A stretch of 43,723 nucleotides of DNA from Chloroflexota bacterium (lineage in GTDB: Bacteria > Chloroflexota > Dehalococcoidia > Dehalococcoidales > JAUVZV01): assembly GCA_030602375.1 (NCBI GenBank), contig JAUVZV010000003.1, positions 1-43,723 of the forward strand, read 5' to 3'. Position 1 is the stretch's first letter. Each line of letters opens with the position of its first letter. The position numbers and the translations under genes are program-made. Shown piece by piece: positions 1 through 43,723 of this stretch. The notes beneath the pieces are model-generated. The model searched no databases. It was not told the DNA's origin and was given only the letters and a program-made list of their open reading frames with translations.

Positions 1-188
1 CACCAGACCTCAGTCAAGCGAACCAGCTTACTCGGTCGTTCTGGAACATCCAATACCTTCCAGGTAAGGTACTTTCTAACCCCTGGCATCTGCTTAACCT
101 CGTGGACATGCTTCCCCATATACCACTCTTCCCCTTCCTCAACAGAGACACCATCAGGATAGCGGAAAAGCCAAATATCCCTTACCAT
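1..188 (-). CDS. EthD-like dimeric alpha/beta-barrel protein, 3' part cut by window edge
   Basis: This gene is too short for the ORF track. The minus strand opens with ATG at 188 and runs off the left edge after 62 codons. A clear Shine-Dalgarno GGAGG lies at 196-200, eight bases upstream. The translation starts MVRDIWLFRYPDGVS and contains a YMGKHVHEVKQMPGVRKY segment. A long-side-chain and His-rich strand followed by PGxRxY is typical of EthD or other dimeric ferredoxin-like (alpha/beta-barrel) proteins of about 100 residues. The substrate cannot be told from this fragment. It is divergent from the DUF3795 gene. The family assignment is moderate; the existence of the gene is well supported by the RBS and the open frame. 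Confidence 0.6.
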   Translation of the reverse strand, partial: MVRDIWLFRYPDGVSVEEGEEWYMGKHVHEVKQMPGVRKYLTWKVLDVPERPSKLVRLTEVW

Positions 189-315
189 TTATAAACCTCC
201 TTAATTTGATTTTATTTACTTGCTACTAACTTAGCACTATATCATAAACTAAAACTACAAGTAATTCCCCTTTAAGCCCAGAGAATAAGATTCATGCTAG
301 AAGGCTTGGCAGATA

Positions 316-345
316 TTGTAGGATGAGAAAGTGAAATGCTATCAT
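316..345 (+). promoter_or_regulatory. Weak sigma70-like promoter for the DUF3795 gene
   Basis: A TTGTAG box (316-321) and a TATCAT box (340-345) are 18 bases apart. The -10 is a 5/6 match and the -35 is poor. The predicted start would fall inside the hexamer array at 346-373. This is inference from consensus only. Confidence 0.35.
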
Positions 346-373
346 AACTAAATAGATTAGTTATTTAAACTAA
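346..373. repeat. Alternating hexamer array AACTAA-N5-TTAGTT-N5-AACTAA
   Basis: Three copies of the same hexamer sit in alternating orientation with exactly five bases between them, so adjacent sites are 11 bp (about one helical turn) apart. The array ends five bases before the Shine-Dalgarno AAAGGAG (378-384) of the DUF3795 gene and starts right after its putative -10. Any two neighbours form a perfect inverted repeat. It could be an operator array or, in RNA, two mutually exclusive hairpins. Another AACTAA lies at 247-252. Confidence 0.5.
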
Positions 374-387
374 CCATAAAGGAGCAA

Positions 388-834
388 ATGATGACAAATA
401 AGGATAAACTGGATATGGTATCCCCCTGTGGCTATTACTGTTATGGCTGCCCTCTTTATCCGAACACTACCTGTACTGATGAGGTTGTAATTGATAATAT
501 GGCTAAACGGGCAAATGCTTCGATTAAGAATCTACCAGTCTGTAAGGGTTGCCGGGCAACGGATGGCAAACCCCGCGGTTCCCTTTGCCCAACCTATGAC
601 TGCTGTGTCAATAAAAGAGGGCTTGAGTTCTGCTATGAGTGCGAAGACTTCCCCTGCTTGAAACTAGCGCCTGTCAGCCACGGGGCAGCAGTGAGAACAC
701 ACAATAGCAAGATTTACAACCTGCTCATGCTAAAGAGGCTGGGCATCGACGCCTATATTGAGAAGGGCAATGATTGGTGGATACTCTACGCCAGAGGGAA
801 ACACCCGGTTGGAGGTGATGACGCCCAGATATAG
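388..834 (+). CDS. DUF3795 cysteine-rich protein
   Basis: This 148-residue protein has the cysteine pattern of the DUF3795 family. It shows SPCGYYCYGCPLY near residues 12-24, CKGCRA near 52, a second pair around 67-74 and a CYECEDFPC block at about 82-90. The spacing suggests metal or Fe-S binding, but no enzymatic role is established for the family. The start ATG at 388 follows AAAGGAG by three bases, and a second ATG is adjacent at 391. Length is normal for the family. It is a single-gene unit convergent with the SDR gene on the other strand. Family membership is confident; function is unknown. Confidence 0.8.
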   Translation: MMTNKDKLDMVSPCGYYCYGCPLYPNTTCTDEVVIDNMAKRANASIKNLPVCKGCRATDGKPRGSLCPTYDCCVNKRGLEFCYECEDFPCLKLAPVSHGAAVRTHNSKIYNLLMLKRLGIDAYIEKGNDWWILYARGKHPVGGDDAQI

Positions 835-869
835 TCTCGCCGGCACTACTTTACAATACAGGACTTTAA

Positions 870-1721
870 TTATCCCTGCTTGGGGGCTTTAGCTCCTAAC
901 CCCTTGAGCAGCTTCCTGACCGAGCAGAAACGACCGCCATCCAATAGCAGTGTCTCTCCAGTCATGTGGCTTGATGCCTTTGAAGCCAAATACAGGGCAG
1001 CAGTAGCAATCTCTTCCGGCTCAGCTATATGTTTTAGAGCGGTATTATCCTCTGCCTCAGCAGCAATTGATGGATTGGACCACAAAGCTTCAGAAAACTT
1101 TGTCCTCACAATTCCAGGGGCAATACCATTCACCCTGATATTGTACTGTCCCAATTCTTGTGCCAGAACCCGGGTGAGCATGATTACGCCGGCTTTACTG
1201 ATGGAGTAAACCCCAAGACCAACCGAGGGGCTAATACCAGCATCTGAGGCAACATTAATAATGACCCCCCCACCTTTATCTCGCATCAGTCCAGCCACCT
1301 TCTGACTCAGGAAGAAATAACCCTTAAGGTTAAGGCCCAGGGTAACATCCCAGGCTTTCTCATCAATATCAAATATCAAGCCGAATACTGGATTGGTGGC
1401 AGCATTGTTCACCAGAATATCAATATGTCCAAATTCACCAACTGCTTGGTCAACCAGGTTCTCAATTTCTGGAAGGTGGCGAACATTGGCCGCAACCGGC
1501 AAGGCTCGCCTGCCCAACTGAGATACTTCTTGAGCTACTGCCTCAAGGTCTGGGAGCTTGCGGCTGGCAAGTACTATATCGGCACCTGCCTCGGCTAAAC
1601 CAAGGGCAATAGCCCGACCAATGCCACGGCTTCCCCCAGTAACCAAGGCTACCTTGCCCGAGAGATAAAACCTATTTAGTAACGATTCCTTCCTTGGTGT
1701 CGCCTCAGACTGGCTGCACAT
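870..1721 (-). CDS. SDR family NAD(P)-dependent oxidoreductase (FabG-like)
   Basis: This 283-residue classical short-chain dehydrogenase carries the cofactor motif TGGSRGIGRA at about residues 28-37, the NNAA motif near 105, the catalytic Ser in INVASDAG and the active-site YSISK. It ends with the usual TGETLLLDGG. The family reduces ketones or oxidises secondary alcohols; the substrate cannot be inferred. The ATG at 1721 follows AAAGGGG by about eight bases. The N-terminal 20 residues before the first beta strand are longer than usual. It follows the small gene at 1775-2122 by 53 bases on the same strand, so the two may be cotranscribed. Confidence 0.85.
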   Translation of the reverse strand: MCSQSEATPRKESLLNRFYLSGKVALVTGGSRGIGRAIALGLAEAGADIVLASRKLPDLEAVAQEVSQLGRRALPVAANVRHLPEIENLVDQAVGEFGHIDILVNNAATNPVFGLIFDIDEKAWDVTLGLNLKGYFFLSQKVAGLMRDKGGGVIINVASDAGISPSVGLGVYSISKAGVIMLTRVLAQELGQYNIRVNGIAPGIVRTKFSEALWSNPSIAAEAEDNTALKHIAEPEEIATAALYLASKASSHMTGETLLLDGGRFCSVRKLLKGLGAKAPKQG

Positions 1722-1774
1722 GTCTTTCCCCTTTCTTGAAATTTTAACCCTGGTTAAGCATTAGGCTATCTGGG

Positions 1775-2122
1775 TTAAGACTTTACCTCGTATGAGCCGA
1801 AGATAAACTCCAGGTCTTCTTCTAATGCAGAAATCTTATCCTTGGAGAAAAGCTTTTCATCTATATCAAGCATCAGCTTTATTTCACCTCTGGCTGAACC
1901 TACAATATGGGCTCTAACACACTCTTTTTGAGCCTCATCTGCCCTACCCTTACACTTGAAGGTCAGCGTGCCGCGGGAGATAAACGATGAGGAGTCGCTG
2001 GGTAACGAGTATGTCTCCATTGTAGCCTCATCTACGGTTGCCCCTTGCTTGGCCACAAAATCCTTCACCTCATCGTATAGCAACTCGGGCTTTAAATCTT
2101 TATATGTCTTTCTAATTTGCAT
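1775..2122 (-). CDS. Conserved-looking small hypothetical protein
   Basis: I do not recognise this 115-residue protein. It has alternating charged and hydrophobic segments and ends in an acidic helix (ISALEEDLEFIFG). The middle GTLTFKCKG...VRAHIVGSARGEIKLMLDI reads as beta strands, as in START-like or small ligand-binding folds, but that is only an impression. No signal peptide or membrane segment is visible. The ATG at 2122 has GGAGAG about nine bases upstream and a good promoter behind it. It is divergent from rpsB and upstream of the SDR gene. Confidence 0.6.
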   Translation of the reverse strand: MQIRKTYKDLKPELLYDEVKDFVAKQGATVDEATMETYSLPSDSSSFISRGTLTFKCKGRADEAQKECVRAHIVGSARGEIKLMLDIDEKLFSKDKISALEEDLEFIFGSYEVKS

Positions 2123-2163
2123 CTTTAGCTCTCCACATTTTCTCCTAGTTACTTCTTGTCTTT

Positions 2164-2192
2164 ATGATAAGGCTTGGCTCGTCTTTTGTAAA
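2164..2192 (-). promoter_or_regulatory. Promoter for the 1775-2122 gene
   Basis: Read on the minus strand, TTTACA (2192-2187) and TATCAT (2169-2164) are separated by 17 bases, 5/6 matches at both boxes. Seven-base inverted arms GTCTTTA (2158-2164) and TAAAGAC (2189-2195) bracket the promoter and could be an operator. Confidence 0.5.
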
Positions 2193-2253
2193 GACAAATA
2201 ACATCACCCCGTTTACCCTTTTAACTAAATGAAATCACCTGCCTTCCCATAAG

Positions 2254-2282
2254 TTGCTGCACACCAAGAGGTGTGTTATACT
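2254..2282 (+). promoter_or_regulatory. rpsB operon promoter with a palindrome in the spacer
   Basis: TTGCTG (2254-2259), 17 bases, then TATACT (2277-2282) form a good sigma70-type promoter. The spacer contains a perfect inverted repeat CACACC-AAGA-GGTGTG at 2260-2275. The ORF-track start at 2254 is this -35 box read as a TTG codon, so it cannot be the translation start. Confidence 0.65.
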
Positions 2283-2328
2283 ATTAAACCAGCTAACAGT
2301 AAAGGTTCAAAAGAAAGGGGTCTTAAAC

Positions 2329-3130
2329 TTGCCCAATACAACTACTATCAAGCAACTTCTAGAGGCTGGAGCTCACTTTGGGCATCAAACCAGTCGCTGG
2401 CATCCTCGTATGAAGAGCTATATTTATACCAAGCGCAATGGTATTCATATCATTGACCTAGAACAAACCGCCAGTATGCTGGATAAAGCCTGTGAATTTG
2501 TAAAACAAGTGGTAGCTGAGGGCAAATCAGTCCTCTTCGTCAGCACCAAAAAACAAGCCCAGGAGACTATTGGAGAAGAGGCCAAACGTTGTGAGATGTA
2601 TTATGTCAATCAACGCTGGTTAGGAGGAACACTGACCAACTTTGCTACCATACAAGCTCGCATTGACTATCTAGTCCGGCTGGAAGACCAGCAAGCGAGG
2701 GGGGATTTCAACCGTCTACCCAAGAAGGAAGCCATGAAACTTGAGAAACAAATAGTACACCTCAATCGGAATCTGGGTGGCATTAAGGAGATGACTGAGC
2801 TACCGGGTGCTTTATTTATCGTTGACCTTGTAAAAGAGAGGACTGCCTTAGCTGAAGCCAAACGCGTCGGAATACCAGTTATAGCCACGGTGGATACCAA
2901 TTGTAACCCTGATGATGTTGACTGCCCCATTCCCTCTAATGACGATGCCATAAGAACCATAAAACTCGTCTGCGGTAAAATCGCCGATGCCATCATCGAA
3001 GCCAAAACCGGTGAGGCTTTTGTCCCAGACGAAGGGGGGGAAGAGGAAAGCCCAGAACAGCCTAAAGCTGAGGTTACTAAAGATACCGAAACCCCTGCCC
3101 CTGACCAAGAAGTGGTAATGGAGGGGAAAA

Positions 3131-3150
<20 letters not shown>
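2329..3150 (+). CDS. rpsB: 30S ribosomal protein S2
   Basis: The protein is 273 residues from the TTG at 2329, which follows AAGAAAGGGG by eight bases. The track start at 2254 lies in the promoter. Typical S2 landmarks are present: [17 protein letters not shown] near the N-terminus, [19 protein letters not shown] and [15 protein letters not shown]2 binds late on the platform side of the 30S subunit. The last 30 residues are an acidic Glu/Pro-rich tail, which varies between lineages. The 3' end overlaps tsf by 20 bases, implying translational coupling. It is first gene of rpsB-tsf-pyrH-frr-cdsA. Confidence 0.95.
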
Positions 3151-4371
<1,221 letters not shown>

Positions 4372-4372
4372 A

Positions 4373-4930
4373 ATGGTTGATGAGACTTTACGCAGTGTTG
4401 AAAACAGAATGCAAAAGGCTGTTGAAGCCTTAAGGAAGCAATTAGCTGCCATTCGTACTGGACGCGCCAGCCCTGCCCTAGTTGAGCATATCAAGGTAGA
4501 ATACGCTGGTGTGCCGACACCACTGATTCAAATTGCCGGCATTTCAGTACCCGAAGCCAGGCTTATCATCATTCAACCCTGGGATAGAAGCAGTATCCAC
4601 AGTATTGAAAAGGCTATCTTAGCCTCCGACCTTGGACTAAACCCCTCAAGTGATGGCAATGTAATCCGTATCAACATCCCACCTCTTACTGAAGAGCGAC
4701 GCCAGGAGCTGATTAAAGTAGTACGAAAGAGGGTTGAAGAAGGGAAAATAGAGATACGCAACCTGAGGCGTGATGTCGTAAACAAGCTCAGAGAGCTGGA
4801 GAGGACCAAGGATATATCCCAGGACGAACACCAGCGGGCTCTGGAGCAACTGCAAAGGCTTACCGACAGCTTCATCACTAATACCGAACAGCTCAGGCAG
4901 GAGAAAGAAACCGAACTCATGGAGGTTTAG
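4373..4930 (+). CDS. frr: Ribosome recycling factor
   Basis: The protein is 185 residues, the usual length. It begins with the three-helix bundle segment (MQKAVEALRKQLAAIRTGRASPALVEHIKVEYAG) and carries the small beta domain, followed by the long helices containing LTEERRQELIKVVRKRVEEGK. With EF-G it splits the post-termination ribosome. The ATG at 4373 is one base after the pyrH stop codon, so translation is probably coupled. uppS, which often follows frr, is not present in the 72-base gap to cdsA. Confidence 0.96.
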   Translation: MVDETLRSVENRMQKAVEALRKQLAAIRTGRASPALVEHIKVEYAGVPTPLIQIAGISVPEARLIIIQPWDRSSIHSIEKAILASDLGLNPSSDGNVIRINIPPLTEERRQELIKVVRKRVEEGKIEIRNLRRDVVNKLRELERTKDISQDEHQRALEQLQRLTDSFITNTEQLRQEKETELMEV

Positions 4931-5002
4931 CAAGACTGGAGTATTTTGCTGCCTTAAACTAGGGCGCAAATTTATGACTGCCTTACCAGTTCGGCGACAG
5001 TC

Positions 5003-5818
5003 ATGCTTAAGAAAAGGGTTATAACTGCACTCTGCGGCATTCCCCTACTTATTGTTATCATCTATTTTGGGGAGCCATACTTCACCACTTTAGTTGCTAT
5101 CTGGGGACTTCTGGCTGTTCTTGAATTCTATAAGATTGTAAGTGCCTCCAAGGTACCACCGCTCACTTATCTGGGTTCAGTTTTCGTTCTACTGCTCATC
5201 CTCAGCCCTCACTATAAACTTATTTTCCCCCAAGTTGAATATGAACTCTTTATGCCATTCCTCCTGACCCTGATGGTTACACTATCTTTAACCTGGACTT
5301 TATTACGCCCCAAGAAAGAAGGGGCTTTTGTCGGCTGGGTATGGACGATAGCCGGCATTATATACATAGGTTGGTTACTGAGCCATTTCCCATCACTAAG
5401 AGGGCTTGAGGAGGGTAGAAACTGGGTGTTTCTTGCCTTTTTTATCACCTTTGCCTCCGATTCCACCGCTTTCCTGGTTGGTAGAAAGATAGGCAAGCAC
5501 CGTCTTGCCCCACGCATCAGCCCCAACAAAACCTGGGAGGGAGCCATTGCTGGGGTTTTGGCTGCTATCACCGTCAGCCTGATATTTATTCTACCTACAC
5601 CCTTAAAATTACCCCTTACCCCTTGGCAGGTGATGCTTTTGGGCTTACTGGTCAGTATTTTAGGTCAACTGGGTGACCTGGCGGAATCTTTGTTTAAACG
5701 CAATATGGGGGTAAAGGACTCGGGTAAACTCCTACCAGGACACGGCGGCTTTCTTGACCGAATGGACAGCGTTGTCTTTGCCGGCATAGTAGTATACTAC
5801 TGGGCTTTGTTTATCTAA
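5003..5818 (+). CDS. cdsA: Phosphatidate cytidylyltransferase
   Basis: This 271-residue polytopic membrane protein has about seven hydrophobic segments. The CTP-transferase signature is at the C-terminus: a SLFKRNMGVKDSGKLLPGHGG stretch leading into FLDRMDS. It makes CDP-diacylglycerol from phosphatidate and CTP, the entry point for phospholipids. The start at ATG 5003 gives MLKKRVITALCGIPLL, a normal first membrane helix. It is last in the rpsB operon, followed by a strong hairpin and then a gene on the opposite strand. Confidence 0.94.
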   Translation: MLKKRVITALCGIPLLIVIIYFGEPYFTTLVAIWGLLAVLEFYKIVSASKVPPLTYLGSVFVLLLILSPHYKLIFPQVEYELFMPFLLTLMVTLSLTWTLLRPKKEGAFVGWVWTIAGIIYIGWLLSHFPSLRGLEEGRNWVFLAFFITFASDSTAFLVGRKIGKHRLAPRISPNKTWEGAIAGVLAAITVSLIFILPTPLKLPLTPWQVMLLGLLVSILGQLGDLAESLFKRNMGVKDSGKLLPGHGGFLDRMDSVVFAGIVVYYWALFI

Positions 5819-5845
5819 TGACAGTTAGCTAACTCCCCCAAGGAT

Positions 5846-5870
5846 TTGTCCTGGACAAAAGTCCGGGCAA
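5846..5870 (+). terminator. Hairpin after cdsA, possible terminator
   Basis: CCTGGAC (5850-5856), an AAAA loop and GTCCGGG (5861-5867) give a seven-pair stem, extended by TTG/CAA with one bulged T. The following bases AATTTGTGG are only moderately U-rich, so intrinsic termination is uncertain. Placement at the end of the rpsB-cdsA unit fits. Confidence 0.4.
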
Positions 5871-5933
5871 TTTGTGGAATTATACGCCAAGATTTAAGAA
5901 GCCACCTTCAAGAGATCTGCCAAGAACATAACC

Positions 5934-5975
5934 ACTGGGCATGTGGAATGTAGTTACGACTTTGTGGAGAGGGAG
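5934..5975 (+). repeat. Imperfect direct repeat, left copy
   Basis: It begins ACTGGGCATGTGGAATG and recurs at 6692-6729 in the same orientation. The first 22 bases match at 20 positions, and the 3' ends both run into a purine-rich GGAG stretch. The two copies flank the methyltransferase gene. Confidence 0.65.
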
Positions 5976-5981
5976 GTGGCA

Positions 5982-6614
5982 CTAAAAAAGATAAAGTGAC
6001 GAGGCATTTGTTTCCTTTGCCTTCACTATTAATATGATTCCGCTCTTGAGGCACTCCCTTTTTTCCTCGAGCAGTTGGTGGTTTTCCAATATTTCATCCA
6101 GTCCACCCCGCTTGATATAGTCCTTGAAACCCCTAAAATGTTCTCTACCAGCAAGGACTTCTCTTGTCCTAACTAAATAGCCGTATAGATTCTTAGGTAA
6201 AGGAACTGCAAAATCAATGAATACCAAGGCGCCACCTTTCTTAACTACTCTTTTCATTTCAGATACTAGCCTATTTCGAGTTCCTATTTCCTTATCGTGC
6301 AATCCGAAAGATGCTGAAGCATAATCGAAGCAACCGTCTTTGAATGGCAGATTAGTTGCGTTTGCTTGTTGGAATGAAGCATTTCCTAAGCCCTGCTTTA
6401 TTCTCTTCTTTGCGGCTAATTCCAGCATATTCGAACTTAGGTCCACTCCGACAGCAATAATACCTCTTTTTGAATAATGGAACACTTGGTCCCCTGTTCC
6501 ACAGCAGACATCTAGAACTCTATCTCCAGCTTTCATTCCTGAAAACTCAGGAGTGTAAAGTCTGATGTCTCTTAATAAGGGGTCTATTACTGTTGCGTAG
6601 TTAAAGATAAACAT
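5982..6614 (-). CDS. Class I SAM-dependent methyltransferase (UbiE/Methyltransf_11 type)
   Basis: The 210-residue protein shows methyltransferase motif I (VLDVCCGTGDQ, about residues 33-43), the acidic ribose-binding residue in AVGVDLSSNMLELA, the motif around NATNLPF and a motif near GGALVFIDF. The C-terminal half has no recognised domain. UbiE-like sequences methylate quinones, but many relatives act on other small molecules, so the substrate is open. It lies inverted between cdsA and dxr, flanked by direct repeats at 5934-5975 and 6692-6729. Its codons look more A/T-rich than those of its neighbours. This suggests a later arrival. Confidence 0.8.
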   Translation of the reverse strand: MFIFNYATVIDPLLRDIRLYTPEFSGMKAGDRVLDVCCGTGDQVFHYSKRGIIAVGVDLSSNMLELAAKKRIKQGLGNASFQQANATNLPFKDGCFDYASASFGLHDKEIGTRNRLVSEMKRVVKKGGALVFIDFAVPLPKNLYGYLVRTREVLAGREHFRGFKDYIKRGGLDEILENHQLLEEKRECLKSGIILIVKAKETNASSLYLF

Positions 6615-6691
6615 AGCTCTAAATCATAGCATTTACCGACTTAGGCGTGAAACTATATATGTAACGGAGCCGCTGTTACCAGAATCACATT

Positions 6692-6729
6692 ACTGGGCGT
6701 GTGGTATGTAGTTGGGATTTTGGAGGGAG
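6692..6729 (+). repeat. Imperfect direct repeat, right copy
   Basis: It begins ACTGGGCGTGTGGTATG and matches the copy at 5934-5975, with a few small gaps after base 22. The bases just before each copy (AGAACATAACC and AGAATCACATT) are also similar, so the unit may be longer than marked. Confidence 0.65.
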
Positions 6730-6758
6730 AAATGGAATTGAACTTAATGGACTAAAGT

Positions 6759-6860
6759 TTAGTTCTCTCTTACAACATTGTCAATACCCCACCTTTCCTT
6801 CAACAGTTTCTCCAGATGTGGCTTAGCTCCATTAATGGCGTTAGTACTAGGTTTGTTGTA
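6759..6860 (-). pseudogene. Possible remnant of a protein-coding 3' end
   Basis: The minus strand has 33 open codons reading ...NAINGAKPHLEKLLKERWGI and ending NVVREN before TAA at 6761-6759. An in-frame TGA lies directly upstream. The composition is protein-like (amphipathic, Lys/Leu-rich), but there is no start codon or RBS. I do not recognise the family. It may be the tail of a gene destroyed when the methyltransferase region was inserted. Confidence 0.3.
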
Positions 6861-6874
6861 TCATAGTAGGTAAT

Positions 6875-8017
6875 ATGGAGGGGAAGAAAAGGAATTTAGC
6901 TATTCTCGGTTCAACCGGTTCTATAGGCAAGCAAACCCTCCAGGTAGTCCGTGCCCTACCCGACCGCTTTCGTATCCTCGGGCTAGCCGCCGGCACCAAC
7001 ACCACTCTTTTGGCAAAACAGATTAATGAATTCAGGCCAAGATTTGTCTCCAGTCAGGATAGAAGGTTAAAGTCCAGTTTAGCTGAAACCGGGGGTGAGC
7101 TTCTATCCCCGGAAGAAATAGCCAGCCACCCTGAAGTAGATGCCGTTATTATTGCTACTTCAGGAAAGGCAGGGCTTTCTCCTACTTTAGCTGCCATAAG
7201 AGCCGGTAAGTGCATTGCCTTAGCCAATAAAGAGACTCTGGTTATGGCTGGTGAGATTATTATGAGTGAGGTGCGGAAAAACGCCGCCCAAATTTTACCC
7301 CTTGACAGCGAGCACAGCGCCATCTGGCAATGCCTAAATGGTGAAAGACAAAAGCCAGCCAAACTTATCCTGACCGCCTCAGGGGGACCTTTTCTTCATT
7401 ACCCGGCAGAACAGTTAACAAGGGTTACCCCAAGAGAGGCCCTCAAACACCCGTCGTGGCGGATGGGGAGAAGGGTTACTATTGACTCAGCTACCCTGAT
7501 GAACAAAGGGCTTGAGGTTATTGAAGCCCACTGGCTATTTGATATGCCTTTTGAGAATATTAAAATTTTAATTCATCCCCAGAGCATCATCCACTCCATG
7601 GTGGAGTTTCAAGACGGTTCAATTAAAGCGCAACTGAGTTGCCCTGACATGCGACTGCCTATCCAATATGCCCTTTCTTACCCAGAGCGTCTGCCCAACC
7701 CTCAACTCCCGAGGATTAGCTGGGATAAGATTAAGAGCCTGAGTTTTGAGGAGCCTGACTATGACAGCTTCCCCTGCTTAAAACTGGCTATTAAGGCTGG
7801 GGAAAATGGAGGAACCTACCCGGCAGTACTTTGTGCTGCCGATGAGGTGGCAGTTGAGTTATTCCTGTCGGGGCATATCGGATTTGTTGGTATCGCAAGT
7901 CTGGTTAAGCGAGTTTTAGACCAGCATAAAACCCAGGCTCACCCAAGCCTTGAAGAAATTATGGCTGCCGACAATTGGGCCAGAGAGGCAACCTTAAAAC
8001 TGGCAGGAGAAAAATAG
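6875..8017 (+). CDS. dxr: 1-deoxy-D-xylulose 5-phosphate reductoisomerase
   Basis: The 380-residue enzyme is the second step of the MEP isoprenoid pathway, converting DXP to MEP with NADPH. It has the Rossmann motif LAILGSTGSIGKQTL, the ANKETLVMAG segment, the metal-binding LPLDSEHSAIWQ, the flexible loop motif SGGPF and the substrate-binding TIDSATLMNKGLEVIEAHWLF region. Length is normal. The ATG at 6875 has only a weak upstream purine stretch. It leads dxr-rseP-ispG, separated from rseP by three bases. Because an inverted gene separates it from cdsA, it needs its own promoter; TATCAT at 6859-6864 is a possible -10. Confidence 0.96.
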   Translation: MEGKKRNLAILGSTGSIGKQTLQVVRALPDRFRILGLAAGTNTTLLAKQINEFRPRFVSSQDRRLKSSLAETGGELLSPEEIASHPEVDAVIIATSGKAGLSPTLAAIRAGKCIALANKETLVMAGEIIMSEVRKNAAQILPLDSEHSAIWQCLNGERQKPAKLILTASGGPFLHYPAEQLTRVTPREALKHPSWRMGRRVTIDSATLMNKGLEVIEAHWLFDMPFENIKILIHPQSIIHSMVEFQDGSIKAQLSCPDMRLPIQYALSYPERLPNPQLPRISWDKIKSLSFEEPDYDSFPCLKLAIKAGENGGTYPAVLCAADEVAVELFLSGHIGFVGIASLVKRVLDQHKTQAHPSLEEIMAADNWAREATLKLAGEK

Positions 8018-8020
8018 AGC

Positions 8021-9076
8021 ATGCTAATTACAATATTCTCTTTTATTGCCGTGATACTGGTAATTGTGCTGGCTCATGAACTCGGGCACTTTATTACCGC
8101 CAAAGCCTTCGGGGTAACGGTAAGTGAATTCGGCCTGGGCTTCCCGCCACGGCTCATAGCAATCAAGCGAGGCGAAACAAAATATTCACTTAATGCCTTG
8201 CCCATTGGCGGTTTTGTGAAATTGTCTGGTGAGGAAGACCCAAAGATGCCAGGGGGTTTAGCTGGAAAGAGCAGAGGGGTTAGGTTACTAATTCTCAGCG
8301 CCGGCTCGCTAATGAACCTGCTGTTGCCGGTTCTTTTATTCTCAATTGCTTTTATGATACCTCATAACCTAGCAGTGGGACAGGTGGTGGTGGAAGAGGT
8401 AGCGCCGAATTCCCCCGCCGATAGAGCCGGCATCAAAACCGGGGATACTCTTCTCAGTATCAATGGGAAACCGGTACAAAATCTAGGAGACCTGCGCTAC
8501 ATCCACCTCAACCTGGGCAAGGAAACTAGTATCTTAATTCAGCATAGCGACCTGACTAAAGAGGAAATTCAAGTAGTACCCCGATGGCGCCCCCCAGAAG
8601 GTGAGGGTGCAATTGGTGTTGCGATTAGTCTCCAGGAACCAACAATCGTGCGCCAGTCAGAACCATTCTGGAAAGCAATACCGATGGGGGTAAAGGAATG
8701 TATCGAGACCCTGGCTTTATTTAAGAATATAGCCATTAGCCTTGTTATCAGCGGCACAGCATCTCCAGTGGTAGGTCCAGTGGGTATTGCTCAGATAACC
8801 GGAGAGGTAGCTAAATCGGGGCTTACACCGCTTTTACAATTTGCTGCTTTCTTAAGCATTAACTTGGGTATAATCAATCTTTTGCCCCTCCCTGCCCTTG
8901 ATGGCGGTAGGATTGCCTTCGTTTGTTTAGAGTTACTCAGAGGAGGTAGGCGCATCTCAGTAAGGACAGAAAGACTGGTGCACACCATCGGCTTTTTCAT
9001 GCTGATAGGGTTAATCCTTATCATCACCTACCAGGATATTATTCGCATCATAAGTGGAGAGAGCCTTTTGCCATGA
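8021..9076 (+). CDS. rseP: Site-2 intramembrane metalloprotease RseP/RIP family
   Basis: The 351-residue membrane protein has the zinc-binding HELGH at about residue 20 in the first transmembrane helix and the second metal motif NLLPLPALDGGR near the C-terminus. Between them is one PDZ domain (about 120-200, AGIKTGDTLLSINGKPV). The family cuts transmembrane substrates such as anti-sigma factors or signal peptide remnants. Only one PDZ is visible, as in Gram-positive homologues; Escherichia coli RseP has two. It sits between dxr and ispG and overlaps ispG by four bases (ATGA). Confidence 0.92.
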   Translation: MLITIFSFIAVILVIVLAHELGHFITAKAFGVTVSEFGLGFPPRLIAIKRGETKYSLNALPIGGFVKLSGEEDPKMPGGLAGKSRGVRLLILSAGSLMNLLLPVLLFSIAFMIPHNLAVGQVVVEEVAPNSPADRAGIKTGDTLLSINGKPVQNLGDLRYIHLNLGKETSILIQHSDLTKEEIQVVPRWRPPEGEGAIGVAISLQEPTIVRQSEPFWKAIPMGVKECIETLALFKNIAISLVISGTASPVVGPVGIAQITGEVAKSGLTPLLQFAAFLSINLGIINLLPLPALDGGRIAFVCLELLRGGRRISVRTERLVHTIGFFMLIGLILIITYQDIIRIISGESLLP

Positions 9077-10119
9077 ACCCGAGACGCAAAAGTAAAGCCA
9101 TTAAAATCGGTAAGGTAACCGTTGGCGGTAATGCCCCAATCGTGGTGCAGTCAATGACCAAAACTGATACCCGTAATGTTATGTCAACTATAAACCAGAT
9201 TAAAGAGCTCGAAGATTGCGATTGTGAACTGGTACGGGTGGCAGTACCCGATAGAGAAGCCGCCGAGGCTTTAAAGGCGATAAAGAAAGCCGTCTCTGCA
9301 CCCATAATTGCCGATATCCATTTTGACTTTAGGCTTGCCCTTGAGGCACTTAATGCTGGCGTTGAAGGGCTGAGACTTAACCCGGGCAATATCGGTGAGC
9401 CGGAAAGGGTTACCACCGTAGCTAAGGCTTGTAAAGAGAGGGGTGTCCCTATCCGTATCGGGGTCAATGCCGGCAGCCTGCCTCGGGCCCAAAACCCCAA
9501 ACTAAATGTGGCTGAGCAGATGGTTGAAGTGGCTATGAGGCAAATAAGACTCCTTGAGAGCCTCAACTACGACCTGATTAAGGTCTCGCTTAAGGCATTT
9601 GATGTCCCCACTACCATTGAGGCTTATAAGGATATTGCCCAAAAAATCCCCTATCCCCTGCATATTGGTATTACTGAAGCCGGTCCACCCCGAAGCGGTA
9701 TTATCCGCAGTACGGTGGGCATAAGCACCCTACTTTATCTTGGTATCGGGGACACCATCCGGGTGTCCTTATCAGCCCCCCCCAGAGAAGAGGTCATCGC
9801 TGGCTACGAGATTCTAAAAAGCCTTAGCTTGCGCCAGCACGGACCAATACTGGTCAGTTGCCCTTCCTGCGGGCGGGCTGAGGTTGATATTATAAACTTG
9901 GCTGAGGCAGTAGAGGAAGAGCTACTAAAGATTAAAAAACCAATAAAGGTAGCGGTGATGGGCTGCGTGGTCAATGGACCCGGTGAAGCCAAGGACGCTG
10001 ATATCGGCATCGCCTGCGGCAAAGGCAGAGCCATCCTCTTTAAGAAGGGTGAAAAAATTGCTACCATTGAGGAGAAGGATTTTCTGGTGGCGCTGATGGC
10101 AGAGGTGGAGAGGTTTTAG
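9073..10119 (+). CDS. ispG: (E)-4-hydroxy-3-methylbut-2-enyl-diphosphate synthase
   Basis: The 348-residue Fe-S enzyme is the penultimate step of the MEP pathway (MEcPP to HMBPP). The N-terminal TIM-barrel begins with IKIGKVTVGGNAPIVVQSMT and carries RLNPGNIG. The C-terminal cluster domain has the three cysteine ligands in CPSCGRAEVD and MGCVVNGPGEAK. Length matches the bacterial two-domain form. The start codon overlaps the rseP stop, so translation is coupled. With dxr it places two of the MEP enzymes in one transcription unit. Confidence 0.96.
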   Translation: MNPRRKSKAIKIGKVTVGGNAPIVVQSMTKTDTRNVMSTINQIKELEDCDCELVRVAVPDREAAEALKAIKKAVSAPIIADIHFDFRLALEALNAGVEGLRLNPGNIGEPERVTTVAKACKERGVPIRIGVNAGSLPRAQNPKLNVAEQMVEVAMRQIRLLESLNYDLIKVSLKAFDVPTTIEAYKDIAQKIPYPLHIGITEAGPPRSGIIRSTVGISTLLYLGIGDTIRVSLSAPPREEVIAGYEILKSLSLRQHGPILVSCPSCGRAEVDIINLAEAVEEELLKIKKPIKVAVMGCVVNGPGEAKDADIGIACGKGRAILFKKGEKIATIEEKDFLVALMAEVERF

Positions 10120-10162
10120 AGGAGGTGAGGTTAATAAATATAGTTAATGGAGTAATAAGGTA

Positions 10163-11863
10163 ATGCGCGTATCAAAGTTATTCGGCAAGACCCAGAGGGA
10201 AATACCGGCTGAGGCTGACAATTTAAGTCACCAGTTACTTATCAAGGCCGGGATGATATATCAGGTTGCCGCCGGTATTTATTCTTATTTGCCCCTAGCC
10301 TGGAGGGTTTTCAAGAAGATAGAGAATATCATCCGCGAAGAGATGGACGCTTCGGGCGGGCAGGAGCTTAATATGCCGGTGCTACAGCCACTGGAACTGT
10401 GGCAGGAAACTGGACGTGACCTTGCCTTCGGTAAGGGGCTATTTACCCTTTCTGACCGCAGAGAAAGAAAGCTGGCTCTGGGTCCAACCCATGAGGAGAT
10501 TATCACCATCTTAGCCAGTCGCAATATAAAGAGCTACCGAGACCTGCCTCAGCTTTTGTATCAAATCCAGACCAAGTTCCGTGACGAGCCCCGCCCCAGG
10601 GGCGGGTTGATTAGAGTCCGTGAGTTTAGCATGAAAGACCTCTACAGCTTTGATGTTGATGAAGAGAGACTTGACCAGAGCTATAAGAAAATGCTTCAGG
10701 CCTATCGGAACATATATCATCGCTGTGGTCTCATTGCCCGAATGGTTGAAGCTGATAGCGGTGCTATTGGCGGTAAGGACTCACATGAGTTTATTGTGAT
10801 TACCGAAACCGGCGAGGACGAGGTTATCTACTGTGAGAGTTGTGGTTATTCAGCCAATGTGGAGAAGGCGCAGAGCATCAAGAGTAAGTCGGAAGATGAA
10901 AATCCCCTGCCCTTGGAGGAGGTCAGCACTCCAGGCATGGCTACGATTGAGGAAGTATCTGAATTCCTTAAAGTACCCAAAAACAAGACCCTTAAGGCAG
11001 TTTTTTACGTTACCGATGGCGAACTGGTTTTTGTCGTTATCCGGGGTGACATTGAAGTAAACGAGGTAAAACTCAAGAACGCCTTGAGGTGCTATGAACT
11101 TCGCCTGGCAACTGAAGCCGAAGTAAAGGAAGCCGGTATCGTGGCTGGTTCAGCCTCACCCATAGGTATAAAAGGTGTTAAAGTTATCGCCGATGAATCA
11201 ATAACGCTGGGGGCAAACCTTGTTGCTGGAGCTAACAAGCCGGATACCCATATTAAGAATGTTAATTACCCCAGGGATTTTAAGTTTGACCTCATGGCTG
11301 ATATTGCTAAAGCTAAAGCCGGAGAAGGCTGCCCCAAGTGCGGGAGTAAGTTAGCCTCAGTGGGGGGGATTGAAGTCGGGCATACCTTTAAATTGGGCAC
11401 CATCTTCAGTGAGAAATTGGGGGCATTCTTTATTGACTCAAGTGGTGCCTCTCATCCAATTCTCATGGGCTGTTATGGCATTGGGCTTGACCGCTTAATA
11501 GCGGCTTCAATTGAACAAAACCACGATGACAAGGGCATTATCTGGCCACTGCCCATTGCCCCTTATCACATCTATCTTTGCCCCCTTTATTTAGAAAATC
11601 CCGAGGTGAAAGCGGCTGCTGAAAATCTCTATGCTGACCTTGAGGCTGAAAGATTGGAAGTGCTTTTTGATGACCGCGAAGAATCACCGGGGGTAAAGTT
11701 CAATGACGGTGACCTCCTGGGAATACCTTTTCGGGTCACCATTAGCCCCCGGACCTTAAAGGCAAATAGTGTTGAGATAAAGCGGCGCTCAGAGAAAGAA
11801 TCTCAGCTTTTATTATTGGATGAGGCAGTCACCAAACTTAAAGAGCTTATCAAGGAGAGTTAG
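10163..11863 (+). CDS. proS: Prolyl-tRNA synthetase (bacterial type, with editing domain)
   Basis: The 566-residue class II synthetase has motif 2 (TKFRDEPRPRGGLIRVREFSMKD), motif 3 (GCYGIGLDRLIAA) and the C-terminal anticodon-binding domain (about 470-566). Between motifs 2 and 3 lies the INS/YbaK-type editing insertion (about 235-385), which clears Ala-tRNA(Pro). Length is normal for the bacterial type. The ATG at 10163 follows TAATAAGG. It is 43 bases after ispG, so probably part of the same unit, and converges on pheT with only 19 bases between stop codons. Confidence 0.96.
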   Translation: MRVSKLFGKTQREIPAEADNLSHQLLIKAGMIYQVAAGIYSYLPLAWRVFKKIENIIREEMDASGGQELNMPVLQPLELWQETGRDLAFGKGLFTLSDRRERKLALGPTHEEIITILASRNIKSYRDLPQLLYQIQTKFRDEPRPRGGLIRVREFSMKDLYSFDVDEERLDQSYKKMLQAYRNIYHRCGLIARMVEADSGAIGGKDSHEFIVITETGEDEVIYCESCGYSANVEKAQSIKSKSEDENPLPLEEVSTPGMATIEEVSEFLKVPKNKTLKAVFYVTDGELVFVVIRGDIEVNEVKLKNALRCYELRLATEAEVKEAGIVAGSASPIGIKGVKVIADESITLGANLVAGANKPDTHIKNVNYPRDFKFDLMADIAKAKAGEGCPKCGSKLASVGGIEVGHTFKLGTIFSEKLGAFFIDSSGASHPILMGCYGIGLDRLIAASIEQNHDDKGIIWPLPIAPYHIYLCPLYLENPEVKAAAENLYADLEAERLEVLFDDREESPGVKFNDGDLLGIPFRVTISPRTLKANSVEIKRRSEKESQLLLLDEAVTKLKELIKES

Positions 11864-11882
11864 GCTAACCTCAAAGTAAATG

Positions 11883-14288
11883 TCAAGCGCGCAGTGTAGC
11901 CCCAAACTCCTTGGCGAGCTTACTTAAAATCTGCTCCTGAACCTTGTCGACCTCCTCATCAGTCAGGGTGTACGTCAATGACTGGAAGGCAATTCTATAG
12001 GCAAGGGATTTTTTACTCCCCCCGATCTGCTCACCAGTATAGACATCAAAGAGGCTAACCTTACCTACCAAGGGGAAGCCCTTAATAATATCTAAGACCT
12101 GCTGATGGGTTACTTCGGCACCAACTACCAGAGCTATGTCCCGGATAGTGGCTGGAAACCGTGGTATCGGCTGGAACATTTTTTGACCCAGAGTAAGAGG
12201 TAAAAGCGAGGTCAGGTCAATCTCAAAAAGATAGGCAGCGTCGTCAGTAATATCAAAAGCCTTAAGTACCTGGGGATGCACTTCACCCAAAACACCCACC
12301 CTGCTGCCAGCTAAAACTATTGCTACCTGTTTAGTGGGATGCAAACTCTCGTCTTGAGCTTCCTCCAGGCTGGCTTCAACGTCCAGTTTGGTTAAAAGAC
12401 CCTCGACTACCCCTTTGACATCAAAAAAGTCAAAGGATTCATCTTGAGCCTGCCATGACCGCTCAAACCTGGGGCCACTTAAGATGCCACACACCACCTC
12501 ACGCTCCTCTGGCAGGTCATTTTGCCGCGGCAGGTATACCTTGCCCAACTCAAAAAGCCTAATGCTGCCCTCCTCATGTTTTCTATTGCCGGCAAGGGCA
12601 ACAAGAAGATTCGCCCGCAGATTGGGCCGGAGGTATTCCTGTTCTGTCGTCATCGGGTTAGCCAAGCGAAGGGGTAAGGGCTTAAGGGCATGAGAATCAG
12701 GCGAAAGCCTCTTCAGTGCCTCTAAACCAACCAGTGAATAGGTAATCACCTCTTGGAAGCCAAAACCGGTAAGACTGCGTCCTACCTTTTCCTTTAGAGC
12801 AGCTATGGGTTCAGGATTTTGCCTGGGTAGAGACTTACTGAGCAAGGTTTGAGGAATCTCATCATAGCCAATAATACGGGCTACCTCTTCGGCAAGGTCA
12901 ACTGCTTGCTGAATGTCACCGCGCCAGTACGGAATTGTAACCCGCACCTCTGAGGCTGAGTCTGCCACCTCAACCTCAAAACCCAGCAAAGTAAGCGCTC
13001 CTATTATCTGGTCCTGACTGAAACCAGTGCCCAAGAATTGGTTTATCCCCTCAGTAGATGTCAGGATGGGACTGCGCTCTTTCCTGCCCGGATAGACATC
13101 AATTATACCCTTAGCTGCCTTGCCACCAGCTAATTTAATAATGAGCTCGGTAGCCCTTCTTAAGGCTGGTATTGTCAGTTCCGGGCTAATACCCCTCTCA
13201 AATCGCATCGAGGCTTCACTAGGCAAAAGTAGCGACCTTGCGGTGTAGTGGATACTCACCGGATTAAAATTGGCTGCCTCAAGCAGCACCGAGGTAGTCT
13301 CTTGGCTAACCTCACTGTTAGCACCACCCATCACCCCGGCGATAGCTACCGCCCGCTCCTTATCGGCAATAACCAGCATATTACTAGCCAGCATTCGCTC
13401 CACCCCATCTAAAGAGACTATGGCCTCACCACTACCTGCCCGGCGGACGATGATTTGGCTGCCTTTTATCTTGGGGGAGTCAAAGGCGTGCAAGGGCTGC
13501 CCGTATTCCAGCATGACATAGTTGGTAACATCAACCACATTATTTATCGGGCGCATACCACAGGCAAGGAGCCGCTGTTGCATCCACCGGGGCGAGGGAG
13601 CTATCTTCACCCCCTGAATTAGGCTGGCACAATACCTGGGACCGAGGTCAGGGGCATCAATGGTAACTGCTACCTGTTGCTCTATGGTTGATGCCACCTC
13701 TTCATAGCTAACCTGGGGCAGTCTTATACCTTGCCGGGTAAGGGCAGCAATCTCCCTGGCGACACCGATGATTGACAGGCAATCAGCCCGGTTGGGGGTT
13801 ACCTCCAAATCAAAGACAGTATCTCCGAGGTAATCATCAAGGCTGGTGCCTACAGGTGCCTCATCTGGTAGAACCATAATCCCTTCATAGCTTTCAGAGA
13901 TACCCAACTCTTTCTCAGAGCAAATCATGCCACTGGAGGCAACACCACGAATTTTGGCTGATTTGAGGCGAATAGTTTCCCCGCTCTGTGGGTCGATAAG
14001 CTCAGCCCCAACATAAGCAAAAGCAACTTTATCACCAACTCTGAGGTTCGGGGCGCCACAGACAACGGTCTGCTGCTCCTTACCTAAACCAACCTTAACT
14101 AAATGAAGGCGGTCAGCATTGGGATGAGGGTCAACTCTAGTTATCTGACCGATGACAACATTCTCCCAACCACCAATGTCCTCTATTGTTTTGACCTCCA
14201 GACCTGCCATTGCCAGGCGGTGGGCTAAGTCAGAAAGGGGGAGGTTAATAGCCACGTATTCTTTTAGCCACTTAATTGATACCCTCAT
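11883..14288 (-). CDS. pheT: Phenylalanyl-tRNA synthetase beta subunit
   Basis: The 801-residue protein shows the bacterial beta-subunit domain order: N-terminal tRNA-binding OB domain (about 40-150, with ITRVDPHPNADRLHLVKV), B3/B4 editing domain (about 210-380), B5 domain (about 400-480), catalytic-like core and a C-terminal FDX-ACB anticodon domain (about 705-800, IPRFPATIRDIALVV). It pairs with pheS to form the heterotetramer. It lies ten bases downstream of pheS and ends facing proS. Confidence 0.96.
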   Translation of the reverse strand: MRVSIKWLKEYVAINLPLSDLAHRLAMAGLEVKTIEDIGGWENVVIGQITRVDPHPNADRLHLVKVGLGKEQQTVVCGAPNLRVGDKVAFAYVGAELIDPQSGETIRLKSAKIRGVASSGMICSEKELGISESYEGIMVLPDEAPVGTSLDDYLGDTVFDLEVTPNRADCLSIIGVAREIAALTRQGIRLPQVSYEEVASTIEQQVAVTIDAPDLGPRYCASLIQGVKIAPSPRWMQQRLLACGMRPINNVVDVTNYVMLEYGQPLHAFDSPKIKGSQIIVRRAGSGEAIVSLDGVERMLASNMLVIADKERAVAIAGVMGGANSEVSQETTSVLLEAANFNPVSIHYTARSLLLPSEASMRFERGISPELTIPALRRATELIIKLAGGKAAKGIIDVYPGRKERSPILTSTEGINQFLGTGFSQDQIIGALTLLGFEVEVADSASEVRVTIPYWRGDIQQAVDLAEEVARIIGYDEIPQTLLSKSLPRQNPEPIAALKEKVGRSLTGFGFQEVITYSLVGLEALKRLSPDSHALKPLPLRLANPMTTEQEYLRPNLRANLLVALAGNRKHEEGSIRLFELGKVYLPRQNDLPEEREVVCGILSGPRFERSWQAQDESFDFFDVKGVVEGLLTKLDVEASLEEAQDESLHPTKQVAIVLAGSRVGVLGEVHPQVLKAFDITDDAAYLFEIDLTSLLPLTLGQKMFQPIPRFPATIRDIALVVGAEVTHQQVLDIIKGFPLVGKVSLFDVYTGEQIGGSKKSLAYRIAFQSLTYTLTDEEVDKVQEQILSKLAKEFGATLRA

Positions 14289-14298
14289 CTAGTAAACC

Positions 14299-15333
14299 TC
14301 AGAACTGCCTTAAGAATCTAAGGTCGCTGCCAAAAAAGAGCCTAATATCGTCAATCCCATAACGGAGCATTGGCAGGCGCTCGATACCCATGCCAAAGGC
14401 AAAGCCGCTATATACCTCTGGGTCATAGCCCCCACGCTCAAGGACCCGGGGGTGAACCATCCCCGCCCCCAGGATTTCAATCCAACCGCTATTACCACAC
14501 AGGCGGCAGCCACTTCCTTGGCAAACTGAACAGGCTACAGCCATTTCGGCGCCGGGTTCAACAAAGGGGAAATAGTCACAGCGAAAACGCAGTTTTCTAT
14601 CCTCACCAAAAAAACGGCGGGCAAACTCGTAAAGTGTCCCTTTAAGGTCAGCCATAGTAATGCCCACATCTACCGCCAGACCGTCAAGCTGATGGAACAT
14701 CGGGCTATGAGTGGCATCACTAGCCTCGTAGCGATAAACTTTACCCGCATTTATAGCACGAATTGGTGGCTTCAATTTCTCCATAATCCTAAGGTCAGCG
14801 GCAGTAGTGTGGGTACGCAGTAGTATTGGGCGCCCCCCAGCCTTGTAATCAACCCAGAGTGTTGCCATACTGTCACGGGCCGGGTGCTCTTCAGGAATGT
14901 TCAACCCCTCAAAGTTATAATAGTCCAACTCCACTTCTGGTGCTTCTACCACCTGAAAACCCATTGAGATAAAGATATCGAATATTTCCTTAAGCGTCTG
15001 GGTAATAGGGTGCAGGCGTCCTATCGGAATGGGACGGCCGGGCAAGGTAATATCAATGCCTGCCACCCTAGTAATGGTAGTTAGTTGTACCTTTTCCAGG
15101 GTTTTCTTTCTCTCGTCTAAGTTATTCTCTAAACTGGACTTAAGTTCGTTGGCGTAAGCACCAACGGTTTTCCTCTCCTCTAGAGGCAGTATCGTAAGGC
15201 TTCTTAAAATCTTGGTGAGCTCGCTTTTCCGGCCTAAATAGCAAACCCGCCAAGACTCAACTTCCCTAGCGTCTTTTATGTTCTCCAGCTCCCAAAGTGC
15301 CTTTTGTTTTAATTGCTCAAGTTGGGCTAACAT
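14299..15333 (-). CDS. pheS: Phenylalanyl-tRNA synthetase alpha subunit
   Basis: The 344-residue catalytic subunit has an N-terminal coiled coil (1-90, [14 protein letters not shown]), then motif 2 around [22 protein letters not shown], and ends with the class II motif 3 ([18 protein letters not shown]). It includes the common [17 protein letters not shown] insertion, a zinc-ribbon-like loop found in many bacterial homologues. The ATG at 15333 is preceded by a possible promoter and a terminator that separates it from rplT. Confidence 0.96.
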
Positions 15334-15347
15334 TTTGCTGCCTTCGT

Positions 15348-15376
15348 TATATATTCTATATCTACCCTGGGCTCAA
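15348..15376 (-). promoter_or_regulatory. Possible pheST promoter
   Basis: Read on the minus strand, TTGAGC (15376-15371), 17 bases and TATATA (15353-15348) give a plausible sigma70 promoter. The predicted start is about eight bases before the pheS ATG, so the leader would be very short. It partly overlaps the U-tract of the rplT terminator. Confidence 0.4.
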
Positions 15377-15408
15377 ATAAAACTTCTCCCCGCACTAGCA
15401 AAGAGAAG
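15375..15408 (-). terminator. Rho-independent terminator after rplT
   Basis: On the minus strand CTTCTCTTTGC, a TAGT loop and GCGGGGAGAAG form an 11-pair stem (three G-U pairs), directly followed by TTTTATTT. It lies about 30 bases after the rplT stop codon and upstream of pheS. It probably ends the infC-rpmI-rplT transcript or attenuates read-through into pheST. Confidence 0.7.
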
Positions 15409-15436
15409 GTGGAGATAAAGAAGAGATTTAAGCAGT

Positions 15437-15802
15437 CTATATCTTTTCTTGAACTTTTCCTTTAACTACAGTCACCAAGTTATTGAAGGCTTCAGGCTCC
15501 CTAACTGCCATATCAGCCAGCATCTTACGGTTTAATATAATCCCAGACTTCTTTAAGCCATCGATAAACTGAGAATAGGTGAGTCCCTGAGCTCTAGCAG
15601 CGGCATTAACCCGTAAAATCCACAGCCGCCTCATATCACCCTTCCGCTCCCGGCGGTGGCGATAAGCATAGCTTAGAGATTTAAGCATTGCCTCATGAGC
15701 CTGCCGGTAGAGGGAGTGTCTGTTTGCCCTCTGTCCTTTAACCAGTTTCAATATCTTCTTGTGCCGACGGTGAGTGGTTACCCCTCCTTTTACTCGTGGC
15801 AA
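15437..15802 (-). CDS. rplT: 50S ribosomal protein L20
   Basis: The 121-residue protein has the basic N-terminal extension ([29 protein letters not shown]) and the globular domain with [22 protein letters not shown]20 binds 23S rRNA and is an early assembly protein. In many bacteria it represses its own operon, but I see no obvious L20 mRNA site here. It follows rpmI by 17 bases. Confidence 0.97.
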
Positions 15803-15819
15803 GAGATTCCTCCTGTCTA

Positions 15820-16020
15820 CTACACCCCATAAGGTAAAAGCCTTCTTATTCGCTTCCGGTCAACACTGCTTAGAGGTATCATCTCATCAAAGAGACGCTT
15901 AGTGCGCGGCGCTTTTCTGCGGCGCAGATGGCTTTTACCACCCTTGGTGCGCATAATTTTGCCGCTACCGGTAATATGGAAGCGGCTCTGTGCCCCCTTA
16001 TGAGTTTTAATTTTCGGCAT
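15820..16020 (-). CDS. rpmI: 50S ribosomal protein L35
   Basis: The 66-residue basic protein begins [22 protein letters not shown] and contains the [17 protein letters not shown] stretch typical of L35. Length is standard. It lies one base after infC and 17 bases before rplT, the conserved infC-rpmI-rplT order. Confidence 0.97.
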
Positions 16021-16021
16021 C

Positions 16022-16585
16022 TTAAGATTCCTTCACTTCTGCTACTTCTGCTTTTTCCGCCCCCTTAGTTTTTGGGCCAGCTCCGGGCGAGAGAATTATA
16101 TTCATCCTCTTGCCTTCCATTACCGCCTGTCTAGAAAGAGAAGCCACCTCCTGAAGTGAGTCTGCCATTTTCATCAGTAACTTCCAGCCAATATCTGGAT
16201 GCGTGATTTCGCGCCCTCTAAATAGTATAGTAACTTTAACCTTAGCCCCCTCATCCAGTAGCTTCCTTACTAACTTGAGCTTAGCCCCAAAATCATGCTC
16301 GCTAATCTTTGGCCGCAGTCTGACCTCCTTTAAGAGAGAAATCTTTTGGCTTCTCCTTGCCTCTCGCTCCTTCTTCGTCTGCTCGTACTTATGCTTGCCG
16401 TAGTCAAGTAGACGGCACACCGGAGGCACTGCGGTCGGAGCCACCTCAACGAGATCCAGATTATGTTTTCTCGCCATCTCCTTGGCTTTATCCAGAGGCA
16501 TTATTCCCAGCTGCTCCCCCTTCCCCCCTACCAAACGTACCTCTCTAGCCAATACCCTCTCGTTAACACGTAGTTCCTTAACTAT
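16022..16585 (-). CDS. infC: Translation initiation factor IF-3, apparent AUA start
   Basis: IF-3 checks start codons and prevents subunit joining. The track begins at an internal TTG (16552) and so lacks the conserved N-terminus. Reading upstream in frame gives KELRVNERVLAREVRLV, which matches the usual RVNE-I-R-REVRL opening of IF-3. No ATG, GTG or TTG occurs in frame before the upstream stop TAG. The only plausible initiator is ATA at 16585-16583, preceded by a full AGGAGGT (16602-16596). The resulting protein is 187 residues, with both the N domain and the C domain (VKVTILFRGREITHPD). A rare start is known for infC in other bacteria and supports autoregulation by IF-3. Confidence 0.9.
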   Translation of the reverse strand: MVKELRVNERVLAREVRLVGGKGEQLGIMPLDKAKEMARKHNLDLVEVAPTAVPPVCRLLDYGKHKYEQTKKEREARRSQKISLLKEVRLRPKISEHDFGAKLKLVRKLLDEGAKVKVTILFRGREITHPDIGWKLLMKMADSLQEVASLSRQAVMEGKRMNIILSPGAGPKTKGAEKAEVAEVKES

Positions 16586-16656
16586 ACTCCTACCTACCTC
16601 CTCAAAATAGAGCTATCTTATAAGGAAAGACTAGCACATTCTTCAAACCTAATCAA

Positions 16657-16685
16657 ATTATAACCCTAGGTGCTGGCTCTGTCTA
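16657..16685 (-). promoter_or_regulatory. Promoter for infC-rpmI-rplT inside the thrS 3' end
   Basis: Read on the minus strand, TAGACA (16685-16680), 17 bases and a perfect TATAAT (16662-16657). The -35 lies within the last codons of thrS. Predicted transcripts start near 16650, leaving a leader of about 65 bases before the infC AUA codon. Confidence 0.65.
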
Positions 16686-18402
16686 TGATTGCCTTGCGGA
16701 TATTCTCCTTGAAGCTGGCAAGCGACTCCGGCGGTAGCTCCTCACCACTGCGAAGACGCACTGAAACAGTAGCACTTTTCACTTCTTTATCTCCCACCAC
16801 CAGCATATACGGTATTTTGTCAAGTTGCGCCTGCCTGATTTTCAGGTTTACCGTCTCCGACCGAGCGTCAACTTCAACACGTACACCCTCAGTTTTAAGT
16901 TCATCAGCCAGCTTATGAGCATAGTCCAGATGACGGTCTGCGATTGGAATCACCACCACCTGAACCGGTGCCAGCCAAACCGGGAAGAGACCCCCATAGT
17001 GCTCAATAAGCGAAGCCAGAAAGCGTTCCATGCTACCCAGCACAGTGCGGTGTACCATTGCCACCAGATGCTCCTTGTTATCCTCCCCAATATAGGTAAC
17101 ATTAAAGCGCTGGGGAAGGTTAAAATCAACCTGAATCGTCGGACCCTGCCAGGCTTCAAACTTAATATCAATCTTGGGTCCATAAAATACACCCTGCCCC
17201 GGGTCTACATCATAGTCAAGCCTTACACGAGCCAGGGCTCGCTTTAGGGTTTCTGTAGCCTCCTCCCAAACCTGGATAGTGCCAGCATATTTCTCAGGTC
17301 GGGTAGAAAGAAACACCTGGTAACTGGTAAAACCAAAGCTTTTTACCATAAATAGGGCTAACTTAAGTACCCCCACCACCTCGTCTTCTAATTGGTCAAA
17401 GCGGCAAAAGATGTGGGCGTCATCCTGAGTAAAACCCCTGACTCTGGATAACCCGTGCAATACCCCGGAGCGCTCGTAGCGATAAACAGTGCCCAGTTCA
17501 GCGAAACGTAGCGGTAATTCACGGTAACTACGCTGTCTTGTCTTGTAAATCAAGATATGGCCCAGGCAGTTCATTGGTTTAATAATATATTCTTGACCAT
17601 CCACGTTCATCGGGCCATATAAGTAATCACGGTAGAATTCCCAGTGACCGCTGGTTTTCCATAAGTCAAGCTTGGCAATATGAGGAGTATAGACAATATC
17701 ATAGCCGCGTCTGATATGTTCGCCCCTCCAAAAATCCTCAATAATGCGGCGTACTACCGCCCCTTTAGGGTGCCAGTGGACAAGCCCCGGACCAGCCTCC
17801 TCATGGATACTAAAAAGGTCAAGCTCCTTGCCCAATTTCCTATGGTCGCGTCTGGCTGCTGCCTCAAGTTTCTTTAGGTGCTCATCTAAAGAAACTTTGG
17901 TCAGGAAAGCAACGCCATAGATTCGCTGCAACATAGGATTGTGCTCGTCACCCCGCCAGTAGGCGCCGGCAATACTAACTAACTTAAAAACCTTTATCTC
18001 GCCACTAGAATTCAGGTGAGGACCCCGACACAAATCAACAAACGAACCCTGCCGATATAGGCTCACCGTATCATCCGGGATTTCCTCAAGTAACTCCAGT
18101 TTATAGGGCTGAGCCGCAAAGAAGTTTCGAGCCTCCCCTTTATCTACCTCTTCTCTAACAAAAGGTTTACCTGCAGCGATTATCTCGGCCATTTTATTTT
18201 CAATAGCCGGCAAGTCGTCAGGTGAAAGTGAGCGGGGTAAATCAAAGTCATAATAAAAACCGTTCTCAATAGCTGGGCCAATGCCAAACTTGGCCTCAGG
18301 GAAAAGGGACAAAACCGCTTCCGCCATGACATGAGCCGCCGAATGCCGCATTTTCTCCAGCTTTGCCTCTTCGTTTGCCTGTTTTCTCTTACCGGAAACC
18401 AT
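16666..18402 (-). CDS. thrS: Threonyl-tRNA synthetase lacking the TGS domain
   Basis: The protein is 578 residues from ATG 18402, which has GAGGG 11 bases upstream; the track GTG at 18420 has no well-spaced RBS. It begins almost directly with the N2 editing domain (HSAAHVMAEAV, an HxxxH zinc motif, and CRGPHL), then the class II core with motif 2 (TVYRYERSGVLHGLSRVRGFTQDDAHIF) and motif 3 (HRTVLGSMERFLASL), then the anticodon-binding domain. The usual N-terminal TGS domain of about 60 residues is absent. Catalytic and editing residues look intact. The gene has its own promoter and a leader with alternative hairpins. Confidence 0.94.
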   Translation of the reverse strand: MVSGKRKQANEEAKLEKMRHSAAHVMAEAVLSLFPEAKFGIGPAIENGFYYDFDLPRSLSPDDLPAIENKMAEIIAAGKPFVREEVDKGEARNFFAAQPYKLELLEEIPDDTVSLYRQGSFVDLCRGPHLNSSGEIKVFKLVSIAGAYWRGDEHNPMLQRIYGVAFLTKVSLDEHLKKLEAAARRDHRKLGKELDLFSIHEEAGPGLVHWHPKGAVVRRIIEDFWRGEHIRRGYDIVYTPHIAKLDLWKTSGHWEFYRDYLYGPMNVDGQEYIIKPMNCLGHILIYKTRQRSYRELPLRFAELGTVYRYERSGVLHGLSRVRGFTQDDAHIFCRFDQLEDEVVGVLKLALFMVKSFGFTSYQVFLSTRPEKYAGTIQVWEEATETLKRALARVRLDYDVDPGQGVFYGPKIDIKFEAWQGPTIQVDFNLPQRFNVTYIGEDNKEHLVAMVHRTVLGSMERFLASLIEHYGGLFPVWLAPVQVVVIPIADRHLDYAHKLADELKTEGVRVEVDARSETVNLKIRQAQLDKIPYMLVVGDKEVKSATVSVRLRSGEELPPESLASFKENIRKAIIDRAST

Positions 18403-18433
18403 GACTAGGAATTCCCTCACTCAATTAAATATA

Positions 18434-18481
18434 AACCTCTCACCCTTTAGGGATGAGAGGTTAAGCCCGATTACCCTCTCA
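18434..18481 (-). promoter_or_regulatory. Candidate attenuator in the thrS leader
   Basis: On the minus strand three segments can pair in two exclusive ways. Segment A is TGAGAGG (18481-18475), segment B AACCTCTCA (18462-18454) and segment C TGAGAGGTT (18442-18434). B-C gives nine pairs plus CCC/GGG inside, followed by TTTATATTT, terminator-like. A-B gives at least seven pairs and would block it. No T-box sequence or specifier loop was recognised. Confidence 0.5.
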
Positions 18482-18546
18482 CTCCAGCAAATGTATCAAA
18501 CTATCGAGCAAAACTGCCACTGGTATCGCCTTTTTCGTCAAAGCTT

Positions 18547-18575
18547 ATTATACCAGCCAGAAACCACATGTGCAA
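18547..18575 (-). promoter_or_regulatory. Extended -10 promoter for thrS
   Basis: Read on the minus strand, TATAAT (18552-18547) is preceded by TGG, an extended -10. The -35 is poor (TTGCAC at 17-base spacing). The leader from about 18540 to the ATG at 18402 is roughly 140 bases and holds the alternative hairpins. Confidence 0.5.
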
Positions 18576-18605
18576 TCATCCTGGTCTAGTACGGGTTAAG
18601 TCAGA

Positions 18606-18635
18606 TTGCTAGGTTCACCGGCAAGGTGGTATACT
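18606..18635 (+). promoter_or_regulatory. Promoter of the MFS gene at 18651
   Basis: TTGCTA (18606-18611), 18 bases and TATACT (18630-18635) with a TGG extended -10. Predicted start is near 18642, only about nine bases before the ATG at 18651. The track start at 18606 is the -35 box read as TTG. Confidence 0.55.
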
Positions 18636-18650
18636 GTCTTAAATATCCGC

Positions 18651-19796
18651 ATGATAAAGAAGATTTTCCCCATCCTAGCCCTTTCCATTTTTTCCGCCAT
18701 GCTCGGCATTGGCATAATTGCCCCCCTACTGCCCCTTTATGCCGAGAATTTGGGTGCTAGTGGAATCTGGATAGGCATAATTTTTGGCGCCTTCTCCATT
18801 TCAAGAGCTGCATTTGTGCCTCTCTTCGGCAGGCTATCCGACCGCAGTGGCCGCAAAATATTCCTCAGCATCGGCCTTCTTTCCTACTCAGTCATCTCAC
18901 TGGGCTACATATGGGCAAACAGTGTCGAACAACTGACCCTAATTCGACTTATCCATGGGGCTGCTGCCGGTATGATTCTTCCCATTGCGCAGGCTTACGT
19001 TGGTGACCTCTCTCCGGCTGGTGAGGAGGGGAAATGGATGGGCTACTTTAACGCTGCCTTCTTCACCGGTTTTGGTTTCGGCCCTCTTATGGGTGGGATA
19101 CTGACGGAACACCTAGGGATGACCGCCGCCTTTTCGGCCATGGGCGGCCTTAATTTACTGGCCTTCCTCTTGGTTCTCCTCTGGCTACCTGAAATTGAGC
19201 CAAGTAAAATTGCCCAGGACCACCATGCCTCCCTGCTAAAGCCTCTTACCAGCAGTGTAGTAAGGGGTCTTTTTAGTTTTCGGCTGGCCTTTTCCATGGG
19301 TAGAGGAATTTTTGTTACTTTCCTGCCTATCTTCGCCATGGTATATGTTGGTTTGGGTCCAACTCATATAGGGATACTGTTAGCAGTTACCATTTTACTT
19401 ATGTCAATACTCCAGGCATTTACCGGCAATATTGCTGACAAGCTCAATAGAAGAATGTTGGTCATTTTGGGGAGTCTAATCAATGTCATTTTCCTAGCGC
19501 TGATTCCTTTCGGGCACAGCTTCTGGCAGTTACTGGCGCTATGCGCCGTCGGCGGTATCGGTGGTGCCATCTCTATGCCGGCGGCTTCAGCACTGAATGT
19601 GGAAGAGGGGAGAAAGTTCGGCATGGGCTCAACCCTAGGCATATTTACCATGGCCTTCAGTATCGGTATGGCGGCAGGACCGATTTTAAGTGGCTTCGCG
19701 GCTGATTTTATTAATATTGACTCGGTATTCTACCTTGGGGCTGGGGCTGGAGTTATCGGAACCAGCCTACTTATCTTCTACTTTACCAGAGGATAA
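18651..19796 (+). CDS. MFS transporter
   Basis: The 381-residue protein from ATG 18651 has about twelve hydrophobic segments and the major-facilitator loop motif LFGRLSDRSGRKIF between helices 2 and 3. It also has ADKLNRRMLVILG in the matching loop of the second half. It resembles multidrug and sugar-type DHA1 exporters (MdtG/TetA-like), but the substrate cannot be told. The preferred start follows from the promoter position; the 15 track residues before it are not membrane-like. No strong RBS is visible and the leader is very short. It is divergent from thrS. Confidence 0.85.
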   Translation: MIKKIFPILALSIFSAMLGIGIIAPLLPLYAENLGASGIWIGIIFGAFSISRAAFVPLFGRLSDRSGRKIFLSIGLLSYSVISLGYIWANSVEQLTLIRLIHGAAAGMILPIAQAYVGDLSPAGEEGKWMGYFNAAFFTGFGFGPLMGGILTEHLGMTAAFSAMGGLNLLAFLLVLLWLPEIEPSKIAQDHHASLLKPLTSSVVRGLFSFRLAFSMGRGIFVTFLPIFAMVYVGLGPTHIGILLAVTILLMSILQAFTGNIADKLNRRMLVILGSLINVIFLALIPFGHSFWQLLALCAVGGIGGAISMPAASALNVEEGRKFGMGSTLGIFTMAFSIGMAAGPILSGFAADFINIDSVFYLGAGAGVIGTSLLIFYFTRG

Positions 19797-19875
19797 TATA
19801 AAACCCAATTCTAAGATACAGGCTTTATACTAACCCAACCCGGCTTAATTACCCCTATTTTAAGGCGCTTACATC

Positions 19876-19905
19876 TTGACAAAACCGAGATATTTCGCCT
19901 ATATT
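19876..19905 (+). promoter_or_regulatory. degV promoter
   Basis: Perfect TTGACA (19876-19881), 18 bases, then TATATT (19900-19905). It lies about 55 bases before the degV start. Confidence 0.6.
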
Positions 19906-19962
19906 TAACCACTGGGTCGAAAAATCGGGCTGAAGAAAAAATCATAGGTGAGGATTAATAAA

Positions 19963-20802
19963 ATGGTGAAAGTTGTAACCGATAGCTGCGCTGACCTGTC
20001 CACCGAGATAGTCAAAGAATTAGGGATTTCCGTGGTGCCCCTAAATGTCTATTTTGGCGATGCGAGTTTCAAGGATGGGGTTGATATCACCGCTGAGGAA
20101 TTCTATGACCGGCTAATAAAAGGGCCAATCTTACCCAAAACAACAGCACCAGCACCGGGGGCTTTTATTGAAACCTATAGCCAGCTTGCTGCCGAAAGTG
20201 ATGAAATACTCTCTATCCATATTTCCCAAAAACTCAGCGGCACCTATAATTCTGTCTTGCTGGCTACGCAACAATTAAGCAAAGAATGCCGCGTAGAGGT
20301 GATTGACTCACTAATGGTCTCCATGGGTCAAGGGCTACTGGCGATTAAAGCCGCCAGAGCGGCGAAGGAAGGGGTAAAGCTTGACCAAATTGTAGATCTA
20401 GTTAAAAAAGCAATACCTAAAACACGTCTCTTTTTCCTCCTCGATACACTGGTATACCTGCATAAAGGGGGGCGACTGGGCAAAGCACAGGCGTTCTTAG
20501 GCTCACTACTTAACATTAAGCCATTATTACACATACAAGATGGTGAGGTTCATCCTCTAGAGAGGGTACGCAGCCGCCAGAAAGGGGTATCTCGCCTAAT
20601 TGAACTGGTAAAAGGGTCAACTCCTATCGAGGAACTAGCCCTAATGTACACTACTAACCCTGAGGGAGTTGAAACATTAAACACTGAACTGGCTCCGCTG
20701 GCACCGAAGGGGCACGTCTATAGAGCAAAAATAGGACCCACTATAGGTACCTACGCGGGTCCGGAAGCCATAGCTGTCGGGCTCATTGAAGGGGAAAAAT
20801 AA
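19963..20802 (+). CDS. DegV family fatty-acid-binding protein
   Basis: The protein is 279 residues from ATG 19963, which has AGGTGAGG about nine bases upstream; the track GTG at 19948 overlaps that RBS. It opens with KVVTDSCADLSTEIV, and contains TTAPAPGAFIETY, the SIHISQKLSGTYNS motif that contacts the fatty-acid carboxylate, and LHKGGRLGKAQAFLGSLLNIKPLL. DegV/FakB proteins present fatty acids to the kinase FakA for phospholipid synthesis. No FakA gene is in the window. It is a single-gene unit with its own promoter. Confidence 0.9.
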   Translation: MVKVVTDSCADLSTEIVKELGISVVPLNVYFGDASFKDGVDITAEEFYDRLIKGPILPKTTAPAPGAFIETYSQLAAESDEILSIHISQKLSGTYNSVLLATQQLSKECRVEVIDSLMVSMGQGLLAIKAARAAKEGVKLDQIVDLVKKAIPKTRLFFLLDTLVYLHKGGRLGKAQAFLGSLLNIKPLLHIQDGEVHPLERVRSRQKGVSRLIELVKGSTPIEELALMYTTNPEGVETLNTELAPLAPKGHVYRAKIGPTIGTYAGPEAIAVGLIEGEK

Positions 20803-20854
20803 ATCTAGAGAGAAAACCTGCCTCGGCAATTTGACGCTTCAGGTGGAGCCGCTT

Positions 20855-20876
20855 GGGTAGCAGGCCCTACCCTGCT
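20855..20876 (+). repeat. Two overlapping perfect inverted repeats
   Basis: GGGTAG (20855-20860) pairs with CTACCC (20867-20872), and AGCAGG (20859-20864) pairs with CCTGCT (20871-20876). The two six-pair hairpins exclude each other. No U-tract follows, so this is not a standard terminator. It sits between degV and the NrpR-like gene. Confidence 0.4.
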
Positions 20877-20927
20877 TGCCTAATTCCTCAAGCAACTTGA
20901 TTACCTGGTACAACTTTAAAAGACCAC

Positions 20928-20955
20928 TTGACAAAATCCACTAACCGTATATAAT
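20928..20955 (+). promoter_or_regulatory. Promoter of the NrpR-hisF-gdh unit
   Basis: Perfect TTGACA (20928-20933), 16 bases, perfect TATAAT (20950-20955). Immediately downstream GGAA-N6-ATCC (20957-20970) matches 7 of 8 bases of the archaeal NrpR operator GGAA-N6-TTCC. That would suit autoregulation; the operator reading is speculative. Confidence 0.65.
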
Positions 20956-20991
20956 AGGAAAAAGGTATCCTTTTGCTTACAGGAGTGTTAG

Positions 20992-21984
20992 TTGGGTTTT
21001 GAAACGCAAGACATTGAGAGAAAGCTCTTTGCCATTCTCAAGATTCTGAGCAACTCCAAAGAAGCAGTGGGGGCAAGGGTTATTGCCCAGCGGCTGAAAG
21101 ACCTTGGCATTGAACTAGGCGAAAGAGCAGTAAGATATCACCTCAAACTAATGGATGAGCGAGGTCTAACCCAACTTGCAGGCAGAGACGGCAGATTGAT
21201 TACTTTTGCAGGGCTTGAGGAGTTAAAGAGTGCCCTAGTCAGAGATAAGGTTGGCTTCGCTCTCCCAAGGATAGAGCTACTTGCCGTCCGCACCAGTTTT
21301 GATTTGCACCAGCGTACCGGTTTCATCCCAGTCAACATATCTTTCTTCCCCAAAGAAGAATTCCAGAAGGCATTAAAGGTAATGAAACCTGTTTTCTCAG
21401 CCGGTCTCTGTGTTAGCGAGCTAGTGGCAGTAGCCCAAGGGGGAGAGACGATTGGTGAGTTAGTTATTCCCCAGGGTAAGATGGCCTTGGCCACAGTTTG
21501 CAGTATCGTGGTAAACGGCACCTTACTTAAGGCTGGTATCCCCATGAACTCAAGGTTTGGGGGAATACTGGAGATTCGAAATCACCAACCCCTTCGCTTT
21601 GCAGAGCTCATTCACTATGATGGCTGTTCCCTGGACCCTTCGGAGATATTCATCAGTGCAAAAATGACTTCGGTTACCGAAGTCGCCAAAAGGGGGGACG
21701 GGAAAATACTGGCTAACTTCCGTGAAATACCAGCTCGCTGCCGACCCATAGTTGAGGAGGTAGTCATCAAACTCAAGGAGGCTGGACTGGGGGGTCTATT
21801 AGTAATGGGAAATACCAGTGAACCAGTGTGTGAAATCCCCGTGGAACTTAATCGAATTGGCATCGTTCTCATCGGTGGTTTAAATCCCATTGCTGCTGCT
21901 GAGGAGTCTGGAATTGAGTCCGAAAATCACGCCATGAGTACCGTCGTTGAGTATCAAAACTTAATCAATATAAAGGGGCTTTAA
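20992..21984 (+). CDS. NrpR-like transcriptional regulator (HTH plus one NrpR domain)
   Basis: The 330-residue protein has an N-terminal winged helix (about 8-70; GARVIAQRLKDLGIELGERAVRYHLKLM) followed by one DUF128/NrpR regulatory domain (about 76-325; SRFGGILEI and FAELIHYDGCSLDPSEIFI). In methanogens NrpR represses nitrogen-fixation and assimilation genes and senses 2-oxoglutarate. Bacterial homologues exist, mainly in anaerobes, but are less studied. It starts at TTG 20992, six bases after AGGAG. It is followed by hisF with one base between and then glutamate dehydrogenase, which fits a nitrogen role. The ligand and the targets are inferred from homology and context. Confidence 0.85.
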   Translation: MGFETQDIERKLFAILKILSNSKEAVGARVIAQRLKDLGIELGERAVRYHLKLMDERGLTQLAGRDGRLITFAGLEELKSALVRDKVGFALPRIELLAVRTSFDLHQRTGFIPVNISFFPKEEFQKALKVMKPVFSAGLCVSELVAVAQGGETIGELVIPQGKMALATVCSIVVNGTLLKAGIPMNSRFGGILEIRNHQPLRFAELIHYDGCSLDPSEIFISAKMTSVTEVAKRGDGKILANFREIPARCRPIVEEVVIKLKEAGLGGLLVMGNTSEPVCEIPVELNRIGIVLIGGLNPIAAAEESGIESENHAMSTVVEYQNLINIKGL

Positions 21985-21985
21985 G

Positions 21986-22756
21986 ATGGAAGTAGTAAAG
22001 ATTATACCTTGTCTAGATGTTAAGGAAGGAAGGGTAGTTAAAGGGGTCAACTTTATTAACCTTAAAGATGCCCGTGACCCGGTGGAAGCAGCCGAAGCCT
22101 ACTGCCGGGAGGGTGCTGATGAACTCGTCTTTCTTGACATCTTTGCCACTCTAGAGAACAGGAAAACAAGACTGGATTGGGTTAGGAAAGTAGCCGAAAA
22201 ACTTACCATTCCCTTTACTGTAGGTGGTGGCATCGCCAGTATTGAGGATATGAAGGCACTATTTGAGCTTGGTGTAGATAAAGTGTCAATCAACACCGCC
22301 GCGGTTAGGAATCCTAAACTGGTAAGGGAAGCCTCAAAAGAGTTTGGTAAGGGGAGGCTGGTTGTGGCTGTTGACGGGAGAAAGAACCCGCCCGAGAGTG
22401 GCCTGCCGCGACTGGAAGTAGTGGTCAAGAGTGGCACCGAGTCCACCGGCATGGAGATTACCAGTTGGGCAAAAAGGGTGGAGGAATTGGGGGCTGGGGA
22501 GATCTTACTCACCAGCAAGGATACTGACGGCACTAAAGAAGGCTATGACCTAGAAATGACAAAAGCGGTGGCTGAAGCAGTAGCGGTACCGGTTACAGCT
22601 TCGGGGGGTGCTGGCAAACTGGAGCACCTTTATCAAGCGGTAACAATTGGCAAAGCATCAGCGGTGCTGGCTGCTTCTGTCTTCCACTTCGGGGAAATAT
22701 CTATCCCCCAAGCCAAAAAATACCTTAAAGAAAAAGGAATACCGGTAATCACATAA
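21986..22756 (+). CDS. hisF: Imidazole glycerol phosphate synthase, cyclase subunit
   Basis: The 256-residue TIM barrel begins VVKIIPCLDVKEGRVVKGVNF, with the first catalytic Asp, and has VGGGIAS, DKVSINTAAV, the second catalytic Asp in LLTSKDTDGTKEGYD and ASGGAGKLEHL. With HisH it forms IGP and AICAR in histidine synthesis. No other his gene is in the window. The ATG at 21986 follows the regulator stop by one base, so translation is probably coupled. Its placement between a nitrogen regulator and gdhA is unusual. Confidence 0.94.
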   Translation: MEVVKIIPCLDVKEGRVVKGVNFINLKDARDPVEAAEAYCREGADELVFLDIFATLENRKTRLDWVRKVAEKLTIPFTVGGGIASIEDMKALFELGVDKVSINTAAVRNPKLVREASKEFGKGRLVVAVDGRKNPPESGLPRLEVVVKSGTESTGMEITSWAKRVEELGAGEILLTSKDTDGTKEGYDLEMTKAVAEAVAVPVTASGGAGKLEHLYQAVTIGKASAVLAASVFHFGEISIPQAKKYLKEKGIPVIT

Positions 22757-22780
22757 CAGGCGATAGAAAGGAGCATATTA

Positions 22781-24034
22781 ATGAACAAAAAACCACCGAA
22801 TTTATTTGAAATGGCCCAGGCTCAGTTGGATGAAGTGGCTAGTATATTGAATCTGGAGCCTAGTGTCCATGCTATTCTCAGAGAACCAATGAGGGAATTT
22901 CATGTATCTATACCGGTGAAGATGGATGATGGGCAGACTAAAGTTTTCAAAGGGTTTAGGGTTCAGCATAATAATGCTCGTGGCCCTTACAAAGGGGGTA
23001 TTAGGTTCCACCCCGAAGAGACAATTGATGTTGTTAAAGCCTTGGCCGCTTGGATGACCTGGAAATGTGCTGTAGTAGATATTCCACTTGGAGGTGGTAA
23101 AGGGGGCGTTATTTGCAATCCCAAAGAGATGTCTAGTGCTGAATTGGAAAGGTTAAGCCGCGGCTATATAGATGCGATATGGGAGTTTATTGGTCCTGAT
23201 AGAGACATCCCGGCACCAGATGTATATACCAATCCGCAGATAATGGGGTGGATGATGGACGAGTATTCAAAACGCAAAGGTTATTGCGCTCCAGGCGTAA
23301 TAACAGGAAAGCCTTTGAATATAGGTGGCTCACTGGGCCGCGGTGATGCCACAGCTCGCGGCGGAGTACATACCATAATAGAAGCAGCCAAGCATTTAGA
23401 TATTGATCTGTCAGCAGCAACAGTGGCAATTCAGGGCTATGGTAATGCTGGCTCTAATGCCGCCATTTTGATGCATGACCTTACGAAGTCCAAGATTGTA
23501 GCCGTTAGTGACTCCAAAGGCGGCATCTATAATAGGCAAGGCTTAGACCCACACAAGGTTTTGCAGCATAAAGCAGAAACAGGCTCAGTTATAAACGTTC
23601 GCCAGGGAGAAAATATCAGTAATAGTGAACTGCTGGAACTAAAGGTTGATATACTATGCCCGGCGGGGCTAGAGACTGTTCTAACTGAGGAAAATGCCCC
23701 TAGAATCAAGGCGAAGATAGTAGCCGAATTAGCCAACGGACCAACTACCCCTGAGGCTGATGAGGTCTTATACCACAATGGAGTATTTGGCATACCTGAT
23801 TTCCTCTGCAATGCTGGAGGGGTCACTGTTTCCTATTTTGAGTGGGTTCAAAGCTTAAATAGATATTATTGGGATGAGAATGAGGTTCACCAGCGACTCA
23901 GTAAACATATGACGAAAGCATTCCAAGATGTTTTGTCTGAACATTTGAAGCGTAAGGTTAATATGAGATCAGCGGCTTATATTATTGCTGTAACTCGCGT
24001 GGCAGAAGCAATGAAACTTCGTGGTTGGGTATAA
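22781..24034 (+). CDS. gdhA: Glutamate dehydrogenase
   Basis: The 417-residue Glu/Leu/Phe dehydrogenase has the substrate-binding domain with the catalytic lysine motif [12 protein letters not shown]. Its nucleotide-binding domain carries [12 protein letters not shown] (about residues 211-222), and [11 protein letters not shown] is present. It interconverts glutamate with 2-oxoglutarate and ammonium; coenzyme preference cannot be fixed by eye. Length is that of the hexameric about-420-residue class. GAAAGGAG precedes the ATG at 22781. It is the last gene of the NrpR-hisF-gdhA unit, so it may be the main regulated target. Confidence 0.94.
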
Positions 24035-24071
24035 GGCAGACACAGACAAAACCAACTTCAGTTAGCAACCT

Positions 24072-24097
24072 CTAGCATTTTCTGTAGCTAGCTTTTT
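24072..24097 (+). terminator. Weak terminator after gdhA
   Basis: CTAGC (24072-24076) and GCTAG (24087-24091) form a short stem with a ten-base loop, followed by CTTTTT. It lies between the converging gdhA and queA genes. The stem is short, so confidence is low. Confidence 0.35.
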
Positions 24098-24122
24098 GAT
24101 TGAGTCTCTACTTGGCAATTCT

Positions 24123-25163
24123 TCAGAGGATTAGCATGGCATCACCAAAGCTGTAGAAACGATATCTCTCGGCTATGGCCTGCTCGTAGGCTCGTTTAAT
24201 AAAATCTTTACCAGCAAAGGCGGTAACCAACATAAGTAGCGTTGACTTTGGCAGATGAAAGTTAGTTAAAAGTGCATCTATGATGCGGAACTGGTAGCCG
24301 GGTAGGATAAACAAGCTAACCCAGCCTTCAAACGCCTCAAGTCGAGACGGTTTGCTAAACTGGGCTAAATGCTCCACCAGCCTGACGCTAGTAGTACCAA
24401 CACAAATAACCCTTCGCCCCTCCGCTTTGGCCCGAGATAGTTTGCTAGCTACCTCCTCACTTACGACACCATATTCCTGATAAATATGATGCTCCTTAGG
24501 GTCTTCAACTCTAACTGGCCGAAAGGTGTCAAGCCCAATATGAAGGGTTAGAGATAGGCAGCAAACCCCCTTTTGCTCTATCTTGCCTAGAAGCTCTGGG
24601 GTGAAATGCAACCCAGCAGTGGGTGCAGCGACACTACCATTAACACTGGCATAAACCGTCTGATAACGCTCCGGGTTAGCCAGAGGGACGTGTATATACG
24701 GAGGCAAAGCAGTCTCACCCAGCTCTGATAGCCGGCTTTCATCAGAAAGGTTTATTATCTTTATGCCATCCTGCCTCTGTCCGATTACCTCAGCTATAAC
24801 CTTAGGTCTAGGGACATTACCAGTTAAAGAGTTTATCTCAATCTTGGCACCAATTTTAAGCCGCCTGCTGGGCCTTGCTAGTGCCTCCCAAGAACCCTCA
24901 TCAAGCCGACGCAATAGTAGAACCTCGGTATTAGCTCCGCTACCTGCTTTTTTCCCTTTAAGACGAGCCGGAATAACACGGCTATCGTTAAATACCAGAA
25001 CGTCCCCAGCCTTCAGATAATCAATAAGGTCAACAAAGCCACGGTGCTGGATTAAACCGTTGCTGCGGTCTAGCACCATCATCCGTGACCCGTCCCTTGG
25101 TTCAACTGGGGTCTGGGCAATAAGCTCGGGTGGGAGGGAATAGTCAAAATCACTAGTTTTCAC
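24123..25163 (-). CDS. queA: S-adenosylmethionine:tRNA ribosyltransferase-isomerase
   Basis: The 346-residue QueA makes epoxyqueuosine in tRNA from 7-aminomethyl-7-deazaguanine using the ribosyl part of SAM. It starts MKTSDFDYSLPPELIAQTPVEPRDGSRMM, has VLVFNDSRVIPARLKG, PTAGLHFTPELL, HIGLDTFRPV and the C-terminal TNFHLPKSTLLMLV. Length is normal. The start is GTG at 25163 with AGGGTGA about seven bases upstream. No other queuosine gene and no preQ1 riboswitch were found nearby. Confidence 0.96.
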   Translation of the reverse strand: MKTSDFDYSLPPELIAQTPVEPRDGSRMMVLDRSNGLIQHRGFVDLIDYLKAGDVLVFNDSRVIPARLKGKKAGSGANTEVLLLRRLDEGSWEALARPSRRLKIGAKIEINSLTGNVPRPKVIAEVIGQRQDGIKIINLSDESRLSELGETALPPYIHVPLANPERYQTVYASVNGSVAAPTAGLHFTPELLGKIEQKGVCCLSLTLHIGLDTFRPVRVEDPKEHHIYQEYGVVSEEVASKLSRAKAEGRRVICVGTTSVRLVEHLAQFSKPSRLEAFEGWVSLFILPGYQFRIIDALLTNFHLPKSTLLMLVTAFAGKDFIKRAYEQAIAERYRFYSFGDAMLIL

Positions 25164-25241
25164 TCAGGTTCACCCTATTTAAGCTATTTACCAATAAGCC
25201 GTAAAGTCAGGCTGATAACCCTAAAATATTTCTGGACTAAT

Positions 25242-25271
25242 AGTATACAGCCTGCTCAACTGAAAAGGCAA
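25242..25271 (-). promoter_or_regulatory. queA promoter
   Basis: Read on the minus strand, TTGCCT (25271-25266), 18 bases and TATACT (25247-25242). The leader is about 70 bases. The -35 is weak. Confidence 0.45.
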
Positions 25272-25377
25272 TTCAGAACCTATGTCTGGGTATCTTTAAA
25301 GGCAGGGTTTCTTGATGGCTCCCTTTTGTATATGATAGAATCTGTTGGGCATCTAGTTTTATTCCCCCGAGGATTAA

Positions 25378-25806
25378 ATGGCGCAAGATTCAGAGTGGGA
25401 GCCAAAGTTAGTTGGTTTTCTGTGCCGGTGGTGCAGTTATGCTGGTGCCGACTTGGCTGGAACCAGCCGTAAGAAATATCCAGCCAATATCGGGATAATA
25501 AAAGTCCCCTGCTCAGGGAGGGTTGACCCACTCTTTATTCTAAAAGCCCTGCGCCTAGGTTTTGATGGCGTCTTGGTCTCAGGATGCCATCCCGGTGAGT
25601 GTCATTACCAGACAGGAAATTACCGTGCCCGGAGGAAAATAGCCCTAACCAAGAAGTTCCTTGAGTATATGGGGATTGACCCACGCCGACTTCAGGCCAG
25701 CTGGATTTCGGCCTCAGAAGGGGGAAAATTCACCGAGGTAACAACTCAAGTGACCAAAGAACTGAAAGAAGCTGGCCCCAATGAGCTTTTTGCCGATGAC
25801 AAATAG
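25378..25806 (+). CDS. mvhD: MvhD-family hydrogenase/heterodisulfide reductase iron-sulfur subunit (FlxD-like)
   Basis: The 142-residue protein has the MvhD cysteine motifs: FLCRWCSYAGADLAG near residue 14, VPCSGRVDP near 43 and SGCHPGECHYQ near 68. MvhD holds one [2Fe-2S] cluster and links an electron donor module to HdrA. FlxD is the homologue in the FlxABCD complexes of anaerobic bacteria. The ATG at 25378 follows a GAGGAT stretch. It is the first gene of a four-gene run with two ferredoxin-domain proteins and a flavoprotein. Its 3' end overlaps the next ORF. Confidence 0.85.
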   Translation: MAQDSEWEPKLVGFLCRWCSYAGADLAGTSRKKYPANIGIIKVPCSGRVDPLFILKALRLGFDGVLVSGCHPGECHYQTGNYRARRKIALTKKFLEYMGIDPRRLQASWISASEGGKFTEVTTQVTKELKEAGPNELFADDK

Positions 25807-26761
25807 AGAGGCAGAACAGAGACTAAGGGACGAGGCAAAATCACTCCTGGAGTCAGCAAAGGTTGACTATATCGTTGGCTTTGCTGATGGCAGCCTAAAG
25901 TTTCATACCACCCCCCTAATTACCCGAAATAAGGATGATGTTGACCACCTGGTAATCAATCCCTTTATGGCAAGTAACCTGGCTAAATTTCTGACCGAGC
26001 TTGAGGGGAGGGTCGGGATTGTAGCCAAAGGCTGTGACAGCCGTTCCATTGTCAGCCTGGTGCAGGACAACAAGGTAAGCAGAGAAAAGGTAGTGATAGT
26101 TGGCATCCCGTGTCGGGGAATGATTAACCTAAGTAAGATAGAACAGTTAGCGGGTAAGGAGAGTGATGAGATTGATGATATTACCCGCCAAGGTGACAAG
26201 GTAGTGGTAAAGTTAGATGGCAGTGAGAAGGAAATTCCAGTTAAGGAAGTCCTTTTTGACCATTGCCTTGCCTGTGAACTGCCGACACCGAAGGAATATG
26301 ACCTGCTTATTGATGAACCCATCCCAGCCACCCCCGATGAAGAAGCCAGCCAAGCCAAGATAAATAAGCTTGAAGAGCTCTCCCATCATGAGCGGTGGAG
26401 GTTTTGGCAAAATGAATTTAGCCGCTGTATTCGGTGTTATGCCTGCCGCAATGTATGCCCCGCCTGCTATTGCCAGCGGTGCTTTGTTGAAGAGGCTGAG
26501 CCCCAGTGGATACTTTCGATACCAAAGTGGCAGGATAACCTCATCTTCCAGATAATCAGAAACATCCACCTTGCCGGCAGATGCACCGACTGTGGTGAGT
26601 GTGAGCGAGCTTGCCCGGTAAATATACCACTGAGAAGCCTGAGTAAAGAGATGTATGACCTAGTAGGCGAGCTGTTTGGGTTCAAGTCAGGGATGGAAAT
26701 AGACGCCGCACCACTACTAACCCACTACGAACTTGAGGAGGCGGAGGATTTCTTCAGGTAA
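25781..26761 (+). CDS. 4Fe-4S dicluster electron-transfer protein (Flx/FrhB-like)
   Basis: The 326-residue protein has an N-terminal region with conserved cysteines resembling F420-hydrogenase beta-type proteins (GCDSRSIVSLVQ, GIPCRGM, FDHCLACELPTPKEYDLLI). After it come two [4Fe-4S] motifs, CIRCYACRNVCPACYCQRC (about 214-232) and CTDCGECERACPVNIPL (about 265-281). It is predicted to pass electrons between the flavoprotein and MvhD subunits. Two starts are possible: ATG 25781, overlapping the MvhD gene by 26 bases, and ATG 25796, overlapping by 11; neither has a clear RBS. No catalytic metal site is visible. Confidence 0.75.
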   Translation: MSFLPMTNREAEQRLRDEAKSLLESAKVDYIVGFADGSLKFHTTPLITRNKDDVDHLVINPFMASNLAKFLTELEGRVGIVAKGCDSRSIVSLVQDNKVSREKVVIVGIPCRGMINLSKIEQLAGKESDEIDDITRQGDKVVVKLDGSEKEIPVKEVLFDHCLACELPTPKEYDLLIDEPIPATPDEEASQAKINKLEELSHHERWRFWQNEFSRCIRCYACRNVCPACYCQRCFVEEAEPQWILSIPKWQDNLIFQIIRNIHLAGRCTDCGECERACPVNIPLRSLSKEMYDLVGELFGFKSGMEIDAAPLLTHYELEEAEDFFR

Positions 26762-26766
26762 AAGTG

Positions 26767-27792
26767 ATGAATCAGAAGATAAGCAAAAAAGATATAAGTA
26801 AACTCCTCGATGAATTGGGTAAGGAATTTAAGGTTTTTTCCCCGTCAAGAGAAAGTGGGGTGACTACTTTTGCCGAGTGGGATGGTAGGGACAGTAGCTT
26901 TCTTGAGTGGTACCGAAATACTGTTATTTCACCCAAGGCTCAATTGCAGCCCCTCTACGAGAAAATGTTTAGCTTCCACAAGGACAAGGAGGGTTACCAC
27001 CTGGAACTACCACCACCCACAGATAAAAAGCTTATTTTCGGTATCCGCCCTTGTGATGCTAAAGCCTTGACGATAATAGACAAGACCTTTCAGGATACCT
27101 ACCAAGACCCATATTATCTAGACAAGAGAAAGAATACCTTGTTAGTCGGGCTGGGGTGCACTAATCCCTATGATAGCTGCTTTTGCACCTCGCTTGGCTT
27201 AAGTCCCACCCAATCAAGTGATGTTGACCTGATGCTTACTGATATCGGCGATGAGTTTTTAATCGAGGCGGTTACCGATAGGGGTATGAAATTAATCAAG
27301 AAGACTAGTTACCTTAAAGAGGTAACCAAAACCGATGAAGCTAAAGCAGAAGAGGCAAGAAGGCAAGCCTCCTCTAAGGTAACCAGAAGGCTAGATACTA
27401 AAGATTTAGCAAAGAGGTTGCTTTCAAGTTTTGATGACCAGGACTTCTGGGAGAAGGTATCAAATAAGTGTATAAGTTGTGGCATCTGCACCCTGCTCTG
27501 CCCGACCTGCTATTGTTTTGATATCAGTGACGAGCTGGTTAAAAAAGAGGGCTCCAGATTTAGAAGTGGTGATAGCTGTGCTTTTCCCGTCTACACCAAA
27601 ATGCCAATGGAAAACCCGAGGCTTGAGAAGTGGCGGCGGGTGAGACAGAAGGTATGTCATAAATACGAGTTTTACCCGATGAGCTTTGAAGTTATCGCCT
27701 GCAGTGGCTGTGGCCGTTGTATCCGCCTTTGCCCGGTGAATTGGGACATTACCCAGATACTAGCCAGCTTGCCAGTTAAAGTGAAAGCCTAA
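26767..27792 (+). CDS. AsrA/HydB-type 4Fe-4S protein (FlxB/FlxC-like)
   Basis: The protein is 341 residues from ATG 26767; the track uses the adjacent GTG. It matches the sulfhydrogenase beta or anaerobic sulfite reductase A family: FGIRPCDAKAL near 96, GLGCTNPYDSCFCTSLG near 134, then two [4Fe-4S] motifs, CISCGICTLLCPTCYC (about 237-252) and CSGCGRCIRLCPVNWDI (about 316-332). Such subunits form a pair with the AsrB-like flavoprotein encoded next. No sulfite reductase or hydrogenase catalytic subunit lies in the window. A linker of charged residues (about 190-215) looks disordered. Confidence 0.8.
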   Translation: MNQKISKKDISKLLDELGKEFKVFSPSRESGVTTFAEWDGRDSSFLEWYRNTVISPKAQLQPLYEKMFSFHKDKEGYHLELPPPTDKKLIFGIRPCDAKALTIIDKTFQDTYQDPYYLDKRKNTLLVGLGCTNPYDSCFCTSLGLSPTQSSDVDLMLTDIGDEFLIEAVTDRGMKLIKKTSYLKEVTKTDEAKAEEARRQASSKVTRRLDTKDLAKRLLSSFDDQDFWEKVSNKCISCGICTLLCPTCYCFDISDELVKKEGSRFRSGDSCAFPVYTKMPMENPRLEKWRRVRQKVCHKYEFYPMSFEVIACSGCGRCIRLCPVNWDITQILASLPVKVKA

Positions 27793-27818
27793 GCCTATCT
27801 AGTTGGAGAAACTATAAG

Positions 27819-28691
27819 ATGCCGGTTAGCGATATAAGCTACAGGAAGAGATTCTTGACTAAAGATAATGTTTACCTGCCGCACCTGGTGATAATTGAAA
27901 AGATAATTGATGAAACCCCTGATACCAGAACCTTTCACTTCAATTTTAAGGACAAGGGGCTTAGAGAGGAGTTCCCCTTCAAGTCAGGGCAGTTCGGCGA
28001 ATACTCCATCTTTGGCATCGGTGAAGCCCCGTTCTGTATTTCGTCAAGCCCAACAAGATACGACCGTCTGGAATTTACCGTCCGCCGTGTCGGCAGTCTA
28101 ACCAATGCCCTGCACCGGCTCAGTGTTGGCGCCGAGATTGGCTTCAGAGGACCCTATGGTAATGGTTTTCCGCTGGACCTCCTTGAAGATAAAAACCTGG
28201 TCTTTGTTGCCGGTGGCATCGGGTTAGCCCCGCTGCGGTCTCTAATCTGGAATGTCATTGATAATAGAGATAAGTATAAGAATATAGATATTATCTATGG
28301 CGCTCGCAGCCCGGCTGACCTCTGCTTCAAGTATGATTTAAAAAACTGGGATAAAGATAAGTCGATAAATATGGTAACCACCGTGGATAAGGGCGATAAA
28401 ACCTGGAAAGGGAGGGTGGGGTTTGTCCCCCAGGTGCTGGAGGAGGTAGCCCCCTCGGCAGATAGCGCGGTAGCTATCGCTTGTGGGCCGTCGATTATGA
28501 TAAGATTTACCTTTCCGGTGCTGGCCAAACTTGGTTTTACTCCGGAGCAGATGATAACCACCCTGGAGAAGAGGATGAAGTGCGGTATCGGCAAGTGTGG
28601 CCGATGTAACATTGGTAATCTCTATGTCTGCCGGGATGGGCCAGTATTTACCTATGCTCAGATTAAAGATTTCATCTCTGACGAGTATTAA
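27819..28691 (+). CDS. FAD/NAD(P)-binding oxidoreductase, AsrB/FlxA-like
   Basis: The 290-residue protein belongs to the ferredoxin-NADP reductase superfamily. It has the FAD-binding barrel (about 15-110; KSGQFGEYSIFGIGEAPFC), the NAD(P)-binding domain beginning NLVFVAGGIGLAPLRSL, and IACGPSIMIRF. It ends with a PyrK-like [2Fe-2S] motif, CGIGKCGRCNIGNLYVCRDGPVF. It would oxidise NAD(P)H and feed electrons to the Fe-S subunits, or run in reverse. It follows the AsrA-like gene by 26 bases and is the last gene of the module. Confidence 0.85.
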   Translation: MPVSDISYRKRFLTKDNVYLPHLVIIEKIIDETPDTRTFHFNFKDKGLREEFPFKSGQFGEYSIFGIGEAPFCISSSPTRYDRLEFTVRRVGSLTNALHRLSVGAEIGFRGPYGNGFPLDLLEDKNLVFVAGGIGLAPLRSLIWNVIDNRDKYKNIDIIYGARSPADLCFKYDLKNWDKDKSINMVTTVDKGDKTWKGRVGFVPQVLEEVAPSADSAVAIACGPSIMIRFTFPVLAKLGFTPEQMITTLEKRMKCGIGKCGRCNIGNLYVCRDGPVFTYAQIKDFISDEY

Positions 28692-28702
28692 AGAATACTA
28701 TA

Positions 28703-29506
28703 ATGAAGATTCTGGTAACCAATGATGATGGCATCTTTGCCGAAGGGCTGTGGATGCTGGTTGAGGCACTAAGGGACATGGCTCAGGTAGCAGTTGTAGC
28801 CCCGGATAGAGAGCAGAGTGCCATTGGCACGGCGGTTACCCTGCGCCAGCCACTGAGGGTGCGAAAAATAAAACCTCCGGTCCCAGAGGTAGAGGCCTAC
28901 TCGGTAGAAGGCACTCCGGCTGACAGCGTCATCCTAGCTTTAGGCAAGCTGATTAAGGATAAAATAGATATGATTGTTTCCGGCATCAACCAAGGGCCAA
29001 ATTTAGGTGATGACGTGTTTATCTCGGGGACAGTTAGCGCTGCCCTGCAGGGGTATCTACATGGCCTTCCCGCCCTTGCTATTTCAGCAACTAATGCGGA
29101 CAGCCTCAATCTCAAGGAGGCAGCTAAGTTTGCTGTCCTAATGGTAAAGGGGATTAGCTCCAATCCCCTGGCAGCAGATGCCTTGCTTAATGTAAATCTG
29201 CCCGGTCTGCCCTTGGCCAAAGTAAAAGGGGTAAAAATCACCACCTTAGCCAGCAAAAGCCACACCGACACAGTTGAGGAAGGACATGATGGAAAACATG
29301 CCTACTACTGGCTGGTACGCCAAAAAGTAAACCGCGGTGCCCTTAAGACAACTGATATCGGGGCAATTGAGCAGGGTCATATTTCCATCACCCCCCTGCA
29401 TAGTAACCTGAAGAGCAAATCCTCATCTTCCACAATAGAAGATTTATGTGCCAAACTGCTAGATGACTTACGGGAATTAGCCAATACCAAAAGGAGGGGA
29501 ATATGA
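28703..29506 (+). CDS. surE: 5'/3'-nucleotidase SurE
   Basis: The 267-residue phosphatase begins KILVTNDDGIFAEGLWML, with the metal-binding Asp pair, and has VAPDREQSAIGTAVTL, the VSGINQGPNLGDDVFISGTVSAALQG loop and LNVNLP. SurE removes phosphate from nucleoside monophosphates and short polyphosphates. Length is normal, with a slightly longer C-terminus. It lies 11 bases after the Flx-type flavoprotein and overlaps the following SDR by four bases (ATGA). Whether it belongs to the Flx transcript is unknown. Confidence 0.95.
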   Translation: MKILVTNDDGIFAEGLWMLVEALRDMAQVAVVAPDREQSAIGTAVTLRQPLRVRKIKPPVPEVEAYSVEGTPADSVILALGKLIKDKIDMIVSGINQGPNLGDDVFISGTVSAALQGYLHGLPALAISATNADSLNLKEAAKFAVLMVKGISSNPLAADALLNVNLPGLPLAKVKGVKITTLASKSHTDTVEEGHDGKHAYYWLVRQKVNRGALKTTDIGAIEQGHISITPLHSNLKSKSSSSTIEDLCAKLLDDLRELANTKRRGI

Positions 29507-30276
29507 AGCAACCAAGTTTTTCTTTGGCAGGCGAGGTTGCCCTGGTGACTGGAGCCGCCCGTGGCATCGGACAATCTATAGCCCAGGGGCTGGCTGGGGC
29601 TGGTGCTGATGTGGCGATAAGCGATATCAACGCTGCCGGACTTGAGGAAACAGCCAAAGAAATAAAGAAAATTGGTAAAAACTCTCTGGCAATTGAAGCT
29701 GATGTCAGCACCAGAAAAGGCCGTGACAAGATGGTGAAAGAGACCTTGGCTCACTTCGGCAGGATTGATATTCTGGTAAATGATGCTGCCCTGCCACCCC
29801 TCTGGGGGCCTGTGATTGAGACTGATGAGGAAGGCTGGGACAGGATTATGAATACCAACCTCAAAGGGCTCTTCTTCCTCTGCGTAGCGGTAGCAAAAGA
29901 GGTGATGATACCCCAAAAGAGGGGTAACATCATCAACCTGGCTTCCATTGCCAGCTTCAAACCAGTCTGGGGCCAGGGTGCCTATGGTTTCAGTAAGGCT
30001 GCGGTGCTTATGGTAACCCAGATTCTAGCCTCGGAATGGGCAAAGTATGGTATCAGGGTTAATGCCATCGCCCCGAGACTGGTTAAGACCAAAATGACAG
30101 AAATAGTCTGGTCTGACCCGGAAAAGCTGAAAAAGCGACTAGAAAACATTGCCCTGGGACGCATCGCATATCCTGAAGATATGGTCGGGGCGGTTATTTA
30201 CTTTGCCTCTCAGGCTTCTGAATATGTCACCGGGCAGACGCTTCTCCTTGATGGAGGCATCGGCTTTGGACAATGA
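29503..30276 (+). CDS. SDR family oxidoreductase
   Basis: The 257-residue classical short-chain dehydrogenase has LVTGAARGIGQS (about 12-23), catalytic Ser in INLASIAS, the YGFSK active site and VTGQTLLLDGG near the end. The NNAG motif is replaced by VNDAALPP, an uncommon change of its second Asn to Asp. Substrate is unknown. GGAGGGGA precedes the ATG, which overlaps the surE stop. It is similar in layout to the SDR at 870-1721, both ending with VTGQTLLLDGG-type or TGETLLLDGG-type tails, so they may be paralogues. Confidence 0.85.
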   Translation: MKQPSFSLAGEVALVTGAARGIGQSIAQGLAGAGADVAISDINAAGLEETAKEIKKIGKNSLAIEADVSTRKGRDKMVKETLAHFGRIDILVNDAALPPLWGPVIETDEEGWDRIMNTNLKGLFFLCVAVAKEVMIPQKRGNIINLASIASFKPVWGQGAYGFSKAAVLMVTQILASEWAKYGIRVNAIAPRLVKTKMTEIVWSDPEKLKKRLENIALGRIAYPEDMVGAVIYFASQASEYVTGQTLLLDGGIGFGQ

Positions 30277-30318
30277 GAACCCTAAAAGCTGAAATTTTAT
30301 TGACTTAAATACAAAACG

Positions 30319-30348
30319 TTGACAAAAACATCTTAGTTCTGTTATAAT
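30319..30348 (+). promoter_or_regulatory. Strong promoter for the pan operon
   Basis: Perfect TTGACA (30319-30324), 18 bases, perfect TATAAT (30343-30348). Transcription should start near 30355, about 170 bases before the first gene. The leader contains three hairpins. Confidence 0.75.
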
Positions 30349-30360
30349 AATATAACTAAA

Positions 30361-30433
30361 TTGAGCCACCGTCTTTAAGGCGGTGAGTCTTTTTAAGTAA
30401 GTCGCTTGGATCAGAGATGACCGAGACGGCCAA
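30361..30433 (+). ncRNA. Candidate pan-motif leader RNA
   Basis: Two hairpins precede the terminator. The first, CACCGTC/GGCGGTG (30367-30385), has a five-base loop. The second, at 30406-30433, pairs TTGG with CCAA, then TC with GG and G with C, leaving two bulged adenosines (30410 and 30413) on the 5' side and a 12-base loop. A hairpin with two bulged adenosines upstream of pantothenate genes is how the pan RNA motif is described, and that motif is known from Chloroflexota. The position before panD-panB-panC agrees. I could not check the motif's exact consensus, so the name is provisional. Confidence 0.55.
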
Positions 30434-30455
30434 TAGTTTAGATATGGGTGGTTGA

Positions 30456-30495
30456 GTGCCTTCTCCTGCATTGGCGGGAGAGGGTATTTTTATTT
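30456..30495 (+). terminator. Intrinsic terminator / attenuator before the pan genes
   Basis: CCTTCTCCTGC (30459-30469), an ATTG loop and GCGGGAGAGGG (30474-30484) form an 11-pair stem, followed by TATTTTTATTT. It lies inside the leader, between the pan-like hairpin and the first gene, so read-through must be regulated or partial. Confidence 0.75.
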
Positions 30496-30522
30496 GTATT
30501 TTCAGCTAGATGAAGAACTAAA

Positions 30523-31407
30523 GTGCTCAAATTAGGATTCATTGGGGCGGGAATGGTAGGTACTGCTTTAGCCGTCGGGTTAAAAAGCAAGGGCTATCAG
30601 GTTGCGGCCGTATCCAGCCGAAGCCGGACTTCAGCCCAAAACCTAGCTCAGCAAGTTTCAGGCTGCCAGGTATTTGACACGAGCCAGGGTGTGGCTGAGA
30701 ATGCTGAATTTATCTTTATTACCACCCCCGATAATGCTATTTCAGAAGTGGTATCTTCGGTAAAGTGGCACCCCGGACAAAGTGTGGTTCACTGCAACGG
30801 TGCCGAGTCAACTCAAATTCTGGAGCCGGCCAAGAAACTGGGGGCTAAAGTGGGCACTTTTCACCCCCTACAGACCTTCGCCAGCGTGAAAGAGGCAATC
30901 CAGAATATCCCCGGCTCAACCTTTGCCATCGAAGCCGAAAAACCCTTACTTCCCACCCTCAAGGAGATAGCTTCTTCCCTTGGTGGTGAATTTATAGAGC
31001 TTAAAGCCGGCGACAAGGTGCTCTATCATGCAGCCGCAGTTATCGCCTGTAATTATATGGTAACACTGGTTAAGCTGGCTACTGACCTATGGCAGACTTT
31101 TGGCGTCCCACGCCGCCAAGCGACACGGGCCTTAATGCCACTGCTGCGAGGGACACTGCATAATATTGAGACTATCAGCATACCGAATTGCCTCACCGGC
31201 CCAATCGCCCGCGGTGACAGTGGGACTATAAAAAAGCACCTTGATACCCTGCAAAAAGCAGCGCCTGAACTCGTTTCTGTCTATCGAGAACTTGGACGGC
31301 AAACCATTCCCATTGCTCTAGATAAGGGCAAGATTAATAAACCCGAGGCGGAAAAGATGCAGGCATTATTGGGGCAGCAAAATACAAGCAAAAAGGCAAA
31401 GGGGTGA
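30523..31407 (+). CDS. DUF2520 Rossmann-fold protein, first gene of pan operon
   Basis: The 294-residue protein has an N-terminal NAD(P)-binding fold ([18 protein letters not shown]), an [14 protein letters not shown] strand-helix and a C-terminal helical DUF2520 domain (about 125-285). This layout resembles 6-phosphogluconate dehydrogenase-like reductases, including ketopantoate reductase and pyrroline-5-carboxylate reductase. It starts at GTG 30523, the only start codon after an in-frame stop. As the operon holds panD, panB and panC but no recognisable panE, this gene is a candidate for the ketopantoate reductase step. That function is inferred from context only. Confidence 0.75.
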
Positions 31408-31412
31408 GTCCA

Positions 31413-31790
31413 ATGAGAACGATGCTCAAAAGTAAAATCCACCGTGCCCGTGTTACCCAGGCTAATATTGACTATGAGGGCAGCATTACCATCGACAAAA
31501 GGCTGATGGAGGAGGCTGATATCCTACCCTACGAACAGGTAGAGGTGCTGGATATTAATAACGGGGCTCGCTGTACCACCTATGCCATTGAAGGCAACAG
31601 AGAGAGCGGTGAAATTTGCATCAATGGGGCTGCCGCCAGACTGGTCTTAAAGGGGGACACCATTATTATTCTGTCCTACTCGAAGGTAGAGGATGATGAA
31701 GCCCATAACTTTATGCCCAGGCTAATATACGTTGATGACAAGAATGCTATCACCCACACTAAGCGAACCATCGAGGCAATGCCTTTTTAA
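31413..31790 (+). CDS. panD: Aspartate 1-decarboxylase (pyruvoyl enzyme) precursor
   Basis: The protein is 125 residues from ATG 31413, with GGGGTGAG upstream; the track GTG at 31404 overlaps that RBS. The self-cleavage site is in DYEGSITID, where the Gly-Ser bond is cut to give the pyruvoyl group. INGAAARLV and [13 protein letters not shown] complete the family pattern. It makes beta-alanine for pantothenate. It begins five bases after the DUF2520 stop codon. Confidence 0.95.
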
Positions 31791-31800
31791 GGGGGAAATA

Positions 31801-32640
31801 ATGCGCGTTACTATAAATCAAGTAAAAGGGATGAAGAAGAAGGGTGAGAAAATCGCTATGCTCACCGCTTACGACTATTCTACCGCTAAGATAATTGATG
31901 AGGCGGATATACCACTAATCCTGGTTGGGGATAGCCTGGGTATGGTGGTCCTGGGCTACGAAACAACCATCCCGGTAACAATAGAAGAAATGATTCACCA
32001 CACCAAAGCTGTGGTTAGGGGTACCAAAAGGTCACTGATTGTTGGCGATATGCCTTTTATGACCTATCACCTAAGTGCGGAGGATGCCCTGCGTAACGCT
32101 GCCCGTTTTATTCAGGAAGCCGGTTGTCAGGCAGTTAAGCTTGAGGGTGGCGTCACTGTAGCTGAGAAGGTGAGGCGGGTTGTTGACTGCGGCATCCCGG
32201 TTATGGGTCATATTGGGCTTACCCCCCAGTCAATTCACCAGCTTGGCGGCTTTAAAGTTCAGGGCAAAACCCCCGAAGCTGCCATTAAACTGATTAAGGA
32301 TGCCCGGGCTCTGGAAGAGGCTGGGGCTTTTGCCATTGTGCTGGAGACGGTCCCGGCGCAACTGGCAAGCCTTATTACTCAGAAAGTAGACGTCCCTACC
32401 ATTGGCATTGGTGCTGGCATTGGCTGTGATGGCCAGATTCAAATTATCAATGATATCCTCGGTTTATTTACCGACTTTGTCCCCAAACATGCCAAGCAAT
32501 ATACAAAACTTGCCGAGATTATTCATAACGTTGTTAGCGAGTATGCCAGTGAGGTAAAGTCAGGTGGCTTCCCTACCGACCAGAACAGCTTCTTCTTGGA
32601 TGAAAGTGTTGCCGCTGAACTATCCAAATTAACCAAATAA
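31801..32640 (+). CDS. panB: 3-methyl-2-oxobutanoate hydroxymethyltransferase
   Basis: The protein is 279 residues from ATG 31801, preceded by AAGGGGGAA; the track start at 31732 lies inside panD. Ketopantoate synthesis residues are present: MLTAYDYSTAKIIDEADI, LVGDSLGMVVLGYETT, KLEGG, MGHIGLTPQS and PTIGIGAGIGCDGQ. The TIM-barrel enzyme adds a hydroxymethyl group from methylene-THF to 2-ketoisovalerate. Length is normal. It sits between panD and panC. Confidence 0.96.
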   Translation: MRVTINQVKGMKKKGEKIAMLTAYDYSTAKIIDEADIPLILVGDSLGMVVLGYETTIPVTIEEMIHHTKAVVRGTKRSLIVGDMPFMTYHLSAEDALRNAARFIQEAGCQAVKLEGGVTVAEKVRRVVDCGIPVMGHIGLTPQSIHQLGGFKVQGKTPEAAIKLIKDARALEEAGAFAIVLETVPAQLASLITQKVDVPTIGIGAGIGCDGQIQIINDILGLFTDFVPKHAKQYTKLAEIIHNVVSEYASEVKSGGFPTDQNSFFLDESVAAELSKLTK

Positions 32641-32655
32641 GATATATTGCTCCTT

Positions 32656-33489
32656 ATGCAAGTTGTCAAAACAATCAGCGAGATACGAAAAATAAGACCA
32701 AAGCTTGCCGAACCAGTAGGCTTTGTTCCCACCATGGGTTACCTGCATCAAGGGCATCTATCTTTAGTAAGATATGCCAGAGTTGAAAACCGTTCACTAG
32801 TGGTCAGTATCTTTGTTAATCCCACCCAATTTGGTCCCAGTGAGGATTTTGAGCGATACCCGCGTGACACCGAATGCGACCTGGCATTACTGGAAAACGA
32901 AAGGGTAGATATCGTCTTTATGCCATCAGCAGCAGAGATGTATCCGCCGCGGTTTAATAGCTGGGTAGAAGTCAGCCACGTAACCGAAAGACTTGAGGGA
33001 GCGTCTCGACCCGGGCACTTTAAGGGGGTAACCACTGTTGTTTGTAAGCTATTCAACATTCTCCAGCCCAATGTTGCCTACTTCGGACAGAAAGATGCCC
33101 AGCAGGCACTGGTTATCAAAAAGATGGTAGCTGAGCTTAATATGGACCTGAAGATAGTTACCCTGCCCACAGTGCGTGAGAGCGACGGTCTGGCGATGAG
33201 CAGTCGTAATACTTACCTTAACCCCAAAGAGCGCCAGGCAGCTCTGGTTCTCCACCAGGCGCTCAACTTAGCCCAAAAGCTATTCTCAGAGGGTGAAAGA
33301 GACGCTAGTCGTCTTCGCCGGGAGATGTTAAGTTTAATCGGGAAAGAGCCACTGGCAAAACCTGACTATGTCAGTGTTGCTGATACCGAAACCCTTGAGG
33401 AGTTAGATACCCTAACTTTGCCGGCTTTAGTATCACTGGCAGTAAAAATCGGTAAGACGAGACTCATAGATAATGTAATGCTGGAATAA
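32656..33489 (+). CDS. panC: Pantothenate synthetase
   Basis: The protein is 277 residues from ATG 32656; the track TTG at 32647 adds only three residues, and neither start has a clear RBS. It shows FVPTMGYLHQGHLSLV with the HxGH nucleotidyl-transfer motif, SIFVNPTQFGPSEDF, YFGQKDAQQ and the KMSKS-like SSRNTYL. It joins pantoate and beta-alanine with ATP. It is the last gene of the operon and is followed by a good terminator. Confidence 0.95.
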   Translation: MQVVKTISEIRKIRPKLAEPVGFVPTMGYLHQGHLSLVRYARVENRSLVVSIFVNPTQFGPSEDFERYPRDTECDLALLENERVDIVFMPSAAEMYPPRFNSWVEVSHVTERLEGASRPGHFKGVTTVVCKLFNILQPNVAYFGQKDAQQALVIKKMVAELNMDLKIVTLPTVRESDGLAMSSRNTYLNPKERQAALVLHQALNLAQKLFSEGERDASRLRREMLSLIGKEPLAKPDYVSVADTETLEELDTLTLPALVSLAVKIGKTRLIDNVMLE

Positions 33490-33514
33490 CCGTTTGTGTG
33501 TCCTGCAGATTTAG

Positions 33515-33547
33515 AAGAGTGCAGTTTTAGCTTCACTCTTATTTTAT
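33515..33547 (+). terminator. pan operon terminator
   Basis: AAGAGTG (33515-33521) and CACTCTT (33534-33540) form a seven-pair stem with extra AG/CT pairing inside, followed by ATTTTAT. It lies 26 bases after the panC stop codon. Confidence 0.6.
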
Positions 33548-33554
33548 GTAAAGT

Positions 33555-33667
33555 ACACCCTATTCCCTAATCAGTGTCATCATGCCCAGCATTGCCAGAA
33601 AGGCAAGCCCGGCACCAAGGAAAAATGGGGCGGCTGGGTTTATAACCTGTCACAAAGGCTCGGCTAC
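33555..33667 (-). pseudogene. Decayed copy of the 3' end of the MFS gene at 38154
   Basis: Bases 33555-33655 match 38149-38249 with only about seven mismatches, including the end of the coding sequence and an in-frame stop (TAG here, TAA in the intact gene). The match then jumps to 38354-38366. The missing 104 bases lie exactly between two CCACAA repeats in the intact gene, as expected of slippage. Nothing upstream of the tail is present, so this is a remnant and not an active gene. Confidence 0.85.
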
Positions 33668-33780
33668 TTAAAGTGTCCGTAATCCTAATCCCACAATCTG
33701 CACCATTTATACTGACGACTTACACTGTTAGCCAAGACCAATGGTTTTATTAATTAACGACGGTTTGGTTAGCTGATGTG

Positions 33781-34689
33781 TTAGTTCTCTTTAAGCCATC
33801 GAGAGGCCAGTTCTTGATAATAGCTCCCCAGAGTGTGCCTACCTATTGCAGGGGCAACGCCATCACCTTGTCCTGCCGCTATAAAGAACTCAGCGAGATC
33901 TGACATCTGTTTGTTAAATGGCCGAATCACTCTTGTGGCAAGCCTAGCCAGCCAGGGTGGTATTAGCGTGATCTTCGGGTTTTTCCCGAACGTTGCAAAA
34001 GCAAGTTCGGCAATTTCCTTAAGACTATATATCACAGGGCCACCGACAGGTATTTCATGTTCTTTGCCAGTAACGGCATCGACACAAACAGCAGCCAGGT
34101 CAGCACCATGTATGGGATTTATTCTGTTCCCGCCGTCCCCAATCATGTAGACCCTTCCTGATTTCGCCATCTTAAGGGATTCACTCATGTCTGAGAAATA
34201 GCCAGTTGGACGAATGATAGCATACTCGAGTCCAGAATCTTGCAAGTCCCTAACAAAATCCTCATGAGCCTTAACAATTTCCAGGTACTCAAACATATGG
34301 GCATTGAATACTGAGACATAAATAAACTTCTTAACAGATTTTGTCAGTGCAATATCGAGGATGTTCTTGTTTCCTTGATAATCAACGTCCCGATAAGTAA
34401 GTTTGTCCTTCTGACGGGTAATACCAATCGAAGAAAATACGATATCAATGCCATCACAAAGACCGTGCAGTGTTTCAGGTTTAGCAACCTCTCCAACGAA
34501 GATTTCGTCTATTTGGCCCCTCACGGCAGGCTCCAAGAATGGGCCAATTTGCTCAAGTTTTTTGGGATTTCGTGCCAGTGCCCGAACCCAATAACCCCGC
34601 TTTTTGAATTCCCGAACAACGAATTTCCCAAGATAGCCGGTAGATCCCGCAATCAGTACTCTCAGCATTTGACCTGTTCTCTCTGGCAT
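33781..34689 (-). CDS. Atypical SDR / NmrA-like NAD(P)-binding protein
   Basis: The 302-residue protein has the extended/atypical SDR opening RVLIAGSTGYLGKFVVREF, KKFIYVSVFNAH and AIIRPTGYFSDM. It lacks the YxxxK catalytic pair of classical SDRs, as in complex I NDUFA9-like, NmrA-like and divinyl reductase-like proteins. It probably binds NAD(P) and either reduces an unknown substrate or senses redox state. The likely start may be the internal ATG at 34668 (MLRVLIAG); the track start at 34689 has GGTGAT seven bases upstream. It lies at the left end of the suspected island. Confidence 0.75.
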   Translation of the reverse strand: MPERTGQMLRVLIAGSTGYLGKFVVREFKKRGYWVRALARNPKKLEQIGPFLEPAVRGQIDEIFVGEVAKPETLHGLCDGIDIVFSSIGITRQKDKLTYRDVDYQGNKNILDIALTKSVKKFIYVSVFNAHMFEYLEIVKAHEDFVRDLQDSGLEYAIIRPTGYFSDMSESLKMAKSGRVYMIGDGGNRINPIHGADLAAVCVDAVTGKEHEIPVGGPVIYSLKEIAELAFATFGKNPKITLIPPWLARLATRVIRPFNKQMSDLAEFFIAAGQGDGVAPAIGRHTLGSYYQELASRWLKEN

Positions 34690-34734
34690 ACTCGTATCAC
34701 CACATTAAAACCGGCATCCAGCATTGTCAATCCT

Positions 34735-34906
34735 AATGCAACACGCCTGTGATTTACAAAGAATGGAAGTAGTATTTCCAGGCGTCCATTAGGGTCAGTC
34801 CTTCCTACCGCTTGGCCGTCTAAAGTTACGACAGCCCCTCAACTGGTGAACCATGATCCGTGACCATCAGAATAACGCCTACGTTCAGACCGAGTTCGCC
34901 TTCAAG
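34735..34906 (-). pseudogene. Frameshifted fragment of a carboxypeptidase-regulatory-like (Ig-fold) domain
   Basis: Minus-strand frame one reads LGLNVGVILMVTDHGSPVEG and stops. A second frame continues AVVTLDGQAVGRTDPNGRLE. Joined, they give the classic beta-sandwich pattern (G-PVEGA-V---G---GRTD-NGRL) of PEGA/CarboxypepD_reg repeats found in surface proteins. The frame change lies near 34830-34843. No start, RBS or export signal is visible, so it looks like a decayed piece of a larger gene. Confidence 0.5.
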
Positions 34907-34914
34907 CGGGCATC

Positions 34915-34942
34915 TTGACAAGCTAGTACTCTCATCTATAAT
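34915..34942 (+). promoter_or_regulatory. Promoter of the zinc-ribbon/OB-fold gene
   Basis: Perfect TTGACA (34915-34920), 16 bases, perfect TATAAT (34937-34942), followed by the RBS AAAGGGGTG and the ATG at 34961, so the leader is only about 12 bases. Confidence 0.7.
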
Positions 34943-34960
34943 TAAGGAAAGGGGTGTTAA

Positions 34961-35542
34961 ATGCGAAAGTGCCCTAATTGTGCTCAGGTAACCGCAAGAA
35001 CCAAGGATGGGGCATGCCGATGGTGTGGTTATCCCCTGTTATCGGAGAAATACGAAGAGATACCCTTAACCTATAAACAACTGCGAGAAGAGAGATGGCA
35101 TAAGCAGAAATCACCTCTGAGGGAGCAAACTGGGCCACCTACTCTACCCAATCATAGCACTTTAGCGCCAACACAGGCGCCGGAGTCTCAACCTGAACCG
35201 ATGTCTGAGAAAGAACCCGATCTGATACCAGAGTCTGAACGTGGGCTAATAGTGACCCCTGTAGAGATAACCGTTGAAGAATTGTATTCATTGGTCGCGA
35301 TGCAGACTTTTAAGGTAACGGGGGTAGTGGACAAAATAGTATTACATGATAGCTATGATATTTACTATATTATTCTGACTAGTGCTGAAAACACGTTAGA
35401 ACTGAACGTCCAGTGTACGTTTGACAAGAAGCATATACCTGAACTGAACCAGTTGACAAGAGGACAAACCGTGACAGTGCAGGGCAAATACGCTGGCTAC
35501 ATAGTAAACATGCTTATGAGAGATTGTATTTTAGTTCACTGA
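34961..35542 (+). CDS. Zinc-ribbon protein with C-terminal OB-fold (tRNA_anti-like)
   Basis: The 193-residue protein starts with a zinc ribbon, CPNCAQVTARTKDGACRWCGYPL (residues 4-26). A charged, Pro/Glu-rich linker (about 45-95) follows. The C-terminal 90 residues (VEELYSLVAMQTFKVTGVVDKI ... RGQTVTVQGKYAGYI) look like the tRNA_anti-like OB-fold found in small secreted or nucleic-acid-binding proteins. There is no signal peptide. The ribbon closely resembles that of the response regulator at 35772-36725. The target of the OB-fold is unknown. Confidence 0.75.
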   Translation: MRKCPNCAQVTARTKDGACRWCGYPLLSEKYEEIPLTYKQLREERWHKQKSPLREQTGPPTLPNHSTLAPTQAPESQPEPMSEKEPDLIPESERGLIVTPVEITVEELYSLVAMQTFKVTGVVDKIVLHDSYDIYYIILTSAENTLELNVQCTFDKKHIPELNQLTRGQTVTVQGKYAGYIVNMLMRDCILVH

Positions 35543-35699
35543 AAATGTTTCCAGCTACAATGCTACTTTCCCGCCACCCCCCTTTCCAAAGTCGCAATTA
35601 CATCGCGCACGCACAGGAGTCAGTTTATTGATGCAAGTTAGCTACCAAGGTGAATAGTGGCTGGTTGTGGTCTATTGTTTTGCGCCATTGTGTTTTTGG

Positions 35700-35728
35700 T
35701 TGACAGAAGTGTATAATGAAATATTAAA
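35700..35728 (+). promoter_or_regulatory. Possible promoter region of the zinc-ribbon response regulator
   Basis: A perfect TATAAT is at 35712-35717 and a TTGACA at 35700-35705, but they are only six bases apart, so they cannot work together. TATAAT may use TTGTGT at 35688-35693 (18-base spacing), or TTGACA may use a downstream TATTAA. The assignment is uncertain. Confidence 0.35.
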
Positions 35729-35771
35729 ACTGAGCATTTGGAAGCTGAAGTAGGCGTACTTAGGTGACAAA

Positions 35772-36725
35772 ATGTCAAAATGTCGTAACTGTGGTAGAAA
35801 AGCTTACTACGACGACTTCTGCCAATGGTGTCATTACCCCCTGAGCGGACGCAGACTTCCCTGGCAAGCAAGGAGGATGACGCCGCTTAAGAAACTTGCT
35901 ACACAGGTCGAACTGAAGGCTGAGCAGATTACTAAGGTGGACAAAAAGGCTGTGGAGGTATGGACCACGGCTATGGGCAAAAAAGAGGATAAGGCGATGG
36001 AGCAGATTGCTGAACAAGCAGCGCATACCAAAGTCGACTCCTTCGAGCTGGAGAGGCATCGTCATGGGGTACCGGGAGGGGTTGAAGTGATGGACAAAAT
36101 AAAGGTTTTTGTCATCGACAGTCAGGGGCTTTTCCGCCAAGGCCTTCGCCTACTCCTTTCCCAAACCGACAATATTGAACTGATTGGTGAATCTGACTTC
36201 CTAGAAGACACAATAGCGATTATTGAAGAGCTTGCGCCCGACATAGTAATCATAGATATCAAATTACCCTCGCTGAGCGGGCTTGATTTGGCACAGCGTG
36301 TGAGGCAGCGTTTGCCACGCATATCACTAATCATGCTCACGCCGTACGAGGACCATAGCCAAATCCTTGAGGCACTCAAAGCTGGAGTAGCCGCATACCT
36401 GAGTAAGAGCATCACCCCCGAAGGACTTGTCAGCGCTATTCGGAGAATCTTTAAGGGGGAACACATTGTCGACGAGCTCCTTCGCAGGCCGAGTGTTGCC
36501 CCGCGGGTGTTGATGCACCTTCAAGGCATGCAAAAGAAAGGCCTAATTAAACCTCTTAGCCCTCAAGAGATAGAGACGCTAATCCACTTTGCCAACGGCC
36601 ATTCGCTTAAGCGGATCGCTGATACTATAGGTGTGAGCGAGCAAGAGATTATAAATCACACGGCTTCTATTTTGTCAAAACTTGCTGCTAACGGAGTGGG
36701 CCCAGCTAACAGCACCGCTGCTTGA
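35772..36725 (+). CDS. NarL/FixJ-type response regulator with an N-terminal zinc ribbon
   Basis: The 317-residue protein has a zinc ribbon at residues 4-20 (CRNCGRKAYYDDFCQWC). A charged helical linker follows (about 35-105). The receiver domain (about 112-228) has VFVIDSQGLFRQGLR, the phospho-acceptor Asp in IVIIDIKLP, the LTPYEDH switch and YLSKSITPE with the conserved Lys. The C-terminal LuxR HTH has PLSPQEIETLIHFANGHSLKRIADTIGVSEQEI (about 258-290). The first acidic pair of the receiver is weak (VIDSQ), so phosphorylation may be atypical. GGTGAC precedes the ATG. No histidine kinase is nearby. Confidence 0.85.
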   Translation: MSKCRNCGRKAYYDDFCQWCHYPLSGRRLPWQARRMTPLKKLATQVELKAEQITKVDKKAVEVWTTAMGKKEDKAMEQIAEQAAHTKVDSFELERHRHGVPGGVEVMDKIKVFVIDSQGLFRQGLRLLLSQTDNIELIGESDFLEDTIAIIEELAPDIVIIDIKLPSLSGLDLAQRVRQRLPRISLIMLTPYEDHSQILEALKAGVAAYLSKSITPEGLVSAIRRIFKGEHIVDELLRRPSVAPRVLMHLQGMQKKGLIKPLSPQEIETLIHFANGHSLKRIADTIGVSEQEIINHTASILSKLAANGVGPANSTAA

Positions 36726-36993
36726 TGGCAGACAGAATCGTGATAGTGTTTAGGCACTTAGCGGGCTTGACGCGTAGAACAGGATTATCACGGACATGTC
36801 TCCCTCCAATCATCGAATCAATCTGCACCCTGACCCTAGCTTAGTAACACTGGATTGTGGCTAGCGAAACAGGCTTAACTGGAGATTACTTTTTCTTTGA
36901 ACTGGAAAGAGAACGATCCACAGTGTGGAGGAAGTCATTAATAAGAATCACAGACGCTACTTAAGTGGCACTAGTCCGGGTTGAGCTGAGGGG
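36726..36993. other. Intergenic region, nothing recognised
   Basis: The 268 bases lie between the stop codons of two convergent genes. I see no ORF longer than a few codons with a start and RBS, no good terminator hairpin and no RNA motif. Confidence 0.5.
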
Positions 36994-38070
36994 TTACCCT
37001 GTATTATCCTCCCTAAGCACTACGGCGAGCATTGTTTGCGGTTCCTCTAGCACGTCATGACTTAGTATCTTTGCCAAACCCCCCGAATACTCCTCTACCT
37101 TCTGGTAGTCTTCTACCACTCTTTCCACATTTGGCATTTCTAGCAATATCGAAACCAACGGGGTGGGCTCGCCTAACGACAAATCTATGATGCCCCCACC
37201 CGTATTAGTACGTGTGTCCAGTAGAATGCATCCGCCACGGATGTTATGCAACCGCTGCCGCAGCTGTTCCATCCATGATGGCCCAGCTCCCTGAGGGACA
37301 GCCAGTATTACTTTGCCACTGTACATGATAGGACTAATTTCCTTCGGAGCCACAGCATCGGCTTCGACACTTTGAGGTGCCAGTTCGCCTTCAATTCCAA
37401 CGCCGGTCAGGTGAGGCTCTGGAGTGCTATCAAGTGTCTTCTCACTTTCGTCAACTTTTGCCAATTCAGGAACGTGCTCCTCCGCTGGCACTGTTTCTTG
37501 GTCTCTGGTATCGGAGGGGGTTTCAACACCTTTAAATGGTGAAGTTGACAGCTCCTTGAGAACGGAGTTTATACTTTCGATAAGAGCACTGCGGCTCTTC
37601 TTGGTCTGGTCTATCATTTCTTCAGCTCTGCGTTGAGCTTCCAAGAGAACGGAGTTTGCGCCTTCGATAGCAGTACTCCAACTCTTCTTGGCTTGTTTGA
37701 CCATTTCTTCAGCTTTGTGGTGGGCTTCCTCGACTATTTTAGCCTTTTCCGCTTCAGCTTCCTGTTTCACTTCTTCCTTAATGTACTCGGAAATCTGGCG
37801 GGTCTCCTCTACCATTCTCTCAATCGTCTGAAAAAGCCTCTGACTAGACAGAGCAAGCTCTATACGTTTAAGAGCAGCTTCACTTGAACCTGCGACTGTC
37901 TCAAGAAAAGCCATCACCTCATCTGGGTCTAGACCATTTTTGACTTTACGAAATTCTCTGCCGAGCAATTCCTTAACCTGACGCTGTATCGCAGTGTCTG
38001 ATTTTGGTGAACTCTTCTCTTCAGGTTTGGTCTCTGAATTGATCCTGTCTACTGACCTAAATGCATCCAC
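36994..38070 (-). CDS. DivIVA-domain coiled-coil protein
   Basis: The track ORF (373 residues) begins at 38115, but a promoter (TTGACT-N17-TATTAT) lies inside its first codons. I therefore prefer GTG 38070, giving 358 residues. The N-terminal region has a DivIVA-like REFRKVKNGLDPDEVMAFLE segment. A long coiled coil (about residues 75-180 of the preferred protein) follows, with a 29-residue tandem repeat (AEEMVKQAKKS.../AEEMIDQTKKS...), then an acidic linker. A C-terminal alpha/beta domain of unknown type starts at VILAVPQGAGPSW. DivIVA proteins organise poles and septa by binding curved membrane. The exact role here is unknown. Confidence 0.7.
   Translation of the reverse strand: MDAFRSVDRINSETKPEEKSSPKSDTAIQRQVKELLGREFRKVKNGLDPDEVMAFLETVAGSSEAALKRIELALSSQRLFQTIERMVEETRQISEYIKEEVKQEAEAEKAKIVEEAHHKAEEMVKQAKKSWSTAIEGANSVLLEAQRRAEEMIDQTKKSRSALIESINSVLKELSTSPFKGVETPSDTRDQETVPAEEHVPELAKVDESEKTLDSTPEPHLTGVGIEGELAPQSVEADAVAPKEISPIMYSGKVILAVPQGAGPSWMEQLRQRLHNIRGGCILLDTRTNTGGGIIDLSLGEPTPLVSILLEMPNVERVVEDYQKVEEYSGGLAKILSHDVLEEPQTMLAVVLREDNTG
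37558..37731 (-). repeat. Two-copy 87-bp tandem repeat inside the DivIVA-like gene
   Basis: The motif GAGAACGGAGTTT starts at 37558 and again at 37645, a period of 87 bases or 29 codons. The copies have diverged. They lengthen the coiled coil by a whole number of codons, without a frame change. Confidence 0.7.
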
Positions 38071-38077
38071 GGTTGTT

Positions 38078-38106
38078 ATAATAACAGCGCCATCGTATAA
38101 AGTCAA
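38078..38106 (-). promoter_or_regulatory. Promoter inside the annotated DivIVA-like ORF start
   Basis: Read on the minus strand, TTGACT (38106-38101), 17 bases and TATTAT (38083-38078), 5/6 matches at both boxes. Transcription would begin at about 38071, right at the in-frame GTG 38070, which suggests a leaderless message. Confidence 0.55.
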
Positions 38107-38153
38107 CAGTGCCATGCTACATCATGTGTAACGGTAGCAAAAAGCTGGACACC

Positions 38154-39386
38154 TTACTCCCTAATCAGCAGCATCATGCCCAGCATTGCCAGAAAGGCAA
38201 GCCCGGCGCCAAGGAAAAATGGGGCGGCTGGGTTTATAACCTGCCACAACCAGCCGGCAATTAGGCTAGCTGGGAGAAGAGTCAGACCAACTACACCATG
38301 ATAAAGCCCGTAGGCCGTCCCCCTTTTCTCTGCAGGTACCAAATCAGCCACAAAGGCTCGGGCTACCCCTTCCACTATCCCGTAATAAATTCCATAACCG
38401 GCAAAAAGAAGCCATACCTGCCACTTACTTGAAGCCAAGGCAAACCCAAGGTAAACCAGGGCGTAAATAAACCAGCCCAGGGTAATGACCCGTCTCCTAC
38501 CCATCCTATCTGACAGCATACCTGCGGGTAGAGAAATAGCTGCATAGGTAATATTAAAAAGTACCAGCATCAAGACGACGTGAATAACCGGAGAACCCAG
38601 ATTCTGTGCCCGGAGTATAACAAAGAAATCGCTGGAATTACCCAGCGTGAATACTGCCATAACTAGAAGAAATAGCTTGAAACGACGGTCAAACCCCCCG
38701 CTAAATCTGCCCCCAGTTAAATCGATGGAATGGCTGTAGCCTGAGACCCGCTTTCTCTCGCCTTCCCTCACCCATATGATTAGCACCAGTAATGCCAGCA
38801 CTGCAGGAATGACCCCGAGTAGGACCAGCCACTTATAGGTCTTAAGATCAAGCTCAAGCCCTCCACCTTGAACCAGATAGACAATGATTGCCGCAAGAGC
38901 CAGTCCCAATACAGCACCTGAGGTATCCATAGCCCGGTGGAGTCCGAAACCTTTACCCCGCTCCTTGGCAGAAACAGAATCGGCAAGTAGCGCATCTCGC
39001 GGCGAAGTGCGAATACCCTTGCCAAGTCGGTCAGTAAATCTAATCGCCAGTACTCCACTCCAGCTAGTAACCAGATACATAAATGGTTTAGCCAGCGTGG
39101 AAATACCGTAACCCAGAACCGCCAGTGGTTTTCGCTTACCTATCTTGTCACTGAGCCAGCCACTAAATATCCTGAAGATAGCATCGGTGCTTTCTGATAA
39201 CCCGCCGATAAGACCAATAATAGTAGTAGCCGTTCCCAGCACATTAGATAAAAAGAGGGGAAGAAGGGTGAAAATCATCTCACTACTAATGTCGGTCAGA
39301 AAGCTGGTTATACCCAAGAAGAATACATTGGGGTTAAGTCCCCAAACTCTCCTTTGACTTGCCTCAGCACCTAATGGTTCCGCCAA
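38154..39386 (-). CDS. MFS transporter
   Basis: The 410-residue protein has about twelve transmembrane segments and the loop motif SGWLSDKIGKRKPLAV between helices 2 and 3, with a RLGKGIRTSPRDALLADSV signature seen in a subfamily of MFS permeases common in anaerobes. The second-half loop is AGMLSDRMGRRRVITLGW. Substrate is unknown. The start is TTG 39386 with GGGGAG about nine bases upstream. Its 3' end is duplicated as a decayed fragment at 33555-33667. Confidence 0.87.
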   Translation of the reverse strand: MAEPLGAEASQRRVWGLNPNVFFLGITSFLTDISSEMIFTLLPLFLSNVLGTATTIIGLIGGLSESTDAIFRIFSGWLSDKIGKRKPLAVLGYGISTLAKPFMYLVTSWSGVLAIRFTDRLGKGIRTSPRDALLADSVSAKERGKGFGLHRAMDTSGAVLGLALAAIIVYLVQGGGLELDLKTYKWLVLLGVIPAVLALLVLIIWVREGERKRVSGYSHSIDLTGGRFSGGFDRRFKLFLLVMAVFTLGNSSDFFVILRAQNLGSPVIHVVLMLVLFNITYAAISLPAGMLSDRMGRRRVITLGWFIYALVYLGFALASSKWQVWLLFAGYGIYYGIVEGVARAFVADLVPAEKRGTAYGLYHGVVGLTLLPASLIAGWLWQVINPAAPFFLGAGLAFLAMLGMMLLIRE

Positions 39387-39472
39387 CTACTTCTTCTCCC
39401 CTATTACCTCAGTAACCAGCTCCCTGACTTTATCCTACATCAAACATCATCTATTTGTCTGGGCAGGATGCC

Positions 39473-39501
39473 TTGACACCTCCCCTGGCAAAAGCTACAA
39501 T
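39473..39501 (+). promoter_or_regulatory. Promoter of the tRNA cluster
   Basis: Perfect TTGACA (39473-39478), 17 bases, TACAAT (39496-39501). The predicted start is at about 39508, three bases before the tRNA-Phe gene. Confidence 0.7.
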
Positions 39502-39510
39502 GTTCTACGT

Positions 39511-39586
<76 letters not shown>

Positions 39587-39594
39587 AGCTAAAA

Positions 39595-39669
39595 GCGGAA
39601 GTAGTTCAGCGGTAGAACGCCTCCTTGCCAAGGAGGAAGTCGTGAGTTCGAATCTCATCTTCCGCTCCA
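39595..39669 (+). tRNA. tRNA-Gly (GCC)
   Basis: The acceptor stem GCGGAAG/CTTCCGC closes a 75-base cloverleaf with anticodon loop TTGCCAA, T loop TTCGAAT and an encoded CCA. It is eight bases after tRNA-Phe. Confidence 0.97.
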
Positions 39670-39682
39670 GCTAAGAAAATAG

Positions 39683-39768
39683 GCCGAAGTGGCGGAATAG
39701 GCAGACGCGACAGTCTCAAAAACTGTTGGGGGGCAACCTCCGTGTCGGTTCGAGCCCGACCTTCGGCA
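39683..39768 (+). tRNA. tRNA-Leu (CAA), CCA not encoded
   Basis: The acceptor stem GCCGAAG/CTTCGGC, anticodon loop CTCAAAA and a long variable arm identify a class II tRNA-Leu of 86 bases. The discriminator A is followed by TTA, so CCA must be added after transcription. Confidence 0.95.
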
Positions 39769-39773
39769 TTAGT

Positions 39774-39847
39774 TGCCGAGTTGTGTAGTGGTAGCACGGG
39801 GGACTTTGAATCCCTTAGCCCTGGTTCGAATCCAGGCTCGGCAGCCA
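39774..39847 (+). tRNA. tRNA-Gln (TTG)
   Basis: The acceptor stem TGCCGAG/CTCGGCA, anticodon loop CTTTGAA and an encoded CCA give a 74-base tRNA-Gln. It is six bases after tRNA-Leu. Confidence 0.96.
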
Positions 39848-39852
39848 AAGCT

Positions 39853-39927
39853 TCCCCGGTAGCTCAACGGTAGAGCGGGCGGCTGTTAACCGCTAGGTTG
39901 TAGGTTCGAATCCTACCCGGGGAGCCA
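39853..39927 (+). tRNA. tRNA-Asn (GTT)
   Basis: The acceptor stem TCCCCGG/CCGGGGA, anticodon loop CTGTTAA and an encoded CCA give a 75-base tRNA-Asn, last of the cluster. No terminator was recognised after it. Confidence 0.97.
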
Positions 39928-39951
39928 GTTTTATTAAGAGCAGAACTTTTA

Positions 39952-40587
39952 TTATCGAAGCAGGCGGACTTGGTGCAGTACCTGGTGGAAATCAGAAAAA
40001 ACACTGTAGGGAATTGATTCGCTCTTGAGAAGTCTGGCTAGATGACCGGTGGCAAATACATGGTCAGCACTACGTGCTACCTCCAAATCCGAGAGCCCGT
40101 CCCCGATGTAAATAACACTTCCACCCCGTTTTTTAAGCCAGGTGAAATATCTCCACTTGAACCCTTCATTAATAAGGCTACCCCCAGGATCTTGGTAAGA
40201 GACGATGATGCCATCTTTACCGAAGAACGTTTTTCCGCAGTACAATTCTAAGTTTGACATATCAACCTGGATTAACACAGTTTCAATATAAAAATCCAGG
40301 CCACTGCTGACGATAATAATTGGAATACCAGCATCTTGACAGTAGCTAGCAAATTCGAGGAACCCATCCCTTACCTCAATGTGTTGACAGACAAATTCTT
40401 GGAGCCTCTCTTTAGGCTCTTTGATGAGGGCATACTGTAGTTTATTGCTCTGTTCAACAGTTAAATAGCCGGAAAGGTAGTCATTTTCAATCTTACGCCA
40501 GTTGTCATGGGCAAAGTGTTCTCTGAGTAAAAGACTAAGGTTATTTCTGATTATGGTGCCGTCAAAGTCACATTGAATAATCATCAC
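39952..40587 (-). CDS. HAD-IB family phosphatase (SerB/MtnX-like)
   Basis: The protein is 211 residues (210 from the second ATG at 40584). It has HAD motif I DFDGTI with the nucleophilic Asp (residue 7), motif II IIVSSGLDFYIE, the motif III lysine region and motif IV YIGDGLSDLEVA. The helical cap between motifs I and II puts it with phosphoserine phosphatase and MtnX. The substrate is not evident from sequence. It is last in a three-gene run with a CDP-alcohol transferase and a nucleotidyltransferase, so it may remove the phosphate left by the transferase. Confidence 0.85.
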   Translation of the reverse strand: MMIIQCDFDGTIIRNNLSLLLREHFAHDNWRKIENDYLSGYLTVEQSNKLQYALIKEPKERLQEFVCQHIEVRDGFLEFASYCQDAGIPIIIVSSGLDFYIETVLIQVDMSNLELYCGKTFFGKDGIIVSYQDPGGSLINEGFKWRYFTWLKKRGGSVIYIGDGLSDLEVARSADHVFATGHLARLLKSESIPYSVFSDFHQVLHQVRLLR

Positions 40588-40640
40588 TCACAGCCATTTA
40601 ATAGTGAAATTTCAAACAGTCTTTGCCGAGCTTCACCACC

Positions 40641-41273
40641 TTAAGAGGCAGATTCAGACTGGCTACTTCCCGCCACAAGGTATCTGTGGAGATAAATGAG
40701 CCTGTATAAAACAACCAAGTTGGTCAAAGCAGCGATGAGAATGAGACAGAAGTAGGCTTGACCGGTGACAGCACCGAGCATTATTAAGAAAAGCCTTATA
40801 TCCCGCGAGGCAAGGGATTTAAGTCCTTTATCAAAGAGATGGCGATAGCGAGAATCAATACGAGCCCTAGTATAGCTAATACAAATGGTACCAGCGATAG
40901 CCAGAAAGCCGACCAGCCAGATTCCGGGATAAGTCTCATTAAAGTAAGACCAAAAGGTAAGTCCTAGCACTATCAGGATATCGGCATACCGGTCAAGTAT
41001 GGAATCAAGGAAGCCACCAAAGGTCGAGGCAATACCTTTCATTCGGGCAAGGCTGCCATCTATACCATCAACAATAGATGATAATTGGACCAAAAGACCC
41101 GCGATTATATTCTGACCAAAAATGAAGCTTATAAAAGACAAAAGCGCAATGCCGAATGCTACCCAAGTGATTTGATTGGGCGTTATTTTTGTCTTGGAAA
41201 GTAGCCGTGCTACTGGCTCCGATACCTTTCTATTTACATATTTAGAAATGTAGCCATCGTAGACAGCTTCCAC
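40641..41273 (-). CDS. CDP-alcohol phosphatidyltransferase family protein (DIPPS-like)
   Basis: The 210-residue membrane protein has the full CDP-alcohol transferase signature, DGIDGSLARMKGIASTFGG followed by FLDSILDRYAD, and about five to six hydrophobic segments. The N-terminal YDGYISKYVNRKVSEPVARL followed by TKITPNQIT resembles the transferase half of the bifunctional inositol-phosphate cytidylyltransferase/DIPP synthases more than PgsA or PssA. That would join CDP-inositol and inositol phosphate, or make an inositol lipid. It sits nine bases after the nucleotidyltransferase gene. Confidence 0.85.
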   Translation of the reverse strand: MEAVYDGYISKYVNRKVSEPVARLLSKTKITPNQITWVAFGIALLSFISFIFGQNIIAGLLVQLSSIVDGIDGSLARMKGIASTFGGFLDSILDRYADILIVLGLTFWSYFNETYPGIWLVGFLAIAGTICISYTRARIDSRYRHLFDKGLKSLASRDIRLFLIMLGAVTGQAYFCLILIAALTNLVVLYRLIYLHRYLVAGSSQSESAS

Positions 41274-41282
41274 CTTTGTCTT

Positions 41283-42005
41283 CTACATCCTCGCCATGTT
41301 TAGGTTTTCCTCAGTATCCACATCCATCCAGAAGCAGCCACTGGCATCGCAGGTATCGAAACGGTACCCTCGGTTGATGAAGAGGCGAATAACACTGCTG
41401 ATTTCAGCTTCACTACCAAGCCGGGGCACAAGCTCATCTAAAGCCCGGAAGAAATTCTGTGTAAGAAGAAAGACCCCGGTATCAAGAGCATCCCAGTAAA
41501 CAAGATCCTTACCAATGTCTTTAATACAACCCTCTCTATTGACACTAACCTTGGTCGCCTCGGCTAGTTGATGGTACTCTGATGGCGAATAATCAATACA
41601 AAGCGTTTCACGGGAGGTCTGCCTATCCAGAAGACGCTCAACCAGCTTACCCTCAATTAAGTGGTCTCCCATGCAGAGAACAATTGGCTCTCCTTGCACC
41701 CATTCCCCAGCCCTGTAGAGTGAAATGGCATTGCCACCGCGATAATCGCAGTTGTAAACATACTGCAGCCTAGCACCAAAGCTGCTGCCATTGCCGAGCT
41801 CCTCCATCACCTTGTCTCCCAGGTAACCGACCACAATCACTATATCACTGATTCCGGCTGCTACCAATGCATCAATGGGATACCTTATTAATGGTACGCC
41901 ATTCACCGGCAGCACGACTTTGGGACACATAAGCGTTAGGGGGCCTAGCCGATCACCATCGCCAGCAGCCAGGATGACTCCCTTATCAACCTTTCGCTTG
42001 AACAC
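41283..42005 (-). CDS. Sugar-phosphate/inositol-phosphate nucleotidyltransferase (IPCT-like)
   Basis: The 240-residue NTP-transferase fold protein has KGVILAAGDGDRLGPLT and CPKVVLPVNGVPLIRYPIDAL, GISDIVIVVGYLGDKV, the metal-binding MGDHL and the C-terminal WMDVDTEENLN. The small size and the downstream CDP-alcohol transferase suggest a CTP:inositol-1-phosphate cytidylyltransferase, but glycerol-3-phosphate or other polyol phosphates remain possible. The start is GTG 42005 with GAGGT upstream and a long leader from a strong promoter at 42117-42146. Confidence 0.85.
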   Translation of the reverse strand: MFKRKVDKGVILAAGDGDRLGPLTLMCPKVVLPVNGVPLIRYPIDALVAAGISDIVIVVGYLGDKVMEELGNGSSFGARLQYVYNCDYRGGNAISLYRAGEWVQGEPIVLCMGDHLIEGKLVERLLDRQTSRETLCIDYSPSEYHQLAEATKVSVNREGCIKDIGKDLVYWDALDTGVFLLTQNFFRALDELVPRLGSEAEISSVIRLFINRGYRFDTCDASGCFWMDVDTEENLNMARM

Positions 42006-42116
42006 CCTGAGACCTCAACTCTTTTTGATTGAATATTAGAAAGTAATTGCTCTGTGGCTCGAAAAGCTTCCAGCCAATCAGATTTTAGCATACTTTGTCA
42101 AGCTCAAGTGATAAAT

Positions 42117-42146
42117 ATAATACATGAGATATAGCTAGTTTGTCAA
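42117..42146 (-). promoter_or_regulatory. Promoter of the nucleotidyltransferase operon
   Basis: Read on the minus strand, perfect TTGACA (42146-42141), 18 bases and TATTAT (42122-42117). A leader of about 105 bases follows before the GTG at 42005; it includes a GGCT...AGCC hairpin with no known motif. Confidence 0.6.
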
Positions 42147-42186
42147 CAACTGCGCAGGAATGTCGTTGAATGATTGCAATCGCATT

Positions 42187-43293
42187 TTAAGACAGGGAAA
42201 TAGGGTAGCCGCCATAGTTTAGTGTCGTCTCACGCATGGCATTATAGTTCACCAAAGGGATATACTCAGGTACTGAGTTTGAAGCCCCTACAATATAGCC
42301 TCCGCCAGGTGCTATCTCCCGCAGGTTTCTTCTTACCAGCGCCTCAACCTCCTCCGGGGTACCTCGCGTCATCAAATCAACATCAATACCACCCAAAAGG
42401 CAGAGTTTATCCCCCACCTTTTTCTTAAGATAGCCAATATCCATGGCACTTGGCTCAATAGGGTGAAGGCCATTGACCCCAGCATCAATAATGTCATCCA
42501 GAACTTCATAGACGTTGCCATCGGTGTGCAAGATAAAGGGCAGGTCCTTCCTCTCACATAGCTTACCTACCTCCTTGAGCCAGGGGAAAAAGTATTCCCG
42601 CAAATGCCTGGGTGAAATCAGTAGGCCATTTTTATAGGCAATATCGTCGTTTACCCGTAAAGCACCCAGACAGTCAAAACTAACTATCCTCTGGATGCAT
42701 TCATATTGCAAGGTTGTAATCTTGTCGAACATCTTAGCTACAAGCCCGGGGTTATCCATCAAGGATAGATAGAAGGTCTCTCCTCCCATCAATAACCATA
42801 CCGGGGTGAAAACACCTTGCACGGTGTTAATAACCTTCATTCCTGGAGGAAGGTGCTCACCTACGGTCTTCAAGAGAGAAAAATCAAAATCTTTAATAGT
42901 CGGCCAGGGAAAGTTTTCAAACTCCTCCATTGTGGTGATGTTTCCTTTGCCTTCCTCCGCCCAAGCTCTCTCTCCTTCAGCATCGGTAAAAACGCTATAT
43001 TTAGCCGTTTTTGCTTGGAGTATCGGCTTTTTGGTAGCAAAGCTAGCCTCTTGTCCATAGTATGAATGTTTCCCCAACCCGAAAAAGCGTTGTAAGCCTA
43101 CCGCCGCCATGACAAAATCATAGCCAGCAGCGATGGCAAACTCCACCTCCCCCTTGAGGTCGGTCAAAGGTTTACCTAAAAAGGCACTCTTTACATCCCG
43201 GTGGACGCTATCAAAAAGAGGAACAAAGTCCGGTTCACCCTCTAAAAGAAGGGTTCGTCGGAATCTGGAGAAATCAGGCTCTCTCAACTCCAA
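42187..43293 (-). CDS. Uroporphyrinogen decarboxylase-family methyltransferase
   Basis: The 368-residue protein has the UroD/MtaA TIM-barrel layout: VNTVQGVFTPVWLLMGGETF in the middle, then LPFILHTDGNVYEVLDDII, GVNGLHPIEP, LCLLGGIDVD and PGGGYIVGASNSVP. Such proteins in anaerobes usually move methyl groups to or from corrinoid proteins, rather than making haem. The zinc motif H-x-C of MtaA-type enzymes reads HTD here. No corrinoid protein is in view. The track TTG at 43293 touches the RBS-like GGGGTGA; TTG 43287 has better spacing. Confidence 0.8.
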   Translation of the reverse strand: MELREPDFSRFRRTLLLEGEPDFVPLFDSVHRDVKSAFLGKPLTDLKGEVEFAIAAGYDFVMAAVGLQRFFGLGKHSYYGQEASFATKKPILQAKTAKYSVFTDAEGERAWAEEGKGNITTMEEFENFPWPTIKDFDFSLLKTVGEHLPPGMKVINTVQGVFTPVWLLMGGETFYLSLMDNPGLVAKMFDKITTLQYECIQRIVSFDCLGALRVNDDIAYKNGLLISPRHLREYFFPWLKEVGKLCERKDLPFILHTDGNVYEVLDDIIDAGVNGLHPIEPSAMDIGYLKKKVGDKLCLLGGIDVDLMTRGTPEEVEALVRRNLREIAPGGGYIVGASNSVPEYIPLVNYNAMRETTLNYGGYPISLS

Positions 43294-43487
43294 TCACCCC
43301 TACTACCAGCCGAAAATACCCCAAGCTTTTCTAGAACATCTTGACCAAAAAGATAATACGCCGTATCGACAAGGAACCGGTGCTTTACAAAGAAACTGTG
43401 ACTTGATACTGGCAAGAACGTATAGGAGTCGAACCCGCCTAAGATATTCTTAACACCCGCTAACAGATTATGAATGGTGGCCATCAT
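43284..43487 (-). CDS. Small ORF or frameshifted tail of the right-edge gene
   Basis: From ATG 43487 this frame reads MMATIHNLLAGVKNILGG and ends AGSRGDWS, 67 residues with protein-like composition. It has no RBS, and its frame is open further upstream (the track starts it at 43625), overlapping the end of the right-edge gene. It is most likely the continuation of that protein after a frameshift, but a separate small gene is possible. It overlaps the UroD gene start by ten bases. Confidence 0.4.
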   Translation of the reverse strand: MMATIHNLLAGVKNILGGFDSYTFLPVSSHSFFVKHRFLVDTAYYLFGQDVLEKLGVFSAGSRGDWS

Positions 43488-43723
43488 GATATAGTAGCGA
43501 TGGCACGTCTCCGGAAAACTCTTCCAGTTCCTTGAGTTTGTTCTCGACCTCGGCCTGCCGCTTCTTGGTATCCCGCTTAAACTCAATTGAGTGACTGTAG
43601 TATCGCTTGACCTTTTCCACCTCACTTAGTTCGGACAGAACCAAGGTGATATCCAGCGATCTTTTCTCCCTGGGGTAATCACCATTTCTGATGATAGCCT
43701 CAGGGGCTATATCCTTGAGGTAG
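43468..43723 (-). CDS. Partial hypothetical protein at right edge
   Basis: The gene enters from the right edge and reads YLKDIAPEAIIRNGDYPREK, then an alpha-helical, charged stretch (KRDTKKRQAEVENKLKELEE) typical of a coiled coil, and stops at TAA 43470-43468. I do not recognise the family. Just before the stop the sequence becomes unlike the rest (YHDGHHS), and the adjacent frame continues with good protein-like sequence. A frameshift (real or an assembly error) near 43485-43520 is plausible. Confidence 0.5.
   Translation of the reverse strand, partial: YLKDIAPEAIIRNGDYPREKRSLDITLVLSELSEVEKVKRYYSHSIEFKRDTKKRQAEVENKLKELEEFSGDVPSLLYHDGHHS

Follow-up and report, generated by a model that had tools for sequence, protein, structure and literature searches.

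In PyrR-binding attenuators, the hairpin recognized by the regulatory factor acts as an anti-antiterminator, the 3' strand of which is common to the antiterminator. The pan RNAs (Rfam RF01749) have been catalogued since 2010, and the literature that we searched, the main text of published papers, yielded no mechanism for them. According to the pan section of the work that described them, most, though not all, comprise two stems in tandem (Weinberg et al., 2010, PMC2864571), each such stem being marked by two conserved bulged adenosines.

We compared with these systems a leader found on the forward strand of a 43,723-nucleotide stretch of a Chloroflexota genome (contig JAUVZV010000003.1; hereafter, the window). 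From 5' to 3', it presents a promoter, a first hairpin (hairpin 1), a second hairpin (hairpin 2), an intrinsic terminator and a pantothenate operon. Our preferred reading, to which we assign a probability of about 60%, is that the leader is a pan-family cis-regulatory RNA acting by transcription attenuation, with hairpin 2 serving as an anti-antiterminator. The promoter (30319-30348), described as near-consensus in an earlier note made from the letters of the window, indeed matches the consensus at 12 of 12 positions, with TTGACA at -35 (30319-30324), a spacer of 18 nt and TATAAT at -10 (30343-30348) with the TG of an extended -10; transcription would be expected to start at about 30355. Of 163 relatives, 153 have a promoter-like site 5' of hairpin 2, the criterion being at least 9 of 12 consensus positions together with the obligatory A and T of the -10 box.

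The gene order DUF2520-panD-panB-panC given in the earlier note is borne out by profile matches for each gene. The first (30523-31407, GTG start) codes for a DUF2520/Rossmann-like protein (PF10728, 9.6e-39; PF10727, 7.3e-17); published work connects a DUF2520 protein with PanG, the ketopantoate reductase of Francisella (PMC4572677), and the window's version is probably a ketopantoate reductase of the PanG type. It is followed by panD, coding for aspartate 1-decarboxylase (31404-31790; PF02261 and TIGR00223 above cut-off), panB, coding for ketopantoate hydroxymethyltransferase (about 31801-32640; PF02548 and TIGR00222 above cut-off), the reading frame of which opens at 31732 with the ATG at 31801 as the likelier start, and panC, coding for pantoate-beta-alanine ligase (32647-33489; PF02569 and TIGR00018 above cut-off). 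Given the relationship of the DUF2520 protein to PanG, the operon would cover all the steps to pantothenate from ketoisovalerate and aspartate.

At the Rfam gathering threshold, there is no pan match in the window, where only tRNAs are detected, and these lie elsewhere in it. Under relaxed settings, RF01749 matches through model positions 61-87 only, which constitute the second hairpin of the tandem model, at 20.1 bits (E = 0.37) against a gathering cut-off of 36.2 bits, a figure that governs detection by the tandem model and is not a structural trait. The significant Rfam match by which the earlier note would have had its pan-like leader checked was thus not obtained. The match is partial because the relatives are tandem, while hairpin 1 of the window has lost its 5' bulged adenosine and lower-stem pairs. 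The identification itself stands through the relatives. We compared 30 leaders, namely that of the window and 29 others lying 5' of DUF2520 homologs from the same bacterial order; most of the relatives' leaders bear tandem pan hairpins, and 8 of 14 homologous leaders sampled pass the Rfam cut-off. A lineage covariance model built from 24 relatives, with the window left out, matches 30363-30431 over its full length at 54.5 bits (E = 3.9e-13). The hairpins also covary in related leaders: 28 leaders show 8 compensatory pairs, nearly all in hairpin 1, against 4.3 in shuffles, none of 500 of which scored as high.

The window's leader shares with described pan RNAs the stem with two conserved bulged adenosines (its hairpin 2), a place upstream of a panB/panC/panD operon, which here starts 93 nt 3' of hairpin 2 as expected of pan, and relatives from the same bacterial order that score above the Rfam cut-off; the tandem arrangement is retained in part, through a homologous but degenerate hairpin 1 in register. 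It differs in itself falling below that cut-off and in a hairpin 1 without the 5' bulged adenosine. Judged by sequence homology, it is a genuine but divergent pan element and not a new class; as it scores below the Rfam cut-off, we class it as a divergent variant, not a standard member. A whole-genome search of its own assembly found no second pan element, and a search of its GTDB family returned this genome alone.

Hairpin 2 (30402-30429), the canonical pan hairpin and the one reached by the partial Rfam match, is near-invariant in 163 leaders of the class. Its core of five base pairs, CUUGG/CCGAG (30405-30409/30421-30425), lies between A30410, bulged on the 5' side above it, and A30426, bulged on the 3' side below it, and these are the two bulged adenosines of the earlier note. 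The lower stem is UCG/CGG, and what had been read as a 12-base loop is made up of three further pairs, UCA/UGA, closing a GAGA tetraloop. The pattern TGGATC-N3..9-GACCGRGACGG has a single match in the window and none in 100 shuffles. Within the class, hairpin 2 is too conserved for covariation to be tested, compensatory variation of its pairs being seen solely between lineages.

Hairpin 1 (30364-30389), which the earlier note overlooked, is homologous to the first pan hairpin of the relatives: it aligns with hairpin 1 of 27 of them and falls within the match to the lineage covariance model. Its core is CACCG/CGGUG, and it retains the 3' bulged A30386, while the 5' bulged adenosine is now U30372 and the lower stem is partly gone; its sequence GAGCCACCGUCUUUAAGGCGGUGAGUC is the counterpart of the relatives' GAGCCAUCGACC-loop-GGCGGUGAGCU, with a poorer lower stem. 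Both bulged adenosines occur in a full hairpin-1 stem in 125 of the 163 class leaders (the window, with the 3' adenosine alone, is counted among the 163), and the stretch from hairpin 1 to hairpin 2 is the shortest in the aligned set. Hairpin 1 has probably decayed here, so that sensing would rest mainly on hairpin 2. By eye, the CCACC of hairpin 1 could pair over a long range with a GGUGG at about 30447-30452. A role for hairpin 1 as an early terminator was rejected as a general feature, a U4 run following it in only 10 of 115 relatives.

Eight leaders of one genus (L127, L129, L130, L132, L133, L134, L137 and L140) possess hairpin 2 alone, with the -10 box immediately 5' of it and, in most of them, an extended upper stem; L079 is a further single-hairpin relative, besides L129 and L130. 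A genus with hairpin 2 alone suggests that one hairpin is enough.

The earlier note had presented pan as a feature of Chloroflexota, and its range is in fact wider. Of 393 genomes sampled in the window's class, 185 gave pan matches at E <=0.5, 75 above the cut-off; pan matches also occur in 99 of 250 genomes from the phylum to which a Pectinatus genome belongs and in 95 of 146 from the class that contains a Desulfuromonadales genome; the groups around the latter two genomes are hereafter called Firmicutes and Desulfuromonadia, respectively. This distribution agrees with the published range, which, in the pan section of the original description, also takes in Firmicutes and deltaproteobacteria (PMC2864571). 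As a pattern search of contigs was too loose, giving many chance matches, we retained a match only if pan genes lay 3' of it.

Some of these leaders have distinctive neighbors. Four from the class (L007, L012, L018 and L023) are followed by a Peptidase_S58 (DmpA/P1) gene and then by DUF2520/PanG; this pan-regulon gene is absent from the pan section of Weinberg et al. (PMC2864571), and its product may free beta-alanine from peptides. In L176, a pan hairpin and a short terminator-like hairpin precede a type III pantothenate kinase gene (coaX), and hence the regulon likely extends to CoA synthesis, while in L171 the pan hairpin and a terminator lie upstream of an unexpected neighbor, a molybdopterin oxidoreductase-like ORF. 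Other leaders are terminator-less, with a gene start close 3' of hairpin 2 (L142, L151, L153, L156 and L174), an arrangement suggesting that control may be translational there. Inspection by eye revealed no terminator in a Bacillus-type panB leader (L319); there, the ribosome-binding site would be masked by a CUCCUC/GAGGAG hairpin, to the 5' arm of which the 3' tail of pan looks complementary.

The terminator of the window (30454-30489; -25.7 kcal/mol) has a loop of AUUG and a U-rich tail; its presence had been correctly noted, and we count 16 pairs in it, not 11. In our comparison of about 240 relatives from three bacterial lineages, an intrinsic terminator stands 3' of the pan hairpin in 150 of 163 leaders of the class, 62 of 67 in Firmicutes and 30 of 30 in Desulfuromonadia. 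Its 5' arm in the class reads CCYTCTC at 6 or 7 of the 7 positions in 135 of the 150, a conservation that a free terminator, which need only pair with itself, does not require, and at two U positions this arm varies less than the 3' strand of the terminator opposite it. The same 5' arm complements CCGAGACGG, the form that the hairpin-2 3' arm takes in the class, except at one position, which is mismatched in 148 of 150. Pairing covers all six core positions in 133 of the 150 when counted in the best-pairing registers, a procedure that favours paired cells.

The best complement of the hairpin-2 3' arm falls in the terminator 5' arm in 120 of 150 class leaders, 47 of 62 in Firmicutes and 17 of 30 in Desulfuromonadia, against 62.8, 24.4 and 7.7, respectively, expected from position. 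Likewise, the complement score is at or above the 95th percentile of unrelated terminators, drawn from 575, in 99 of 150, 19 of 62 and 17 of 30. These two standards replaced a dinucleotide-shuffle null for the arm duplex, which gave a modest result because a purine-rich 3' arm pairs with any pyrimidine-rich arm, including shuffled ones.

The register of the pairing is lineage-specific, with GAGACGGC used in the class and CGGAAGG in Firmicutes and Desulfuromonadia, where the lower stem and tail pair instead (CGGAAGG with CCUUCCG or CCUUUCG; CAGAAGG with CCUUCUG). That complementarity is kept while the register shifts argues against a single inherited sequence. In Firmicutes, a change from C-G to U-A at the lower-stem base x7 co-occurs with a change of the terminator partner, thus involving three strands: where x7 is G, the hairpin 5' arm has C in 52 of 53 and the terminator C or U in 41 of 45, and where it is A, they have U in 9 of 9 and 7 of 9, respectively, these counts too being taken in best-pairing registers and so favouring paired cells. 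When partners are exchanged within a group, the score falls only slightly (the own partner outscores the swapped one in 94 of 150, 42 of 62 and 17 of 30), indicating that covariation is weak relative to plain conservation.

In the window, the switching strand GAGACGGC (30423-30430), in the 3' arm of hairpin 2, would form the left half of an antiterminator, and the terminator 5' arm GCCUUCUC (30458-30465) its right half, with GAGA-C-GGC facing GCC-U-UCUC in seven pairs and one C.U mismatch, in keeping with the homologous complementarity of the relatives. We propose that hairpin 2, antiterminator and terminator are mutually exclusive through this complementarity. If a pan-binding factor, either protein or metabolite, held hairpin 2 folded, the terminator would form and the operon would be off; if hairpin 2 opened, its 3' arm would capture the terminator 5' arm, and RNA polymerase would read into panG-panD-panB-panC. 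The signal, we infer, would be sufficiency of pantothenate or CoA, and the sign of the control, bound being off, is our guess from pathway logic. The window's own antiterminator is short and unexceptional (complement score 17 against a null 95th percentile of 18; duplex rank 40 of 100 shuffles), and so the switch rests there on homology; taken by itself, the window would lend the model no support.

Attenuation is the likely mode, as the earlier note had supposed from a terminator adjoining pan, though it had related hairpin 2 to the terminator only by position. The pan section of Weinberg et al. (PMC2864571) contains no such role, with the hairpin-2 3' arm as an antiterminator strand. If the model is right, the leader would share with PyrR-binding attenuators (RF00515) the use of a factor-recognized hairpin as an anti-antiterminator, in a different pathway.

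Folding energies bear on the rival that survives best. In the window, hairpin 2 is more stable than the antiterminator by 6.1 kcal/mol as long as the terminator is incomplete, and the free RNA of relatives also tends to hairpin 2 (median 3.8 kcal/mol in the class); at folding equilibrium, the off state would then be the default, although equilibrium energies do not fix the default state. This preference, the existence of pan leaders without a terminator and the tandem hairpins, in which the discoverers saw a hint of binding by a dimeric protein (PMC2864571, pan section), are all consistent with the pan hairpins binding a protein, possibly dimeric, that controls the terminator or mRNA decay through contact with polymerase or Rho, or by blocking, the complementarity of the arms being a by-product of their purine- and pyrimidine-rich composition. 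We regard this as unlikely, if the least so of the alternatives, because complementarity of this kind is rare among unrelated terminators, persists across the shifts of register and involves a terminator arm conserved class-wide beyond the needs of self-pairing.

The losses in hairpin 1, the short stretch between the hairpins, the weak antiterminator and the very strong terminator might instead mean that control has decayed in this genome, leaving a weakly regulated or constitutive attenuator. However, hairpin 2, the promoter and the terminator 5' arm all retain their canonical form intact, and a whole genus of eight leaders has hairpin 2 alone. We regard decay as unlikely, slightly more so than protein binding.

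More doubtful is the possibility that pan acts as a riboswitch by binding a metabolite, either CoA or an intermediate of the pantothenate pathway, with hairpin 2 as the anti-antiterminator and one canonical hairpin sufficing. As in transcription-terminating riboswitches, an aptamer-like element precedes a competing antiterminator and terminator, but a ligand of pan is only hypothetical, and its small two-hairpin structure made the discoverers suspect a protein. Validated CoA riboswitches are absent from a 2022 review (PMC9971707); pan, were it one for CoA or a pantothenate intermediate, would be a class described as missing.

It is improbable that the terminator serves only to end transcription from the SDR gene that lies 5' of the leader (29503-30276), the promoter-leader arrangement being incidental: no terminator was found between the end of that gene at 30276 and 30367, but the terminator lies about 105 bp 3' of a perfect promoter, and the order promoter-pan-terminator recurs in relatives with other upstream DNA. 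The faintest prospect of all is a PyrR-binding attenuator, which gave the top sub-threshold Rfam match (26.5 bits, E = 0.1) and shares the layout in which a binding hairpin precedes an antiterminator and a terminator, but which we rejected since the score is far below the cut-off of 54 and confers no membership, the alignment includes several non-standard pairs, the resemblance of the CAGAGA loop is not conserved (the relatives mostly have GAUA or GACA loops), the operon is without a pyr gene, and the pan homology is far stronger, with the lineage pan model disfavouring PyrR.

The element itself belongs to a known family; our comparison suggests a specific, partly supported attenuation mechanism for pan. 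Competition between hairpin 2 and the terminator leads to single-base, falsifiable predictions, for which there are tractable hosts such as Bacillus, where pan lies 5' of panB. Such competition would also explain why hairpin 2 is near-frozen while hairpin 1 drifts, as it does in the window.
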